The position numbers and the translations under genes are program-made. The notes beneath the pieces were generated by a model. It searched no databases. It saw nothing but the letters and a program-made list of their open reading frames with translations, and was not told where the DNA came from. From Deltaproteobacteria bacterium (GTDB lineage: Bacteria > Myxococcota > Myxococcia > Myxococcales > Anaeromyxobacteraceae), in the NCBI GenBank assembly GCA_016214955.1, contig JACRMN010000019.1, forward strand, positions 124,001-188,000: 64,000 nt of DNA, written 5' to 3'. Shown here piece by piece: positions 1 to 64,000 of the stretch; the stretch's first letter is position 1; the number at the start of each line of letters is the position of its first letter.

Positions 1-1
1 C

Positions 2-397
2 CTGGCCATCTGGCTGGCCAGCCGGGTGCTGCTCCGGCTCCTCTCCTCCGGCGAGCAGAAGGGGGGTGCCGACCGCGGCTTCGGCGCGGTGCTGGGCGGG
101 CTGCAGGCGGCGCTGGCCGCCTGGATGGCGGTCTCGCTCCTGGCGCTGTGGGGCCGCCCGGTGGGCCCGCCGTCCTTCCGGCTCGACCCGGGGGAGGGGC
201 AGGTGGGCGCCCTGGTGAAGCGCTTCAACCTGGTGGACCTGGCGGCGCCGGAGGAGGCCCGCTCGCTGCGCGAGAAGCTGCCGCGGGTGCGGGAGGCGAT
301 GGAGGCCGGCAAGGCGCTCCAGGAGTCGCCGGCGGCCCGGGAGGCGCTGCGAAAGCTCGAGGAGGCGGAGAAGGCGGCCGGGAAGGCCGGCCGCTAG
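2..397 (+). CDS. CvpA family membrane protein, C-terminal part (truncated by window edge)
   Basis: The reading frame is open from the first bases of the window, so the start lies outside. About 131 residues are visible: hydrophobic segments (a Leu/Trp-rich stretch, then an Ala/Leu-rich helix near codons 35-50) followed by a charged Glu/Lys/Arg-rich tail that is probably helical and soluble. This layout, a few membrane helices with a hydrophilic C-terminal tail, fits the CvpA/colicin V production family, but the diagnostic N-terminal half is missing, so the call is tentative. The stop codon TAG at 395-397 overlaps the stop of the convergent Rrf2 gene in the shared tetranucleotide CTAG. No terminator fits between the two genes. 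Confidence 0.5.
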   Translation: MAIWLASRVLLRLLSSGEQKGGADRGFGAVLGGLQAALAAWMAVSLLALWGRPVGPPSFRLDPGEGQVGALVKRFNLVDLAAPEEARSLREKLPRVREAMEAGKALQESPAAREALRKLEEAEKAAGKAGR

Positions 398-840
398 GCT
401 CGCAGCCCGAGCTGGACGACGCCCTGGTCCTCGGGCAGCCGGAGCTGGGAGAGGCGCGCCTGGCGGTAGACCTCGAGCATCTTCTCCTGCCCCTCGCGCC
501 ACACCGAGGCCATGGTGCAGCTGGGCTCGCGGCCGCAGCCCTCGTCGTCGAGGCAGACGTTGAGGGCCACCGGCCCCTCCACCGCCTCGATGACGTCGAG
601 GAAGCTGATGTCGGCGGCGGGCCGCCCCAGGGCGTAGCCGCCGCGGGGGCCCCGGGTGGAGCGGACAAGCCCCCGGTCCACCAGGTGCTTCAGGATCTTG
701 GCCAGGAAGTCCTCCGGCACCGACATCTTGCGGCCGATCTCGCGGAAGGGGACGACGGCGCCGTCGGGGATGGATGCCAGGTAGATCATGGCCCGCAGGC
801 CGTAGTCGATCTTCCGGGAGATGCGGAGGACGTGCTGCAT
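394..840 (-). CDS. Rrf2 family transcriptional regulator, IscR-like Fe-S type
   Basis: A 148-residue winged-helix repressor of the Rrf2 family, the usual length. The N-terminal half holds the helix-turn-helix (around residues 25-60, with the family hallmark GPRGGY at 64-69). Three cysteines, C96, C102 and C108, have the C-x5-C-x5-C spacing that binds a [2Fe-2S] cluster in IscR. The fourth IscR ligand, a His three residues after the last Cys, is not seen here. It may therefore sense iron-sulfur status, NO or redox state; its targets cannot be named. The start ATG at 840 was chosen because translation there begins with the typical helix 1 motif (ISRKIDYGLRA). It is divergent from the PHP gene and probably autoregulated through their shared 60-bp region. 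Confidence 0.85.
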   Translation of the reverse strand: MQHVLRISRKIDYGLRAMIYLASIPDGAVVPFREIGRKMSVPEDFLAKILKHLVDRGLVRSTRGPRGGYALGRPAADISFLDVIEAVEGPVALNVCLDDEGCGREPSCTMASVWREGQEKMLEVYRQARLSQLRLPEDQGVVQLGLRA

Positions 841-885
841 GGGTTCCTGCGGGGCGAAGGGGAAGCGTACTCGACCGCTCGCGTC

Positions 886-892
886 TATGATA
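886..892. promoter_or_regulatory. Overlapping -10 boxes of a divergent promoter (Rrf2 / PHP)
   Basis: The 60 bp between the two starts contain TATGAT at 886-891 on the plus strand (5 of 6 to TATAAT), nine bases before the PHP ATG. On the minus strand the overlapping TATCAT (892-887) precedes the Rrf2 ATG by 46 bases. I see no convincing -35 on either side. If both are used, transcription of the two genes is mutually exclusive and open to autoregulation by the Rrf2 protein. Confidence 0.45.
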
Positions 893-900
893 ACAGGCCG

Positions 901-1731
901 ATGACGTCGCTGCCGATCATCGACCTCCACTCGCACTCCCGGGCCTCCGATGGCGAGCACGCCCCGGCCGAGGTGGCCTCCCGGGCGGCCGCGGCCGGCC
1001 TGGGCGTCTGGGCCCTCTGCGACCACGACTCGGTGGCCGGCCTCCCGGAGGCGGCCGAGGCCGCGGGGAGGCTGGGGGTCCGGCTGGTGCCGGGCATCGA
1101 GCTCTCCGCCTTCATCGACCAGCGCGAGGTCCACGTGCTGGGCCACTTCTTCGACCCGGAGAGCGAGGCCATCCGCTCCTTCGAGAACCTGCTGGCGGAG
1201 AAGCGGCGCATCCGCATGGGGGAGATCATCCACAAGCTGGCGGCGCTGGGCATCGCGCTCCACCCCGAGGACATCGAGAAGTACGCCGGTGGGAAGATCC
1301 TGGGCCGCCCGCACGTGGCCCGGGCCCTGGTGGAGCACGGCCACGTGAGCAGCGTGAAGGAGGCCTTCGACCTGTGGCTGGGGGAGGGCAAGCCGGCGCA
1401 CGTGGGGCGCTACCGGCTGGAGGCGCGCGACGCCGTTGCCCTGGTGCGGGACGCCGGCGGCTCGGCCACCCTGGCCCACCCGGGCCTCTCGAAGATGGAG
1501 CGCGGGGACCTGGCGCGCCTGCGGGCCTGGGGCCTCGCCGGGGTCGAGGTCTGCCACCCGGAGCAGAACCCGTCGATGCGCGACAAGTACCGGCGGCTGG
1601 CCGCCGAGCTCGACCTGGTGCCCACCGCCGGCTCCGACTACCACGGCGAGGCGGTGGCCCCGGGCCGCCACCTGGGCGACTGCACCATGGCCGCCGAGGA
1701 GCTGGCGGCCCTGGAGGCGCGGCGGGGGTGA
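901..1731 (+). CDS. PHP domain phosphoesterase (RNase AM / nucleoside bisphosphatase type)
   Basis: A 276-residue protein with the polymerase-and-histidinol-phosphatase (PHP) fold. Metal-binding motifs are visible in order: D8-x-H10-x-H12 at the N-terminus, a CDHD motif near residue 41, a GIELS segment near 67, an AHPG motif near 195 and GSDYHG near 245. Length and motif order match the YciV/RNase AM group, which removes 5' nucleotides from rRNA precursors and hydrolyses 3',5'-nucleoside bisphosphates; that activity is family knowledge, not shown here. The frame is open much further upstream, but the ATG at 901 directly precedes the conserved IIDLHSHS motif and follows a good -10 box by nine bases. 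The stop lies 3 bases from the convergent nuoN stop. Confidence 0.85.
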   Translation: MTSLPIIDLHSHSRASDGEHAPAEVASRAAAAGLGVWALCDHDSVAGLPEAAEAAGRLGVRLVPGIELSAFIDQREVHVLGHFFDPESEAIRSFENLLAEKRRIRMGEIIHKLAALGIALHPEDIEKYAGGKILGRPHVARALVEHGHVSSVKEAFDLWLGEGKPAHVGRYRLEARDAVALVRDAGGSATLAHPGLSKMERGDLARLRAWGLAGVEVCHPEQNPSMRDKYRRLAAELDLVPTAGSDYHGEAVAPGRHLGDCTMAAEELAALEARRG

Positions 1732-1734
1732 GGC

Positions 1735-3303
1735 CTACCCCCGGAAGATCTGCAGCGAGCGGGCCGACCAGTTGACGATCGGGTTCCACCACACCCCGAA
1801 CACCAGGATGAAGGCGGAGAAGGCGCCCAGCAGGAGCTGGCCGCCGGGGCTGGCCTCGACCGGCGCCGCCTTCTCGTAGGGCGGATCCAGGAACATCGCC
1901 CGGATGATGCGCGCGTAGTAGTAGAGCGAGACGGCGGTGTTGAGCGCGCCGATGAGCGCCAGGGTGGCGTACCAGCCGCCGCCGGGGATGCCGATGCGCT
2001 CGAAGAGCGCGTAGAACAGGTACATCTTCCCCATGAAGCCGGCGAAGGGCGGCAGGCCGGTGAGCGAGAAGAGGAAGATGGCGAAGGCCACCGCCGCCAC
2101 CGGGTGGCGCCGCGCCAGCCCGCGGTACTCGAAGATCGACTCCGAGCCGGTGGACTGGGCCACCAGGATGACCACCAGGAAGGCCCCCAGGTTCATCACC
2201 AGGTAGATGGCCGAGTAGATCATCACGCTCTGCATGCCGGTGGCCGAGACGGCCGCCAGGCCCATGAGCATGTAGCCGGCGTGGGCGATGGAGGAGTAGG
2301 CCAGCAGCCGCTTCAGATTGGTCTGGACGACGGCCACCAGGTTGCCGAGGGTCATGGTCACCGCGGAGATGACGCCCACCACCGCCGGCCAGGGAATGCC
2401 GGCCACCGAGTCGGCGAGGCCGGTGGCGCCCATCTTCCCGGCGAAGGCGCCGAAGAAGAAGCGAATCGCCAGCGCGAACCCGGCCGCCTTGGGACCCACC
2501 GAGAGGAAGGCGGTGAAGGGGGTGGGGGCGCCCTCGTAGACGTCGGGGCACCACATGTGCCAGGGCACCGCCGCCACCTTGTAGCCGATGCCGGCCGAGA
2601 CGAAGACGGTGGCCAGCACCAGGGCCAGCTTGGTTGCCGCGGCCGCCCCCGGGGCCGCGCCGGCGAAGCCCTGGGACAGGGCCGCCAGCTTGACGGCGAA
2701 CTCGGTGACGTTGGCGGTGCCCAGCAGGCCGTAGAGGTAGCTCATGCCGAAGAGCATGACGCCCGAGGCCACGCCGCCGTAGATGACGTACTTCAGCGCG
2801 GCCTCGTGGGCCTTGCGGTCGGCCCGCCGGTAGCCCACCAGCACGTAGCTCACCATCGAGACCAGCTCGATGGCCATGTAGATCATGAGCAGGTTGGTGG
2901 CGCTGGCCATGAGGAACATGCCCAGCGTGATGGCCAGGAGCAGCGCGAAGAACTCGCCGATGCGCTCCGGCGCGAACTCCTGCGAGCCCGAGGAGATGAC
3001 GACCGTGAGCGCCGCCGCCGCCAGGAAGAGCCACTTCCAGAAGTTGGCGAAGCTGTCGGTGGCGATCATCCCGTTGAAGAGCGAGACGGCGTCGGCCGGC
3101 TGCATCGCCAGGGCGGCGCCGGAGCAGGCGAGGACGATGAGCGTGGCGCCGGCCAGCAGCCGCACCCGGCCGCGGTTCTTCCGCCAGACCAGGTCGAGGA
3201 TGAATACGCCCATCGACCCGAAGATGAGCCACAGCTCCGGGTAAAACCAGGCGACGCTCTTCAGGTTGACGTCGACCAGAACCTGCAGGTTCTTCGGGTC
3301 CAA
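1735..3303 (-). CDS. nuoN: NADH-quinone oxidoreductase subunit N (complex I, proton-pumping)
   Basis: A 522-residue polytopic membrane protein of the antiporter-like NuoL/M/N family, close to the usual NuoN length (E. coli 485). The conserved core of NuoN is visible: the VPWHMWCPDVYEGAPTP motif around the middle, preceded by the Lys-containing YKVA segment and followed by FLSVGPKAAGF. It forms one of the three distal proton channels in the membrane arm. The start is TTG at 3303, 12 bases after the nuoM stop, placing it last in the 11-gene operon. No terminator is visible before the convergent PHP gene 3 bases away. Confidence 0.95.
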   Translation of the reverse strand: MDPKNLQVLVDVNLKSVAWFYPELWLIFGSMGVFILDLVWRKNRGRVRLLAGATLIVLACSGAALAMQPADAVSLFNGMIATDSFANFWKWLFLAAAALTVVISSGSQEFAPERIGEFFALLLAITLGMFLMASATNLLMIYMAIELVSMVSYVLVGYRRADRKAHEAALKYVIYGGVASGVMLFGMSYLYGLLGTANVTEFAVKLAALSQGFAGAAPGAAAATKLALVLATVFVSAGIGYKVAAVPWHMWCPDVYEGAPTPFTAFLSVGPKAAGFALAIRFFFGAFAGKMGATGLADSVAGIPWPAVVGVISAVTMTLGNLVAVVQTNLKRLLAYSSIAHAGYMLMGLAAVSATGMQSVMIYSAIYLVMNLGAFLVVILVAQSTGSESIFEYRGLARRHPVAAVAFAIFLFSLTGLPPFAGFMGKMYLFYALFERIGIPGGGWYATLALIGALNTAVSLYYYARIIRAMFLDPPYEKAAPVEASPGGQLLLGAFSAFILVFGVWWNPIVNWSARSLQIFRG

Positions 3304-3315
3304 GGTGCCCTCGCC

Positions 3316-4983
3316 CTACGCCTTGACCGCGCGGATGAGCGCGTGGAGCGTGCCGTTGATCGAGTCGAGGATGAACTGCGGGTAGAAGCCGAGGAAGATG
3401 GCCCAGGCGGCCAGCGGGTAGAGGGTGAAGCGCTCGCGCCAGGCCAGGTCCGGGTAGCCGCGGTAGGCCTCGTTCACCTTGCCTAGGAACATCCGGTGGA
3501 TGGCCCAGAGGTAGTAGGCGGCGGTGATGATCACCGAGGTGGCCGAGACGATGGTGTAGGTCATGAAGACCGGGAAGGCGCCGGAGAAGACCATGAACTC
3601 GGCGATGAACCCGCAGAGGCCGGGGAGGCCCAGCGAGGCGAAGAAGGCCAGGCCCATGAGGCCGGTGTACTCGGGCAGGGTCTGGGCCAGGCCGCCGAAG
3701 CGCTCGATCTCGCGGTGGTGGGCGCGGTCGTAGATCACGCCCACGATGAGGAAGAGCATGGGGCTGATGACGCCGTGGGTGAAGAGGTTGAGCACCGCGC
3801 CCGAGATGCCCGCCGGGGTCAGCGCCGCCATCCCCAGGAGCGAGAAGCCCATGTGCGAGACCGAGGAGTAGGCGATGAGCTTCTTGATGTCCTTCTGCGC
3901 CAGGCACACGAAGGCGGCGTAGACGATGTTCACCATGCCGAAGACCGCCATGGCGTTGGCGGCCCAGCGGGTGGCTTCGGGGAAGATGGGGAAGTTGAAG
4001 CGCAGGATGCCGTAGATGCCCATCTTCAGGAGCACGCCCGCCAGGATGACGGAGATGGGCGTGGGGGCCTCGACGTGGGCGTCGGGCAACCAGGTGTGGA
4101 AGGGGAACATCGGGATCTTGATGGCGAACCCGATGAAGAAGCCCACCCAGACGATCTTGGCGAAGTCGAACCCGAGGATGGGCAGCGCCTTGGCCCACTG
4201 GCCGGCCTGGCCCTGGGCCGCCAGCTCCAGCAGGTTGAAGGTGTGCAGCGACGGGGTGCCGTCGGCCAGCGCCGCCGGGCCGCTGTTGTAGTAGACGCCG
4301 ATGATGGCGAGCAGCATCAGCACGCTGCCGGCCAGGGTGTAGAGGAAGAACTTGATGGCCGCGTACTCCTTGCGCGGCCCGCCCCAGATGCCGATGAGGA
4401 AGTACATCGGCAGGAGCATGACCTCCCAGAAGACGTAGAAGAGGAACATGTCCAGCGCGACGAAGGTGCCCATCATGCCGGTCTGCAGGAGCAGCAGCAT
4501 GATCATGTAGCCGGGCACCATCCGCACCGAGAAGTGCTTGGGGTGGTGCGGGTCCTCGTGCCCGTCGTCCTCCATGCCGGCCATGTGCTTGGTCTTGTGG
4601 TCGGCCCACCAGGGCATCGAGGCGATGGTGGCGATGAAGGAGATGAGGCCCGACAAGAGCACCATGGAGATGCTCAGGCCGTCGACGCCGACGAAGTAGT
4701 CGACGTTGAAGGGGCGGATCCAGACCGCCCGCTCGACGAGCTGCACCCCGGTGTCCTTGCCGGCCACGATCATGCCCGCGCCGGAGGCCTCGTAGGCGCG
4801 CCAGGCGGCGATGGCCGCGGCGAAGGAGCCGGCGCTGGCGACCAGCGCCACCCAGCGCGAGGTCTCGTCGACGGCCTTCTTGGAGATGCCGAAGACCCGC
4901 GCCGCCAGGAGCAGCAGGATGACGACCGCGCCGGCGGTCGGCAGGAAGGTGGCCCAGCTGAGGATGTGTCCCGTGTAGGTCAT
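3316..4983 (-). CDS. nuoM: NADH-quinone oxidoreductase subunit M (complex I, proton-pumping)
   Basis: A 555-residue NuoM. Diagnostic segments include the KIPMFPFHTWLPDAHVEAPT motif, the LLKMGIYG helix and the KKLIAYSSVSHMGF helix shared by Mrp-type antiporter subunits. About 14 membrane helices are expected. A His-containing hydrophilic loop (DDGHEDPHHPKHF, around residue 150) is longer than in E. coli. The ATG at 4983 was chosen over the longer open frame because it begins directly before the first hydrophobic helix and lies 17 bases after the nuoL stop. It acts in the membrane arm as a proton channel next to NuoL and NuoN. Confidence 0.95.
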   Translation of the reverse strand: MTYTGHILSWATFLPTAGAVVILLLLAARVFGISKKAVDETSRWVALVASAGSFAAAIAAWRAYEASGAGMIVAGKDTGVQLVERAVWIRPFNVDYFVGVDGLSISMVLLSGLISFIATIASMPWWADHKTKHMAGMEDDGHEDPHHPKHFSVRMVPGYMIMLLLLQTGMMGTFVALDMFLFYVFWEVMLLPMYFLIGIWGGPRKEYAAIKFFLYTLAGSVLMLLAIIGVYYNSGPAALADGTPSLHTFNLLELAAQGQAGQWAKALPILGFDFAKIVWVGFFIGFAIKIPMFPFHTWLPDAHVEAPTPISVILAGVLLKMGIYGILRFNFPIFPEATRWAANAMAVFGMVNIVYAAFVCLAQKDIKKLIAYSSVSHMGFSLLGMAALTPAGISGAVLNLFTHGVISPMLFLIVGVIYDRAHHREIERFGGLAQTLPEYTGLMGLAFFASLGLPGLCGFIAEFMVFSGAFPVFMTYTIVSATSVIITAAYYLWAIHRMFLGKVNEAYRGYPDLAWRERFTLYPLAAWAIFLGFYPQFILDSINGTLHALIRAVKA

Positions 4984-5000
4984 CGCGTGCGTCTCCGGGG

Positions 5001-7460
5001 TCAGCGGATGAGGAAGTTGAGGAGGACGACGGCCAGGCCGCCGGCCAGCGCGCCGTAGAGGTAGGTCTGGATGCGGCCGGTCTGGACCTTCCGCAGGGCG
5101 CGGCCGCTCTCGATGGTGACCGCGGCCACCGCGTTGACCGCGCCGTCCACCAGGTACTTGTCGATGGCGCCGTCGATGTTGGCGAAGATCCGGGTGATCC
5201 AGCCGGCGAAGTTCACCAGCCAGTCGATGACGTGGCCGTCGAACCAGGACAGGAACCGGGCCAGGAACACCGAGGGCCGGATGACGGTGGCGTCGTAGAG
5301 CTCGTCGACGTAGTACTTGTTGTAGACCACCGTCCAGGCCCCCTCGTACTTCTTCTGCAGGGTGGCGGGGATGGTGCTCTTGCCGTCCTTGTAGAGCCAG
5401 CGGGCGAAGACCCAGCCCACCGTGCCGGCCAGGACGCCCAGGCCCTGGAAGATCCACTCCCAGGAGTGGGGCTTGCTCGCGAAGGGCACCTCGGCGAGCA
5501 GCACCGGCTCGAGCCAGTGCTCCAGCGCCGGCGGCCTGTGGGTCCAGAGCGCCGGCAGGCCCAGGAAGAGCGTGAGCACCGAGCCGATGGCCAGCGTGGC
5601 CAGCACCCAGGTGATGGTGCGGGGCGACTCGTGCGGCGTACCGCCCCCGTGGTGGCCGCCGTGGCCGTGGTCGTCGTGGGCGGCGGCGTGGGCCGGGACT
5701 GCGTGCCCGTGCCCGTGGTCGTCGTGGGCCGGAGCGGCGTGGCCGTGGTCGTCGTGGCCGTGCCCGCCGTGGCCGGCGGTGGCGTGGGCCGCGGCCACCG
5801 GGGCGGCGTGGGCGCCGTGGTCGTCGTGCCCGTGGTCGCCGTGGCCCTGGCCGCCGCGGTACTCGCCGGTGAAGGTCATGTAGTAGGACCGGAACATGTA
5901 GAAGCTGGTGCCGGTCGCCGCGACGATGCCGGCCAGGTAGATGGCCGCGCCCAGCCACGGGGTGTGGAAGCCGAACAGCGTCAGGTGCTCGCTGGTGAAG
6001 GCCTTCCAGAGGATCTCGTCCTTGGAGTAGAAGCCGTTGGCCACCGGGAAGCCGGCGATGGCGATGCAGGCCACCAGGTAGGTCCAGTGGGTGGTGGGCA
6101 TGAACTTCTTCAGGCCGCCCATCTTCCGCATGTCCTGCTCGTGGTGGCAGCCGAGGATCACCGAGCCCGAGCCGAGGAAGAGCGTGGCCTTGAAGAAGGC
6201 GTGGGTCAGCAGGTGGTAGACGCCGGCCCAGTAGGCCCCCACGCCCACGCCGATGAACATGAAGCCGAGCTGGGAGACGGTGGAGTAGGCCAGCACCTTC
6301 TTGATGTCGTACTGGAAGAACCCGATGGAGGCGGCGAACACCGCCGTCAGGGTGCCGATGAGCGCCACCCAGGCCATGGCGGTGGGCGAGAGGGCGAAGA
6401 GGAAGTTGAGCCGGGCCACCATGTAGACGCCGGCGGTGACCATGGTGGCGGCGTGGATGAGGGCCGAGACCGGGGTGGGGCCGGCCATGGCGTCGGGGAG
6501 CCAGACGTAGAGGGGCAGCTGGGCGCTCTTGCCCATGGCGCCGACGAAGAGCAGCACGCCGATGAGCGCCAGCAGCGTGAAGCCCCAGAGCTGCTGCTCC
6601 TGCAGGTGCTTCTTGACGCCCGTCTTCTCGATGACGATCTGGTCCCGCAGCTCGCGGAAGTTGAGCGTCGGGCCCACCATGACGCCGTCGATCACCGGCG
6701 CCAGGGCCACCGACTGGGCGGCGGTGGTGGCGCCGGCGGTGGCGTTGAGGGCCGGGAGGGGCACGTAGGTGCCGCCGCGCATGTCGTCGCGGGCCGTCCA
6801 GGCGCCGCCCATGCCCCAGAAGAGCATGAGCAGGCCGGCCAGGAAGCCGAAGTCGCCGAAGCGGTTGACGACGAAGGCCTTCATGCCGGCCGCCGCCTTC
6901 TCCGGGTCGGTGTAGTAGTAGGCGATGAGCAGGTAGCTGCAGAGGCCGACGCCCTCCCACCCGAAGAACATCATGGCGAAGTTGTCGCCCATGACCAGGA
7001 GGAGCATCGAGAAGACGAAGAGGTTGAGCCAGGCGAAGAAGCGCCAGTACGGCTGCTCGTCGGCCATGTAGCCGATCGAGAAGACGTGGATCAGGGTGCC
7101 GATGAAGGTGATGATCAGCACCATCATCATCGACAGCTGATCGAGGGCGAAGCCCAGATCCACCGTCACCCGGCCCGCGGTGAGCAGGTTCCAGCGGGTG
7201 TCCTGCAGGAAGCGGTGGTCGGCCGGCAGGCCCAGCATCTGCTGGAAGGCGTAGAGGGCGGTGAGGAGCGACAGCACCATCGCGGCGACGGCGACCGTGT
7301 GGATCACCTTCTTGCCGTAGGCCCGCTGCAGCTTGAGGCCGAAGAGGGCGTTGATGGTGGCGCCGATGAGCGGGAACAGGGGGATGAGCCAGAGGTAGCT
7401 CACCCGCTCGAAGAGGACGGGGCCGAGTTGATGCGCTGCCTGGTGCGCGGCGTGTTCCAT
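5001..7460 (-). CDS. nuoL: NADH-quinone oxidoreductase subunit L with a long His-rich loop
   Basis: An 819-residue NuoL, about 200 residues longer than E. coli NuoL (613). The antiporter core is intact: LPLYVWLPDAMAGPTPVSAL near residues 315-334 and the KKVLAYSTVSQLGF helix near 387-400. A C-terminal amphipathic helix plus final membrane helix, the lateral arm that ties NuoM and NuoN together, is present after residue 700. The extra length lies in a loop near residues 218-290 and in a His/Asp/Gly/Ala-rich segment at about 538-611 that carries 22 histidines. The ATG at 7460 is one base after the nuoK stop, so translation is probably coupled. It is the most distal proton-pumping subunit. Confidence 0.95.
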   Translation of the reverse strand: MEHAAHQAAHQLGPVLFERVSYLWLIPLFPLIGATINALFGLKLQRAYGKKVIHTVAVAAMVLSLLTALYAFQQMLGLPADHRFLQDTRWNLLTAGRVTVDLGFALDQLSMMMVLIITFIGTLIHVFSIGYMADEQPYWRFFAWLNLFVFSMLLLVMGDNFAMMFFGWEGVGLCSYLLIAYYYTDPEKAAAGMKAFVVNRFGDFGFLAGLLMLFWGMGGAWTARDDMRGGTYVPLPALNATAGATTAAQSVALAPVIDGVMVGPTLNFRELRDQIVIEKTGVKKHLQEQQLWGFTLLALIGVLLFVGAMGKSAQLPLYVWLPDAMAGPTPVSALIHAATMVTAGVYMVARLNFLFALSPTAMAWVALIGTLTAVFAASIGFFQYDIKKVLAYSTVSQLGFMFIGVGVGAYWAGVYHLLTHAFFKATLFLGSGSVILGCHHEQDMRKMGGLKKFMPTTHWTYLVACIAIAGFPVANGFYSKDEILWKAFTSEHLTLFGFHTPWLGAAIYLAGIVAATGTSFYMFRSYYMTFTGEYRGGQGHGDHGHDDHGAHAAPVAAAHATAGHGGHGHDDHGHAAPAHDDHGHGHAVPAHAAAHDDHGHGGHHGGGTPHESPRTITWVLATLAIGSVLTLFLGLPALWTHRPPALEHWLEPVLLAEVPFASKPHSWEWIFQGLGVLAGTVGWVFARWLYKDGKSTIPATLQKKYEGAWTVVYNKYYVDELYDATVIRPSVFLARFLSWFDGHVIDWLVNFAGWITRIFANIDGAIDKYLVDGAVNAVAAVTIESGRALRKVQTGRIQTYLYGALAGGLAVVLLNFLIR
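5628..5849 (-). repeat. Low-complexity DNA encoding the His-rich loop of NuoL
   Basis: Imperfect tandem copies of a short motif (on the plus strand GTGGTCGTCGTGGGC-like units) encode repeated HGHDDHG and HAAPAH blocks. The reading frame is maintained throughout. Such DNA is prone to length variation between strains. Confidence 0.7.
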
Positions 7461-7461
7461 G

Positions 7462-7770
7462 TCACTCTCGCATGGTGTCCGCGAGGCGGACGTCGATGGA
7501 GCGGAAGCTCTGGAAGATGGTGAGGACGATGGCCAGGCCCACGGCCGCCTCGGCGGCGGCCAGGACGATGACGAAGAGGGCGAAGACCTGGCCCGAGACG
7601 CCGCCCACCACGTAGTGGTTGAAGGCCGCCAGGTTGACGTTGGTGCCGTTGAGGATGAGCTCGACGCCCATCAGGATGCCGACGGCGTTCCTGCGGGTGA
7701 CAACGGTGACCAGGCCCAGCGCGAAGAGCAGGGCGCCGACCACCAGGAAGTGCGTGAGGGTGAGGTGCAT
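7462..7770 (-). CDS. nuoK: NADH-quinone oxidoreductase subunit K (complex I)
   Basis: A 102-residue NuoK, exactly the expected size, with three hydrophobic helices. The typical GILMGVELILNGTNVNLAAF segment carries the membrane Glu of helix 2 that lies on the hydrophilic axis of the complex, and a second Glu sits in the AAAEAAVGLAI helix 3. The start ATG at 7770 follows the nuoJ stop by 14 bases. NuoK joins NuoH, A and J to the distal pumps and is homologous to MrpC. Confidence 0.95.
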   Translation of the reverse strand: MHLTLTHFLVVGALLFALGLVTVVTRRNAVGILMGVELILNGTNVNLAAFNHYVVGGVSGQVFALFVIVLAAAEAAVGLAIVLTIFQSFRSIDVRLADTMRE

Positions 7771-7784
7771 GGTCGGTCTCCGGC

Positions 7785-8411
7785 CTAGTCGGCCTTGAGC
7801 TCCTTGCGTGCCATGACCACCGCGCCCACCAGCGTGGCCAGGAGGACCACCGAGGCCACCTCGAAGGGCAGGAGCCAGGTGGAGAGGAACTCGTCGCCGA
7901 TGCGGGCGGTGGTGGGGGCCATCGGGCCCGGCGGGCGGACCGGCCAGGGCACCAGCACCGCCACCAGCATCAGCAGCGGGGCGACGGCGGCGAAGACCGC
8001 CAGGCCGCCCCCGAGCCCCAGGCTCTGGTTGGAGACGTTCACCTCGCCGATGCGGTTGGTGAGCATCACCGCGAAGAGGATGAGCACCAGGACGCCGCCG
8101 ATGTAGACGAGGAGCTGGGCGACGGCCAGGAAGTCGGCCGAGAGGAAGACGTAGAGGGCCGCGGTGCCGAGGAGCGCGATCAGGAGCCCGATGCAGCTCC
8201 AGACGATGTTGCGGGAGAAGGCCACCCCGGCGGCCCCGGCCACGGTGGCCGCGGCGCAGGCGTAGAAGACCAGGTCGCCGAGCCGCGGCGGCACCGCCCG
8301 GCCGGCGGGCAGGTAGTCGGGGAGCACGCGGGTGATGAAGTAGCCCAGGAAGAGGGCCACCAGGAGGGCCAGGAAGGCCCAGAGCGCCAGCTTCGAGAAG
8401 GTCCGGTTCAT
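7785..8411 (-). CDS. nuoJ: NADH-quinone oxidoreductase subunit J (complex I)
   Basis: A 208-residue membrane protein with about five helices. The segment LVFYACAAATVAGAAGVAFSRN followed by SCIGLLIALLGTAALYVFLSADFLAVAQLLVYIGGVLVLILFAVML (described here in pieces: AQLLVYIGGVLVLILF near 110-125) is the NuoJ signature, including the pi-bulge helix 3. An N-terminal extension of roughly 40 residues with one extra helix precedes the usual start. The gene sits 9 bases after nuoI and 14 before nuoK. It couples quinone reduction to conformational change in the membrane arm. Confidence 0.92.
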   Translation of the reverse strand: MNRTFSKLALWAFLALLVALFLGYFITRVLPDYLPAGRAVPPRLGDLVFYACAAATVAGAAGVAFSRNIVWSCIGLLIALLGTAALYVFLSADFLAVAQLLVYIGGVLVLILFAVMLTNRIGEVNVSNQSLGLGGGLAVFAAVAPLLMLVAVLVPWPVRPPGPMAPTTARIGDEFLSTWLLPFEVASVVLLATLVGAVVMARKELKAD

Positions 8412-8420
8412 CGCTCTCCT

Positions 8421-9218
8421 CTAGGCCTTGTCCGTCGGGTTGGCGGCGGGGGCGGCAGGTGCTGCGCCGGCGTCGGCGGGCTTGGCGGCCGGCGCAGCGG
8501 CGGCAGGGGCAGGCGCGGGCGCAGGCGCGGCAGGGGCAGGCGCAGCGGCGGCAGGGGCGCCGGCGGCCGGAGCGGCGGCGGGCGCCGCGGGCTTGGCGGC
8601 GGCAGCGGCCTTGGCCGGCTTCTTCTCCTCCGGCGGCCTGGGCGGCTCGGGCGGCAGGTACTTCGGCGCCGGCGCGTCCCAGCGGCGCGAGTCGATGTGG
8701 GCCCGGACCAGGCTCCCCAGCGGCACGCGCGGGAAGTAGGCGGCCCCCTTCTCGACCTTGTAGACCGGGAAGGGCGCGAGCGGGTCGGCCCAGCGGAAGA
8801 CCAGGTTGCGGACCGAGCGCTGCGTGCCCTCGAACTCGCGGGTGTGCTGGATGGAGCCGGTGGGGCAGGGCTCGACGCAGAGGCCGCAGAACATGCACTT
8901 GGCCTCGTCGATGTCGAACTGCGAGACCACGCGCTGCTTGGGATTCTGCGGGTCCTTGTCGAGCGTGATCTGGATGCAGGCGATGGGGCAGGCGCGCTCG
9001 CAGGCCTGGCAGCCGGTGCAGATGGCGGCGTCCACCTCGAGGAACCCGCGGTAGCGGGCCGGCAGCATGTCCTTCACCGCCACCGGGGTGCGGTCCGGGT
9101 ACTGGGTGGTGATGGGCCGCCGCAGCAGGTGCGACAGCGTGATGGACATGCCGTGCCAGAAGCTCTGGACGGTCCCGGTGATGTTGCCGACGTACTCTCG
9201 TGCGGTGGTGGTGGCCAT
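8421..9218 (-). CDS. nuoI: NADH-quinone oxidoreductase subunit I, first copy, with Ala/Pro tail
   Basis: A 265-residue NuoI. Two [4Fe-4S] ferredoxin motifs are complete: C67, C70, C73, C77 (CTGCQACERACP) and C108, C111, C114, C118 (CMFCGLCVEPCP), matching clusters N6a and N6b that pass electrons to NuoB. The catalytic part ends near residue 190. The remaining 75 residues are an Ala/Pro/Lys low-complexity tail not found in standard NuoI. The start ATG lies 3 bases after the nuoH stop. A second, divergent copy is at 19347-20039 and lacks this tail. Confidence 0.95.
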   Translation of the reverse strand: MATTTAREYVGNITGTVQSFWHGMSITLSHLLRRPITTQYPDRTPVAVKDMLPARYRGFLEVDAAICTGCQACERACPIACIQITLDKDPQNPKQRVVSQFDIDEAKCMFCGLCVEPCPTGSIQHTREFEGTQRSVRNLVFRWADPLAPFPVYKVEKGAAYFPRVPLGSLVRAHIDSRRWDAPAPKYLPPEPPRPPEEKKPAKAAAAAKPAAPAAAPAAGAPAAAAPAPAAPAPAPAPAAAAPAAKPADAGAAPAAPAANPTDKA

Positions 9219-9221
9219 GGG

Positions 9222-10589
9222 TTACCAGTTCGAGAGGTCGATGGCGTCCCCGCGGACGTCGGTGACGTTCTTGAAGACGCGGCGGAAGAAGGCGATGACG
9301 ACGAAGAGCGCGCCCACCGAGAGGGCGACGCCGCTCGCCAGCTCGAGGCCCGGAGCCGCGCCCACACCCAGCTGCCAGAAGAGGGTGAAGATCAGGCAGA
9401 CGAAGCCGATGGGGACCAGGTACTTCCAGGAGAGGGTCATCATCTGGTCGATGCGGATGCGGGGCAGCGTCCAGCGCAGCCAGATGACGACGTTGGCGAG
9501 GAGCAGGGTCTTCACGGCGAAGACCGCCATCGAGACGAGCTGCCAGCCCCACCAGGCGCCGGTGCCCTTGAGGGCGCTGATGGCCGCCGCCGGCATCCCC
9601 GGCACCTGCCAGCCGCCGAAGAAGAGGGTGGTGGCCAGCGCGCTCATCACCCAGATGTTCCCGAACTCGGACATGAAGAAGAGCGCGAAGCGGAAGCCCG
9701 AGTACTCGGAGAGGTAGCCGGCCACCAGCTCCGACTCGGCCTCGGGGAGGTCGAACGGGGTGCGGTTGGCCTCGGCGAGCTGGCTGGTGAAGAGCACGAA
9801 GAAGGCCACCAGCGCCGCCGGGTTGCGGAAGATGAACCAGTCCCAGGGGGCCGCGCCCTGGGCGCGAATGATGTCCTGCATCGACAGCGAGCCCGCCATC
9901 AGCACCGGCACGAAGACCGCCAGGCCGGCGGGGATCTCGTAGGAGACCACCTGGGCGGCGGAGCGCATGCCGCCGAAGAGCGCCCACTTGGAGTTGGAGG
10001 ACCAGCCGGAGATGAGGATGCCCACCACCACCAGGGCGGTGACCGAGGTGATGTAGAAGACGCCGACGTTCAGGTCGGCCATCACCACGCTGTGGCCGAA
10101 GGGCAGCACCACGAAGGTGAGGGCGAAGCCGGTGAGGACGAAGTAGGGGGCGATGCGGAAGAGCAGGCTGTCGGCCTCGGCCGGGACCAGGTCCTCCTTG
10201 AGGAGGAACTTCACGGCGTCGGCCACCCACACCAGGAAGCCGCCCAGGCCCTGGCGGTTGGGGCCGATGCGGCTCTGCATGCGGCCGGCGATGCGCCGCT
10301 CCCACCAGACGCAGATGCCGGAGAAGATGGCGCCGAAGTTGATGAACAGGAAGGCGATGAGCAGCAGCACCACCGCCGTGCCGACGTCGTGGGCCACCGG
10401 ACCGGAGAGGTCGGTGCCCAGGACGTTGCCGAGCCAGCGCAGCGCCAGCGTCACGCCGCCGCCCGAGGGCTCGGCCAGCGGCATCGACAGCAGGATGAGG
10501 ACCGGGAAGAGGAAGGGCACCGTCAGCGCCACCGCCAGGGTGAGCGCCACGAGCCACTTGGGGTCGGACTTGGGCTGGTAGGGAGCCAT
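9222..10589 (-). CDS. nuoH: NADH-quinone oxidoreductase subunit H, first copy
   Basis: A 455-residue NuoH, larger than E. coli NuoH (325) because of extra N-terminal helices. Core motifs are present: ERRIAGRMQSRIGPNRQGLGG (quinone-chamber loop), the EANRTPFDLPEAESELVAGY segment with its conserved acidic residues, and LRWTLPRIRIDQ near the C-terminus. NuoH forms the roof of the quinone cavity and the first half-channel. Its ATG overlaps the nuoD stop by one base (TAATG on the coding strand), so translation of the two is coupled. This junction also settles the start. Confidence 0.95.
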   Translation of the reverse strand: MAPYQPKSDPKWLVALTLAVALTVPFLFPVLILLSMPLAEPSGGGVTLALRWLGNVLGTDLSGPVAHDVGTAVVLLLIAFLFINFGAIFSGICVWWERRIAGRMQSRIGPNRQGLGGFLVWVADAVKFLLKEDLVPAEADSLLFRIAPYFVLTGFALTFVVLPFGHSVVMADLNVGVFYITSVTALVVVGILISGWSSNSKWALFGGMRSAAQVVSYEIPAGLAVFVPVLMAGSLSMQDIIRAQGAAPWDWFIFRNPAALVAFFVLFTSQLAEANRTPFDLPEAESELVAGYLSEYSGFRFALFFMSEFGNIWVMSALATTLFFGGWQVPGMPAAAISALKGTGAWWGWQLVSMAVFAVKTLLLANVVIWLRWTLPRIRIDQMMTLSWKYLVPIGFVCLIFTLFWQLGVGAAPGLELASGVALSVGALFVVIAFFRRVFKNVTDVRGDAIDLSNW

Positions 10590-11728
10590 TAGCGGTCGAT
10601 CTCCGGCGCCACCACGTCGAGCGACGCGATGAGGGCCACCAGGTCGGCGATCATCATCCCCGGCGAGATGTCCTCGATGATGCCCATCGCCAGGTAGCTG
10701 CCCGTCCGGGCACGGACCCGGTAGGCCTTGTCGGTGCCGTCGGACACCACGTAGTACGCCATCTCCCCGCGGGCCGACTCGACGCGGGACAGCGCCTCGC
10801 CCGCCTCGGGCTTGGGCTTGCGCTGCACCTTGGCCATGATCTCGCCCTCGGGCATCCGCTCCAGCGCCTGGCGCACGATGAGCGAGGACTGCTTCATCTC
10901 CAGGATGCGCACGTGGTACCGGTCGAAGGCGTCGCCCACGGTGCCGGCCAGGCCCTTGCCCACCGGGACGTCGAACTTGAAGTCCTTGTAGGCGCCGTAG
11001 GGCGCGTCGCGGCGCAGGTCCCAGTCCACGCCCGAGCCGCGCAGGTTCGGGCCCACCAGGCCGTAGTCGATGGCCAGCTCGCGGGGGATGACCGCCACCG
11101 AGCCGAGCCGCTTCAGGTAGATCTCGTTGTAGGTGATGAGCCGGTCGAACTCGGTGAGCATCGACTCGAAGTGATCGAGGAAGGCCAGGACCTGGTCCTT
11201 CCAGCCGGTCGGCATGTCGAAGGCCACGCCGCCGATGCGGTGGTAGTTGTAGGTGAGCCGCGCGCCGCAGAGCGCCTCGATGAGGTCGTTGATGCGCTCC
11301 CGCTCGCGCAGCGCGTGCACCAGCGGGGTGGTGGCGCCGATGTCGGTGGCCATGGTGCCCACCGAGACCAGGTGGCTGGCGATGCGGCACAGCTCGCAGG
11401 AGGCGGCCCGCAGGTACTGGGCGCGGGCCGGCACCTCCACCTTGAGCAGCTTCTCCACCGCGATCGCGTACCCCTCGTTGGCGAACATGGCCGCCACGTA
11501 GTCGATGCGATCGGTGTAGGGCATGAAGCCCGGGTACCCGGTCACCTCGCCGATCTTCTCGATGGAGCGGTGCAGGTAGCCGACGTCGGGGATGGCCTTC
11601 TTCATCACCTCGCCGTCGGTGTCGACGATGAAGTTGATGACGCCGTGGGTCGAGGGGTGCTGCGGCCCGAAGTTGAGCAGCATCTCCTCGCCGGTGTGGC
11701 CCGCCCTGCGCAGGATGAGCTTGGACAT
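10589..11728 (-). CDS. nuoD: NADH-quinone oxidoreductase subunit D, first copy
   Basis: A 379-residue NuoD (49 kDa, hydrogenase-large-subunit-like). The N-terminal [13 protein letters not shown] motif carries the His of the quinone head-group site, and GYLHRSIEK and MPYTDRIDY follow as in the family. It is somewhat shorter than usual NuoD (about 400). It is 13 bases after nuoC and overlaps nuoH by one base. It works in the peripheral arm next to cluster N2 of NuoB. The second copy at 14991-16229 differs in many conserved-loop details, so the pair is an old duplication or of separate origin. Confidence 0.95.
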
Positions 11729-11741
11729 GGTGGGTGGGCTC

Positions 11742-12356
11742 CTAGGCCTTGGGGGCAGCCGGCGGAGCGGCCGGGGCAGGGGGGGCGGCCGCGGCAGGCG
11801 GCGGGGGAGGGGGCCGGTTCCGGGCGGCCGCCGCGATCTTCACCTCGTCGAGCCGGCGCAGCTCCACCAGCGGGTTCTCGCGGATGTTGGGGATGCCGTG
11901 GTAGCCGCCGGCCTCCTGGTAGTCCTTGCGCAGCGGGTGGCCCACCCAGTCGTCGGGAAGGAGCACGCGGCGCAGGTCGGGGTGGCCGGTGAAGGAGACG
12001 CCGAAGAGGTCGTAGACCTCGCGCTCCATCCAGTTGGCCGCCTTCCAGACGCCCTCCACCGAGGGCACCACCGGGGCGGCGCGATCGGCCTCGACCTTGA
12101 GGACGATGCCGTGCCGGTGCTTGTACGAGAACAGGTGGTAGACGACCTCGATGACGTTCTTCTTGGGCCAGTCCACCGCGGTCAGGTCCTGGCAGAAGTC
12201 GAGCTCGAGGCCGGCGGTGGCCTTGAGGAAGCGGCACACCTCCACCAGCGCATCGGCCTTGACCACCGCGAAGGGGTCGATCTTGGGCTCGGAGAGCGGG
12301 CCGACCGCCTCCCCGAACTTCGCCTTGAGCCGCTCGTGGATCTCCGTGGGCGTCAT
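11742..12356 (-). CDS. nuoC: NADH-quinone oxidoreductase subunit C, first copy, with Pro/Ala tail
   Basis: A 204-residue NuoC (30 kDa subunit). The signature [22 protein letters not shown] is followed by [10 protein letters not shown], both diagnostic. The last roughly 28 residues are Pro and Ala with little else, a low-complexity extension similar in kind to the tail on NuoI of the same operon. The gene lies 9 bases after nuoB. It forms the scaffold of the quinone-binding module with NuoB and NuoD. Confidence 0.95.
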
Positions 12357-12365
12357 GGTTCCTCG

Positions 12366-12884
12366 CTAGGCGGCGGTCGGGCGGCGGCGCTTGTCCTTCC
12401 AGCGCTCGCGCATCACCAGGTCCTGGAGCCGCAGGAAGCCCTCGGTGAGGGCCTCGGGGCGCGGCGGGCAGCCGGGCACGTAGACGTCGACCGGGATCAT
12501 CTTGTCGACGCCCTTGCACACCGAGTAGGCCAGCTGGAACAGGCCGCCGCAGTTGGCGCAGGAGCCCATGCTGATGACGTACTTGGGCTCCGACATCTGG
12601 TCGTAGAGGAGCTTGCAGCGCTCGGCCATCTTGTAGGTGAGCGTGCCGGCCACGATCATGAAGTCGGACTGGCGCGGGCTGGCGCGGAACACGGCGCCGA
12701 AGCGGTCCAGGTCGGCCCGGGGGCCGCCGGTCTGCATGAGCTCGATGCCGCAGCAGGCCAGGCCGAAGAGCAGGTAGTGGAGCGAGTTGGTGCGGGCCAG
12801 GTTGATGAGCCGGTCGAGCTCGCTGGTGTGCGCCAGCATCACCTCGCCGCCCAGGTTCTGGTCCATGTTGTCGCGCGAAGCCAT
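12366..12884 (-). CDS. nuoB: NADH-quinone oxidoreductase subunit B, first copy
   Basis: A 172-residue NuoB. The four cysteines of the terminal [4Fe-4S] cluster N2 are visible: the tandem pair C44-C45 (ACCGIELM), C109 (MGSCANCGG) and C139 (PGCPPRP). The SPRQSDF motif is also conserved. It hands electrons to quinone in the pocket shared with NuoD and NuoH. The gene begins 60 bases after nuoA, the largest gap in the operon. It differs strongly from the second NuoB at 13902-14438 (roughly half the aligned positions by eye). Confidence 0.96.
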
Positions 12885-12944
12885 GGGTACTCCTCCGTCT
12901 CTCGCGTTCTGGTAGGCCCCTGCGGCGGGCCGGCGCGCCCGCCC

Positions 12945-13376
12945 CTAGGCGGCCTTCTTCCCCGGCTGGGCCGGGGCGTCGTCCACCCGCGCCAGCTTCT
13001 TCACCCATTCCAGGTCCCCGTGGATCCAGATCCAGACCAGGCCCAGGGCGAGGATGAAGATGAAGACCAGGAGCTCAGCGAGGGCCACGAGGCCCATCGT
13101 CGGCGACAGGGCGATCCAGCGCTTGTAGACCGCAACCACCGGGAAGGTGAGGGCCAGCTCCACCTCGAAGATCACGAAGACCAGGGCGATGAGGTAGAAG
13201 CGCGGGTTGAAGTTGAACCAGGCGGACCCGATGGGCAGCTCGCCGCACTCGTAGATGATGGATTTCTGCGGACTTGGGAGCTTCGGACCGGCGATCTGGC
13301 CGAGGGTGATGGCCCCGAACGCGAAGGCGACGGCCATGACCGCGAAGGCGGCGACGGCACCAAACTCGAAACCCAC
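12945..13376 (-). CDS. nuoA: NADH-quinone oxidoreductase subunit A, first copy, first gene of operon
   Basis: A 143-residue NuoA with three membrane helices and the typical loop YECGELPIGSAWFNFNPRFYLIAL, whose Cys lies at the quinone-channel entrance. Start GTG at 13376 is supported by a strong Shine-Dalgarno GGAGGT at 13383-13388. It is the first gene of the nuoABCDHIJKLMN operon, which lacks nuoE, nuoF and nuoG. Such 11-subunit forms in other bacteria take electrons from ferredoxin, flavodoxin or another adaptor instead of NADH; which applies here is unknown. Confidence 0.95.
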   Translation of the reverse strand: MGFEFGAVAAFAVMAVAFAFGAITLGQIAGPKLPSPQKSIIYECGELPIGSAWFNFNPRFYLIALVFVIFEVELALTFPVVAVYKRWIALSPTMGLVALAELLVFIFILALGLVWIWIHGDLEWVKKLARVDDAPAQPGKKAA

Positions 13377-13419
13377 GGGGGACCTCCGAGCGCAGGGGTG
13401 ATGGGGAAGGCGGCGCAGC

Positions 13420-13470
13420 GAATAATCCAGATGGGGCTAGCTTGTCAAGCGTCGATTTCCATTTGACAAA
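13420..13470. promoter_or_regulatory. Divergent promoter region of the two nuo operons with an inverted TTGACAA repeat
   Basis: TTGTCAA at 13442-13448 and TTGACAA at 13463-13469 form a perfect 7-bp inverted repeat 14 bp apart. Read outward, each contains a consensus -35 TTGACA, one for each operon. For the minus strand a possible -10 GATTAT lies 15 bp downstream of its TTGACA (spacing on the short side). For the plus strand no good -10 is visible at 16-18 bp. The arrangement could be two back-to-back promoters, or an operator controlling both operons together. Confidence 0.5.
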
Positions 13471-13536
13471 AGTCGCCGAAATGGGGAGACAGGTGCCCCG
13501 CATTCCGGCTCCAGGACCTTTTCGGCAGGCGAGAGA

Positions 13537-13899
13537 ATGACGCCACTCGAGTCCTACTTCCCCCTGGCTGTGGTCTTCGCCCTGGCCCTGGTTCTGGGCC
13601 TCGCCCTGGTCGGTCTGGCCGCGCTCCTCGGACCCAGACGCCCCAGTCGGGTCAAGGAGGCGCCGTTCGAGTGCGGATCCGACCCCGTCGGCGACGCCCG
13701 CGGGCGCTTCGGCGTGAAGTTCTACGTCATCGCGCTACTGTTCGTCGTGTTCGACATCGAGGCCGTCTTCATCTACCCGTGGGCCGTCCAGGTCCGGGAG
13801 CTGGGCTGGAACGGCTTCGCCACGATGGCGGTGTTCGCCGCCACGCTGGTCGCGGGCCTGGCCTACGTGTGGAAGAAGGGCGCCCTGGACTGGGAGTGA
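13537..13899 (+). CDS. nuoA: NADH-quinone oxidoreductase subunit A, second copy
   Basis: A 120-residue NuoA with three helices and the conserved loop FECGSDPVGDARGRFGVKFYVIALLFVVFDIEA (key residues: ECG near 46-48, KFYVIA, FDIE). It is closer to the Thermus/Geobacter form than the first copy. It opens the second, plus-strand operon nuoA-B-C-D-G-H-I. The ATG at 13537 has only a weak purine-rich upstream region (GGCGAGAGA). nuoB2 begins two bases after its stop codon. Confidence 0.94.
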   Translation: MTPLESYFPLAVVFALALVLGLALVGLAALLGPRRPSRVKEAPFECGSDPVGDARGRFGVKFYVIALLFVVFDIEAVFIYPWAVQVRELGWNGFATMAVFAATLVAGLAYVWKKGALDWE

Positions 13900-13901
13900 G
13901 C

Positions 13902-14438
13902 ATGCCGTCCGAGATCGACATCGTCCCCGCCGTCACCACCCGCCGCGAGGAGGCCCAGGGCTTCTTCGAGGGGCTGGTCTCCAAGAGCCTGGGCTGGGCC
14001 CGCAAGAACTCGCTCTGGCAGTACCCCTTCGTCACCGCCTGCTGCGGCATGGAGTACATGTCCGTGGCCTCGGCCCGCTACGACATCGCCCGCTTCGGCG
14101 CCGAGGTGCCGCGCTTCTCGCCGCGCCAGGCCGACCTGCTGCTCGTGGTGGGGACCATCAACTGCAAGCAGGGGCCGGTGCTGAAGCGCATCTACGAGCA
14201 GATGGCCGAGCCGAAGTGGGTCATCGCCTTCGGCGTCTGCGCCTCCTCCGGCGGCTTCTACGACAACTACGCCACGGTGCAGGGCATCGACCGGCTGGTG
14301 CCGGTGGACGTCTACATCCCCGGCTGCCCGCCGCGGCCGGAGCAGGTGCTGGACGGTCTCATCCTGCTCCAGAAGAAGGTCCAGGCGCAGCAGCACAAGC
14401 TCATCGACCGCGTCCCGGCGCTCGCCGCCGGCAAGTAG
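13902..14438 (+). CDS. nuoB: NADH-quinone oxidoreductase subunit B, second copy
   Basis: A 178-residue NuoB with all N2 cluster ligands: C47-C48 (TACCGMEYM), C113 (GVCASSGG) and C142 (PGCPPRP). Features such as DIARFGAEVPRFSPRQADLL place it in the typical NADH-dependent complex I group, unlike copy 1. The start ATG at 13902 follows the nuoA2 stop by two bases. An upstream in-frame extension in the nuoA2 region has no recognisable content and was not used. Confidence 0.95.
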   Translation: MPSEIDIVPAVTTRREEAQGFFEGLVSKSLGWARKNSLWQYPFVTACCGMEYMSVASARYDIARFGAEVPRFSPRQADLLLVVGTINCKQGPVLKRIYEQMAEPKWVIAFGVCASSGGFYDNYATVQGIDRLVPVDVYIPGCPPRPEQVLDGLILLQKKVQAQQHKLIDRVPALAAGK

Positions 14439-14447
14439 GAGGCCCCC

Positions 14448-14972
14448 TTGTCCCAGGCCGCCGCCGAGGCCCTGCTGGCGAAGTTCCCCGACGACGTCTC
14501 CCGCGCCCCGCAGGGCCCGGGCGGCGACGACCTGGTCTTCGTGAAGAAGGAGCGGATCGCCGAGGTCTGCCGGTTCCTCAAGGAGGACCCGGCCCTGCGC
14601 TTCAACATGGCCCCTTACGTCACCGCGGTGGACTACCTGGGCCAGGAGCCGCGCTTCGAGGTGGTCTACAACCTCTACTCCTCGTCGCTGAACCACCGGC
14701 TGCGGCTGCGGGTGAAGGTCCCGGAGAGCGACCTCACCGTGCCCACGGTCTGCGGGGTGTGGCGCGGGGCCGACTGGTTCGAGCGCTACTGCTACGACAT
14801 GTACGGGATCACCTTCCCGGGCCACCCCGACCACCGCCGCCTCTTCATGTACGACGAGTTCGTCGGCCACCCCCTGCGCAAGGACTACCCGCTGCGCGGC
14901 CGCCAGCCGCTGACCAGCGAGCGGGACGTCCCCGAGCTCCTCCGCGGGCCCGGTCCCGAGAGCCGCGACTAG
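14448..14972 (+). CDS. nuoC: NADH-quinone oxidoreductase subunit C, second copy
   Basis: A 174-residue NuoC with the signature WFERYCYDMYGITFPGHPDHRR and [17 protein letters not shown]. It starts at TTG 14448, supported by AGGAGG five bases upstream, 9 bases after nuoB2. It lacks the Pro/Ala tail of copy 1. It is a separate polypeptide, not fused with NuoD as in E. coli. Confidence 0.94.
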   Translation: MSQAAAEALLAKFPDDVSRAPQGPGGDDLVFVKKERIAEVCRFLKEDPALRFNMAPYVTAVDYLGQEPRFEVVYNLYSSSLNHRLRLRVKVPESDLTVPTVCGVWRGADWFERYCYDMYGITFPGHPDHRRLFMYDEFVGHPLRKDYPLRGRQPLTSERDVPELLRGPGPESRD

Positions 14973-14990
14973 CGCCCCGGAGCGAACGAC

Positions 14991-16229
14991 ATGAGCACGC
15001 ACTCCCTCGGCCCCTCCGAGTCGACCCCGCCCCTGGGCCAGCAGGCCCTCGACGCCGGCCTCGACTCCCAGGAGATGATCGTCAACCTGGGCCCGTCGCA
15101 CCCCGCCACCCACGGCACCTGCCGCCTGGTGGTGGCCCTCGACGGCGAGAACATCCGCAAGATGCGGGTGGACATCGGCTTCCTGCACCGCGGCTTCGAG
15201 AAGAGCTGCGAGAGCGTCACCTGGGGGCAGGTGTTCCCCTACACCGACCGGCTCAACTACGTGTCGTCGACGATGAACAACGTCGGCTTCGCGCTGGCGG
15301 TGGAGAAGCTCTGCGCGCTCCAGGTGCCGGACCGGGCCCAGTACCTCCGGGTGGTGGCCTCCGAGATGCACCGCATCTGCGACCACCTCACCATGGTGGG
15401 CGCCATGGGCCTCGAGCTCGGCGCCATGACCGCCTTCCTCTACGCGGTCGAGGCCCGCGACCTGATGTGGGACCGGCTCACCGAGCTCTGCGGCGCCCGG
15501 CTCACCTCCAACTACGTGCGCGTGGGCGGCGTGGCCCGCGACCTGCCCGACGGCTGGGTCGAGAAGACGCTGGCCACCCTCGACAGGACCGCCGAGCTCC
15601 GCGACACCATCGACAAGCTCCTCACCCGCAACCGCATCTTCATGGACCGCACCCGCGGCGTGGCCACGGTCTCCCGCGAGGATGCCTGCGAGTACGGCTA
15701 CACCGGCCCCTGCCTGCGGGCCTCGGGCGAGCCCTACGACGTGCGCAAGGCGGCGCCCTACCTGGTGTACGACCGGCTGGAGTTCGACGTGCCGGTGGGC
15801 ACCCGCGGCGACAACTTCGACCGCTACCTGATGCGGATGGAGGAGATGAAGCAGTCGGACCGCATCCTGCGCCAGTGCTTCCAGAAGATGGAGCCGGGCG
15901 ACATCGCCGTCCGCGACTTCCGCTACGTGCTGCCGCCCAAGCCGCTGGTCTACGGGACCATCGAGGGCGTGATGGCCCACTTCAAGCTGGTGATGGAGGG
16001 CATCCAGGTGCCGGCCGGCGAGGTCTACTCCTACACCGAGGCCGCCAACGGCGAGCTGGGCTTCTACCTGGTCTCCGACGGCAGCGGCCGGCCCTACAAG
16101 ATCGGCCTGCGGGCCCCGGGCTGGCCCATGGTGGCCTCGATGCCGGTGGTGCTGAAGGACGCGCTCCTGGCCGACCTGGTCCCCACCTTCGACACCTTCA
16201 ACATGATCGGCGGCGAGGTGGAGCAGTAG
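14991..16229 (+). CDS. nuoD: NADH-quinone oxidoreductase subunit D, second copy
   Basis: A 412-residue NuoD. The N-terminal VNLGPSHPATHGTCR motif carries the quinone-site His, followed by GFLHRGFEKSCES and FPYTDRLNY. The C-terminus ends with the family motif PTFDTFNMIGGEVEQ-like (here DTFNMIGGEVEQ). Length is typical. The gene is 18 bases after nuoC2 and 24 before nuoG. It differs from copy 1 by about 30 extra residues and a longer C-terminus. Confidence 0.95.
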   Translation: MSTHSLGPSESTPPLGQQALDAGLDSQEMIVNLGPSHPATHGTCRLVVALDGENIRKMRVDIGFLHRGFEKSCESVTWGQVFPYTDRLNYVSSTMNNVGFALAVEKLCALQVPDRAQYLRVVASEMHRICDHLTMVGAMGLELGAMTAFLYAVEARDLMWDRLTELCGARLTSNYVRVGGVARDLPDGWVEKTLATLDRTAELRDTIDKLLTRNRIFMDRTRGVATVSREDACEYGYTGPCLRASGEPYDVRKAAPYLVYDRLEFDVPVGTRGDNFDRYLMRMEEMKQSDRILRQCFQKMEPGDIAVRDFRYVLPPKPLVYGTIEGVMAHFKLVMEGIQVPAGEVYSYTEAANGELGFYLVSDGSGRPYKIGLRAPGWPMVASMPVVLKDALLADLVPTFDTFNMIGGEVEQ

Positions 16230-16253
16230 CTCCGCCGCCTCCACGGAGAACCC

Positions 16254-18002
16254 ATGGCCGACGAGCAGAAGCCTAGCGCTCCCCAGGCTGCGGCCCCGAA
16301 GCCGGCGCCGCCCCCGGGCCCGCCCGCGCCGCCGCCGCCCAAGAACCCGGGAATGGTGACGCTCACCATCGACGGCAAGGAAGCGGTGGTGAAGCCGGGC
16401 ACGCTGGTGATCGAGGCGGCGCGCCAGGTGGGCGTCGACGTCCCGCACTACTGCTACCACAAGCGGCTCACCGTCGCGGCCAACTGCCGGATGTGCCTGG
16501 TGGAGATGTCCAACTCGCCGGGCGGCAAGCTACAGCCGGCCTGCCAGGCCACCGTGGCCGAGGGCGTGGCGGTCAAGACCGAGACGCCCAAGGTGAAGGA
16601 CCAGCAGCGCGCCGTGCTCGAGTTCCTGCTGCTCAACCACCCGGTCGATTGCCCCATCTGCGACCAGGCCGGCGAGTGCAAGCTGCAGGACTACTACATG
16701 TCCTACGACCAGCAGGCGTCGCGGCTCGACATGCCCAAGCTGGTGAAGTCGAAGCGCCTGCCGCTGGGCCCCACCGTCACCCTCGACAACGAGCGCTGCA
16801 TCCTCTGCACCCGCTGCGTCCGCTTCATGCGCGAGGTGGCCAAGGCCCCGCAGCTCGGCGTCGCCCGCCGCGGCAGCCGCAGCTACATCACCACCTTCCC
16901 GGGCCAGCCGCTCGACAGCAAGTACTCCGGCAACGTGGTGGACATCTGCCCGGTGGGCGCGCTCACCTCCACCGACTTCCGCTTCCAGGGCCGCGTCTGG
17001 TTCCTCTCCAGCGCCCGGAGCATCTGCACCGGCTGCAGCCGCGGCTGCAACGTGCACCTCGACTACATGCGCGACTCCACCTACCGGCTGCGGCCCCGCG
17101 AGTGCGAGGCCGTCAACCAGGAGTGGATGTGCGACCAGGGGCGCACCACCTTCAAGCCCTGGAACACCGACCGCGTGCTGCAGGCGCGGGTGGGGCGCGG
17201 GGAGGCCAAGGCCGCCAGGCGGGCCGAGGCGGTGGCCCAGGCCGCGGCCCGGCTCCAGGAGAGCGCCGCCAAGGGGCAGCTCGCGGCCCTGTTCTCGCCC
17301 GGCTGCTCCCTCGAGGACCTGCTGGCGGCCTGCGCCGTGGCCAAGGGCCTGGGGCTCACCGAGGTGTACGTGGGCGGCCGGCCCGACGGCTGGCAGGACG
17401 AGTTCCTGAAGCGGGCCGACGAGAACCCCAACCGCAGGGGGCTGGAGCTGGCGGCGGCCGCCGCCGGCCTGGCGGTGCGCTCCATCGCCGAGCTGGCCAA
17501 GGCCATCGCCGACGGCAAGGCCAAGGCGCTGTGGGCGGTGGGGAGCAAGGTCCCGTCCCCGACGGCGGCGGCGGTCTTCGCCCGCCTCGAGACCTTCGTG
17601 TGCCAGGCCTCGAGCCAGGACGACGTGGCCCGGGCGGCCACGGTGCTGCTGCCCCAGGCGCCGGTGCCCGAGACCGACGGCACCTTCGTGAACTTCGCCG
17701 GCCGGGCGCAGCGCTTCGAGCGCGCCTACCCGCCGCGCGGCGAGTCGCGGCCGGGCTGGGCGCTCTGCGCCGAGCTGGGCCAGGCCCTGGGCCAGGCCAC
17801 CGCCTGGACCAGCGCCCGCGAGGTCTTCCAGGCGCTCGGCCGGGGGCTGGCGCTCGGCGACTTCACCTGGGACCTGCCGCCGGCCTCGCGCGCTCGCGCG
17901 CTCTCGCCGGCGCCGGCCGGCACGGTGGACGGGCGCCTCCCGGGCTACCGGGAGTCGGCCGACAAGGTCGCCGCCGACATTCGCGCCAAGGTGACGGGCT
18001 AG
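16254..18002 (+). CDS. nuoG: NADH-quinone oxidoreductase subunit G, short form keeping the N7 motif
   Basis: A 582-residue NuoG, much shorter than E. coli NuoG (908). Cluster ligands are visible in order: [2Fe-2S] C67, C78, C81, C97; the His-ligated cluster H129, C133, C136, C142; [4Fe-4S] C182, C185, C188, C232; and the extra N7-type motif C258, C261, C265, C293. The molybdopterin-like domain that follows is reduced to about 280 residues. The first 33 residues are an Ala/Pro-rich extension before the ferredoxin fold. NuoG normally takes electrons from NuoE/NuoF, which are not in this window, so partners must be encoded elsewhere or replaced. Confidence 0.93.
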   Translation: MADEQKPSAPQAAAPKPAPPPGPPAPPPPKNPGMVTLTIDGKEAVVKPGTLVIEAARQVGVDVPHYCYHKRLTVAANCRMCLVEMSNSPGGKLQPACQATVAEGVAVKTETPKVKDQQRAVLEFLLLNHPVDCPICDQAGECKLQDYYMSYDQQASRLDMPKLVKSKRLPLGPTVTLDNERCILCTRCVRFMREVAKAPQLGVARRGSRSYITTFPGQPLDSKYSGNVVDICPVGALTSTDFRFQGRVWFLSSARSICTGCSRGCNVHLDYMRDSTYRLRPRECEAVNQEWMCDQGRTTFKPWNTDRVLQARVGRGEAKAARRAEAVAQAAARLQESAAKGQLAALFSPGCSLEDLLAACAVAKGLGLTEVYVGGRPDGWQDEFLKRADENPNRRGLELAAAAAGLAVRSIAELAKAIADGKAKALWAVGSKVPSPTAAAVFARLETFVCQASSQDDVARAATVLLPQAPVPETDGTFVNFAGRAQRFERAYPPRGESRPGWALCAELGQALGQATAWTSAREVFQALGRGLALGDFTWDLPPASRARALSPAPAGTVDGRLPGYRESADKVAADIRAKVTG

Positions 18003-18014
18003 GGAGGGGAACAC

Positions 18015-19340
18015 GTGCGACGCCTCGTCGGAATGATCGTCTTCCTCGTCGTCTTCCCGCTGGTGCTGGTGGGCTTCGGCTATGCCGCCTACGCCGTCGC
18101 CGGCCTGGCGGCCTCGGCCTTCCTCTCCTGGGGGCTGCAGCCGGCCTACGGGACGGCGCTCGCCAACGTCGTCTTCCTGATGCTGGTGTTCGTGATGCTC
18201 ACGGCCACCGGCCTCACCATCGGCGAGCGCAAGTGGTCGGCGCTGATGCAGAACCGCATCGGCCCCAACCGCATCCGTCCCTTCGGCAACCCGCTGGCCG
18301 GGCTGCCCTACATCCTGGCCGACGGGCTGAAGACCCTGACCAAGGAGAACATCCAGCCCTCCGCGCGCTCCAAGTTCCTCTACGAGATGGCGCCGGTCAT
18401 CTCCCTGGCCCCGGCCTTCGCGCTCTTCGCGGTCATCCCGGTGGGTCCCAGGGTGGCGGTCTCGGGCCAGCAGGTGGCGCTGCAGGTGGCCAGCCCCGAC
18501 GCCGGGCTGCTCTACCTCTTCGCCATCGCCTCGCTGGCAGTGTACGGCACCTCCATCGCCGGCTGGGCCTCCAACAACAAGCTGGCCATCCTCGGCGGCG
18601 TGCGGGCCTCGTCGCAGATGATCAGCTACGAGGTCTCGCTGGGCCTGTCGCTGGTGGGCGCCATGATGGCCTACGGCACCCTGCGGCTCGAGGAGATGAG
18701 CGTCGCCCAGGGCAAGCTGCTCTGGGGGGTGCTGCCGCAGCTGGGCTTCATCCTCCAGCCGGTGGGCCTGGTGCTCTTCTTCGCCTCGGCCTTCGCCGAG
18801 ACCAAGCGCGCCCCCTTCGACCTGCCCGAGGGCGAGAGCGAGATCGTCGGCTACTTCGTCGAGTACCCCGGCATGAAGTTCGCCATGATGATGCTGGCGG
18901 AGTTCATCGAGGTGGTGGTGCTGGCCGGCGTCACCGTGGCGGTGTTCCTGGGCGGCTGGCACCCCATCGTCTTCGAGGGCTGGCTCAAGGCCAACCTGTC
19001 GCCGCTGGCCTTCGCCGCGGTGTGCGCCGGCGCCTTCATGCTGAAGACCATCGCGCTGGCCTGGCTGCAGCTGGTCATCCGCTGGACGCTGCCCCGCTTC
19101 CGCTTCGACCAGATCCAGAAGCTCTGCTGGAAGATGATGCTGCCCTTCGCGCTCGCCAACGTCTTCCTCACCGGTGCGCTGGTGCTGGCCGACCCCACGC
19201 TGGAGTGGCTGGCCATCGTCGGCATCGTCGAGATCGTCGCCCTGGTCGCCCTCACCGCCGCTGCCACCAAGGCCCCCGAGCCCGCCCACGGCGAGCACGG
19301 CCACGGCGGCGCCCACGCCGCCCCCGCCCACGGTCACTAG
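18015..19340 (+). CDS. nuoH: NADH-quinone oxidoreductase subunit H, second copy, with His-rich C-terminus
   Basis: A 441-residue NuoH. Motifs ERKWSALMQNRIGPNRIRPFG, AETKRAPFDLPEGESEIVGYF and IRWTLPRFRFDQ are intact. The last roughly 20 residues are rich in His, Gly and Ala (AHGEHGHGGAHAAPAHGH), echoing the His-rich loop of NuoL. The start is GTG at 18015 with GGGAGGGG upstream. The gene follows nuoG by 12 bases. It is the only strictly membrane-core subunit besides NuoA in this operon, so the operon alone cannot build a membrane arm. Confidence 0.94.
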   Translation: MRRLVGMIVFLVVFPLVLVGFGYAAYAVAGLAASAFLSWGLQPAYGTALANVVFLMLVFVMLTATGLTIGERKWSALMQNRIGPNRIRPFGNPLAGLPYILADGLKTLTKENIQPSARSKFLYEMAPVISLAPAFALFAVIPVGPRVAVSGQQVALQVASPDAGLLYLFAIASLAVYGTSIAGWASNNKLAILGGVRASSQMISYEVSLGLSLVGAMMAYGTLRLEEMSVAQGKLLWGVLPQLGFILQPVGLVLFFASAFAETKRAPFDLPEGESEIVGYFVEYPGMKFAMMMLAEFIEVVVLAGVTVAVFLGGWHPIVFEGWLKANLSPLAFAAVCAGAFMLKTIALAWLQLVIRWTLPRFRFDQIQKLCWKMMLPFALANVFLTGALVLADPTLEWLAIVGIVEIVALVALTAAATKAPEPAHGEHGHGGAHAAPAHGH

Positions 19341-19346
19341 AGCGCC

Positions 19347-20039
19347 ATGCCCTACAAGGTCATCGAGGACAGCCCGGCCGACTTCCGCGAGCGGCTCTTC
19401 CTGCCGGAGGTGATCCGCGGCGTCGGGATCATCGCCAAGCAGTTCTGGCGGAACTTCTTCCTGCAGCGGGACCCGAACCCCGACATCCTGCTGCGCAAGA
19501 CGCCCACCGTCACCATCCAGTACCCGGAGGAGAAGCAGCCCTATCCGCCCGGCTACCGCGGCCTGCACCGGCTGGTGCCGCGCGAGGACGGCAAGCCCCG
19601 CTGCGTGGCCTGCTACATGTGCGCCACCGTCTGCCCGGCGCAGTGCATCTACATCGAGGCCGACGAGGTCGAGGGCGACCCCATCGAGAAGTACCCCAAG
19701 CGCTTCGTCATCGACGAGCTGCGATGCGTCGTCTGCGGCTTCTGCGTGGAGGCCTGCCCCAAGGACGCCATCCGCATGGACACCGGCGAGCACGCCCCGC
19801 CGACCTACACGCGCGAGGGGCAGCTGCTCGACGAGAAGGCGCTGCTGCGCGGCGCCCCGGTCTCGTACCAGTACGACCCGTGGCTGCGCCGCGGCGCCAC
19901 GGCGGTGGACCCGAAGAAGCTCGAGGAGATGCGCCAGAGGGCCAAGCCCTTCCCGGCCGGCGCCACGGACGAGCTCTCGCAGACCCCGGGCTTCTCGGTG
20001 CGCCAGCTGGCGGCCGAGGCCAAGGGGCGCGGCGCCTAA
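19347..20039 (+). CDS. nuoI: NADH-quinone oxidoreductase subunit I, second copy
   Basis: A 230-residue NuoI with two complete [4Fe-4S] motifs: C86, C89, C92, C96 and C127, C130, C133, C137. A C-terminal extension of about 70 residues (YDPWLRRG and a charged helix) has more complex sequence than the Ala/Pro tail of copy 1. The ATG at 19347 is 6 bases after nuoH2. It ends the nuoABCDGHI operon and is followed by a hairpin. Confidence 0.94.
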
Positions 20040-20068
20040 GCCGCTTCGCCTGCCGCGCGCGTCGCCAG

Positions 20069-20088
20069 GGGCCCGGGCAACCGGGCCC
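20069..20088. terminator. Hairpin between convergent nuoI2 and ampG-like genes
   Basis: GGGCCCGG (20069-20076) pairs with CCGGGCCC (20081-20088) across a GCAA tetraloop. There is only a short T-rich trail (GTTTC) after it on the plus strand. It sits 30 bases past the nuoI2 stop and just past the stop of the minus-strand permease gene, so it could serve both. Confidence 0.55.
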
Positions 20089-20096
20089 TCGGCGTT

Positions 20097-21428
20097 TCAG
20101 GAGACGTCAGCCGGGGCGGAGGCCACGTCGCGCTGGCCCAGCGGCGCCACCCGGCCCAGGAAGAGGAAGCCGGGGAGGGCCACGGCGGTGGCGCAGGTGA
20201 CGAAGAAGAGCGGGTAGCCGAGCGCCTCCACCAGGTAGCCGGAGGGGAGGCCGGCGGCCCAGCGCCCCAGGCCGAAGAGGCTGGTGAGCAGGGCGAACTG
20301 GGTGGCCGAGTGCCTGCGGTCGCAGACCCGCAGCAGCAGCGCCGCCTGGGCGGTGGAGGCCATGCCCTGGGCGCCGTACTCGGCGGCGATGCCCACGTAG
20401 GTCCAGCCCCGGGTCGCGGCCGAGAGCGCCGGCAGCCCGGCGCAGGCGGTGACCTCGAGGGGCACCGCGCGCGACACGGCGGCGGCGGCGTAGAAGAGGT
20501 TGGCGCCGGCCTGGGCCACGCCGAAGATCCAGAGCGCCCGCCCCAGCCCCAGCCGGGAGGTGAGGCCGGTGGCCAGCACCGTCCCGCCGATGGTGGCCAG
20601 GGTGCCCACCGTCTTCACGGCCGCCCCGGCCTCGGCGTTGCCGAAGCACAGGTCCTTGAGGAACGGGTTCACCATCGTGCCGGCCATGTTGTCGCCGAGC
20701 TTGTAGAAGACCAGGAACAGCGCCAGCGGCACGGCGTCCTCGCGCCGGAAGAAGAGGCGGAAGGGCTCGGTGACCGCCGCCCCCAGGGAGCGGGGGGCCG
20801 GGGCGGGCCTGTCGGGCTCGGGGGAGGCCAGGGTGAGGGCGATGAAGGCCAGGAAGGCGGCCCCGGTGAGCAGGAAGACCAGCGGCCAGCCCAGCCAGTC
20901 GGAGAGCGAGACCGCCACCGCGCCGGCCAGCAGCATGCCCAGCCGGTAGTAGATGGCCTTGGTGCCGGCCACGGCGGCGTGCTCCTCGGGCCGGACGTAC
21001 TCCACCGAGTAGGCGTCGTAGGCGATGTCCTGGGTGGCGGCCAGGAAGGCCACCGCCAGCGCCAGGAGCCCCACCCACAGCGCCGCGTCGCCCACCGGCA
21101 GGCCGGCGCGCCTGTCGGCGAGCGCCTTCCAGGCCAGCGCCGCCAGGGCCCCGAAGACCAGGGCCAGGAGGAGCTGGGTGATCACCACCCAGCTGCGCCG
21201 GCGGCCGGGCCAGGCGAGTGCGTAGCGATCGACGAGCGGCGCCCAGAGGAACTTGAGGGTCCAGGGCACCGACACGCCGGAGAGCAGGCCGATGGAGCGG
21301 CGCGAGACGCCCAGGTCCACCAGGAAGAACTGCAGCGCGTTGAAGACGAAGCCCAGCGGCATGCCCGAGGGGACGGAGAGCAGGCCCAGGAGCTGGATGC
21401 GCTTGGTGAAGACGATGCGGCGGGACAA
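20097..21428 (-). CDS. MFS transporter, AmpG-like muropeptide permease
   Basis: A 443-residue major facilitator protein with about 12 hydrophobic helices. The N-terminus (GLLSVPSGMPLGFVFNALQFFLVDLGVSRR, then LLSGVSVPWTLKFLWAPLVDRY) follows the AmpG pattern, in which the first loop reads PWxxKxxWAPLxDR. The segment AATQDIAYDAYSVEYVRPEEH is also typical of AmpG (Q-D-x-x-x-D-A). AmpG imports anhydromuropeptides for cell-wall recycling; other members of this clade carry different solutes, so the substrate is inferred. The start is TTG at 21428, the only initiation codon close to the first helix. It is transcribed convergently to nuoI2 and divergently from the PEGA lipoprotein gene. Confidence 0.75.
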   Translation of the reverse strand: MSRRIVFTKRIQLLGLLSVPSGMPLGFVFNALQFFLVDLGVSRRSIGLLSGVSVPWTLKFLWAPLVDRYALAWPGRRRSWVVITQLLLALVFGALAALAWKALADRRAGLPVGDAALWVGLLALAVAFLAATQDIAYDAYSVEYVRPEEHAAVAGTKAIYYRLGMLLAGAVAVSLSDWLGWPLVFLLTGAAFLAFIALTLASPEPDRPAPAPRSLGAAVTEPFRLFFRREDAVPLALFLVFYKLGDNMAGTMVNPFLKDLCFGNAEAGAAVKTVGTLATIGGTVLATGLTSRLGLGRALWIFGVAQAGANLFYAAAAVSRAVPLEVTACAGLPALSAATRGWTYVGIAAEYGAQGMASTAQAALLLRVCDRRHSATQFALLTSLFGLGRWAAGLPSGYLVEALGYPLFFVTCATAVALPGFLFLGRVAPLGQRDVASAPADVS

Positions 21429-21492
21429 GGTGCGGCGAGCGTACGCGCAGGGGCCCGGGGGCGCCAGTTCCGGCCGGCGCGCCCGGCCCCCC

Positions 21493-21530
21493 CCGGGAAC
21501 GGTGAGTTCCCGGCCGGCCTCGGCTATCTT
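21493..21530 (+). promoter_or_regulatory. Promoter of the PEGA lipoprotein operon with an overlapping palindrome
   Basis: A -10 box TATCTT at 21525-21530 lies eight bases before the ATG at 21539; the matching -35 (GTGAGT, 21502-21507) is weak. The -35 region is covered by a perfect inverted repeat, CCGGGAAC (21493-21500) and GTTCCCGG (21506-21513) with a 5-base centre, which looks like an operator. An mRNA starting at the expected point would be leaderless. Confidence 0.45.
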
Positions 21531-21538
21531 CCCTGTCC

Positions 21539-22150
21539 ATGTGCAACCGGATCCTCGGCGCGATGGCCCTGTGCGGCGTGCTCGCCTGCGCCACCGAGAA
21601 GCAGGCCTGGAGCGAGGCGCTCCCGGTGCAGGTCGAGGTGCTGCTCGAGGTGCTCCCTCCCGAGGCCGCCGTGATCCTGGACGGCGCGGTGGTGGGCGCG
21701 GGGACGACCACCCTGAAGCTCGGCGCCGCCCCGGCGACGGTGCAGGTGACCGCCGACGGCTTCGAGGCGCTCCAGGTGACGCTGGATCCGAAGCTCCACG
21801 CCGGGGCGCGGGTGGGGATGGTGCTGCGCCCCTCCGGCTACGGCGAGGGGCGGCCGCTGGCCATCGACGACGCCAACGGCCTGGCCGCGGCCTCGGGCTG
21901 GCTGCTGCGGGCCGGGCGCGTGGCCGACGCCACCGCCTACGCCGAGCGGGCGGTGCAGGCGTCGCCGGCCGCGCCGGCGCCCCGCCGGGCGCTGGGGCTG
22001 GCGCTGGCCAAGCAGGGGAAGAGAGGCCGGGCGGCCCAGGAGCTGTCGCAGTACCTGCAGCTCGCGCCCGGCGCCGCCGACAGGGCCGAGATCGAGGCGG
22101 CGGTGGAGCGCTTCCGCGGCGACATCTCCATCCCGCCGCGCGGCTACTAG
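21539..22150 (+). CDS. PEGA-domain lipoprotein with TPR-like C-terminus
   Basis: A 203-residue protein. A short hydrophobic signal ends at Cys18 (GVLAC), a plausible though not ideal lipobox, so it is likely a lipoprotein. Residues about 28-100 form a PEGA-type beta domain: VEVLLEVLPPEAAVILDGAVVGAG, then ATVQVTADGFE. Residues about 108-190 read as two or more TPR-like helices (LRAGRVADATAYAERAVQ, then LAKQGKRGRAAQELSQYLQL). Such proteins are common in Myxococcota envelopes; function is not known. It is the first gene of a three-gene operon, 15 bases before moaB. Confidence 0.7.
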   Translation: MCNRILGAMALCGVLACATEKQAWSEALPVQVEVLLEVLPPEAAVILDGAVVGAGTTTLKLGAAPATVQVTADGFEALQVTLDPKLHAGARVGMVLRPSGYGEGRPLAIDDANGLAAASGWLLRAGRVADATAYAERAVQASPAAPAPRRALGLALAKQGKRGRAAQELSQYLQLAPGAADRAEIEAAVERFRGDISIPPRGY

Positions 22151-22165
22151 CGGACCGGAGGACCG

Positions 22166-22687
22166 ATGGGCCACCACGAGCACAGGGCCGAGGCGCCGCG
22201 CAGCGTGGCCATCTTCGTGGTCACCGCCTCCGACACCCGCGGCGAGGCCGAGGACGAGAGCGGCGCCTTCCTGCTGGCCGCGGCGGCCGCCGCCGGCCAC
22301 CGCGTCTGCGGCCGGCGCGTGGTCCGCGACGAGCCGGAGCAGATCCGGGCGGCGCTGCGCGAGGCCGCGGCCGCCGGGGCCGAGGCCATCCTGGTGAACG
22401 GGGGCACCGGCATCGCCGGGCGCGACCGCACCTACGAGGCGGTGGACGGCCTGCTGCAGAAGCGGCTCGACGGCTTCGGCGAGCTCTTCCGCATGCTGTC
22501 CTTCCAGGAGATCGGCAGCGCCGCCATGCTCTCGCGGGCGGTGGCGGGGGTGTGGGAGGGGCGGGCGGTGTTCTCCATGCCCGGCTCGCTGGCGGCGGTG
22601 AAGCTGGCCTGGACGCGGCTCCTCGGCCCGGAGCTGCCCCACGTGCTGCGCGAGCTGCGCAAGGACGCCGGCGGTCACCGCCCCTAG
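22166..22687 (+). CDS. moaB: MoaB/Mog family molybdopterin biosynthesis protein
   Basis: A 173-residue single-domain MoaB/MogA fold. Visible motifs are VTASDTRGEAEDESG near the N-terminus, NGGTGIAGRDRTYEAV (the MPT-binding GGTG loop) near residues 75-90 and the FSMPGSLAAVKLA motif near 135. MoaB/Mog proteins adenylylate molybdopterin before molybdenum insertion. It is translated from an ATG preceded by GGAGGA and sits between the PEGA lipoprotein and a TIGR02757 gene. No other molybdenum-cofactor gene is in the window. Confidence 0.85.
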   Translation: MGHHEHRAEAPRSVAIFVVTASDTRGEAEDESGAFLLAAAAAAGHRVCGRRVVRDEPEQIRAALREAAAAGAEAILVNGGTGIAGRDRTYEAVDGLLQKRLDGFGELFRMLSFQEIGSAAMLSRAVAGVWEGRAVFSMPGSLAAVKLAWTRLLGPELPHVLRELRKDAGGHRP

Positions 22688-22711
22688 GCCCCCGCCCGCC
22701 GGGGAGCGACC

Positions 22712-23656
22712 ATGCCGCGCCCGCGCCGCCTCTCGCCCGCCCGGGCCGCCCTGCTGGGCCCGGCCCTGGACCGCTTCCAGCGCGGCTACGACGCCGCGGC
22801 CCGCATCGGCTTCGACCCGGTGGAGCTGCCGCGCCGCTATCGCGACCCGGGCGACGCCGAGCTGGTGGGGCTGCTGGCGGCGGCGCTGGCCTACGGCCGG
22901 GCCGACCTCTTCAAGCCGCAGCTGGAGAAGGTGCTGGCCGCCATGGGCCCGGAGCCGGCGCGCTTCGCCGCGGCGCTGGCCGAGCGGCCCGAGGCCGGTC
23001 CCTTCGCCGCCTTCCGCTACCGCTTCAACCGGCCCGAGGACGTGGCGGCGCTGGTGGCCGCGGCCGGCTGGCTGCGGCGGGAGCACGGCTCGCTGGGCGC
23101 CCGCTTCGCCGCGCTGCTCGGCGAGGAGCAGGGGAGCGGCGAGGCCCTGCGGCGGGCCCTGGCCCGCTTCGGGCGCGAGCTGCGGGAGGCGCCGCCGGTG
23201 GCCGGGCTCCTGCGGCGGCGCGGCCGGCGCGGCCTGGCCCACCTCCTGCCGGACGCGGCGCTGCCCGGGGCCTGCAAGCGCTGGAACCTCTACCTGCGCT
23301 GGATGGTGCGCGGGCCCGACGCCGTGGACCTGGGCCTGTGGCGCGGGGTCTCGCCGGCGGTGCTCTGCATCCCCCTCGACACCCACGTGGCCCGCATCGC
23401 CCGCTACCTCGGGCTCACCGACCGCAGCGACCTCACCTGGCGCACCGCCGCCGAGATCACCGCCAACCTCCGGCTCCTCGATCCGGCCGACCCGGTGCGC
23501 TTCGACTTCGCCCTCTGCCACCTGGGGATGAGCGGCGCCTGTCCGGCGCGGCGCGACCCCCAGAAGTGCGCCGCTTGCCCGCTGCGGGAGCACTGCCGGG
23601 CGAAGGCGCGGGGCGCCGGGCGCCAGCCTGACTGCGGCTTCCGCAGCACGCCGTAG
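22712..23656 (+). CDS. TIGR02757 family protein (DUF2400), Fe-S cluster motif
   Basis: A 314-residue protein of the uncharacterised TIGR02757/DUF2400 family. Features seen are the N-terminal LLAAALAYGRADLFKPQLEKVL segment, a central CKRWNLYLRWMVR motif, PLDTHVARIARYLGL, and a C-terminal four-cysteine motif C-x8-C-x2-C-x5-C (CPARRDPQKCAACPLREHC). The last resembles the [4Fe-4S] loop of endonuclease III, and the overall helical pattern suggests a distant HhH-GPD relative. No function is established. It is third in an operon after moaB (24-base gap). Confidence 0.8.
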   Translation: MPRPRRLSPARAALLGPALDRFQRGYDAAARIGFDPVELPRRYRDPGDAELVGLLAAALAYGRADLFKPQLEKVLAAMGPEPARFAAALAERPEAGPFAAFRYRFNRPEDVAALVAAAGWLRREHGSLGARFAALLGEEQGSGEALRRALARFGRELREAPPVAGLLRRRGRRGLAHLLPDAALPGACKRWNLYLRWMVRGPDAVDLGLWRGVSPAVLCIPLDTHVARIARYLGLTDRSDLTWRTAAEITANLRLLDPADPVRFDFALCHLGMSGACPARRDPQKCAACPLREHCRAKARGAGRQPDCGFRSTP

Positions 23657-23730
23657 CGGGTATCGCAGGCGCCTGGCCCGCAACCGAGGCTGAGGGGGGC
23701 CGTCCCGAAGATCCTGCCCGTCAGGGCGGC

Positions 23731-23746
23731 GCCCGGCGCTCCGGGC
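23731..23746. terminator. Short hairpin between convergent genes
   Basis: GCCCGG (23731-23736) and CCGGGC (23741-23746) pair across a CGCT loop, touching the stop codon of the flagellar-rod-like gene. There is no T tract. It is the best hairpin in the 89-base gap between TIGR02757 and that gene. Confidence 0.3.
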
Positions 23747-24096
23747 TACCCGCGCACGCTGAGCAGCGCCGCGGTCAGGTCGTCGGCGGTGCGCAGCGAG
23801 GTCAGGTTGGCGCGGTAGGCGGCCGAAGCGGCCATCTGGCTCACCAGCTCGGTGGCGAGGTCGGTGCCCGAGCCGGCGCCGTAGCCAAGCGCGGCGGCGT
23901 CGAGCCGCGCCTCGAGCCGCGGGTCGTTGCCGGGGACGGCCCGGGCCTCCACGCCGCCCCCGGGCCGCTCGGCGGCGTCCACCGCCAGCGGGGTGAAGCC
24001 GGGCGTGAGCGCGTTGGCGAGGTTGTGGGCGGAGGTGGAGAGGCGGAGGGCCGAGGCGGCCAGCCCGGAGCGGGCGACGTCGAAGATCGATCCCAT
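23746..24096 (-). CDS. Small flagellar basal-body rod-like protein (FlgC-like), isolated
   Basis: A 116-residue protein. The N-terminus (IFDVARSGLAASALRLSTSAHNLANALTPGF) matches the flagellar rod/hook family motif (L-x-x-x-x-x-N-x-A-N). The C-terminus (TDLATELVSQMAASAAYRANLTSLRTAD) matches the paired C-terminal helix, where FlgC reads EMVNTMSASRSYQAN. The middle is short and lacks the usual FlgC sequence. The ATG at 24096 was chosen because it has GAGGG upstream and starts the motif; a longer frame to 24168 has no homologous content. No other flagellar gene is nearby, so it may be a stray paralogue. Confidence 0.65.
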   Translation of the reverse strand: MGSIFDVARSGLAASALRLSTSAHNLANALTPGFTPLAVDAAERPGGGVEARAVPGNDPRLEARLDAAALGYGAGSGTDLATELVSQMAASAAYRANLTSLRTADDLTAALLSVRG

Positions 24097-24216
24097 GTGG
24101 CCCTCGCGAGACGCGCCCCCGAAGCTCCTTCGGCACGCGGCGTTCCGGCCGATAAGGGCGGCCTGCAAGTGCCCGTCGAGCCTGGGGTCCGGGCCGCGGC
24201 CCGGGGGCGCAGCCGG

Positions 24217-25659
24217 TCAGGGCGCCGGGGCCGCCCGGTAGCGGCAGCGGTAGAGCTGGAAGGCGACCACCCCGCGCGGCACGAGGCCGCCGGGGTTCCA
24301 CATGCCGGTGCGCTCGATCGGCAAGGGCGGAAGCGGGGTGAGCTCGACGCAGCGCTCCCGCAGCGCCGGGCACCACTTGCTCTCGCGGTCGCGCGGGTCC
24401 ACCACCACCAGCCCGGTGCGGCCGTCGAGCGTCCGGGGGTCGGTCCAGTAGCGGTACTGCAGCCCGTTGCCGCCCAGCGCCTCCGACGAGAAGGTCTCGG
24501 GACGGTCGGGAAGGTAGTAGTGCAGCAGCGTGGCGGTCTTGTAGTAGCAGCCGATGAGGAAGGCGCCGGGCAGCGCCTGCCGCTCCGCCTGGACCCGCTC
24601 GGCCAGGGCGCGCCAGCCGCGGGTGGTGTCGTCGCGGGCCGGGTAGGGGAGGGCCGGGAGGACGGCTCCCAGGTGCAGGTAGACGCTGAAGAAGGCGGCC
24701 AGCCCCACGGCGGAGCGCACCAGCCAGCGCGGGGCCCGCCCCTCCTGCCAGAAGGCCAGCGCCGCCAGCATGGCGCCGGGCCAGACCACGATGGGCCAGT
24801 TGCCCTTCACCCAGACGAAGAAGGAGACGCCGGCGAAGAGGAGCAGGGCCGGCACCGAGAAGAGGGCGCCGACGCGGAAGGCCAGCTCGGCCCGGCGGCG
24901 CAGGGCGCCGAAGGCCGCCACCACCAGGGCCACCGCCAGGATGGGCGACGGGACGGCGAGCTGCAGCCCGGCGAAGCGCAGGAAGTTGGTCAGCCTGGGG
25001 CCGGAGCGCGCGCCGGCGGCCCGGTCGCCCACCTGGAAGCCGAAGCTGGCCCAGCCGTGGGTGGCGTTCCAGTAGAGCACCGGGCCGAAGGCCACGAAGC
25101 CGAGGAGGAGGCCGAGCCAGGGCCAGGGCGAGCGGAGCTGCCGCCGGCCGCGGGGGTCGAGGAGCAGGCAGAGGAAGATCTGCGGCGCCAGCAGCCAGCC
25201 GGTGTACTTGCCCAGGGCCGCCAGGCCGGTGGCCAGGCCGGCGAGGAGCAGCCACTCTCCCCGCTCCTCCTGCAGGGCCCGGACGGTGAAGTACATGGCC
25301 GCTGCCCACATGGCGAGGAGCGGGACGTCGGGGGTGATGATCACCTGGCCCAGCGAGAAGAGCGGGGAGACGAGCGCCAGCCCCACCGCCGCCACCGCGC
25401 CCCGCGGGCCCAGGAGCCGCCGTGCCGTGAGGAAGAAGAAGAGCGAGAAGAGCGAGGTGTGGAGCAGGGCCGCGCTGCGGATGGCCCGCTCCGAGTCGCC
25501 CAGCAGCTCCCCCAGCGCCCGGATGGTCCAGGCGGCGAGCGGCGGGTGATCGAAGTAGCTCCAGTCGAGCCGCTGCCCGTAGAGCCAGTAGTAGGCCTCC
25601 TGCGGCGACAGCTCCAGGAGCCCCGCGTACCAGACGTGGAAGAGGGCCGAGGCGGCCAC
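24217..25659 (-). CDS. Glycosyltransferase family 39 (ArnT/PMT-like) membrane protein
   Basis: About 480 residues with 10 or more membrane helices. The first periplasmic loop has the GT39 acidic motif region (SPQEAYYWLYGQRLDWSYFDHPPLAAW), with the YFDHPP motif characteristic of ArnT-like and Dol-P-Man-dependent mannosyltransferase-like enzymes. These transfer a sugar from a polyprenyl-phosphate donor to lipid A or proteins; the acceptor here is unknown. The start is uncertain: GTG at 25659 cuts into the first helix, yet the frame stays open upstream to a TAG at 25798-25800 without another ATG or GTG. A CTG start upstream, giving a Pro-rich N-terminus and a complete first helix, is possible. 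It follows the diadenylate cyclase gene on the same strand. Confidence 0.75.
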   Translation of the reverse strand: MAASALFHVWYAGLLELSPQEAYYWLYGQRLDWSYFDHPPLAAWTIRALGELLGDSERAIRSAALLHTSLFSLFFFLTARRLLGPRGAVAAVGLALVSPLFSLGQVIITPDVPLLAMWAAAMYFTVRALQEERGEWLLLAGLATGLAALGKYTGWLLAPQIFLCLLLDPRGRRQLRSPWPWLGLLLGFVAFGPVLYWNATHGWASFGFQVGDRAAGARSGPRLTNFLRFAGLQLAVPSPILAVALVVAAFGALRRRAELAFRVGALFSVPALLLFAGVSFFVWVKGNWPIVVWPGAMLAALAFWQEGRAPRWLVRSAVGLAAFFSVYLHLGAVLPALPYPARDDTTRGWRALAERVQAERQALPGAFLIGCYYKTATLLHYYLPDRPETFSSEALGGNGLQYRYWTDPRTLDGRTGLVVVDPRDRESKWCPALRERCVELTPLPPLPIERTGMWNPGGLVPRGVVAFQLYRCRYRAAPAP

Positions 25660-25827
25660 GAGGAGGAAGGCGACCAGGGCCGGGCGCCGCTCCCAGAGGG
25701 GCGCGCCGGGCGGGGGCGGGGGGGACGGGAAGGAGGCCAGGGGCGAGGTGGGGGCAGGGGTGGATGTCGGGGCAGGCTTCGCCCTCCGTGCGCCCTTCTA
25801 CCAGATGGCGCCGCCCTGCGGCGGCTC

Positions 25828-26712
25828 CTACGTGCGGCGCATCGTCTGGTGCAGCTCCAGCACGATCTCGCCCTCCTTGAACACCCGGACGGTGCCCGAG
25901 GTCTGCGAGACGGTGATGGCGATGGTGCGGGTCTCGCTGGTCACGGCGGCGGCGGCCGAGTGGCGCGCCCCCAGCCCCAGCGGCACGCGGGTGTCGCGGG
26001 CCGCCGACTGCAGGTAGCGCCCGGCGGCCAGCACCACCCCGTCCTCCCGGACCACGAAGGCGCCGTCGAGCACGGCGAAGGTCTTGAGGGCGTCGCGGAT
26101 CGGCGGGTCGAGGCAGTTGCGGTCGGCCTCGGAGACGCCCTGGAACGGGTTGAGCGTGATCTGGCGGCTCTTCTCCATCACCGCGGTGGCGTCGCCGACG
26201 ACCAGGATGGTGCCGACCGGGTGGCCCTCGTACCCCTGGGCCCCGATCTCCATGGCCACGTGGATGAGGGCCTCCACCACCTGGCTGGAGAACTCCGGGG
26301 CCAGGCCGATGGCGTCCACCCGGACCTTCTCCTCCTCCTGCTCGGCGCCGATCTTCACGCGGATGAGGGTGTCGAGGCTCTTGTCCGGGCCCATGCCGGC
26401 CAGGGCCACGATGGTGTCGCCGTCGCGCACCAGCCCCTCGGAGCGGCAGGCCACCAGCGCCACCTTGATGCGCTCGACCCGGCTGTACTCGTAGGGCGGG
26501 ATCACCACCGCCAGGTAGCGGCGGGACCAGACCTCGTCGGCCACCGCCTCGTCGGTGACGGCGTAGACCAGCTTCTTCTTGAGGGGGCGGCCGCGGAGCT
26601 CGGCGGGGGAGAGGGGGTGGTCGGTGACGATGACCAGCCGGTCCACCTCGGGGCGCGAGGCCAGGGCCAGCGCCGATCGGATGAACTCGCGCTCGAGCCT
26701 GCCGTCCGCCAC
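25828..26712 (-). CDS. CdaZ-type diadenylate cyclase (pyruvate-kinase-C-like domain plus DAC domain)
   Basis: About 294 residues. The C-terminal part (about 190-280) is a DisA_N/DAC domain: DGA at 216-218 (VLDGAFVVRED), then LGLGARHSAAAAVTSET and ITVSQTSGTVRVF. The N-terminal part (about 10-122) resembles the C-terminal domain of pyruvate kinase (GDTIVALAGMGPDKSLDTLIRV). This order defines the CdaZ/DacZ class that makes c-di-AMP, mostly known from archaea. One difference: the RHR motif of DisA reads RHS (250-252), so activity needs proof. I chose GTG at 26712: it directly follows a -10 box, while the farther TTG at 26748 overlaps the -35. It is divergent from dksA. Confidence 0.75.
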   Translation of the reverse strand: MADGRLEREFIRSALALASRPEVDRLVIVTDHPLSPAELRGRPLKKKLVYAVTDEAVADEVWSRRYLAVVIPPYEYSRVERIKVALVACRSEGLVRDGDTIVALAGMGPDKSLDTLIRVKIGAEQEEEKVRVDAIGLAPEFSSQVVEALIHVAMEIGAQGYEGHPVGTILVVGDATAVMEKSRQITLNPFQGVSEADRNCLDPPIRDALKTFAVLDGAFVVREDGVVLAAGRYLQSAARDTRVPLGLGARHSAAAAVTSETRTIAITVSQTSGTVRVFKEGEIVLELHQTMRRT

Positions 26713-26718
26713 GGGCCG

Positions 26719-26748
26719 ATTCTGTCGGCAGGTTCGGCCCGAAGTCAA
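26719..26748 (-). promoter_or_regulatory. Promoter of the diadenylate cyclase gene
   Basis: On the minus strand TTGACT (26748-26743) and CAGAAT (26724-26719) are 18 bp apart. The GTG start at 26712 follows the -10 box by six bases, so the transcript would be leaderless. This also rejects the upstream TTG as a start, since it is part of the -35. Confidence 0.5.
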
Positions 26749-26774
26749 AGAACTGCCGGAGCGCCCCGCCTCGC

Positions 26775-26803
26775 TTGACTTCCCGGGGGGCTGCGACTAG
26801 CTT
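26775..26803 (+). promoter_or_regulatory. Promoter of the dksA-like gene
   Basis: TTGACT (26775-26780) and TAGCTT (26798-26803) are 17 bp apart. The same pair of boxes recurs upstream of the second lysine aminomutase gene. Here a leader of about 45 bases follows, ending in GGAG before the TTG start. Confidence 0.55.
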
Positions 26804-26853
26804 CCCTGCCTCCTTTCGCGGCCTTGGGCCGCGCAGCCCGGGGGTCGGAGCGC

Positions 26854-27216
26854 TTGAACAAGAAGGATCAGAAGCGGTTCAAGACCATGCTCGAGGAGTC
26901 GCGGCGTCAGCTCATCGCCTCGGCGAAGAAGACCCTCGTCGAGGAGTCGAGCTTCGACACCGACGACCTCCCGGACGAGATCGACCAGGCCTCGAGCGAG
27001 TACACCCAGTCGATGATCTTCCGGCTGCGGGATCGCGAGAAGTTCCTCCTCGCCAAGATCGACAAGGCCCTGGCTCGCATCGAGTCGGGCACCTTCGGCA
27101 TCTGCGAGAAGTGCGAGGAGGAGATCTCGATGAAGAGGCTGGAGGCCCGGCCGGTCACCACCCTCTGCATCCGCTGCAAGGAGGAGCAGGAGCAGAAGGA
27201 ACGGAGCTTCGGGTAG
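26854..27216 (+). CDS. dksA: DksA/TraR family zinc-finger transcription factor
   Basis: A 120-residue DksA-like protein. An N-terminal coiled coil has a tip sequence DEIDQA, matching the D-x-x-D-x-A motif that enters the RNA polymerase secondary channel. A C4 zinc finger follows, C-x2-C-x17-C-x2-C (CEKC and CIRC). DksA potentiates ppGpp at rRNA and amino-acid promoters; the ppGpp synthase Rel is also in this window. Start TTG at 26854 was chosen because the protein then begins NKKDQKRFKTML, the usual first helix, with GGAG just upstream; an earlier ATG gives an unrelated Gly/Arg-rich extension. Confidence 0.9.
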   Translation: MNKKDQKRFKTMLEESRRQLIASAKKTLVEESSFDTDDLPDEIDQASSEYTQSMIFRLRDREKFLLAKIDKALARIESGTFGICEKCEEEISMKRLEARPVTTLCIRCKEEQEQKERSFG

Positions 27217-27220
27217 GGCG

Positions 27221-27257
27221 CGACGCGCGCGCGTCGGCCACCAGGAGCGGCCGCTCC
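27221..27257. terminator. Two consecutive perfect palindromes between convergent genes
   Basis: A 16-bp perfect palindrome (CGACGCGC mirrored, 27221-27236) is followed by a 14-bp one (GGAGCGG mirrored, 27244-27257), in the 47-bp gap between the dksA-like and FHA genes. As RNA both could fold, though with tight loops and no T tract. They may end transcription from both sides. Confidence 0.4.
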
Positions 27258-27263
27258 GGGCTG

Positions 27264-28175
27264 CTACTCCACTCTGAGCAGCTGCATCCCCACCAAGATC
27301 TGATCGCCCGGCGTGATGCGCGTCGGCTGCGTGACCTTCACGAAGGTCCCGTTGCTGCTGCCCACGTCGGAGAGCAGCACGCCGCCCTCGGAGAGGTCGA
27401 TGCGGGCGTGGCGCGCCGAGACGTACCGGTCGCCCGGGAAGCAGACGTGCCCCACCTCGCGCCCGATGCCGTTCTCGCCGAGCCGCAGCGGGAAGACCTC
27501 GCCGGTGCCGCCGCCCTCGAGGAGCTGGGTGAGGCGGGCCCGGTAGCCGGGATCGGCGGAGCCCCAGGGGCGGGCCGCGCCCTCGCTGCCCGAGGGGCGG
27601 GGCATGGGCTCGAGCCGCAGGAGCTGGCGGCCGATGCGCAGCTCGTCGCCGGGGCTCAGGGCGCGGGGCTGGCGCAGGCGCAGGAAGGTGCCGTTGACGC
27701 TGCCCAGGTCCTCGAGGAAGCCGCCGTCCTCGCGCTGCAGGAAGCGGCAGTGGCGCGGCGAGACGGTGGCGTCGTCGGGGAACTTCACCTCGGCCTGGGT
27801 GCGGCCGCAGTGGAGCGCCGCCCGGGTGATGACGAAGGTGGGGCCGGGGAGGCCGTCGTGGCGCACCGCCACCAGCTTGAGCAGCTTGGCGTCGCGCACC
27901 TCCATGGCGCCGCCGGCGCCGCCCAGGGGGGCCATGCGGCCGGGCGTGGGGGCCGGGGACGCGCGGGGCGCGGGGGTGGGCGGCGGGGAGGCCTCGCTGG
28001 CGCGGCCGCAGATGCCGCAGAATCGGGCGCCGGGCAGGAGCGGGCTCTGGCAGCCGCTGCAGACGCGCGGCGCCGGCCGCAGCCCCTGGCCGCAGGCCTG
28101 GCAGAAGGCGAAGCTGGTGTCGTTGTCCTGGCCGCAGCGCGGGCAGCGCGTGGTTCCCGCCATGGTGCACGACAT
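27264..28175 (-). CDS. FHA protein with double zinc ribbon and two FHA domains
   Basis: A 303-residue protein. Two zinc ribbons open it: CPRC...CQAC (residues about 11-29) and CSGC...CGIC (about 39-56). A Pro/Ala linker follows, then a first FHA domain with GRTQAEV, SPRHCRF and LGSVNGTF, and a second with GREVGHV, SARHARI and VGSSNGTF. Both have the canonical Gly-Arg, Ser-x-x-His and Asn-Gly residues for phosphothreonine binding. It is head-to-head with a Ser/Thr kinase gene whose product also starts with a zinc ribbon, which suggests a signalling pair. ATGs at 28175 and 28163 are both possible. A paralogue lies at 51253-52374. Confidence 0.85.
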   Translation of the reverse strand: MSCTMAGTTRCPRCGQDNDTSFAFCQACGQGLRPAPRVCSGCQSPLLPGARFCGICGRASEASPPPTPAPRASPAPTPGRMAPLGGAGGAMEVRDAKLLKLVAVRHDGLPGPTFVITRAALHCGRTQAEVKFPDDATVSPRHCRFLQREDGGFLEDLGSVNGTFLRLRQPRALSPGDELRIGRQLLRLEPMPRPSGSEGAARPWGSADPGYRARLTQLLEGGGTGEVFPLRLGENGIGREVGHVCFPGDRYVSARHARIDLSEGGVLLSDVGSSNGTFVKVTQPTRITPGDQILVGMQLLRVE

Positions 28176-28278
28176 GTACCCGCCCGCCGACGGTGGGTCA
28201 ACGGGGCGGCCGGGGCGCCCCGGGCCCGGCAGCGCCTGCCCGGAGGGCGGGCGGGTTCGGCGGGGCAGCGCTCCGCGC

Positions 28279-28284
28279 TAAGAT
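28279..28284 (+). promoter_or_regulatory. -10 box of the Ser/Thr kinase gene
   Basis: TAAGAT lies six bases before the GTG start at 28291, the same geometry as other putative leaderless genes here. No good -35 is visible. Confidence 0.35.
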
Positions 28285-28290
28285 GCGGCC

Positions 28291-30018
28291 GTGCCCACCT
28301 GCCCTGCCTGCCAGGCCGAGATCGCGACCGGCTCGCGCTTCTGCCCCTCCTGTGGCACCGCCGCCATGGCCACGTCGACGCTGGAGAGCGACCCCTGGCT
28401 CGGTCAGGTGGTGAACCGGAAGTTCCGCATCCAGGCCCTCATCGGCCAGGGCGGCATGGGGCGCGTCTACAAGGCCATGCACCTCACCCTCGATCGGCCG
28501 GTGGTGCTGAAGATGCTGCACCGCGGCCTCACCAGCGACCCCTCGGTGGTGCAGCGCTTCCACCGCGAGGCCAAGGCCGCCTCCCGCCTGGTCAACCCGC
28601 ACTCCATCCAGGTGCTCGACTTCGGCGAGGCCGAGGACGGCACGCTCTTCATGGCCATGGAGTTCCTGGGCGGCAGGGACCTCTCGGCCCTGCTGGCGAC
28701 CGGCGGCCCCATGCCCGAGGCCCGCATCGTCCGCATCGGCGCCCAGATCCTGGAGGCGCTGGGGGAGGCGCACGCCCACGGGATCATCCACCGCGACCTG
28801 AAGCCCGAGAACGTGATGGTGGAGGACCGGCGCAACGACGCCGACCACGTCACCGTCCTCGACTTCGGCATCGCCAAGATCAGCGACCCCGGGCCGGGGG
28901 AGGGGAAGCTGACGCAGGCCGGCCTGGTCTGCGGGACGCCGCAGTACATGAGCCCCGAGCAGGCCCGCGGCCGCGAGCTGGACGCCCGCACCGACCTGTA
29001 CTCGACGGGCGTCATCCTCTACCAGATGGCCACCGCCGCGCTGCCCTTCGACTCCGACACGCCGGTGGGCTTCCTCACCAAGCACATCAGCGAGCCGCCG
29101 GTGCCGCTGCGCCAGCGCCACCCGCGCCTGTCCATCTCGCCGGCCCTGGAGGCGCTCATCGGGCGCGCGCTGGCCAAGGACCGGGAGCACCGGCCCCCGA
29201 GCGCCGACGCCATGCGCGCCGAGCTGCTGGCCTGCCTGGCCGCCTCCGGCCCGGCCGCGACGCCCGCCCCCCAGCGCACCGAGGTCCTGGCGACGCCGCC
29301 GGCGGGCGCACCCCGGCCGCCGGAGCCGGCGCCAGTGCCAGCGCCGCCCCGGGCGGCGTCCGAGCGGACGGCGCGCCCTGCGCAGGAGCAGCCGGCGCCT
29401 GGTCCCAGGAAGCGGAGCGCGGCGGTGCCGGTGGTCATCGCGGCTGCGATCGCAGCCGCGGGCGGGGGTGCCTGGTGGGCGACGCGGGCGCCCGAGCCGC
29501 CCGCCCCGACCGCGGCCACGACCCCGACCCCAACCGCGACCCCGACCCCGACCTCGACCCAGACCCCGACCTCGACCCAGACCCCGACCGCGGCTCCGAC
29601 CGCGACAACGACGCCGACCCCGACCGCGGCCCCGACCCCGACCTCGGCGCCGCCTCCGCCCGAGCCGGTCGCTGCTGGTGAACCTCCTCTCCCACTCCCC
29701 CGCGCCAGCGGGGGAGTGGGGCAGGGTGAGGGGGCCCGGGCGGCGCCCGCCCGTCCCTCGCGCAACCCGCAGAAGGCCCGCGCCCTCTACGAGAAGGCCG
29801 AGGCGAGGCGGCGCGAGATGGACGCCGCCGGAGCGGTGGCGCTGTACCTCGAGGCCGAGCAGGCCGACCCGCAGCTCACCGAGCTGCACAAGAAGCTGGG
29901 CCAGTGCTACCAGCTCCTCGGCGACATCCCGCGGGCGCGCGAGCGGTACCGGAAGTACCTGGCCACCGGGCCGGCCGACGCCGACGCGGTCCGCTCCACG
30001 CTCGACCTGCTGAGGTGA
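28291..30018 (+). CDS. Membrane Ser/Thr protein kinase with zinc ribbon, Thr-Pro linker and TPR
   Basis: A 575-residue protein. Residues 4-21 form a zinc ribbon (CPAC...CPSC). The Hanks-type kinase domain spans about 44-315, with the Gly-loop at 51-58, Lys74, HRDLKPEN at 167-174, DFG at 191-193 and the APE-like SPE at 221-223; all catalytic residues are present. A single membrane helix lies near 378-396. A Thr-Pro repeat (403-452) and a short segment encoded by an inserted palindrome (464-482) lead to TPR-like helices at 493-575. So the kinase is cytoplasmic and the TPR probably periplasmic. The gene is one base from lytS, suggesting an operon. Confidence 0.9.
   Translation: MPTCPACQAEIATGSRFCPSCGTAAMATSTLESDPWLGQVVNRKFRIQALIGQGGMGRVYKAMHLTLDRPVVLKMLHRGLTSDPSVVQRFHREAKAASRLVNPHSIQVLDFGEAEDGTLFMAMEFLGGRDLSALLATGGPMPEARIVRIGAQILEALGEAHAHGIIHRDLKPENVMVEDRRNDADHVTVLDFGIAKISDPGPGEGKLTQAGLVCGTPQYMSPEQARGRELDARTDLYSTGVILYQMATAALPFDSDTPVGFLTKHISEPPVPLRQRHPRLSISPALEALIGRALAKDREHRPPSADAMRAELLACLAASGPAATPAPQRTEVLATPPAGAPRPPEPAPVPAPPRAASERTARPAQEQPAPGPRKRSAAVPVVIAAAIAAAGGGAWWATRAPEPPAPTAATTPTPTATPTPTSTQTPTSTQTPTAAPTATTTPTPTAAPTPTSAPPPPEPVAAGEPPLPLPRASGGVGQGEGARAAPARPSRNPQKARALYEKAEARRREMDAAGAVALYLEAEQADPQLTELHKKLGQCYQLLGDIPRARERYRKYLATGPADADAVRSTLDLLR
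29515..29650 (+). repeat. Tandem ACCCCGACC-type repeat encoding the Thr-Pro linker
   Basis: Imperfect 6- and 12-bp units (CCGACC, ACCCAGACCCCG) repeat about 20 times, encoding alternating Thr-Pro with some Ala and Gln. The frame is kept. This is a likely slippage site for length variation in the linker. Confidence 0.75.
29691..29720. repeat. Palindromic repeat element inside the kinase gene
   Basis: CCCACTCCCCCGC (29691-29703) and GCGGGGGAGTGGG (29708-29720) are perfect 13-bp inverted arms around GCCA, flanked by CTCCTCT and CAGGGTGAGGGG. This layout resembles the interspersed palindromic repeats of many GC-rich genomes, which are normally intergenic. Here it is translated in frame as a Pro-then-Gly-rich linker (residues 464-482). 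Confidence 0.6.
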
Positions 30019-30019
30019 C

Positions 30020-31717
30020 GTGGAGCCCCGCAGCGACCTGCTCTACATCCTCACCGAGCTCGCTCGGGCGCTGGCGATCTTCGTCGTCGCCTTCTACCTG
30101 TACTGCCGGTCGCCGCTGTTCCGGCCGCTCAAGACCGAGTGGCTGGAGCCCAAGGCGCGGCTCTCGCTGTACCTCTTCTTCTCCGGCATCGCCATCATCG
30201 GCAGCCACCTGGGCGTCTGGCTCCCCGGCGGCGCGGTCGCCAACACCCGCGCGGTGGGGTCGACGCTGGCCGGCATCCTGGGCGGCCCCTCGCTGGGCGT
30301 GCTGGTGGGCCTCACCGCCGGCGCCCACCGCGTCTCGCTGGGCGGCTACTCGGCCCTGGCGGGCGCGGTGGCCACCACGCTGGAAGGGCTGATGGCCGGG
30401 CTGGTCCACCTCCACTTCCGCCGGCGCGGGACGCCCGAGCGGCTCCTCGACTGGAAGCTGGCCTTCGGCATCACCTTCCTCGGCGAGGTGGTGCACATGG
30501 GCATCGTGGTGCTGCTGGCCCGGCCGCTCAGCGAGGCCATCCACCTCACCCAGGTCATCGGCCCGCCGATGATCCTGGCCAACTCCGCGGGCGCCGCGCT
30601 CTTCATGACGGTGGTGCGCGACCGCCAGAGCGTCTACGACCAGGTGGCGGCAGCCTCCTCGGCCCACTCGCTGGGCATCGCCGCCCGCACCCTCGAGATC
30701 CTGGCCAAGGGCTTCGACGCCACCTCGGCCAGGGCGCTGGCCCAGGTGATCCTGGAGGAGACGGCGGTGGGCGCGGTGGCGGTGACCGACACCGTCCAGG
30801 TGCTGGCCTTCGTGGGGCAGGGCTCCGACCACCACGGCGCCGGCCCCATCATGTCGCCGCTCTCGCGACAGGCGATCGACGGCAACGAGCTGGTGTTCAA
30901 GGACGGCGTCAAGGACCACTTCGTCTGCCCACTTCACTCCGGGTGTCCCCTCGACTCGGTGCTGGTGGCGCCGCTGCGGATGGAGGGGACGGTGCTGGGC
31001 ACGGTCCAGCTCTACGAGCCGCGGGGCAAGCGCTTCCGCAACATGAACCGCTCGCTGGGGGAGGGGCTGACGGCGCTGCTCTCCAACCAGCTCCTGCTGG
31101 CCCGCTACCAGGAGCAGAAGAGCCTGCTGGTGGTCTCGGAGCTGAAGCTGGTGCAGGCGCAGGTGAACCCGCACTTCCTCTTCAACGCCCTCAACACCAT
31201 CGTGGCGGTGCTGCGCAAGGACTCGGGCCGGGCCCGCGAGCTGCTCATCCACCTGGCCAGCTTCTTCCGCAAGAACCTGAAGCGCCAGGCCGACCTGGCC
31301 ACCCTGGGCGAGGAGCTGGAGCACGTCTCGGCCTACCTGGAGATCGAGAAGGCCCGCTTCGCCGACCGCATCACGGTGGAGACCGAGATCGACGGGTCGC
31401 TCCTGGAGCTGAAGCTCCCGACCTTCACGCTGCAGCCGGTGGTGGAGAACGCCTTCAAGCACGGCCTCTCGCACATGATGAAGCCGGGCGTGGCCCGCAT
31501 CCGCGCCTACCGGCAGGGCGCGGCGGCGCTCATCGAGGTCGAGGACAACGCCGGCGCCTACCAGGACCCGGGCGACCAGGGAGGGCTGGGCATGCGCATC
31601 GTCGACAAGCGCATCAAGAACCTCATGGGCACCGACTTCGGCCTCACCATCTCCTGCGTGCCGCAGGAGCTCACCCGGGTGACCATCCGCGTGCCGATCC
31701 CGGAGGCCACCGCATGA
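30020..31717 (+). CDS. LytS/BtsS family sensor histidine kinase
   Basis: A 565-residue kinase. The first 200 residues form five or six membrane helices of the 5TMR_LYT type (GGPSLGVLVGLTAGAHR is a typical stretch). A GAF-like domain covers about 215-350. The transmitter carries H385 in NPHFLFN, the hallmark of the LytS/YehU HisK family, and an N-box (VVENAFKHGL) and GLGMRIV segment. Relatives sense extracellular pyruvate (BtsS, LytS) or related metabolites. It starts with GTG at 30020, one base after the kinase stop, and overlaps lytR by ATGA. Its position next to lactate genes makes a pyruvate or lactate signal plausible. Confidence 0.88.
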   Translation: MEPRSDLLYILTELARALAIFVVAFYLYCRSPLFRPLKTEWLEPKARLSLYLFFSGIAIIGSHLGVWLPGGAVANTRAVGSTLAGILGGPSLGVLVGLTAGAHRVSLGGYSALAGAVATTLEGLMAGLVHLHFRRRGTPERLLDWKLAFGITFLGEVVHMGIVVLLARPLSEAIHLTQVIGPPMILANSAGAALFMTVVRDRQSVYDQVAAASSAHSLGIAARTLEILAKGFDATSARALAQVILEETAVGAVAVTDTVQVLAFVGQGSDHHGAGPIMSPLSRQAIDGNELVFKDGVKDHFVCPLHSGCPLDSVLVAPLRMEGTVLGTVQLYEPRGKRFRNMNRSLGEGLTALLSNQLLLARYQEQKSLLVVSELKLVQAQVNPHFLFNALNTIVAVLRKDSGRARELLIHLASFFRKNLKRQADLATLGEELEHVSAYLEIEKARFADRITVETEIDGSLLELKLPTFTLQPVVENAFKHGLSHMMKPGVARIRAYRQGAAALIEVEDNAGAYQDPGDQGGLGMRIVDKRIKNLMGTDFGLTISCVPQELTRVTIRVPIPEATA

Positions 31718-32421
31718 TCCGCGCCCTCCTGGTGGACGACGAGCCCCTGGCGCGGGACGAGCTGGCGGCGCTGCTCGGCGAGACCGGTCAGGTGGAGGTG
31801 GTGGGGAGCTGCGGGAACGCCGCCGAGGCGCTCCCGGCCATCCGCCAGCTTCGCCCCGACGTCCTCTTCCTGGACATCCAGATGCCGGCGGTGAGCGGCT
31901 TCGAGCTGCTGGCGATGATCGACCCGGAGATCCTGCCGCGGGTGGTGTTCGTGACCGCCCACGACGGCTACGCGGTGAAGGCCTTCGAGGAGAGCGCCGC
32001 CGACTACCTGCTGAAGCCGGTGGAGAAGGAGCGGCTGGCGCGGACCATCGCCCGGCTGCGGGAGGGGACCGTGGGCCCCGCGCCCCTGCAGCTGGCGGCG
32101 CCGGTGAAGCGCATCCCCTGCCTGGGCCACCGGGCCATCAAGCTGGTGGACGTGGCCGAGGTGGAGTTCGTGCGCTCCTCGGAGGCCGGCGTCTACGTGG
32201 TCTGCCCGGCCGGCGAGTTCTTCACCGAGCTGACGCTCAAGGTGCTCGAGGAGCGCGCCGGCCTGGTGCGGTGCCACAAGCAGTACCTGGTCAACATCGA
32301 CCGGGTCGACGAGATCAGCCTGGGCGACAACCTGCTGGGCGTGGTCCGCACCAAGGGCGGCCAGGAGGTGCCGGTGAGCCGGCGCTACCTGGCCCGGCTC
32401 AAGGAGCGGATCGGCCTGTGA
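31714..32421 (+). CDS. LytR/BtsR family response regulator (LytTR DNA-binding)
   Basis: A 235-residue regulator with a receiver domain (acidic pocket DDE at 8-10, phospho-acceptor D54 in FLDIQMP, K in LLKPVEK near 107) and a C-terminal LytTR DNA-binding domain (about 130-235, with the motif LVRCHKQYLVNIDRV). The ATG at 31714 overlaps the lytS stop, so synthesis is coupled. LytTR regulators bind paired direct repeats upstream of target genes; candidate repeats are present in the following intergenic region before the D-lactate dehydrogenase gene. Confidence 0.9.
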   Translation: MIRALLVDDEPLARDELAALLGETGQVEVVGSCGNAAEALPAIRQLRPDVLFLDIQMPAVSGFELLAMIDPEILPRVVFVTAHDGYAVKAFEESAADYLLKPVEKERLARTIARLREGTVGPAPLQLAAPVKRIPCLGHRAIKLVDVAEVEFVRSSEAGVYVVCPAGEFFTELTLKVLEERAGLVRCHKQYLVNIDRVDEISLGDNLLGVVRTKGGQEVPVSRRYLARLKERIGL

Positions 32422-32482
32422 TTCCGGGGCTCCGGCCCCGCGCTCCCGCGCCCCTCCTGCCGCACCGCGTCGCGCCGCCGGA

Positions 32483-32541
32483 CCACGGGCCGGTCGCCCC
32501 CGGCCCGCGGCCGCTCGCCAGGGCCCGTGGCCGGTCGCCCC
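32483..32541. promoter_or_regulatory. Inverted and direct repeats between lytR and the D-lactate dehydrogenase gene
   Basis: The 231-bp gap 32422-32652 holds CCACGGGCC (32483-32491) mirrored by GGCCCGTGG (32522-32530), plus a 13-bp direct repeat GGCCGGTCGCCCC at 32488-32500 and 32529-32541. The inverted pair could end lytSR transcription. The direct repeats, 41 bp apart, could be a regulator site. I see no clear sigma-70 promoter in the rest of the gap. Confidence 0.4.
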
Positions 32542-32652
32542 ACCGGCCGGAGCGATTCCTGCGCGACGTGGTGGAGTTCGCCCCGCGATCCGGTGAAATC
32601 CTCCCGTTCAGGCCCCGATGGGCGGGGCATGGGAACGAGGTCGGAGACGAGC

Positions 32653-35514
<2,862 letters not shown>

Positions 35515-35531
35515 GCCAAAAGGAGCCCAGC

Positions 35532-37163
<1,632 letters not shown>

Positions 37164-37184
37164 CAGCGCCTGGGGCCCCGACGA

Positions 37185-37217
37185 GCTTCGCCCGGCGGGG
37201 CGGGGGCGAAGCCCCCG
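37185..37217. terminator. Alternative hairpins after lctP
   Basis: GCTTCGCCC (37185-37193) pairs with GGGCGAAGC (37204-37212). The second arm can instead form a shorter hairpin, CGGGGGC / GCCCCCG with a GAA loop (37201-37217). The two cannot form together. They lie 22 bases past the lctP stop. There is no T tract. Confidence 0.45.
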
Positions 37218-37227
37218 GAGAGATCCT

Positions 37228-37259
37228 GCCCGCCCCGGTGCCGATTGACCGGGGCGGGC
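37228..37259. promoter_or_regulatory. Perfect 11-bp inverted repeat over the putative lutA -35
   Basis: GCCCGCCCCGG (37228-37238) and CCGGGGCGGGC (37249-37259) flank a 10-base centre. A TTGACC (37245-37250) overlaps the repeat and would be the lutA -35, but the expected -10 position (CACGCT, 37269-37274, eight bases before the ATG) is poor. The repeat could be an operator for a lactate regulator or an RNA hairpin. Confidence 0.45.
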
Positions 37260-37282
37260 GATCTGCGCCACGCTGACGGCAC

Positions 37283-38026
37283 ATGATCACCGTCGGCCTC
37301 TTCGTCCCCTGTTACGTGGACCAGTACTACCCGCAGGTGGCCCTGGCCACGCTGCGGGTGCTGGAGCGGCACGGGGTGCGGGTCGAGTTCCCCGAGGAGC
37401 AGACCTGCTGCGGCCAGCCCATGGCCAACTCCGGCTGCACCGAGGAGGCGCGGCCGCTGGCCGAGAAGTTCCTGCGGGTCTTCGGAGGCTACGAGTACGT
37501 GGTGGCCCCCTCGGGCAGCTGCGTCTCGATGGTGCGCAACCACTACCAGCCCTGGCTGGCCGGCCGCCGCGGCTTCGACCACCTGCGGGCCCACACCTAC
37601 GAGCTCTGCGAGTTCCTCCACGACGTGCTGCACCTGGAGCAGGTGGAGGGGCACTTCGCGCGCAAGGTGGGGCTGCACCGCAGCTGCCACGCCCAGCGCG
37701 AGCTCCGGCTGGCCTCCTCCAGCGAGCAGTCGGTCCCGCCCTTCGACAAGGTGAAGAAGCTGCTCTCCGGCCTCGGCGGCATCACCCTGCTGGAGCCGGC
37801 GAGGACCGACGAGTGCTGCGGCTTCGGCGGCACCTTCGCCGTGGCCGAGGAGGCGGTGTCCTGCCAGATGGGCAGGGACCGCATCGCCGAGCACGAGAAG
37901 AACGGCGTCGAGGTGATCACCGGGGTGGACATGAGCTGCCTCATGCACCTCGACGGCCTGCTGCGGCGCGAGAAGAGGCCGCTGCAGGTGCGCCACGTGG
38001 CCGAGCTGCTGGCGGGGGAGGGGTAG
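37283..38026 (+). CDS. lutA: L-lactate utilization protein A (Fe-S, CCG motifs)
   Basis: A 247-residue LutA. Both CCG domains are visible: TCCGQPMANSGC with APSGSCVSMVR, and ECCGFGGTFAV with GVDMSCLMHLDG; these ligate Fe-S clusters in the heterodisulfide-reductase-like family. LutABC together oxidise L-lactate to pyruvate. The gene starts lutABC; lutB begins two bases after its stop. Confidence 0.93.
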   Translation: MITVGLFVPCYVDQYYPQVALATLRVLERHGVRVEFPEEQTCCGQPMANSGCTEEARPLAEKFLRVFGGYEYVVAPSGSCVSMVRNHYQPWLAGRRGFDHLRAHTYELCEFLHDVLHLEQVEGHFARKVGLHRSCHAQRELRLASSSEQSVPPFDKVKKLLSGLGGITLLEPARTDECCGFGGTFAVAEEAVSCQMGRDRIAEHEKNGVEVITGVDMSCLMHLDGLLRREKRPLQVRHVAELLAGEG

Positions 38027-38028
38027 CC

Positions 38029-39396
38029 ATGGGCCACCCGGAGTCGGCCGCCCTCTTCCTCCGCGACACCGAGCGGGTCCACTGGCACGACCAGGCCATC
38101 TGGTTCCTGCGGCAGAAGCGGGACGCGGCCGCCCGCACGGTGCCCGACTGGGAGGCGCTGCGGGAGCGGGCCGAGGCCATCAAGGCCCACGCCCTCTCGC
38201 GGCTCGGAGACTACCTGGAGGAGTTCGAGCGCAACGCCGTGGCCCACGGCGCGGTGGTCCACTGGGCCCGCGACGGCGAGGAGCACAACCGCATCGTCCA
38301 CGGGCTGCTGGCGGAGCGGGGCGTCACCCGGCTGGTGAAGTCGAAGTCGATGCTCACCGAGGAGTGCGGCCTCAACCCCTACCTCGAGGCCCGCGGCATC
38401 GAGATCGCCGACACCGACCTGGGCGAGCGCATCGTCCAGCTCAACCACCAGCCCCCCTCGCACATCGTGGCCCCGGCCATCCACATGCGGCGCGAGGAGG
38501 TGGGGGCGCTGTTCCACGCCACCCTGGGCAGCCCCGAGGGGCTGACCGATCCCACCCGGCTCACCGAGGTGGCCCGCAAGGACCTGCGGCGGCACTTCCT
38601 CGGGGCCCAGGCCGGCCTCACCGGCGTGAACTTCGGCATCGCCGAGACCGGCGGGGTGGTGGTGGTGACCAACGAGGGCAACGCCGACATGGGCACGTCC
38701 CTGCCGCCGCTGCACATCGCCTCGATGGGCATCGAGAAGGTGATCCCCCGCGCCGCCGACCTGGGGGTCTTCCTGCGGCTGCTGGCCCGCAGCGCCGTGG
38801 GCCAGCCCTCCTCCATCTACACCAGCCACTTCCACGGCCCGCGCCGCGGGGGCGAGCTGCACATCGTGGTGGTGGACAACGGCCGCAGCCAGCTCCTCGG
38901 CCAGCCGGCCCACCGCAGGGCGCTGGCCTGCATCCGCTGCGGCCAGTGCCTCAACACCTGCCCCGTCTACAGGCGCTCCGGCGGCTACAGCTACACCTGG
39001 CTCATCCCCGGCCCCATCGGCTCGGTGCTGGCCCCGGCCCGCGACCCGGTGAGCCACCGCAGCCTGCCCTTCGCCTCCACGCTCTGCGGCTCCTGCACCG
39101 ACGTCTGCCCGGTGCGTATCGACCTGCACCACCAGCTCTACGCCTGGCGCGGCGAGCTGGCGAGGAAGGGGCTCATCGACCCGGGCAAGCGGCTGGCGAT
39201 GCGCCTCACCTCGCTCGTCTTCCGCTTCACCTGGCTCTACGCCCTGGCCGGCAGGCTCGCCCGGCTGGCCCAGCGGCTGCTGCCGGCCCGGTTCCTGGCC
39301 CGCCTCTCCGGCGGCTGGACGCGGCAGCGCGAGCTGCCGGTGCCGCCCCGGGAGAGCTTCCGCGAGCTGTACCGGAGGACCCGTGGCCGCCCGTGA
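38029..39396 (+). CDS. lutB: L-lactate utilization protein B (Fe-S)
   Basis: A 455-residue LutB. The LUD domain (LTEECGLNPYLEARGIEIADTDLGERIVQL, then FGIAETGGVVVVTNEGNADM) leads to two [4Fe-4S] motifs, CIRCGQCLNTCPVYR and CGSCTDVCPVRIDLH, and a C-terminal domain. The ATG at 38029 follows GGGGGAGGGG and was preferred to a longer open frame overlapping lutA. It overlaps lutC by 14 bases. Confidence 0.93.
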   Translation: MGHPESAALFLRDTERVHWHDQAIWFLRQKRDAAARTVPDWEALRERAEAIKAHALSRLGDYLEEFERNAVAHGAVVHWARDGEEHNRIVHGLLAERGVTRLVKSKSMLTEECGLNPYLEARGIEIADTDLGERIVQLNHQPPSHIVAPAIHMRREEVGALFHATLGSPEGLTDPTRLTEVARKDLRRHFLGAQAGLTGVNFGIAETGGVVVVTNEGNADMGTSLPPLHIASMGIEKVIPRAADLGVFLRLLARSAVGQPSSIYTSHFHGPRRGGELHIVVVDNGRSQLLGQPAHRRALACIRCGQCLNTCPVYRRSGGYSYTWLIPGPIGSVLAPARDPVSHRSLPFASTLCGSCTDVCPVRIDLHHQLYAWRGELARKGLIDPGKRLAMRLTSLVFRFTWLYALAGRLARLAQRLLPARFLARLSGGWTRQRELPVPPRESFRELYRRTRGRP

Positions 39397-39973
39397 CGAG
39401 ATCCTGGCCGCGGTGCGCCGCGGCGCCGGCCCGGCGGTGGAGCACCCGGGCACCGCCGGCCTTGGGGTGCGCTTCGCCGATCCGGTGGTCCAGTTCGCCG
39501 AGATGGCCAGGGCGGTGGGCAGCACCTGCCTGCGGGTGCCCGACCTCGCGGCCGCCGACCAGGCGCTGCGGGCCCTGCCGGTGTCCCAGCAGGCGAGGCG
39601 CAGCGTCTCGCTGGTGCCCGGCGTCGGCGCCTCGACGTTCGACCCGGCGGCGGTGGCCGAGCCCCACGCCCTCGACGGCCTGGACCTCGCCGTCTTCCCG
39701 GCCGGGCTGGCGGTGGCCGAGAACGCGGCCATGTGGATCGACACGCGCCCCTTCCCGCACCAGGCGCTCTACGTCGTCGCCGAGCACATCGCGGTGGTGG
39801 TGCGCGCCTCCACGGTGGTGCACGACATGCACCAGGCGTACGAGCGCATCCGGCACGGGAAGGGCTTCGCCCTGTTCCTGGGGGGACCCTCCAAGACGGC
39901 CGACATCGAGCAGGCGCTGGTGGTGGGCGCCCACGGTGCGCGCAGCTGCGCCGTCCTCCTCGTGGAGGGGTAG
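39383..39973 (+). CDS. lutC: L-lactate utilization protein C
   Basis: A 196-residue LutC/YkgG protein (LUD domain). Typical elements are LDLAVFPAGLAVAENAAMWID, HIAVVVRASTVVHDMHQAYERI and LFLGGPSKTADIEQALVVGAHG. The start is GTG at 39383, inside the end of lutB, so translation is coupled. It completes the L-lactate oxidation complex that feeds electrons to the respiratory chain. Confidence 0.92.
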   Translation: MAARDEILAAVRRGAGPAVEHPGTAGLGVRFADPVVQFAEMARAVGSTCLRVPDLAAADQALRALPVSQQARRSVSLVPGVGASTFDPAAVAEPHALDGLDLAVFPAGLAVAENAAMWIDTRPFPHQALYVVAEHIAVVVRASTVVHDMHQAYERIRHGKGFALFLGGPSKTADIEQALVVGAHGARSCAVLLVEG

Positions 39974-39994
39974 AATCGGGAGCGAGGAGCCCCC

Positions 39995-40531
39995 ATGAAG
40001 CGCCCCACCCGGAACGGCAAGAAGAAGAATCCAAAGCGCAAGGTGGCAGAGGCCCGCAAGCCGGCGCGAAAGGCCGCAGCCGGGAAGAAGTCCCCGGCGC
40101 GCAAGGCGGCAGCCCCCCGGCCTGCGGCCCGGAAGTCCCCGGCGCGCAGGTCGCCTGCGCCCGCGGCCGTCCGCCGCAGGACGCCGGCGAAGGTGCGCCG
40201 CGGCCCGCTGCCCGAGGGGGACCGGCAGCTCTCGGATCCCATCGAGGCGGCGGAGGAGGACGTCCGGGTGCTGCCCGAGAAGGCGCTCTTCGACCGCGAC
40301 GACTCGGGGCGCGACGACGACCTGGCCGAGATGCTGGGCGAGGAGTTCGTCCGCTCGGTGACCAGCGGCGAGGAGCAGGGGGTCGAGCTCCGCGACGAGG
40401 CGGTGCCCGAGGAGGAAGGCGGCCCGTTCGTCGAGTCCAGCGGCCAGAAGGAGTTCGCCAACACCGAGGACGACTCCGAGGTGGAGGCGCTCCCCACCGC
40501 GCGCGCTCCGCAGACGCGGCTGCTGCGCTAG
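39995..40531 (+). CDS. Histone-like protein with basic N-terminus and acidic C-terminus
   Basis: A 178-residue protein of unknown function. Residues 1-70 are almost only Lys, Arg, Ala, Pro and Ser, with repeats such as ARKAAA and KSPARK, as in H1-like histones of bacteria and eukaryotes. Residues 70-178 are acidic (DLAEMLGEEFVRSVTSGEEQGVEL, then EEEGGPFVESSGQKEFAN). No enzymatic motif is visible. The basic arm should bind nucleic acid; the acidic half could bind proteins or neutralise the arm. The ATG at 39995 follows GAGGAG. It is 21 bases after lutC and may share its transcript. Confidence 0.7.
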   Translation: MKRPTRNGKKKNPKRKVAEARKPARKAAAGKKSPARKAAAPRPAARKSPARRSPAPAAVRRRTPAKVRRGPLPEGDRQLSDPIEAAEEDVRVLPEKALFDRDDSGRDDDLAEMLGEEFVRSVTSGEEQGVELRDEAVPEEEGGPFVESSGQKEFANTEDDSEVEALPTARAPQTRLLR

Positions 40532-40578
40532 CGGAGAGGGGCGGCGCCCTCGCCGGCCCCCGGGCACGCGAAAGCCCC

Positions 40579-40596
40579 GGCCGTCCGGAGACGGCC
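40579..40596. terminator. Hairpin downstream of the histone-like gene
   Basis: GGCCGTC (40579-40585) and GACGGCC (40590-40596) pair across CGGA, 48 bases after the histone-like stop. For transcription from the porin on the minus strand, the hairpin is followed by CTTTC, a weak T run. Confidence 0.5.
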
Positions 40597-40641
40597 GAGG
40601 CCGAGCCGGTACCGTGCGTGACGCGGCACCCGCTCCCCAAA

Positions 40642-40665
40642 CCCGGGCGCCAGGGCGCGCCCGGG
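40642..40665. terminator. Hairpin downstream of the porin gene
   Basis: CCCGGGCGC (40642-40650) and GCGCCCGGG (40657-40665) are perfect 9-bp arms with a 6-base loop, 13 bases past the porin stop on the minus strand and followed there by GTTTGG. It probably ends porin transcription. Confidence 0.5.
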
Positions 40666-40677
40666 CCCTATCCACCG

Positions 40678-41946
40678 CTAGAAGAAGTAGCGGATGCCGG
40701 CGCCGTAGCCGGTGCTGGTGGAGCCCACCGGCACCGCGCCAAAGTTGCCCGACCCGAACCGGTAGGAGGCGTTCTTGTCGTTCTTCACCTGGACATAGCC
40801 CGCGTACAGGTCGGTGTCCTTGTTGAAGTAGAAGCGGTAGGCGGCGGTCAGGTAGGAGGCGCCGGTGTCCTTGGTGCCGGTGGCGCCGGTCCAGACGTTG
40901 GCGCCGCTGGCGTCGGAGGCCATGCCGTAGGCGACGATGATCTGGTGCTGGTTGCTCATGAGGCCCTGGGTGATGACGCCCCAGTAGACGTCGCGCTGCA
41001 GGGTCTTCTTGGGCAGGGTGGCGGTGGCCTTGGCCATCAGGTCGATGTGCTCGTAGGCGACGCCGAGCTTGGTCCAGGTCTGCTTGATGTCGTAGCTGGC
41101 GCCGACGCGCAGGCCGGTGTCGGTGCCGAGCGGCTGGGCGGCGGCGCCGAGGGCGGCGGTGCTGCAGGAGGGGCCGCCGGGAGCGTCGGCGTCGGGGTTG
41201 CCGCAGTCGTTGCGGGTCTCGTAGGCAACGCCGACGTAGAGGGGGCCGCGCTTGTACTGCAGCGCCGCGGAGGCGGTCCAGGGGTTGACCTTGGGGGCGA
41301 CGGCGCTGGCGGTCTCACCCACCGAGTAGGCGGCCAGGATCTTCAGGCCGTAGATGTCGGGCGAGGTGTAGTTGAGGCTGTTGTTGAGCCGGCGGTCCCA
41401 GCGGTTGGCGCCCTGGCCGGTGGGGCTGACCTGCTGCTGCCCGAAGACGTTGTAGTAGCCGAAGATGCCGGTGCCGCCGAAGGGATCGATGCCGATGGTG
41501 GTCTGCTTCATGGGCGAGTCCCAGCGGCCCAGGATCAGCTGGCCGTAGGGGCTGGAGAGGCCCACGCCGGTGTTGCGGGTGCCGCTGAAGGGCAGGCCGT
41601 TCTCGCCCTCGATGCCGAACTCGGCCTCGATCTGGGCCAGCGCCTTCCAGCCGGGGACGAGCTCGATGTCGCCCTTGATGCGCAGGTAGGAGGAGTTGTT
41701 GTGCACGCGCCAGCGGTCCGGGACCTTGCTGGCACCGGCGACGGAGCCGGCGTCGGCGCCGACGTTGTGGAACTCGGCCCAGGCGCGGCCGGAGATGGAG
41801 AGGTTGCTCTTCTCGGCGATGACCCAGCGCTTCTCGGCCTTGGGGGCCGGCGCGGGCGCGGGGGGTGCGGCCGCAGGATCGGGGGTCTGGGCCTGGGCGC
41901 CGAGCGCGAGGAGCGCGGCGGCGACGGCTGCGGGGATGCGGATCAT
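40678..41946 (-). CDS. Outer-membrane porin, betaproteobacterial (Porin_4) type
   Basis: A 422-residue porin. A signal peptide (MIRIPAAVAAALLALGAQAQ) and an Ala/Pro linker precede the barrel. Barrel motifs match neisserial/Burkholderiales porins: SSYLRIKGDIELVPGWKALAQIE, SSPYGQLILGRWDSP, and NNSLNYTSPDIYGLKILAAYS. The C-terminus ends in an aromatic strand (GIRYFF), the signal for outer-membrane assembly. The ATG at 41946 starts the signal peptide; the longer frame has no such feature. It follows the AbrB-family gene on the minus strand by 74 bases and lies in the tricarboxylate-transport island, so it may admit those acids. Confidence 0.85.
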   Translation of the reverse strand: MIRIPAAVAAALLALGAQAQTPDPAAAPPAPAPAPKAEKRWVIAEKSNLSISGRAWAEFHNVGADAGSVAGASKVPDRWRVHNNSSYLRIKGDIELVPGWKALAQIEAEFGIEGENGLPFSGTRNTGVGLSSPYGQLILGRWDSPMKQTTIGIDPFGGTGIFGYYNVFGQQQVSPTGQGANRWDRRLNNSLNYTSPDIYGLKILAAYSVGETASAVAPKVNPWTASAALQYKRGPLYVGVAYETRNDCGNPDADAPGGPSCSTAALGAAAQPLGTDTGLRVGASYDIKQTWTKLGVAYEHIDLMAKATATLPKKTLQRDVYWGVITQGLMSNQHQIIVAYGMASDASGANVWTGATGTKDTGASYLTAAYRFYFNKDTDLYAGYVQVKNDKNASYRFGSGNFGAVPVGSTSTGYGAGIRYFF

Positions 41947-42020
41947 GTGGGCTCCGTGGTCGGCTCCCGTGGTTGCACGCGTGCTGCGTCGCGGGAGCGG
42001 GTGGGGTGGTTCGCCGGGCA

Positions 42021-43175
42021 TCATGTGGGTTCCGACCTTTCACCCGCCTTTCGGGACGCGCCGCCGCTGCCGCCTCGCTCGGGGACCCCTGCCGGTGGGA
42101 GGCCAGGGGGCGCGGTGGTTCCGCGCAGAGCCGGACGCGGACCGGGGAAGTGGCGCATCCACCAGCGGCAGACGGGCTGGGCCAGCGTCAGCACCGAGAT
42201 CAGGCGGACCACGTGGAAGGCGGTGACCAGCGGCACGCCCAGCTGGAGCGTGCGCGCGGTGAGGCCCATCTCGGCGATGCCGCCGGGTGCGGTGGCGAGG
42301 AGCAGCGTGTAGACCGACCGGCCCCAGGCCAGCGCCAGGAGCGCGCCGAAGGCGCCGAGGAGCAGCATGCCCTGCACCGTGGCCGCGAGGATGGCGGGGA
42401 GCAGCACCCGCGCGCCGCGGATGAGGTCGCGCTCGAAGCGGTGGCCGAGGGCGCAGCCCATGAGGAGCTGCGCCAGGTCGACGAGCGGGCGCGGCACCGC
42501 GCTCTGGGCGTGGCCGGTGGCGGTGAGCAGGCCGCTCACCAGGAGCGGCCCCAGCAGCCAGCCATTGGGGAAGCGAACCCAGCCGAGGATCAGCGCCGCG
42601 GCCGCCCCGAGGGCGGCCAGCCCCAGGAGCCCGCCCGGTGTCACCGGCAGCGCCTGCGGCGCCCAGAGGTCGGCGCCGCGCGCACCCCAGGCCTGGAGCC
42701 CCAGCGGCAGCACCGAGACCACCGCCGCCACCCGCAGCCCCTGGGCCAGCGCGATCACCGAGGGATCGCCGCCGGCCCGCTCGCCGAAGACCGCCATGTC
42801 GGCGGCACCGCCGGGCACCCCGGCGTAGAAGGCGGTGGCCGGGTCGAGCCCGGCCCGCTTGCGCATCAGGCCGGCGCCGGCCATGCCCGTGGCCAGGGCG
42901 GCGGCGCTTGCGAGCACCATCCAGGGCAGGCTCTCGCCGATGGCCTGGAGCACCTCGCCCGTGAAGTAGAGGCCCAGGGCCGAGCCGACGACGGCCTGGC
43001 CGAGCTGGCGCGAGCCGGGCACCACCGGCCGCGCCGGCCCCAGCGCGGCGGCGATGCCGGTGCCGAAGAGGGGCCCGAGCAGCCAGGGGAGGGGCAGGTG
43101 GGCCGCCCAGGCCGCCAGGCCGCAGGCGGCGCCGATGGCGTAGGTGCCGAGGGTGGCGCCGAGCCTGCCGCTCAC
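42021..43175 (-). CDS. AbrB family (TIGR03082) putative transport protein
   Basis: A 384-residue membrane protein built of two similar halves, as in the AbrB/TIGR03082 family (formerly called ammonia monooxygenase). Each half has a motif of the type LPWLLGPLFG (near 31) and PNGWLLGPLLV (near 215), plus PGGAADMAVFGE and APGGIAEMGLTA. About 10 helices are expected. Function is unproven; members often sit beside tripartite tricarboxylate transporters. The start is GTG at 43175, overlapping the TerC-family stop (GTGA), so the two are translationally coupled. Confidence 0.85.
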   Translation of the reverse strand: MSGRLGATLGTYAIGAACGLAAWAAHLPLPWLLGPLFGTGIAAALGPARPVVPGSRQLGQAVVGSALGLYFTGEVLQAIGESLPWMVLASAAALATGMAGAGLMRKRAGLDPATAFYAGVPGGAADMAVFGERAGGDPSVIALAQGLRVAAVVSVLPLGLQAWGARGADLWAPQALPVTPGGLLGLAALGAAAALILGWVRFPNGWLLGPLLVSGLLTATGHAQSAVPRPLVDLAQLLMGCALGHRFERDLIRGARVLLPAILAATVQGMLLLGAFGALLALAWGRSVYTLLLATAPGGIAEMGLTARTLQLGVPLVTAFHVVRLISVLTLAQPVCRWWMRHFPGPRPALRGTTAPPGLPPAGVPERGGSGGASRKAGERSEPT

Positions 43176-44125
43176 GGTTGCGGGGCCGCTCCCGGCGCGT
43201 CCAGCGCCCCCGACTCGGCCGCTCGCTGGGCGGCGTTGAAGCGCATGGAGGACCAGAGGGAGAGGGCGATGAAGCCAGCGCCGATGAGGCCGGTGACCAC
43301 CTCGGGGACGTGGCGGACCGTGCCCAGCATCATGATCAGGGCCAGCGCCCCGATGGCGTAGAAGGCGCCGTGCTCCAGGTAGCGGTAGGAGGCCAGCGTC
43401 CCCTTCTCCACCAGCATGATGGTCAGGCTGCGCACGAACATGGCGCCGATGCCCAGGCCGATGGCGATGACGAAGAGGTTGTTGGTGAGGGCGAAGGCGC
43501 CGATGACGCCGTCGAAGCTGAAGCTGGCGTCGAGGACGTTGAGGTAGACGAAGCTCGCCAGGCCGGCCTGGTGCAGGTCGCGCTGGTGGCCACCGCCCTC
43601 GGGCTCCATCACCGCGCCGACGCCGTCCACGGCGATGAAGGTGACGAGGCCGAAAACGCCCGAGACCAGGAACTCGAGCGCCTCGGCGGGCGGGAAGACC
43701 CGGGAGAAGGAGTAGAGCACGATCATCATGAAGCCCAGCTCGATGGCCTCGAACTTGCCGAGCAGCGCCAGCCGCCGCTCCACCGGGCCGATCCAGTGGA
43801 CGTCCTTCTCGGCGTCGAAGAAGTACTTGAGGCACACCATGCCCAGGAAGGATCCGCCGAAGGCCCCCAGGGCCACGTGCGCGCTCTGCAGCAGCCGAGC
43901 GTACTCGCCGGGCTCGAAGGTCGCGAGCCGCACCGCCTCGAAGGGGCCGATGCGGGCCACCACGCTCACCACCACCAGCGGGAAGACGAAGCGCATCCCG
44001 AAGACGGCCACCGCCATGCCCCAGGTGAGGAAGCGGTGGCGCCAGAGCGGGGTCATCTCCTCCATCACCGAGGCGTTGACCACGGCGTTGTCGAAGGAGA
44101 GCGAGACCTCGAGCACCGCCAGCAT
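43172..44125 (-). pseudogene. TerC/DUF475 family membrane protein, N-terminus disrupted
   Basis: The frame 43172-44125 encodes 317 residues of a DUF475/TerC-like protein: EVSLSFDNAVVNASV near the start, LEFLVSGVFGLVTFIAVDGVGAVME in the middle and LNVLDASFSFDGVIGAFALTNN. The paired SFDNAVVNA and SFDGVIGAF motifs carry the membrane Asp residues of the family. The start ATG at 44125 lacks a Shine-Dalgarno. An ATG at 44204 with a perfect AGGAGG four bases upstream opens MRGSLQFFKGSIYVTLVGLALAAG, the expected first helix, but in another frame. So a frame-breaking deletion or sequencing error lies near 44126-44150. It may be inactive or made in shortened form. Confidence 0.65.
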
Positions 44126-44129
44126 GCTG

Positions 44130-44204
44130 GAGGCCGGCCGCGAGCGCGAGGCCCACCAGCGTCACGTAGATGGAACCTTTGAAGAACTGGAGCGATCCGC
44201 GCAT
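44130..44204 (-). pseudogene. 5' fragment of the TerC/DUF475 gene (correct start, out of frame)
   Basis: From ATG 44204, preceded by AGGAGG, about 24 codons encode a charged start and the first membrane helix of DUF475 proteins before the frame diverges from the rest of the gene. In relatives roughly 15-20 residues link this helix to LAVLEVSLSFDN, and these appear to be missing here, so a deletion is more likely than a one-base indel. Confidence 0.5.
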
Positions 44205-44331
44205 GGGGCCTCCTGGCCGACGCCAGGCGCGCGCGCCGGCGTGGGGCGGAGAATGCCGGTGTGATCCTGTCGTGGGCCTTTCGGTGGCCCAGGGCGAAGG
44301 CGCGCAGGGGGCGGAGGCGGCGGGTCCTGGC

Positions 44332-44350
44332 CCTCCGGCCTCGCCGGAGG
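44332..44350 (-). terminator. Hairpin immediately after the tctE stop
   Basis: CCTCCGGC (44332-44339) and GCCGGAGG (44343-44350) form a perfect 8-bp stem with a 3-base loop, directly after the tctE stop on the minus strand. It probably separates tctDE from the TerC/AbrB/porin genes. Confidence 0.5.
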
Positions 44351-44351
44351 C

Positions 44352-45785
44352 TCAGGCGGTGCCCTGGCGCCCGGCCGGCTGCGCGGGCTGGGGCGCCGGC
44401 GCGGGCGGCGCCACCTCGGCGAGCCGGATCTCGGCCCGCAGCCCCTTCCCGCCGGCGCCGTCGAGCAGCGAGAGCCGGGAGCCGTGCTGCTCGGCGATCT
44501 GGGCCACGATGGGTAGGCCCAGTCCGGCGCCGCCGCCCCGGGAGCCGGGGGGCCGGTAGAAGCGCTCCAGCACCCGCGGCCGCTCCACCTCGGGGATGCC
44601 CGGCCCGTCGTCCTCCACCGCCAGGGCCACCACCCCCGGCCCGGGCCGGGTCAGGCCGACGGTGACCGTTCCCGGGCGGGCACCGTAGGACAGGGCGTTG
44701 TGGATGAGGTTGGTGAGGGCCTCGCGCAGCAGGAACTCGCGCCCCGACACCCAGGCCGGCCCCTGCCCCTCGTAGCCCAGGTCGATGCCGCGGCCGAAGG
44801 CGGTGGAGACGTGAGCGGCGCAGGTCTCGCGCGCCAGGGCGTCGAGGTCGAGGGGGTGGGCGTCGCCGGCCTGGCCGGGCTCGATGCGGGCCAGGGCCAG
44901 CAGCTGGTTGGCGAGGCGGGTGGTGGCCTGGGAGTGCTCGTAGAGGTCGGTGACCGCCCTCACCACCGCCGAGGGGTCCTCCTCGCGCAGCACCAGCTCG
45001 GCCTTGGTCTGGATGACCGCCAGCGGGGTGCGCAGCTGGTGGGCGGCGTCGGCGATGAAGCGGCGCTGGGCGGCGATGGTGCTGCGGAGCCGCTCCATCA
45101 GGTCGTTGACCGAGCGGACGAGCGGCGCGACCTCGGCGGGCGCACGGTGCAGGGCCACCGGCGTCAGGTCGTCGGCGGAACGGGCGGCCACCTGCTGGCT
45201 GACGCGGGTGAGGGGGCGCAGGCCGCGCCAGACGCCGACCCAGAGGATCACCGCCGCCAGAAGGATGACCGCCGCCTGGGCGAGTGCCTCGCGCAGCACC
45301 AGCTCCTGGGTCCGGCTGCCTCGCCCCCCCACCGTCTCGGCCACCTGCACCAGCACCGACACCGGCGGCTCGGTGGGGAAGCGGGTCTCGAGGGCGGCGA
45401 TGCGCACCGGGTCCTCCCGGTAGACGGCGTCGTAGTAGCGGGGCCCCTCGCCGGTCCGCGGCGGCGGCGGCAGGTCCTCGTACCCGGTGAGGAAGACCTC
45501 GGCCCCGTTCCCGGGGCGGTAGCCGACCCGGTAGAAGAGCCGCTCCTGGCTGGCGGTGTCGAGCACCTCGAGCGCCAGCGGGGGCACGTCGACCACCGGC
45601 GTGGTGCCGGCCAGGGTGACGCGCTCGGAGATGGCCAGCGCCGAGGCGTGCAGCGAGCGGTCGTAGGCGGCGTTGATGGCGGCGCGGACGGTGAGGAAGG
45701 TGTGGACCGCGTCCACCACCCAGAGCGCGCCCAGCGGCAGGAGGAGCCAGCGCAGCAGCTGGGCCCGCAGCGAGCCGGCCCTCAC
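44352..45785 (-). CDS. tctE: TctE-like sensor histidine kinase
   Basis: A 477-residue sensor kinase. One helix near 10-33, a periplasmic domain of the TctE/2CSK_N type (about 34-165), a second helix near 168-186 and a HAMP-like linker precede the H-box AAHQLRTPLAVIQTK with H249. N-box (NLIHNAL) and G-boxes (DDGPGIP, GGGAGLGLPIV) are present. A Pro/Ala tail ends the protein. TctE proteins sense external tricarboxylates and control tctCBA. The start is GTG at 45785, overlapping the tctD stop (GTGA). Confidence 0.88.
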   Translation of the reverse strand: MRAGSLRAQLLRWLLLPLGALWVVDAVHTFLTVRAAINAAYDRSLHASALAISERVTLAGTTPVVDVPPLALEVLDTASQERLFYRVGYRPGNGAEVFLTGYEDLPPPPRTGEGPRYYDAVYREDPVRIAALETRFPTEPPVSVLVQVAETVGGRGSRTQELVLREALAQAAVILLAAVILWVGVWRGLRPLTRVSQQVAARSADDLTPVALHRAPAEVAPLVRSVNDLMERLRSTIAAQRRFIADAAHQLRTPLAVIQTKAELVLREEDPSAVVRAVTDLYEHSQATTRLANQLLALARIEPGQAGDAHPLDLDALARETCAAHVSTAFGRGIDLGYEGQGPAWVSGREFLLREALTNLIHNALSYGARPGTVTVGLTRPGPGVVALAVEDDGPGIPEVERPRVLERFYRPPGSRGGGAGLGLPIVAQIAEQHGSRLSLLDGAGGKGLRAEIRLAEVAPPAPAPQPAQPAGRQGTA

Positions 45786-46447
45786 GGGTTCTCCAGCAGG
45801 TACCCCAGCCCGCGCACCGTGCGGATCCTCACGCCGGCCGGCTCCAGCTTCTTGCGGAGGCGGTGCACGTAGATCTCCACCGCGTTGACCCCCGCCTCCT
45901 CCTCGAAGCCGAAGAGCTTCTCCAGCAGGAGCTGCTTGGCCACCACCTGGCCGCGCTGGATGAGCAGCACCTCCAGCAGGGTGAGCTCGCGGCGCGGCAG
46001 GTCGATGGGCTCGCCGTCCACCCGGGCCAGCCGGGCGGCGGTGTCGAGGGTGAGCCGTCCGTGGGCGATGATCGCCGCCTCGCCGCCCACCCCGCGGCGG
46101 ATGAGGGCCCCGGCCCGGGCCTCCAGCTCCGCCAGCGCGAAGGGCTTGCAGAGGTAGTCGTCGGCCCCGAGGTTGAGCCCCTGCACCCGGTCCTCGAGCC
46201 CGTCGCGGGCGGTGAGCATCAGCACCGGCACCCGCGACTTGCGGCGCCGCAGCCGGCGCAGCACCTCCAGGCCGTCCAGGTCGGGCAGGCCGATGTCCAG
46301 GATCACCAGGTCGTAGGGCTGGGTGCGCAGCGAGGTGTCGGCGTCCTCGCCGCTCTCCACGCAGTCCACGGCATGGCCCTTGGCGCGGAACGCGCTGGCG
46401 ATGCTGTGGCCCAGGGCCTGGTTGTCCTCGACGACGAGGAGGCGCAT
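45782..46447 (-). CDS. tctD: TctD-like response regulator (OmpR family)
   Basis: A 221-residue OmpR-type regulator. The receiver has D51 as phospho-acceptor (VILDIGLPDLDG) and K in YLCKPF near 100; a winged-helix domain follows (ELTLLEVLLIQRGQVVAK, then NAVEIYVHRLRKKL, RTVRGLGYLL). The ATG at 46447 starts the canonical MRLLVVEDN; a longer frame adds unrelated sequence. It is divergent from a solute-binding-protein gene and likely activates the transporter genes. Confidence 0.9.
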   Translation of the reverse strand: MRLLVVEDNQALGHSIASAFRAKGHAVDCVESGEDADTSLRTQPYDLVILDIGLPDLDGLEVLRRLRRRKSRVPVLMLTARDGLEDRVQGLNLGADDYLCKPFALAELEARAGALIRRGVGGEAAIIAHGRLTLDTAARLARVDGEPIDLPRRELTLLEVLLIQRGQVVAKQLLLEKLFGFEEEAGVNAVEIYVHRLRKKLEPAGVRIRTVRGLGYLLENP

Positions 46448-46488
46448 GCATGACCTGCCGGTGGAGACCGTGCCATCATAGCTCGGAG

Positions 46489-47574
46489 ATGGCGAGCCCA
46501 AGGACCCTGACCCTGGCGTTGCTCCTCCTGGCCGCCGCGCCGGCCACCGGCGCGCAGCCTCCGCCGGTGGCCACCGCCGCCGGCGTGATCGCCGCCGCCC
46601 ATCGCGAGGGCCGGGTGGTGGTCTACTCGGTGACCGACAGGGAGGTGGCCGAGCCGCTGCTGGCCGACTTCGCCGAGCTCTACCCCCGCATCCAGCTCGA
46701 CTACCGCGAGCTGCGCACCGCCGAGCTGTACGAGCAGTACACCCGCGAGGTGCGGGAGGGGCGGGTCGAGGCCGACGTGCTCTGGAGCCCGGCCATGGAC
46801 CTGCAGATGAAGCTGGCCAACGACGGCCTGGCCCAGGCCTACGAGAGCCCGGAGGCGGTCCACCTCCCGCCCTGGGCCTCCTGGCGCCACGAGGCCTTCG
46901 GGACCACCCTCGAGCCCTTCGTCTTCGTGCACGACGGCCGCCGGTTGCCCGACGACCGCGTCCCCCAGACCCACGCGGACCTGGTGCGGATGCTCGAGGC
47001 CGGCCCCGTGGCCCACGGCAAGGTGGCGGCCTACGACCCGGAGAGGAGCGCCATCGGCTACCTCCTCCTCACCCAGGACAGCCGCATCGACCCGGGCTTC
47101 GCCGACGCGGTGCGGGCCTACGGACGCGCCGGGATCGAGCGCCACGCCACCACCTCGCGGATGATCGACAGGGTGCTCTCGGGCGATCTGCTGCTGGCCT
47201 TCAACGTCAACGGATCGTACGCGCTGCAGGCGCAGCGGCAGCACCCCAGCCTGGGCGTGGTCTACCCCAGGGACTACGTGCTGGCGGCCTCGCGCATCGC
47301 GCTCATCACCCGCGCGGCTCCACACCCCAGCGCCGCCAGGGTGTTCCTCGACTACCTGCTCTCGCACCGCGGCCAGCAGGTGCTGGCGCAGCGCTGCTCC
47401 CTCTTCTCCATCCGGCCCGACGTGGAGGGCGCCACCAGCGCCGCCGCGCTGTCGCGGGCCCTGGGCGCGCGGCTCAAGCCCATCCACGTGGGGCCGAGCC
47501 TGCTCGTCTACCTCGACGCCTCCAAGCGCGTGGACTTCCTGCGTCGCTGGAAGTCGGCCTTCGCCGGCCGCTGA
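46489..47574 (+). CDS. Periplasmic solute-binding protein (Fe3+/AfuA-like, COG1840 type) linked to TctDE
   Basis: A 361-residue secreted binding protein: signal peptide (ASPRTLTLALLLLAAAPATGAQ), then the bilobed fold with GRVVVYSVTDREVAEPLLADF, EADVLWSPAMDLQMKLANDG and a C-terminal LDYLLSHRGQQVLAQ segment. The fold is that of ABC-type ferric/2-aminoethylphosphonate binding proteins, but no ABC permease or ATPase is nearby. Divergence from tctDE (41 bp) suggests that it serves the sensor rather than a transporter. The ATG at 46489 starts the signal peptide; an earlier ATG at 46450 adds a polar, unlikely N-terminus. Confidence 0.8.
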   Translation: MASPRTLTLALLLLAAAPATGAQPPPVATAAGVIAAAHREGRVVVYSVTDREVAEPLLADFAELYPRIQLDYRELRTAELYEQYTREVREGRVEADVLWSPAMDLQMKLANDGLAQAYESPEAVHLPPWASWRHEAFGTTLEPFVFVHDGRRLPDDRVPQTHADLVRMLEAGPVAHGKVAAYDPERSAIGYLLLTQDSRIDPGFADAVRAYGRAGIERHATTSRMIDRVLSGDLLLAFNVNGSYALQAQRQHPSLGVVYPRDYVLAASRIALITRAAPHPSAARVFLDYLLSHRGQQVLAQRCSLFSIRPDVEGATSAAALSRALGARLKPIHVGPSLLVYLDASKRVDFLRRWKSAFAGR

Positions 47575-47712
47575 CCGGTCCTGCGGCGCCACCCGTACGG
47601 GGGTGCGGCGGGCGCCGCGCCCCCGCCCGCGGCGCCGTCAGCGTCGCGACAGGTAGGGAGCCGTAGTGTGCGCACCGGACGCCGGCACACCGCCGATGAA
47701 AGGGATCCCCAC
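47575..47712. other. Intergenic region before tctC with short inverted repeats
   Basis: This 138-bp gap holds a 10-bp palindrome CCCGTACGGG (47592-47601) and GTGTG/CACAC arms around 47668-47694 that could be a TctD site. No convincing promoter is visible; AAAGGGAT near 47698 is the likely Shine-Dalgarno of tctC. Confidence 0.3.
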
Positions 47713-48702
47713 ATGACGCTCCACAGCCTCTCCTCCCTGGCCCGCAACGCCGCGCTCGCGGCCGCTGCCCTGGCCCTCGCCACCCCTGCCTCCGCCGCCT
47801 TCGCGCCGGAGCGCCCCGAATGCATCGCGCCCGCCAACCCCGGCGGCGGCTGGGACACCATCTGCCGCACCTCGGCCAACGTGTTCCAGAAGACGGGCGC
47901 CCTGAAGAGCACCATGTACGTCACCAACATGCCGGGCGGCAGCGGCGCGGTGGCCATCGCCAACGTGATCACCAAGCGCAAGGGGGACAACGACCTCCTC
48001 GTGGCCGCCTCCAACTCGCTCAGCTTCACCATGGCCGCCGGCCGGACGCCCCACACCTACGCCGACGTGGTCCCGCTGGCCCAGATCGCCGCCGAGTACG
48101 GCGGCTTCTTCGTCAAGGCAGACTCCAAGTACAAGAACCTCGGCGACCTGGTGGCGGCGCTCAAGGCCAACCCCTCCTCGGTGAGCTTCGCCGGCGGCTC
48201 GGCCCCCGGCAGCATGGATCACATCAAGGTGGCGCTGCTCGCCAAGACCGTGGGCGTCGACCCCACCAAGCTCGTCTACGTGCCCTTCCAGGGCGGCGGC
48301 GAGGCCATGACCGCCCTGCTCGGCGGCCACACCGACGCGGCCACCATCGACCTGGCCGAGGCCTCGGCCCAGCTCGAGGCCGGCAAGATCCGCTGCCTGG
48401 CGCTCATGGCCGAGAAGCGCTCCTCCAAGTACAAGGACCTGCCCACCACCTTCGAGCAGGGCGTGAAGGTGAAGTTCGACACCTGGCGCGGCGTCTACAT
48501 GGCGCCCGGCACCTCGCCCGAGGCGGTCCAGTTCTGGTCCGACACCCTCAAGAAGATGGTGGCCTCGCCCGAGTGGAACACCGAGCGGGAGAAGCTGGGC
48601 TGGGAACCCACCACCCGGTTCGGCGACGAGTTCAAGGCCTTCGTCAAGGAGGAGCACGCCAGCTACAAGGCGCTGCTCAAGGAGCTCGGCTTCGCGAAGT
48701 AG
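47713..48702 (+). CDS. tctC: Tripartite tricarboxylate transporter substrate-binding protein
   Basis: A 329-residue TctC/BUG-family protein with a cleavable signal (ALATPASAAFAP). The lobe-1 motif reads ECIAPANPGGGWDTICRT, where family members have the P-x-x-P-G-G-x-x-D ligand-binding loop. Later GGSAPGSMDHIK and YVPFQGGGEAMTALLGGH match the family. It captures citrate or another carboxylate in the periplasm and delivers it to TctAB. ATG at 47713 opens the signal peptide. tctB follows after 36 bases. Confidence 0.92.
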   Translation: MTLHSLSSLARNAALAAAALALATPASAAFAPERPECIAPANPGGGWDTICRTSANVFQKTGALKSTMYVTNMPGGSGAVAIANVITKRKGDNDLLVAASNSLSFTMAAGRTPHTYADVVPLAQIAAEYGGFFVKADSKYKNLGDLVAALKANPSSVSFAGGSAPGSMDHIKVALLAKTVGVDPTKLVYVPFQGGGEAMTALLGGHTDAATIDLAEASAQLEAGKIRCLALMAEKRSSKYKDLPTTFEQGVKVKFDTWRGVYMAPGTSPEAVQFWSDTLKKMVASPEWNTEREKLGWEPTTRFGDEFKAFVKEEHASYKALLKELGFAK

Positions 48703-48738
48703 TGGTCGCCCCCCTGGCTCGGGCGTGAGGAGAACGCG

Positions 48739-49278
48739 ATGGTGACTGCGAAGATCGTGACGCGCGCCCGCGCCGAAGGGCTCGTGATCCTGCTGGTGGC
48801 CCTCGGCTACGTCTGGGAGACCCGCAACATCCCCACCCTCTTCCAGTCGCCGGGCGTTCCCGGGCCGGCGGCCTTCCCCACCGTGCTGGGCCTGGTGCTG
48901 GGTCTCGCCGGACTGTGGCGCCTCGTCCGCGGTGCGCCTGGCGACGAGGCGGCCGCGAGGGCCGCGCAGAAGGCGGCCGGGGAGGCGAAGGAACCGGCCG
49001 CCGCCGGCGCGCCGGCCCCGTCCTGGCTCGCGGCCCACGGGCGCTTCTACGCGCTCTGGGCCGTGGTCCTGGGCTTCATGTTCTTCATGCCCGAGCTGGG
49101 CTTCCCGCTGGGGGCCGGCGCCGCCATGCTCCTCATGTTCCGGCTGCTGGGCGAGAAGCGCTGGCACGTCTCGGCGGCGCTGTCGATCGCGACCACCGCC
49201 ATCCTCTACCTGGGCTTCTCCAAGGGGCTCGGCGTGCGCCTGCCCCTGGGCCTGCTCCAGGGCCTGCTGGGGAAGTGA
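48739..49278 (+). CDS. tctB: Tripartite tricarboxylate transporter small membrane subunit
   Basis: A 179-residue TctB with four predicted membrane helices and a charged Ala/Glu-rich cytoplasmic loop in the middle (about residues 66-95). The FMPELGFPLGAGAAMLLMFRLLGEKRW segment is typical. It lies between tctC and tctA (9-base gap), as in known tctCBA operons. Confidence 0.9.
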   Translation: MVTAKIVTRARAEGLVILLVALGYVWETRNIPTLFQSPGVPGPAAFPTVLGLVLGLAGLWRLVRGAPGDEAAARAAQKAAGEAKEPAAAGAPAPSWLAAHGRFYALWAVVLGFMFFMPELGFPLGAGAAMLLMFRLLGEKRWHVSAALSIATTAILYLGFSKGLGVRLPLGLLQGLLGK

Positions 49279-49287
49279 GCGAGCGCC

Positions 49288-50802
49288 ATGTTCGACCACC
49301 TGATCAACGGCTTCTCCGTCGCGCTCCAGCCGCTCAACCTGCTCATCGCGCTGCTCGGCAGCGTCATCGGCACCGTCATCGGCGTGCTGCCGGGCCTCGG
49401 CCCCACCGCCACCATCGCCATGCTGCTGCCGCTGGTCTTCACGATGTCGCCGGTGGCGGCGATGATCATGCTCACCTCCATCTACTACGGGGCCATGTAC
49501 GGCGGCTCCACCACCTCCATCCTGGTGAACATCCCCGGCGAGTCGGCCTCGGTGATCACCACCATCGACGGCCACAAGATGGCCATGCAGGGGCGGGCCG
49601 GACCGGCCCTGGCCATCGCCGCGGTGAGCTCCTTCGTCGCCGGCACCCTGGCGGTGGTGGTGCTCACCATGGTGGGCCGGCCGGTGGCCTCGCTGGCGCT
49701 GCGCTTCGGCCCGGCCGAGTTCTTCTCGCTGATGTTCTTCGGCCTGGCCACCGTGGCCAGCCTGGCAGGCGCCCAGGTGGGCAAGGCCATCGTCACCACC
49801 GTCATGGGCCTGATGATCGCCACGGTGGGCATCGACCTGGTCTCCGGCGCCCCGCGCTTCACCTTCGGCAACCCCTTCCTCCAGGACGGCATCGACTTCA
49901 TCGTCGTGGCCATGGGCGTCTTCGCCATCTCGGAGATCGTGGTCACCGCCAAGGAGGTCTGGGAGGGCACGCGGCCCCAGGTGGTCCAGGCCGGCAACGT
50001 CTGGCTCTCCTGGAAGGACTTCCGGTACAGCCTCCCGTCCATCTTCCGCGGCAGCTTCTTCGGCTTCCTGATGGGCATGCTGCCGGGCGCCGGCGCAACC
50101 CTCTCCACCTTCGTCGCCTACAACGTGGAGAAGCGGCTCGCCAGGAACCCGGAGCTCTACGGCACCGGCGACATCCGCGGCGTGGCCTGCCCCGAGGCGG
50201 CCAACAACGCCGCCAGCGGCGCCTCGCTCATCCCGCTGCTCTCGCTGGGCATCCCCGGCGGCGGCGCCACCGCGGTCATGCTCGGCGCGCTGATGATGCT
50301 CGACATCACGCCTGGCCCCATGATGTTCGACAAGCACGGCGCCCTGCTCTGGGCGCTGATCGCCAGCATGTACGTGGGCAACGTGCTGCTGCTGGTGCTC
50401 AACTGGCCGATGGTCAACGTCTTCGCCCGCATCATGTCGGTGCCGGCCCGCTACCTCATGCCCATCGTCCTCGTCATCTGCACCGTGGGCGTGTGGTCGC
50501 TCTCCTCCAGCTCCGTGGACCTGGTGCTCACCGGGGCGGCCGGCGTCCTCGGCTACTACATGCGCCGGCAGAAGTGGCCCATCGAGCCGCTGGTGCTCGG
50601 GCTCATCCTGGGTGGGCGCATGGAGTCCTCGTACCGGCAGGCCCTCATCATCTCCAAGGGCAGCCCCACCATCTTCTTCGAGAAGCCCATCTCGCTGGTC
50701 CTGCTGCTGGGCGCGCTGGTCTTCCTGGCGCTGCCGCCGATCCTGGCGCGGATGAAGAAGGGCAGGGCGCTGGTGGAGGCGCTGGAGGGCGGCGAGGCGT
50801 AG
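49288..50802 (+). CDS. tctA: Tripartite tricarboxylate transporter large membrane subunit
   Basis: A 504-residue TctA with about 12 helices. Signature motifs are GVLPGLGPTATIAMLLP near 32-48, YYGAMYGGSTTSILVNIPGE near 67-86 and PEAANNAASGASLIPLLSLGIPG near 297-320. It is the permease of the tricarboxylate transporter driven by the ion gradient. It ends the tctCBA operon and is followed by a strong terminator. Confidence 0.95.
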   Translation: MFDHLINGFSVALQPLNLLIALLGSVIGTVIGVLPGLGPTATIAMLLPLVFTMSPVAAMIMLTSIYYGAMYGGSTTSILVNIPGESASVITTIDGHKMAMQGRAGPALAIAAVSSFVAGTLAVVVLTMVGRPVASLALRFGPAEFFSLMFFGLATVASLAGAQVGKAIVTTVMGLMIATVGIDLVSGAPRFTFGNPFLQDGIDFIVVAMGVFAISEIVVTAKEVWEGTRPQVVQAGNVWLSWKDFRYSLPSIFRGSFFGFLMGMLPGAGATLSTFVAYNVEKRLARNPELYGTGDIRGVACPEAANNAASGASLIPLLSLGIPGGGATAVMLGALMMLDITPGPMMFDKHGALLWALIASMYVGNVLLLVLNWPMVNVFARIMSVPARYLMPIVLVICTVGVWSLSSSSVDLVLTGAAGVLGYYMRRQKWPIEPLVLGLILGGRMESSYRQALIISKGSPTIFFEKPISLVLLLGALVFLALPPILARMKKGRALVEALEGGEA

Positions 50803-50824
50803 GTGGTGGAGCGCGGGTGCGGAG

Positions 50825-50863
50825 GGGGGAGAGCGGTTCCGGTGCGCCGGGCCGCTCTCCCCC
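50825..50863. terminator. Strong 12-bp stem terminator after tctA
   Basis: GGGGGAGAGCGG (50825-50836) pairs perfectly with CCGCTCTCCCCC (50852-50863) around a 15-base loop that itself contains CCGG/CCGG arms. It lies between the convergent tctA and thiamine-binding genes. No long T tract follows. Confidence 0.65.
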
Positions 50864-50935
50864 GCCGCTCTTCGCGACGGCGGGGGCGGCAGGGCGACCC
50901 TGGCCGGCGGCGGGCCGAGGAAAGAGCTGGGCCGC

Positions 50936-51241
50936 CTACTTCTTCAGCTTCTCCTCCACGCTCCGCATCTTGCCGGCGATGGTGTGCTCCTTCTTGTCGC
51001 GCCGGTCGTCGATGCGCAGCGAGGTGGAGACCCGCTGTGCCCCCTGGGTGAAGGGGTGCTCGTGCATCTGTCGCACCACCTTCAGGATCTCGTCGAGGTC
51101 GCCCTCGATGATGGTCCCCATGGCGGTGAGCTGGCTCACGAGGCCCGAGGCCTGCAGCACCCGCTCCACCCCGGCGACGTAGTTCGAGACGCTGGGGGTG
51201 GCGGTGCCGAGGGGTGTGATGGTGAGGAAGGCGATGGGCAT
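50936..51241 (-). CDS. MTH1187/YqgV family thiamine-binding protein
   Basis: A 101-residue protein of the DUF77/MTH1187 family: ITPLGTATPSVSNYVAGVERVL at the start, AMGTIIEGDLDEILKVVRQMHE in the middle and VSTSLRIDDRRDKKEHTIAGKMRSVEEKL at the end. Members form tetramers that bind thiamine or related ligands. The ATG at 51241 has GGAGG nearby and lies 11 bases after the FHA stop, so the two may be co-transcribed. Confidence 0.85.
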   Translation of the reverse strand: MPIAFLTITPLGTATPSVSNYVAGVERVLQASGLVSQLTAMGTIIEGDLDEILKVVRQMHEHPFTQGAQRVSTSLRIDDRRDKKEHTIAGKMRSVEEKLKK

Positions 51242-51252
51242 GGGTGCCTCCG

Positions 51253-52374
51253 TCAGCGCAGCTCGACCCGGAGGACCTCGCGGCCGATCCGCAGCTCGTC
51301 GCCGTCGCGGAGCGTGGCCTCGCCGCCCGGGGGGATGCGCAGGAAGGTGCCGTTGGACGAGCCCAGGTCGCGCAGGGTGGCGCCGCCGTTCTCGAGCGCG
51401 ATCTCGGCGTGGGCCTGGGAGAGGTAGGGGTCGTCGCCCAGGTTCACCGAGCAGCCGGCGCGGCCCACGGTGATGGAGGGGCCGCTGCGCAGGTAGACGC
51501 GGCCGCCCACGCCGCCCTCCAGCCACTCCTCCAGCAGCACCGCGCCGTTGTCGGGCCGCGGGGCGCCGAGGCGCACCGTGCCGTCGGGCGGGGCCGCCGG
51601 CCGCGCCGGCAGGGGGCCGGCGAAGCGGAGCAGCCGGTCGCCGACCGCGAAGAGGCTGCCGGCCTTGAGCGGCGCCGACTGGCCGGCGGCGATGCGCACG
51701 TAGATCCCGCCGGCCGCACCCTCGTCGCGCACCACCAGCGCCCCGCCGCGGTGCAGGAAGGTGGCGTGGTGGGCCGCCAGGCACGGGTCGCCGGGGAAGA
51801 TGACCGCCCCCTGCGACCGGCCCGCCTGCACCTCGTCGGAGGCGAGCTGGAAGACCGAGCCCGGCGCTGCCTCGCCGCGCTCCAGCACCAGCCGGGCCCG
51901 CGGAGAGGGCTGGGCCACGGCCACGAACATGGCCGTGCCGGCCGGCGCGCCTGCGCCGGCGGACGGAGGCGTGGCGGGTGGTGCAGGCGGGGGCGCCGAC
52001 AGAGAGCGGCCGCAGGAGGGGCAGAAGGGGCCCCCTCCGCTCTCGGTGCCGCAGGCGGGGCAGCGGGTCCCGGCGGCGGCGGGCCTGGGGAAGCTCTGCA
52101 CCAGCGGCGCGCCGGGCGGGCGCGGCGGCGGGGGTCGGGGAGGTGGCGCCGGGGCGGCGGCCGGCGGGGCCGCGGCGGGGGCCGGGGCCTCGACGCCCAG
52201 CGGCTGGCCGCAGGAGACGCAGGTCCGGGCTCCGGGCTCGTTGTAGGCGTCGCACTGGCGGCACACCAGGCCCAGCAGGCCGGTGAGGCGGCCGAGCGGG
52301 ACCTCGGCCCCGCAGGCCGGGCAGCTCAACATCGTCAGGTCGAGCGCCGCACCGCAGCTCTTGCACTTCAGCAC
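51253..52374 (-). CDS. FHA protein with multiple zinc ribbons (second copy)
   Basis: A 373-residue relative of the protein at 27264-28175. Three zinc-ribbon units are visible: CKSC...CPAC (4-21), CRQC...CVSC (38-56) and CPAC...CPSC (about 105-121), separated by Pro/Ala linkers. The first FHA-like domain is degenerate (AGRSQGAV, then AAHHATF without the usual Ser and Asn-Gly). The C-terminal FHA has GRAGCSV, SQAHAEI and LGSSNGTF and should bind phosphothreonine. The start is GTG at 52374 with GGAGGT upstream. It is divergent from rel. Confidence 0.82.
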   Translation of the reverse strand: MLKCKSCGAALDLTMLSCPACGAEVPLGRLTGLLGLVCRQCDAYNEPGARTCVSCGQPLGVEAPAPAAAPPAAAPAPPPRPPPPRPPGAPLVQSFPRPAAAGTRCPACGTESGGGPFCPSCGRSLSAPPPAPPATPPSAGAGAPAGTAMFVAVAQPSPRARLVLERGEAAPGSVFQLASDEVQAGRSQGAVIFPGDPCLAAHHATFLHRGGALVVRDEGAAGGIYVRIAAGQSAPLKAGSLFAVGDRLLRFAGPLPARPAAPPDGTVRLGAPRPDNGAVLLEEWLEGGVGGRVYLRSGPSITVGRAGCSVNLGDDPYLSQAHAEIALENGGATLRDLGSSNGTFLRIPPGGEATLRDGDELRIGREVLRVELR

Positions 52375-52482
52375 GGGACCTCCCGCCGGACTTCTACCCC
52401 GAGCCCCCCCTCCGGCTCAACCACGCCCGGGCCCGGGTGGCCCCGGACAGGCCCGGACGCTATGCACACCAAGGAGGCATGC

Positions 52483-52511
52483 TTGCCGGGCCGAGGGGCG
52501 GCAGGTACGCT
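52483..52511 (+). promoter_or_regulatory. Promoter of the rel gene
   Basis: TTGCCG (52483-52488) and TACGCT (52506-52511) are 17 bp apart, and the TTG start of rel follows by 13 bases. The promoter lies inside a longer open frame that begins at ATG 52462, arguing against that ATG. Confidence 0.45.
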
Positions 52512-52524
52512 TTTTTCGACCGCC

Positions 52525-54723
52525 TTGCTGCGACTGAACGACATTCTCGACACCGTCTCCGGCTACGCTCCCGCGGCCGACGTGGACGTCATCAAGAAGG
52601 CCTACGTCTACTCGGCCAAGGTTCACCAGGGGCAGATCCGCAAGTCGGGCGAGCCCTACCTGGTCCACCCCCTGGAGGTCGCGGGGATCCTGGCGGAGAT
52701 GCGGCTCGACGAGGCCAGCATCGTCACCGGGCTGCTCCACGACACCATCGAGGACACGCTCGCCACCCGGGAGGACATCGAGTCGCTCTTCGGGACCGAG
52801 GTGGCCGACCTGGTGGACGGGGTCACCAAGCTCTCCCAGTTCAGCGCCGGCAACACCCAGGAGGAGAAGCAGGCCGAGAACTTCCGCCGCATGGTCGTGG
52901 CCATGTCGAAGGACATCCGGGTGCTGCTGGTGAAGCTGGCCGACCGGACCCACAACATGCGGACCCTGGAGCACATGGCGCCGGAGAAGCAGCAGCGCAT
53001 CGCCCGGGAGACCCTCGACATCTACGCCCCGCTGGCCAACCGCCTCGGCATCCAGCGCATCAAGACCGAGCTCGAGGAGCTCTCCTTCAAGTACCTGCAG
53101 CCGGTCGAGTACCAGGAGCTGCAGGAGCGGGTGGGGGCGCGGGCCCAGGCGCGGGAGCGGTTCATCAACCTGGTGGTGGAGACGCTCCAGGCCCGGCTCA
53201 CCGAGCAGGGCATCCCCGCCGAGGTGAAGGGGCGCATCAAGCACACCTACTCCATCTGGCGGAAGATGCGGCTCCAGTCGCTGGAGTTCGACCAGATCCA
53301 CGACCTCATCGCCTTCCGCGTCATCGTCGACTCGGTGGCCCAGTGCTACGAGTCGCTGGGGATGGTCCACTCCCTGTGGAAGCCGGTGCCGGGCCGGTTC
53401 AAGGACTACATCGCCATCCCCAAGCCCAACATGTACCAGTCGCTCCACACCACGGTGGTGGGGCCCGAGGCGGAGCGGGTGGAGATCCAGATCCGCACCC
53501 GGGAGATGCACCGCATCGCCGAGGAGGGCGTGGCCGCCCACTGGGCCTACAAGGAGGGCAAGGCGGGCGGCGGCAAGAGCCCCGACGCCCAGAAGTTCGC
53601 CTGGCTGCGGCAGCTCCTCGAGTGGCAGCGGGACCTGCCCGACCCGCGCGAGTTCATCGAGACCGTCAAGGTGGACCTCTTCGCCGACGAGGTCTTCGTC
53701 TTCACGCCCAAGGGGGACGTGAAGAGCCTGCCGCGCGGCGCCACGCCGGTGGACTTCGCCTACGCGGTCCACTCGCAGGTGGGGGAGCACTGCGTCGGCG
53801 CCAAGGTCAACGGCCGCATCGTGCCGCTGCGCTACCGGCTCAAGAACGGCGAGTCCATCGAGATCCTGACCTCGCCCTCCTCCCACCCGTCCAAGGACTG
53901 GCTGGGCTTCGTCAAGACCAGCCGCGCCCAGGCCCGCATCCGCGCCTACGTCCGCCAGCTGGAGCACAAGCGCTCGCTGGAGATCGGCCAGGAGATCGCC
54001 GAGCGGGAGCTGCGCCGCTTCGGGATGAGCCTGCACAAGCTGCAGAAGGCCGGCGAGCTGGAGAAGGCCGCCCAGGCCATGGGCTTCAAGCAGGGCGAGG
54101 ACCTGCTGGTGGCGGTGGGCTTCGGCAAGGTGGAGCCGCGGGACCTCCTGCGCCGCTTCGTCTCCGCCGAGAAGCTCAACGGCCCGGCGCCCGAGCCGCA
54201 GAAGCCGCCGGCGCGCCTCACCGAGCTCTTCCGCAAGGTGGCCGGCCGCACCTCGGGTGCGGTGCGCATCAGCGGCATCGACGACGTGCTGGTGCGCTTC
54301 GCCCGCTGCTGCAGCCCGGTGCCCGGCGACGACATCGTCGGCTTCGTCTCCCGGGGGCGCGGCATCACGGTGCACGCCCGCGGCTGCGAGAAGACCCTGG
54401 ACCTGGATCCGCTGCGCCGGGTGGACGTCTCCTGGGACGTGAAGGCCTCGGAGCACAAGCGGCCGGTGAGCATCAAGGTCATCACCGACGACCGGCCCGG
54501 CGTCCTGGCGGCCATCTCCCAGCGCCTCTCCGAGGCCGGGATGAACATCACCACCGCCAACTGCCGCACCATCGGCAACGACAAGGCGGTCAACACCTTC
54601 GAGTTCGCCATCTCCGACCTCAAGGCCCTCCGCGACGTGATGAAGAAGGTCGGCGAGCTGGAGGGCGTGATGTCGGTGGAGCGGCTCTACTCCGCGGCCG
54701 AGACCAAGGAGGCGGAGGGGTAG
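52525..54723 (+). CDS. rel: Bifunctional (p)ppGpp synthetase/hydrolase Rel
   Basis: A 732-residue RelA/SpoT homologue. The hydrolase HD domain is intact (LVHPLEVA near 46-53, LLHDTIEDT near 70-78). The synthetase domain has RFKDYIAIPKPNMYQSLHTT near 290-310; RFKD is the R-x-K-D form of bifunctional enzymes, not the E-x-D-D of mono-functional RelA. TGS (VFTPKGDVKSLPRGATPVDFAYAVH), a CC-containing region (RCCSPVPGDDIVG) and a C-terminal ACT domain follow. The TTG at 52525 gives the usual MLRLNDIL start. It makes and degrades (p)ppGpp in starvation. ridA lies 53 bases downstream with its own -10 box. Confidence 0.95.
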   Translation: MLRLNDILDTVSGYAPAADVDVIKKAYVYSAKVHQGQIRKSGEPYLVHPLEVAGILAEMRLDEASIVTGLLHDTIEDTLATREDIESLFGTEVADLVDGVTKLSQFSAGNTQEEKQAENFRRMVVAMSKDIRVLLVKLADRTHNMRTLEHMAPEKQQRIARETLDIYAPLANRLGIQRIKTELEELSFKYLQPVEYQELQERVGARAQARERFINLVVETLQARLTEQGIPAEVKGRIKHTYSIWRKMRLQSLEFDQIHDLIAFRVIVDSVAQCYESLGMVHSLWKPVPGRFKDYIAIPKPNMYQSLHTTVVGPEAERVEIQIRTREMHRIAEEGVAAHWAYKEGKAGGGKSPDAQKFAWLRQLLEWQRDLPDPREFIETVKVDLFADEVFVFTPKGDVKSLPRGATPVDFAYAVHSQVGEHCVGAKVNGRIVPLRYRLKNGESIEILTSPSSHPSKDWLGFVKTSRAQARIRAYVRQLEHKRSLEIGQEIAERELRRFGMSLHKLQKAGELEKAAQAMGFKQGEDLLVAVGFGKVEPRDLLRRFVSAEKLNGPAPEPQKPPARLTELFRKVAGRTSGAVRISGIDDVLVRFARCCSPVPGDDIVGFVSRGRGITVHARGCEKTLDLDPLRRVDVSWDVKASEHKRPVSIKVITDDRPGVLAAISQRLSEAGMNITTANCRTIGNDKAVNTFEFAISDLKALRDVMKKVGELEGVMSVERLYSAAETKEAEG

Positions 54724-54762
54724 CCCCGCCACCCGGTGCTTCAACCGGCGCCCCGCCCGCGC

Positions 54763-54768
54763 TATCGT
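54763..54768 (+). promoter_or_regulatory. -10 box of the ridA gene
   Basis: TATCGT lies eight bases before the ATG at 54777. The identical hexamer at the identical distance precedes the SpoIID-like gene at 58511. No convincing -35 is visible. A transcript from here would be leaderless. Confidence 0.4.
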
Positions 54769-54776
54769 CCGCGGCC

Positions 54777-55286
54777 ATGCCCATCCGATCCGTCGCCAGC
54801 GACCGTGCCCCCAGGGCCATCGGCCCCTACAGCCAGGCCCAGCTCGTCGAGCATCCGGGCCTGGCCATCCTCTGCTGCGCCGGCCAGATCGCGCTCGACC
54901 CGGCCACCGGCGAGATGGTCGCGGGCGACATCCGCGCCCAGACCGAGCGGGTGATGCAGAACGTCGAGGGGGTGCTGGAGGCGGGCGGGATGACCTTCGC
55001 CAACGTGGTGAAGACCACGGTGTTCCTGGTGGACCTCTCCGAGTTCGCGGCCATGAACGAGGTGTACGGCCAGCGCTTCCAGGGGGCCTTCCCGGCCCGC
55101 TCCACGGTGCAGGTGGCCGCGCTGCCGCGCGGCGCCCGCGTCGAGGTGGAGGTGATGGCGGTGCGCGAGACGGCGGTGCCCGGCGAGCTGCAGGTGGCGG
55201 CCCGCAAGGCGCCGTCGCGGCGGCCGCGCAAGGCCCGCCGGCCGCTTCGCCTGGTGCGGGGCAAGCCCCGCGGCAAGCGCAGCTAG
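54777..55286 (+). CDS. ridA: RidA family deaminase with basic C-terminal tail
   Basis: A 169-residue protein. Residues 1-128 are a complete RidA (YjgF/YER057c) domain: APRAIGPYSQAQ, CCAGQIALDPATGEMV and the catalytic-Arg motif FPARSTVQVAALPRGARVEVE. RidA hydrolyses reactive enamine/imine intermediates from PLP enzymes. The last 40 residues form a Lys/Arg/Pro-rich tail (RRPRKARRP, RGKPRGKRS) absent from standard RidA (about 128 residues), perhaps for RNA or ribosome contact. Next to two PLP-dependent lysine aminomutases. Confidence 0.9.
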   Translation: MPIRSVASDRAPRAIGPYSQAQLVEHPGLAILCCAGQIALDPATGEMVAGDIRAQTERVMQNVEGVLEAGGMTFANVVKTTVFLVDLSEFAAMNEVYGQRFQGAFPARSTVQVAALPRGARVEVEVMAVRETAVPGELQVAARKAPSRRPRKARRPLRLVRGKPRGKRS

Positions 55287-55297
55287 GCCGCGCGCGC

Positions 55298-55323
55298 CGG
55301 GGCACTCCCGCCCGCCTGCCCCG
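55298..55323. terminator. Hairpin between convergent ridA and the first aminomutase gene
   Basis: CGGGGCA (55298-55304) pairs with TGCCCCG (55317-55323) over a 12-base loop, three bases from the aminomutase stop and 12 past the ridA stop. No T tract. Confidence 0.4.
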
Positions 55324-55325
55324 CG

Positions 55326-56540
55326 CTACGGCTCGTAGTAGGTGAACTCCTTGCCGGCGTAGTTCCGCAGCACCCACTTCTTGCCCTCGTGGCGGACCAC
55401 GTAGTCCGGGTTCACCGGGATCTTGCCGCCGCCCTCGGGGGCGTCGACCACGAAGTAGGGCACCGCCAGGCCGCTGGTGTGGCCGCGCAGGGCGCGGATG
55501 ATCTTGCGGCCGGTCTCGATGGGCGTGCGGAAGTGGCTGATGCCCTTGGCGAGGTCGCACTGGTAGATGTAGTAGGGCCGGACGCGCATCATCAGCAGCT
55601 TGTGGTTGAGCTCCAGCACCGTCTTGGGGTCGTCGTTCACGCCCTTGAGCAGCACCATCTGGTTGCCGATGACGCAGCCGGCGTCGGCCAGCTTGCGGGC
55701 CGCCTCGAAGGCCTCGGCGGTGCACTCCTTGGGGTGGTTGAAGTGGGTGTTGACGTAGACCGGCTGGTGCTTGCGCAGCATCCGGCACAGGTCGTCGGTG
55801 ATGCGCTGGGGCAGGGTGACGACGTTGCGGGTGCCGAGCCGGAAGATCTCGACGTGGGGGATGGCGCGGAGCCGGCCCAGGATGTAGTCGAGCCGGTCGT
55901 CGGAGAGCGACAGCGGGTCGCCGCCGCTGATGACCACGTCGCGGATCTCGCGGTGGAGCGTGATGTAGTCGAGGCCGTCCTCGACCTGCTTGCGGGCGGC
56001 GGCGCTGGTGGGGTCGGCCACCTTGCGCTTGCGGGTGCAGTGGCGGCAGTACACCGGGCAGTTGTGGGTGGTGTAGAAGAGCACCCGGTCCGGGTAGCGG
56101 TGGGTGATCCCGGGCACCGGCATGTCCCGGTCCTCGGCCAGCGGGTCCTCGAGGTCGGCCGGGGAGGCGAAGAGCTCGCCCATGGTGGGCACGCTCTGCA
56201 GCCGCACCGGGCAGTGCGGGTCCTCCGGGTCCATCAGCGCTGCGTAGTAGGGCGTGATGCCCATGTGGAACTGGTCGCCGGTCTCGACGCAGGCGCGCCG
56301 CTCCTCGTCGGTGACGCGGATGACCTTCTCGAGCTGGTCGAGGCCGGTGATGCGCTCGCGCTGCTGCCAGTGCCAGTCGTTCCACTGCCCCTCGGAGACC
56401 TCGGTCCACGCCGAGCGCGGGCCGGGCGGGAACCGTGCCTGGATGTGCGGAACCGGACGGATCTCGGCGGGCGCCAGGGGCGCCTCCCACTCCCTGGTGG
56501 TGGCATCGCCGTTGGCGGTCTTCGCGGGGTCGCCGTTCAT
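55326..56540 (-). CDS. Lysine 2,3-aminomutase (KamA family), copy 1
   Basis: A 404-residue radical-SAM, PLP-dependent aminomutase. The radical-SAM motif C161-x3-C165-x2-C168 (CPVYCRHC) is intact. The PLP lysine is K373 in EGGGK. Two Asp residues that hold the lysine side-chain amine in Clostridium KamA are also present, D329 (YQCDLAKG) and D366 (VVDAP), supporting lysine as substrate and beta-lysine as product. No acetyltransferase for N-acetyl-beta-lysine is nearby. The ATG at 56540 follows a TATGAT box by six bases. It is head-to-head with a paralogue 93 bp away. Confidence 0.88.
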   Translation of the reverse strand: MNGDPAKTANGDATTREWEAPLAPAEIRPVPHIQARFPPGPRSAWTEVSEGQWNDWHWQQRERITGLDQLEKVIRVTDEERRACVETGDQFHMGITPYYAALMDPEDPHCPVRLQSVPTMGELFASPADLEDPLAEDRDMPVPGITHRYPDRVLFYTTHNCPVYCRHCTRKRKVADPTSAAARKQVEDGLDYITLHREIRDVVISGGDPLSLSDDRLDYILGRLRAIPHVEIFRLGTRNVVTLPQRITDDLCRMLRKHQPVYVNTHFNHPKECTAEAFEAARKLADAGCVIGNQMVLLKGVNDDPKTVLELNHKLLMMRVRPYYIYQCDLAKGISHFRTPIETGRKIIRALRGHTSGLAVPYFVVDAPEGGGKIPVNPDYVVRHEGKKWVLRNYAGKEFTYYEP

Positions 56541-56546
56541 GGCGCC

Positions 56547-56552
56547 ATCATA
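56547..56552 (-). promoter_or_regulatory. -10 box of the first aminomutase gene
   Basis: TATGAT on the minus strand (56552-56547), 5 of 6 to consensus, six bases before the ATG at 56540. The -35 region is poor. Leaderless geometry. Confidence 0.45.
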
Positions 56553-56591
56553 GCCCCAGGCCCCGTGGGACACAGGAACGGGATGGGTCGT

Positions 56592-56621
56592 TTGACTTCG
56601 AGCGCGCCGGGCGGCTAGCTT
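56592..56621 (+). promoter_or_regulatory. Promoter of the second aminomutase gene
   Basis: TTGACT (56592-56597) and TAGCTT (56616-56621) are 18 bp apart, the same hexamers as upstream of the dksA-like gene. The ATG at 56634 lies 12 bases past the -10 box, so the leader would be at most about six bases. Confidence 0.55.
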
Positions 56622-56633
56622 CCCGCGCCCGCC

Positions 56634-57788
56634 ATGGCCACCTGGCAGCAGAGATTCCCCGGCGTCGCCGAGGCCGACTGGCGCGACTGGCGCTGGCAGC
56701 AGCGCCACGCCCTCCGCAGCGCCGAGGCTCTCTCCCGGGTGGTGGAGCTCACCGCCGAGGAGCGGGCCGGCATCGCGGCCACCGCCGACGTCTTCCGGCT
56801 GGGCGTCACCCCCTACTACGCCTCGCTGATGGACCCGCACCACCCCTTCTGCCCGGTGCGCATGCAGGCCATCCCGCTGCCGGGCGAGGCGGTCTCCGGC
56901 CCCGGGGAGCTCCGCGACCCGCTGGGCGAGGACCGCAACCGGCCGGTGCGGGCGCTGGTGCACAAGTATCCCGACCGGGCGCTCCTGCTCGTCACCGACA
57001 CCTGCCCGGTGTACTGCCGCCACTGCACCCGCCGCCGGATCACCGGGGGAACCGAGGACGCCTTCGACCGCGGCGCCATCGAGGAGGCCCTCGACTACCT
57101 GCGCCGCCGCCCCGAGGTGCGCGACGTCATCGTCTCCGGCGGCGACCCCCTGGTGCTGGCCGACGACCGGCTGGCCTGGGTGCTGGAGGGCGTGCGCGCC
57201 ATCCCCCACGTGCAGATCCTCCGGCTCGCCACCCGCGGCCCGGTCACCTGCCCCATGCGCGTGGACGCGGCGCTGGCGCGGCTCCTGCGCAGCGTGAAGC
57301 CGCTCTTCGTGGTCACCCACTTCAACCACGCCAAGGAGTGCACCGGGGAGGCGCAGGCCGCCTGCGAGCTCCTGGTGGACCACGGCGTGCCGGTGGAGAA
57401 CCAGACCGTGCTGCTGCGGCGGGTGAACTCCAGCGCCCGGGCCATCGCCGACCTGAACCACCGCCTGCTCTCCTGGCGCGTGCGCCCCTACTACCTCCAC
57501 CAGGGCGACCTGGCCCAGGGAACCGGCCACCTGCGGACGCCGCTCTCCGCCGGCGTGGCCATCCTGGAGCAGCTCCGCGGCCACACCAGCGGCCTGGCGA
57601 TCCCGCACCTGGCGGTGGACCTGCCCGGCGGCGGGGGCAAGGTGACGCTGCAGCCCGACTACGTGCTCTCGCGCGACCCCGGCGGCACCTGGTTCCGCGG
57701 TTTCCGCGGGGGGCGGTACCATGTGCCCGAGCCGCCCGAGGCCGGGATCGACTGTCCGTACGACGAGGTCTTCTACCCCGGCGGCTGA
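56634..57788 (+). CDS. Lysine 2,3-aminomutase (KamA family), copy 2
   Basis: A 384-residue paralogue of copy 1, about half identical by eye over the core. C124-x3-C128-x2-C131 (CPVYCRHC) binds the radical-SAM cluster; K336 in GGGGK is the PLP lysine; D292 (HQGDLAQG) and D329 (AVDLP) correspond to the lysine-binding Asp pair. It lacks the N-terminal 20-30 residues of copy 1 and ends with a short extra C-terminus. Its end overlaps the convergent DedA gene by 16 bases. Whether it acts on lysine or another amino acid cannot be told from sequence alone. Confidence 0.85.
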   Translation: MATWQQRFPGVAEADWRDWRWQQRHALRSAEALSRVVELTAEERAGIAATADVFRLGVTPYYASLMDPHHPFCPVRMQAIPLPGEAVSGPGELRDPLGEDRNRPVRALVHKYPDRALLLVTDTCPVYCRHCTRRRITGGTEDAFDRGAIEEALDYLRRRPEVRDVIVSGGDPLVLADDRLAWVLEGVRAIPHVQILRLATRGPVTCPMRVDAALARLLRSVKPLFVVTHFNHAKECTGEAQAACELLVDHGVPVENQTVLLRRVNSSARAIADLNHRLLSWRVRPYYLHQGDLAQGTGHLRTPLSAGVAILEQLRGHTSGLAIPHLAVDLPGGGGKVTLQPDYVLSRDPGGTWFRGFRGGRYHVPEPPEAGIDCPYDEVFYPGG

Positions 57789-58465
57789 GGCTCGGAGGCG
57801 CGCGCCAGCCGGGCGCGCCGGCGGGCGCGCAGGACCTCGACGATGCCCGGGAGGATCGAGAGGAAGACCACCACCACGATGACCTTCTCGATGTGCTCCA
57901 CCAGCAGCGGGAACCGGGTGCCGAGCAGGTAGCCGACGAGGGTCATGGAGGCCACCCAGGCGGCCCCGCCGATGACGTTGAAGGCGGCGAAGTGGCGGTA
58001 GGTCATGCCCGCCACCCCCGCCACCACCGGCACGAAGGTGCGGACCAGGGGCATGAAGCGGGCCAGGATGATGGCCTTGCCGCCGTGCCTCTCGTAGAAG
58101 TCGTGAGCCGCCCTCACGTGCTCGGGCCGGAAGAGGCGCGAGCGGGGGCGGTTGAAGAGCCGCGGCCCGGTGCGCCTGCCGATCCAGTAGCTGGTGGCGT
58201 CGCCGGCGACGGCCATGGGGATGAGCAGGAAGTTGAGGAACCAGATGTCGAGGTCGCCCTTGGCGGCGTAGAGGCCGGCCATCACCAGGAGCGAGTCGCC
58301 GGGGAGGAAGAAGATCATCGCCCCCGTCTCCAGGAAGACGATGGCCGCGAGGCCCGGATAGCCCCCCCAGACGATGAGGGCGCCCGGGTCGCGGATGAGG
58401 CCCACGATCCATTCGAGGAAGCGCACGGAGGGCACCCCATACCCGATCGCCCGCCCGGGCGCCAT
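57773..58465 (-). CDS. DedA family membrane protein
   Basis: A protein of up to 230 residues with four to five membrane helices. The DedA/SNARE-associated core is clear: FLETGAMIFFLPGDSLLVMAG (E and PGD conserved), GDATSYWIGRRTGPRLF, then KAIILARFMPLVRTFVPVVAGVAGM with the key Arg of the F-x-R-F-x-P-x-x-R motif. DedA proteins act as undecaprenyl-phosphate or phospholipid flippases. The ATG at 58465 is used here; a GTG at 58426 (starting RFLEWIVGLI) gives a more typical N-terminus and is an alternative. Its end overlaps the convergent aminomutase gene. Confidence 0.85.
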   Translation of the reverse strand: MAPGRAIGYGVPSVRFLEWIVGLIRDPGALIVWGGYPGLAAIVFLETGAMIFFLPGDSLLVMAGLYAAKGDLDIWFLNFLLIPMAVAGDATSYWIGRRTGPRLFNRPRSRLFRPEHVRAAHDFYERHGGKAIILARFMPLVRTFVPVVAGVAGMTYRHFAAFNVIGGAAWVASMTLVGYLLGTRFPLLVEHIEKVIVVVVFLSILPGIVEVLRARRRARLARASEPQPPG

Positions 58466-58473
58466 CCGGCTTC

Positions 58474-58502
58474 TCGACAGGCGGCCCGGCGGTCCCTATC
58501 GT
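58474..58502 (+). promoter_or_regulatory. Promoter of the SpoIID-like gene
   Basis: TCGACA (58474-58479) and TATCGT (58497-58502) are 17 bp apart, with the ATG eight bases after the -10 box. Leaderless geometry. Confidence 0.5.
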
Positions 58503-58510
58503 CGCGCCTC

Positions 58511-59602
58511 ATGCGCTCCGCCCCCCTGGCCCTGCTGCTGCTCGCGCTGGCGGCGCCCGCCGCCGCCGACGAGATGGTGCGCATCGCCGTGCTCACCGGG
58601 CAGCAGCGGGCGCGGCTCTCGGGGCCTGGGCTCTCGGTGCAGCCCCTGGCCGAGGGGCGGGAGCGGGCGGCCGCGGCCGGGGGCGAGGCCGAGGCATCGC
58701 TGGCCGGCGGCGAGCTGGCCGTCGACGGCGCGCTGGCGGGGGCCCCGGCGGCGGTCTTCCGCGCCGAGGGGCCCATCCGCCTGGGCGCCCTCTCGCTGCC
58801 GGGCGAGGTCGAGGTGCGCCTCGGCACCACCGGGCTCGACGTCATCCTGGCCCTGCCCATGGAGGACTACGTGGCGGCGGTGGTGGAGGCCGAGATGCCG
58901 CTCGCCTTCCCCCCCGAGGCCCTGAAGGCCCAGGCGGTGGCGGCCCGCTCCTTCGCCCTCTACCGGAAGCTCGAGGCGCTGGCCGAGGGGCGGAGCTGGC
59001 ACCTCGGCGCCACCGTGCTCGACCAGGTGTACCGCGGGGGACGCGACCCCCGGGCCCGCGCCTCCGTCGCGGCCACCGCCGGCGAGGTGCTGGCCCTGGA
59101 TCACGAGCCGGTGCAGGCCTTCTTCCACTCGGCCTGCGGCGGCCGCACCGAGGGCGGGGGCGACGCCCTGGGCAAGGAGCTCCCCTACCTGGCCCCGGTG
59201 CGCTGCACCCGCTGCCAGAAGGCGCCCCGCTGGCGCTGGACGGCGACCATGGATGCGGGCGAGCTGGGCCGGCTGGTGGGGCTCGGCGGCCCGGTGACCT
59301 CCGCCCGGGTGGCGGCCCGCAGCGCCACCGGCCGGGCGGCGGCGGTGGCCTTCGCCGGCGGCAAGGGCAAGGTGCAGCTCGCCGGCGCCGACCTGCGGCA
59401 GCGGCTGGGCTGGGACCGGCTGCCCTCGCTGGCCTTCGACGTCCACCTGGGCCGCGGCGGCGTGCGCTTCGAGGGCAGCGGCTCGGGCCACGGCGCCGGG
59501 CTGTGCCAGTGGGGTGCCGCCGGCTACGCGCGGGAGGGTCGCGACTACCGCACCATCCTGGCCCACTACTACCGGGGAGCCGAGGTGGTGAGAATGTACT
59601 GA
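58511..59602 (+). CDS. SpoIID/LytB domain protein, putative lytic transglycosylase
   Basis: A 363-residue secreted protein: signal peptide (LALLLLALAAPAAADE), then the SpoIID core with LPMEDYVAAVVEAEMPLAFPPEALKAQAVAARSFAL, which carries the conserved catalytic-type Glu in EAEMP, ACGGRTEGGGDAL, and the C-terminal FEGSGSGHGAGLCQWGA motif. SpoIID cleaves denuded glycan strands during endospore engulfment; here, without a spore context, it probably remodels peptidoglycan in division or sporulation-like development. A leaderless promoter precedes it. It is divergent from DedA and followed by queA. Confidence 0.88.
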   Translation: MRSAPLALLLLALAAPAAADEMVRIAVLTGQQRARLSGPGLSVQPLAEGRERAAAAGGEAEASLAGGELAVDGALAGAPAAVFRAEGPIRLGALSLPGEVEVRLGTTGLDVILALPMEDYVAAVVEAEMPLAFPPEALKAQAVAARSFALYRKLEALAEGRSWHLGATVLDQVYRGGRDPRARASVAATAGEVLALDHEPVQAFFHSACGGRTEGGGDALGKELPYLAPVRCTRCQKAPRWRWTATMDAGELGRLVGLGGPVTSARVAARSATGRAAAVAFAGGKGKVQLAGADLRQRLGWDRLPSLAFDVHLGRGGVRFEGSGSGHGAGLCQWGAAGYAREGRDYRTILAHYYRGAEVVRMY

Positions 59603-59699
59603 CGCACCGCGCCCCGGGCCAGAGGGCCGCCGCGGTGGCCCCGTGTCCGCCGTTCGTGCTAGACGAGCTTCATCCCCCGTGACCAGGAGCGAACCCGGC

Positions 59700-60749
59700 G
59701 TGGCGCTGCGCACCGCGGACTTCGACTACGAGCTGCCCGATGCGCTGGTGGCCCAGGAGCCGGTGTCGCCCCGCGACGCCTCGCGGCTGCTGGCCGTGCC
59801 GCGGGGGGGAGGCCCGCTCGGGCACCACGCCTTCCGCGACCTCCCCGACCTCCTGAGCCCCGGCGACCTCCTGGTGGCCAACGACGCGCGCGTGGTCCCG
59901 GCGCGGCTCGAGGGGCACAAGGAGAGCGGCGGCCGCTGCGAGCTGCTGCTGGTGGAGCGGCTGACCTCGGTGCCCGGCCTCCCCGGGGCGCGCTTCCGGG
60001 CCATGGGTCAGGCATCCAAGGCGCTGCGCTCGGGCCAGCGCCTCGACTTCGGCGCCATGGCGGCGCAGGTGGAGGTGGCCGAGGGGGAGGGCTTCTTCGT
60101 GGTCCGCTTCGACCGCGACGGGACCGCCTTCGACGAGGCGCTGGAGGGCGTGGGCCACGTGCCGCTTCCGCCGTACATCCGCCGCCGCGACGCGCCCGCC
60201 GATCGCGAGCGCTACCAGACCGTCTTCGCGCGGGTGCCGGGCAGCGCCGCCGCCCCCACCGCCGGGCTGCACTTCACGCCGGAGCTGCTGGCGCGGCTCG
60301 AGGCCCGCGGCGTCGAGTGGGCCTCGGTGACCCTGCACGTCGGGCCCGGCACCTTCCTCCCGGTGCGCGAGGAGGACCTCTCGCTCCACCGGCTGCACGA
60401 GGAGGCCTACGAGGTGCCGGAGCGCACCGCCCAGGCCTTCGCCGACTGCCGGGCCCGCGGCGGGCGGGTGGTGGCGGTGGGGACGACCGCTGCCCGCACC
60501 CTGGAGAGCGCCGCCCAAGCGGGGGAGGGCCTGCGGCCGGGCAAGGGGCGCACCACCCTGTTCATCGCGCCGGGCTATGCCTTTCGTGCCGTGGATGCGA
60601 TGATCACCAACTTCCACCTACCGCGTTCGTCCCTCCTCATGCTGGTGTGCGGCTTCGGGGGTCACGAGCGCATGCTGGCGGTGTACCGGGAAGCGGTGCG
60701 GCTGCGGTACCGTTTCTACAGCTACGGCGACGCGATGCTGATCGCGTGA
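59700..60749 (+). CDS. queA: S-adenosylmethionine:tRNA ribosyltransferase-isomerase
   Basis: A 349-residue QueA, the expected length. Motifs: ADFDYELPDALVAQEP, NDARVVPARL, GLHFTPELLARLEARG, THVGPGTF-like segment (TLHVGPGTFLPV) and AMITNFHLPRSSLLMLV. It adds the cyclopentenyl part of queuosine to tRNA using SAM. Starts at GTG 59643, 59679 and 59700 are possible; 59700 gives the family-typical N-terminus and has AGGAG 11 bases upstream. It is followed by the PilZ gene (18-base gap) and tgt, which catalyses the preceding step. Confidence 0.93.
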   Translation: MALRTADFDYELPDALVAQEPVSPRDASRLLAVPRGGGPLGHHAFRDLPDLLSPGDLLVANDARVVPARLEGHKESGGRCELLLVERLTSVPGLPGARFRAMGQASKALRSGQRLDFGAMAAQVEVAEGEGFFVVRFDRDGTAFDEALEGVGHVPLPPYIRRRDAPADRERYQTVFARVPGSAAAPTAGLHFTPELLARLEARGVEWASVTLHVGPGTFLPVREEDLSLHRLHEEAYEVPERTAQAFADCRARGGRVVAVGTTAARTLESAAQAGEGLRPGKGRTTLFIAPGYAFRAVDAMITNFHLPRSSLLMLVCGFGGHERMLAVYREAVRLRYRFYSYGDAMLIA

Positions 60750-60767
60750 GGGAGGCGGGGGAGACGG

Positions 60768-62634
<1,867 letters not shown>

Positions 62635-62660
62635 CGGTCGGGCAGCGCCTGGAAAAGCCG

Positions 62661-62690
62661 TTGCCCCGCGGTGGGAAAACCTGCTAGATA
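62661..62690 (+). promoter_or_regulatory. Promoter of yajC-secD
   Basis: TTGCCC (62661-62666) and TAGATA (62685-62690) are 18 bp apart in the 87-bp gap after tgt. A 31-base leader with GGAG at 62713-62716 precedes the ATG, unlike the leaderless genes nearby. Confidence 0.45.
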
Positions 62691-62721
62691 ACGGCGCTTT
62701 TCGGGTATCCACGGAGAATCC

Positions 62722-63063
62722 ATGCACCCCCTCTTCGACGCCTTCCTCGCCCAGACGGCCGAGGGCCAGCAGAGCCCCATCACCGCGCTGCTCCCGTTCC
62801 TGGCCATCGCGGTGGTCTTCTACTTCATCTTCTTCCGGCCCCAGCAGAAGCAGCAGAAGCAGCACCAGGCCTTCCTGCAGGGGCTCAAGAAGGGCGACGA
62901 GGTGGTCACCCAGGCCGGTCTCATCGGCGAGGTGGTCCTGGTCGAGGACCGGGTGGTCACCATCAACGTCGGCGGCGGCATCAAGCTCCGCGTGCTCAAG
63001 GCCCAGGTGGCCGGGCAGTGGAAGGAGAACCCGCAGCCCGAGGCAAAGGCGGAGAAGAAGTGA
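62722..63063 (+). CDS. yajC: Preprotein translocase accessory subunit YajC
   Basis: A 113-residue YajC. One membrane helix (ITALLPFLAIAVVFYFIFFRPQQKQ) with the family motif F-R-P-Q-x-K is followed by QGLKKGDEVVTQAGLIGEV and a small beta domain. It binds SecDF and stabilises protein export. The stop overlaps the secD start by one base (TGATG). Confidence 0.95.
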   Translation: MHPLFDAFLAQTAEGQQSPITALLPFLAIAVVFYFIFFRPQQKQQKQHQAFLQGLKKGDEVVTQAGLIGEVVLVEDRVVTINVGGGIKLRVLKAQVAGQWKENPQPEAKAEKK

Positions 63064-64000
63064 TGGAGCGCTCCTGGTACTGGCGCGTCGCGCTGATCCT
63101 CGGCGTGACGATCTTCTCGGTCTACCAGCTGATTCCCAGCTGGTACTACTTCTCGCTCGCGCCCGACAGGCGCAACGGGCCCGAGTACGAGCAGTCGGTC
63201 CCGGGCTGGGCGCCCAAGGCCGCCCGCCACCTCAACCTCGGCCTCGACCTCCAGGGCGGCATCCACCTGGCCATGGGCGTGGACGTGGAGCGGGCGGTGA
63301 AGGCCAAGGTGGCGCGCCGCGCCGACGAGATCGGCGACTTCCTCAAGGAGAAGGGGGTGGCGGTCACCTCCGCCGGCACCACGCCCGACGGCAGCCGCGT
63401 CGAGGTGAAGAGCGCCGACCCCAAGAAGGCCGCCGAGCTGGTCATCGACGCCTATGGCAGCGAGATGTACGCCCCGGCCGGCGCCCTCGAGGGCGCGAGC
63501 TGGTTCGCGTTCAAGCCCCGCGCCATCACCGAGTTCCAGCAGAAGGCGGTGGAGCAGGCCGAGAAGACCATCCGCAACCGCGTGGACAAGTGGGGCGTCA
63601 CCGAGCCCGACATCAAGCGCAAGGCCAACAACCAGATCCAGATCCAGCTCCCCGGCTTCAAGGACCCCGAGAAGGCCAAGGAGCTGCTGGGCCGCACCGC
63701 CCAGCTCGAGTTCAAGATCACCGACGACGAGTCCACCGCCCTCGACCCCCTGCGCGGCAAGCTCCCGGCCTGCCCCTACGACCAGGGCATGATCCAGCTC
63801 CCCCTGCCCGACGGCGGCTGCTGGACGGTGGAGGGCGTGGAGCTGCCCGGCGGCGGCGCCCGCGAGGTGACGCTGCTGGCCGCCAGCCGGCGCGACAAGC
63901 TCGAGGCGGCCATCGAGCAGCACGCCAGGCCGCTGCTCTCCCGCGAGCAGGAGATGGGCATCGGCGAGGTCCTGGTGGGCATGGGCGTGGTCAAGGAGCG
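63063..64000 (+). CDS. secD: Protein translocase subunit SecD, N-terminal part (cut by window end)
   Basis: About 312 residues are visible, open to the window end. The first helix (ALILGVTIFSVYQLIP) leads to LNLGLDLQGGIHLAMGV, the SecD signature, then IRNRVDKWGVTEPDI and IQLPGFKDPEKAKELLG of the periplasmic P1 domain. SecD with SecF uses the proton gradient to pull exported proteins. The ATG at 63063 overlaps the yajC stop, indicating translational coupling. Confidence 0.95.
   Translation, partial: MERSWYWRVALILGVTIFSVYQLIPSWYYFSLAPDRRNGPEYEQSVPGWAPKAARHLNLGLDLQGGIHLAMGVDVERAVKAKVARRADEIGDFLKEKGVAVTSAGTTPDGSRVEVKSADPKKAAELVIDAYGSEMYAPAGALEGASWFAFKPRAITEFQQKAVEQAEKTIRNRVDKWGVTEPDIKRKANNQIQIQLPGFKDPEKAKELLGRTAQLEFKITDDESTALDPLRGKLPACPYDQGMIQLPLPDGGCWTVEGVELPGGGAREVTLLAASRRDKLEAAIEQHARPLLSREQEMGIGEVLVGMGVVKE

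Follow-up and report, generated by a model that had tools for sequence, protein, structure and literature searches.

The gene at positions 25828–26712 of the window (the whole stretch of 64,000 nucleotides that was analysed) encodes, in all likelihood, a working diadenylate cyclase of the DacZ class; catalysis is inferred from family, fold, residue conservation and genome content. The predicted product of the enzyme is very probably c-di-AMP. The protein adds one more ordinary example to an enzyme class that is already known, and DacZ proteins of Myxococcales have been on record since 2019 (Braun et al., PMC6741144). The reading frame lies on the minus strand, starts with GTG at position 26712 and comprises 294 codons; it was found as originally predicted, with a divergent neighbour of the DksA family. 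The gene and its protein features are:

25828–26712, minus strand: dacZ, DacZ/CdaZ-type diadenylate cyclase of 294 amino acids, GTG start (open reading frame call with domain and profile matches)
26341–26712, minus strand: N-terminal PK_C-like domain, residues 1–124 (PF21755, E=2.5e-10; AlphaFold2; Foldseek; profile match)
25867–26244, minus strand: DAC catalytic domain, residues 157–282 (PF02457, E=8.3e-19; Foldseek matches to CdaM/CdaA/DisA, prob 1.00)
26059–26067, minus strand: DGA motif, D216-G217-A218 (D and G in 65/65 and A in 64/65 DacZ)
25957–25965, minus strand: RHS motif, R250-H251-S252, at the RHR position of CdaA/DisA (R in 65/65 and H in 64/65 DacZ)

The nearest family model in an NCBIfam search was that of haloarchaeal DacZ (E=7.4e-48). 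The protein scored 163.2 bits against the corresponding equivalog model, NF041371, which has a curated cut-off of 430, and is thus placed outside the haloarchaeal equivalog. A CdaA/DacA assignment is at odds with the RHS motif and with a TIGR00159 score of 27.2 bits (cut-off 188.8), and a DisA assignment with an NF010009 score of 18.3 bits (cut-off 201); an HhH domain was not found in the Pfam search. The remaining NCBIfam matches, to CdaM, CdaA, CdaS and DisA models, were weak. Close relatives (67–86% identity) came from metagenome-assembled genomes of Myxococcales, one of them labelled Anaeromyxobacter sp.

The domain composition was assessed by Pfam searches, structure prediction and structural comparison. 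The C-terminal part scored 67.8 bits against the DAC model PF02457 (cut-off 27), and residues 8–124 scored 40.5 bits against PF21755 (DacZ_P, described as a 'probable sensor domain'; cut-off 27.4). Pfam PK_C itself stayed under its cut-off (E=0.0064), and DACZ_N (PF19294) yielded 15.7 bits at a curated cut-off of 24. The full-length AlphaFold2 model, built from the 65 locus proteins, had a mean pLDDT of 82.8 and a pTM of only 0.55, so that it is uncertain how the two domains sit relative to each other; its best PDB matches were CdaM, CdaA and DisA (Foldseek, prob 1.00). The N-terminal domain modelled alone reached a pLDDT of 91.5 and a pTM of 0.87, and 50 of the 50 PDB matches listed for it by Foldseek were pyruvate kinases (E about 1e-5 to 1e-4). 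A profile search also matched residues 396–497, that is the C-terminal domain, of pyruvate kinase 3eoe (E 0.016). The pyruvate kinase matches confirm the CdaZ architecture, in which a PK_C-like domain is followed by DAC; together with PF02457, PF21755 and the AlphaFold2 model they show that the original prediction was right in both class and architecture. A PK_C-like N-terminal fold of DacZ had already been proposed (PMC6741144).

The closest known relatives are the haloarchaeal DacZ proteins (Haloferax volcanii HVO_1660; Haladaptatus), which share the PK_C-like N-terminal fold followed by DAC, the DGA motif, and an RH whose next residue is not Arg. Identity to haloarchaeal DacZ was 31% over 72% of the protein. 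The two differ in the N-terminal domain (Pfam DacZ_P here, not DACZ_N), in the sequence VSQ here versus SE there, and in gene order, as dacZ is head-to-head with dksA here whereas halobacterial dacZ is in an operon with mscS2 (PMC6741144). CdaA/DacA has the DAC catalytic fold, DGA and RH in common with the dacZ product, but carries membrane helices and RHR where the latter has a PK_C-like domain and RHS. Other Myxococcales DacZ proteins belong to the same family and phylum; the family with most of the Myxococcia genomes has RHA, and Anaeromyxobacteraceae have RHS or RHT. The tree of Braun et al. 2019 contains a DacZ-related bacterial branch that includes M. virescens, M. stipitatus and Stigmatella, and proteins of Myxococcales, Planctomycetales and Gemmatimonadales were counted as DacZ-related bacterial sequences (PMC6741144). 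Our DacZ tree contained only two archaeal rows, both very distant, and an archaeal origin of DacZ cannot be read from it. The literature searched contained no assayed enzyme of this bacterial DacZ branch.

The significance of Ser in place of the third residue of RHR was evaluated in an alignment of 65 DacZ proteins from loci fetched across Myxococcota (55 Myxococcia loci and 10 from other classes). The core residues D216, G217, R250 and S269 were conserved in 65/65 and H251 in 64/65, which indicates that the site is under selection. The third position was Ala in 42 of the proteins, Ser in 14, Thr in 7, Asn in 1, Val in 1 and Arg in none. Ser is the second most frequent state at this position, after Ala. 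Within the same family (Anaeromyxobacteraceae) Ser was found in 12 and Thr in 2 DacZ proteins; 39 of the 41 DacZ of other Myxococcia had Ala. Two plasmid-borne DacZ proteins of Haladaptatus have RHH, i.e., His in the third position. When the third residue was replaced by Arg in single-residue variants, the scores against the CdaA, CdaM and CdaS profiles of NCBIfam rose by ∼4 bits, with no gain against the haloarchaeal DacZ profile, for which Met scored best among the third-position residues tried. RHS thus departs from the motif of CdaA, DisA, CdaM and CdaS; judged from these sequences, however, the third Arg is characteristic of CdaA/DisA-type DACs, not of DACs in general, and does not belong to the active site of DacZ. 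A second active-site difference from CdaA is Q270: where the VSE motif of CdaA has Glu, Gln is present in 61/65 Myxococcota DacZ; Haladaptatus DacZ has SE and does not share this change. Among the CdaA-type loci of Myxococcota, RHR was present in 24/27 and RHL in three. Three genomes of one family in the same order (loci L015, L020 and L029; family f5) show only a CdaA-type DAC, with the motif RHL (GTRHLAA) rather than RHR, which means that the third Arg has also been lost in one CdaA lineage.

The original prediction had read the altered motif as a sign of altered chemistry or of a sensor function. The DacZ of H. volcanii makes c-di-AMP in vitro, is ATP-specific and Mn-dependent, and is essential (PMC6741144); its third residue was inferred from the haloarchaeal profile and the two Haladaptatus proteins. 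Since none of the DacZ proteins read has the third Arg and cyclase activity is proven for the H. volcanii enzyme, a missing Arg does not predict lost activity, and the suggestion of altered chemistry or a sensor was not supported (Arg in 0/65 Myxococcota DacZ). The sensor or dead-enzyme interpretation of RHS was rejected, as the third residue was never Arg in the DacZ proteins compared. DacZ proteins should not be termed degenerate for the missing third Arg, and a false lead is thereby removed. On wider grounds, too, it is very unlikely that the protein is a catalytically dead DAC fold serving as a sensor through the binding of ATP or c-di-AMP: the five residues named above are essentially invariant over the phylum, the haloarchaeal family with its proven cyclase equally does without the third Arg, and nothing else would make the ligand, as this is the only DAC in the genome. 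What such a sensor has in its favour is the lack of the third Arg together with VSQ instead of VSE, both relative to CdaA, and the finding that M. tuberculosis DacA/DisA with AAA in place of RHR neither binds ATP nor is active (PMC3328451), although all three residues are altered in that mutant. The two active-site positions unlike CdaA could also be taken to indicate a cyclase that yields another cyclic dinucleotide or uses other chemistry. We consider this even less probable, because the third position varies normally inside DacZ, the H. volcanii enzyme is specific for ATP and makes c-di-AMP (PMC6741144), and the sequence gives no sign of another product.

In a working diadenylate cyclase, two DAC domains, each with bound ATP, would be arranged face to face, like those of DisA and CdaA, and would convert two ATP into c-di-AMP with the help of a divalent metal, which is Mn2+ for the relative from H. 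volcanii. The probable role of the PK_C-like N-terminal domain is to set the activity in response to a metabolite or nucleotide that it senses. One DAC copy was found in the source genome (95.6% complete), and the dacZ product would thus be the only c-di-AMP source found there. At least one DAC was present in 168 of 195 Myxococcota genomes; several genomes of the same family gave two DAC matches, of which the strong one was CdaA-type and the weaker one DacZ-type. DacZ emerges as the usual c-di-AMP synthase in Myxococcia.

Profile searches of the source genome revealed a PgpH-like phosphodiesterase with 7TMR-HDED, 7TM and HD domains, a probable candidate for the c-di-AMP phosphodiesterase that the original prediction proposed to look for. 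The gene for this membrane HD phosphodiesterase is at L107:956-3406 on the minus strand (source genome G000, contig C19). The PgpH-type enzyme is the likely degrading partner of the dacZ product, and breakdown would probably proceed through it and possibly through a DHH-DHHA1 enzyme; RecJ and a second protein with DHH-DHHA1 are encoded as well. The 7TM domain family of the PgpH-type enzyme was detected in 38 of the 41 genomes searched; the enzyme is not a DacZ-specific partner, since CdaA-bearing relatives have it too. Potassium or osmotic control is a likely use of c-di-AMP, and a candidate target is an encoded cation/proton antiporter that carries TrkA_C. The ydaO riboswitch, a PstA-type receptor and KdpD had no match in the source genome, and a search for TrkA_N gave only weak matches. 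The lack of the former three weighs against the main reading, as do the Q270 change, the lack of an assayed enzyme of this branch in the literature searched and the presence of the PgpH-type enzyme alongside CdaA. Phyla with mainly short KdpD, Myxococcota included, mostly contain diadenylate cyclases (2024 paper, PMC11018627). No c-di-AMP study in genetically tractable myxobacteria was found in the literature searches; a Myxococcus paper (mBio 2022) searched for c-di-AMP measurements mentioned c-di-AMP only in the title of a reference.

The intergenic region between dacZ and the divergent dksA-family gene was compared over 14 loci of the same family (the window, L036-L047 and L004). The features of the region and of the neighbouring gene are:

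26719–26724, minus strand: predicted dacZ -10 element CAGAAT, separated from the GTG start by 6 nt (leaderless geometry)
26743–26748, minus strand: predicted dacZ -35 element TTGACT (counterpart in 14/14 family loci)
26775–26780, plus strand: predicted dksA -35 element TTGACT (TTGAC[AT] aligned in 14/14 family loci)
26798–26803, plus strand: predicted dksA -10 element TAGCTT (promoter scan and family alignment)
26854–27216, plus strand: dksA-family gene (DksA_N and C4 zinc finger), probable TTG start at 26854 (Pfam/NCBIfam matches, locus comparison)

The position of the dksA -35 element (TTGACA/T) was invariant in all 14 loci. The dacZ -35 element, 28–33 nt from the start, was TTGACT in 9, TTTACT in 3 and TGGACA in 2, and a sigma-70-like dacZ promoter scoring at least 8/12 was present in 10/14 loci, with 0.33 expected. 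A -10-like element ended 4–9 nt before the dacZ start in 12/14 (loose pattern) or 8/14 (stricter pattern). A Shine-Dalgarno core was found for dacZ in 0/14 family loci (region 26713–26748 and equivalents) and for dksA in 11/14. The lack of this core, together with a -10-like element so close to the start codon, suggests from the sequence that dacZ mRNA is leaderless in Anaeromyxobacteraceae.

Of the 55 Myxococcia loci, 53 had dksA head-to-head with dacZ; the arrangement occurred in none of the 10 loci of other classes. Where both flanks were available (38 Myxococcia loci), dksA was near dacZ in 36, and the other neighbours in the window were near it in 0 to 28. Such strong conservation of the dacZ neighbourhood in Myxococcia makes some link between dacZ and dksA possible, and the original prediction had seen in the nearly identical -35 boxes a hint of linked stress control. 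The hint is a weak one. The boxes are indeed both TTGACT and are kept in the family; however, TTGACT is the sigma-70 consensus, and identical boxes of this kind point to two housekeeping-type promoters rather than a shared regulatory site. Among the 14 family loci the two -35 boxes were 26 to 112 bp apart, and no conserved sequence or shared operator was seen between them. A shared operator was rejected on account of this variable spacing and the absence of anything conserved in between.

An extension of the main explanation, in which the cyclase is active and its gene is paired divergently with dksA because c-di-AMP and the stringent response are regulated jointly, would account for dksA being the most conserved neighbour tested and for both promoters being conserved in Anaeromyxobacteraceae. 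We regard it as doubtful, given the consensus nature and variable spacing of the boxes, the occurrence of sigma-70-like dacZ promoters at chance level in other Myxococcia (6/41, 4.8 expected), the absence of the pair from the other classes and a second DksA in the genome with a slightly higher score. Likewise, it seems rather improbable that the class-wide pairing is the sign of a true connection in Myxococcia between c-di-AMP (osmotic/potassium) signalling and the control of transcription through DksA. We found no earlier report of the class-wide pairing in the literature searched. The pairing is of modest added value beyond the identity of the enzyme and is the less expected part of the analysis; dacZ/dksA is a concrete, testable gene pair in genetically tractable myxobacteria.

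The source genome encodes two DksA-family proteins with near-equal scores (114.1 and 112.2 bits) that narrowly miss the TIGR02420 cut-off of 115.5, besides two weaker DksA-family proteins; the genes of the former lie at G000:C4:245106-245435 (L109) and at 26854–27216 of the window. The next-best neighbours of dacZ were an FHA/zinc-ribbon gene (28/38 loci) and a Ser/Thr kinase-like gene (21/38), where both counts may include paralogues. The frequent presence of these genes near dacZ suggests that the conserved block may exceed the dacZ/dksA pair. In the window, zinc-ribbon/FHA and Ser/Thr kinase-like genes lie beside dksA at 27264–30018.
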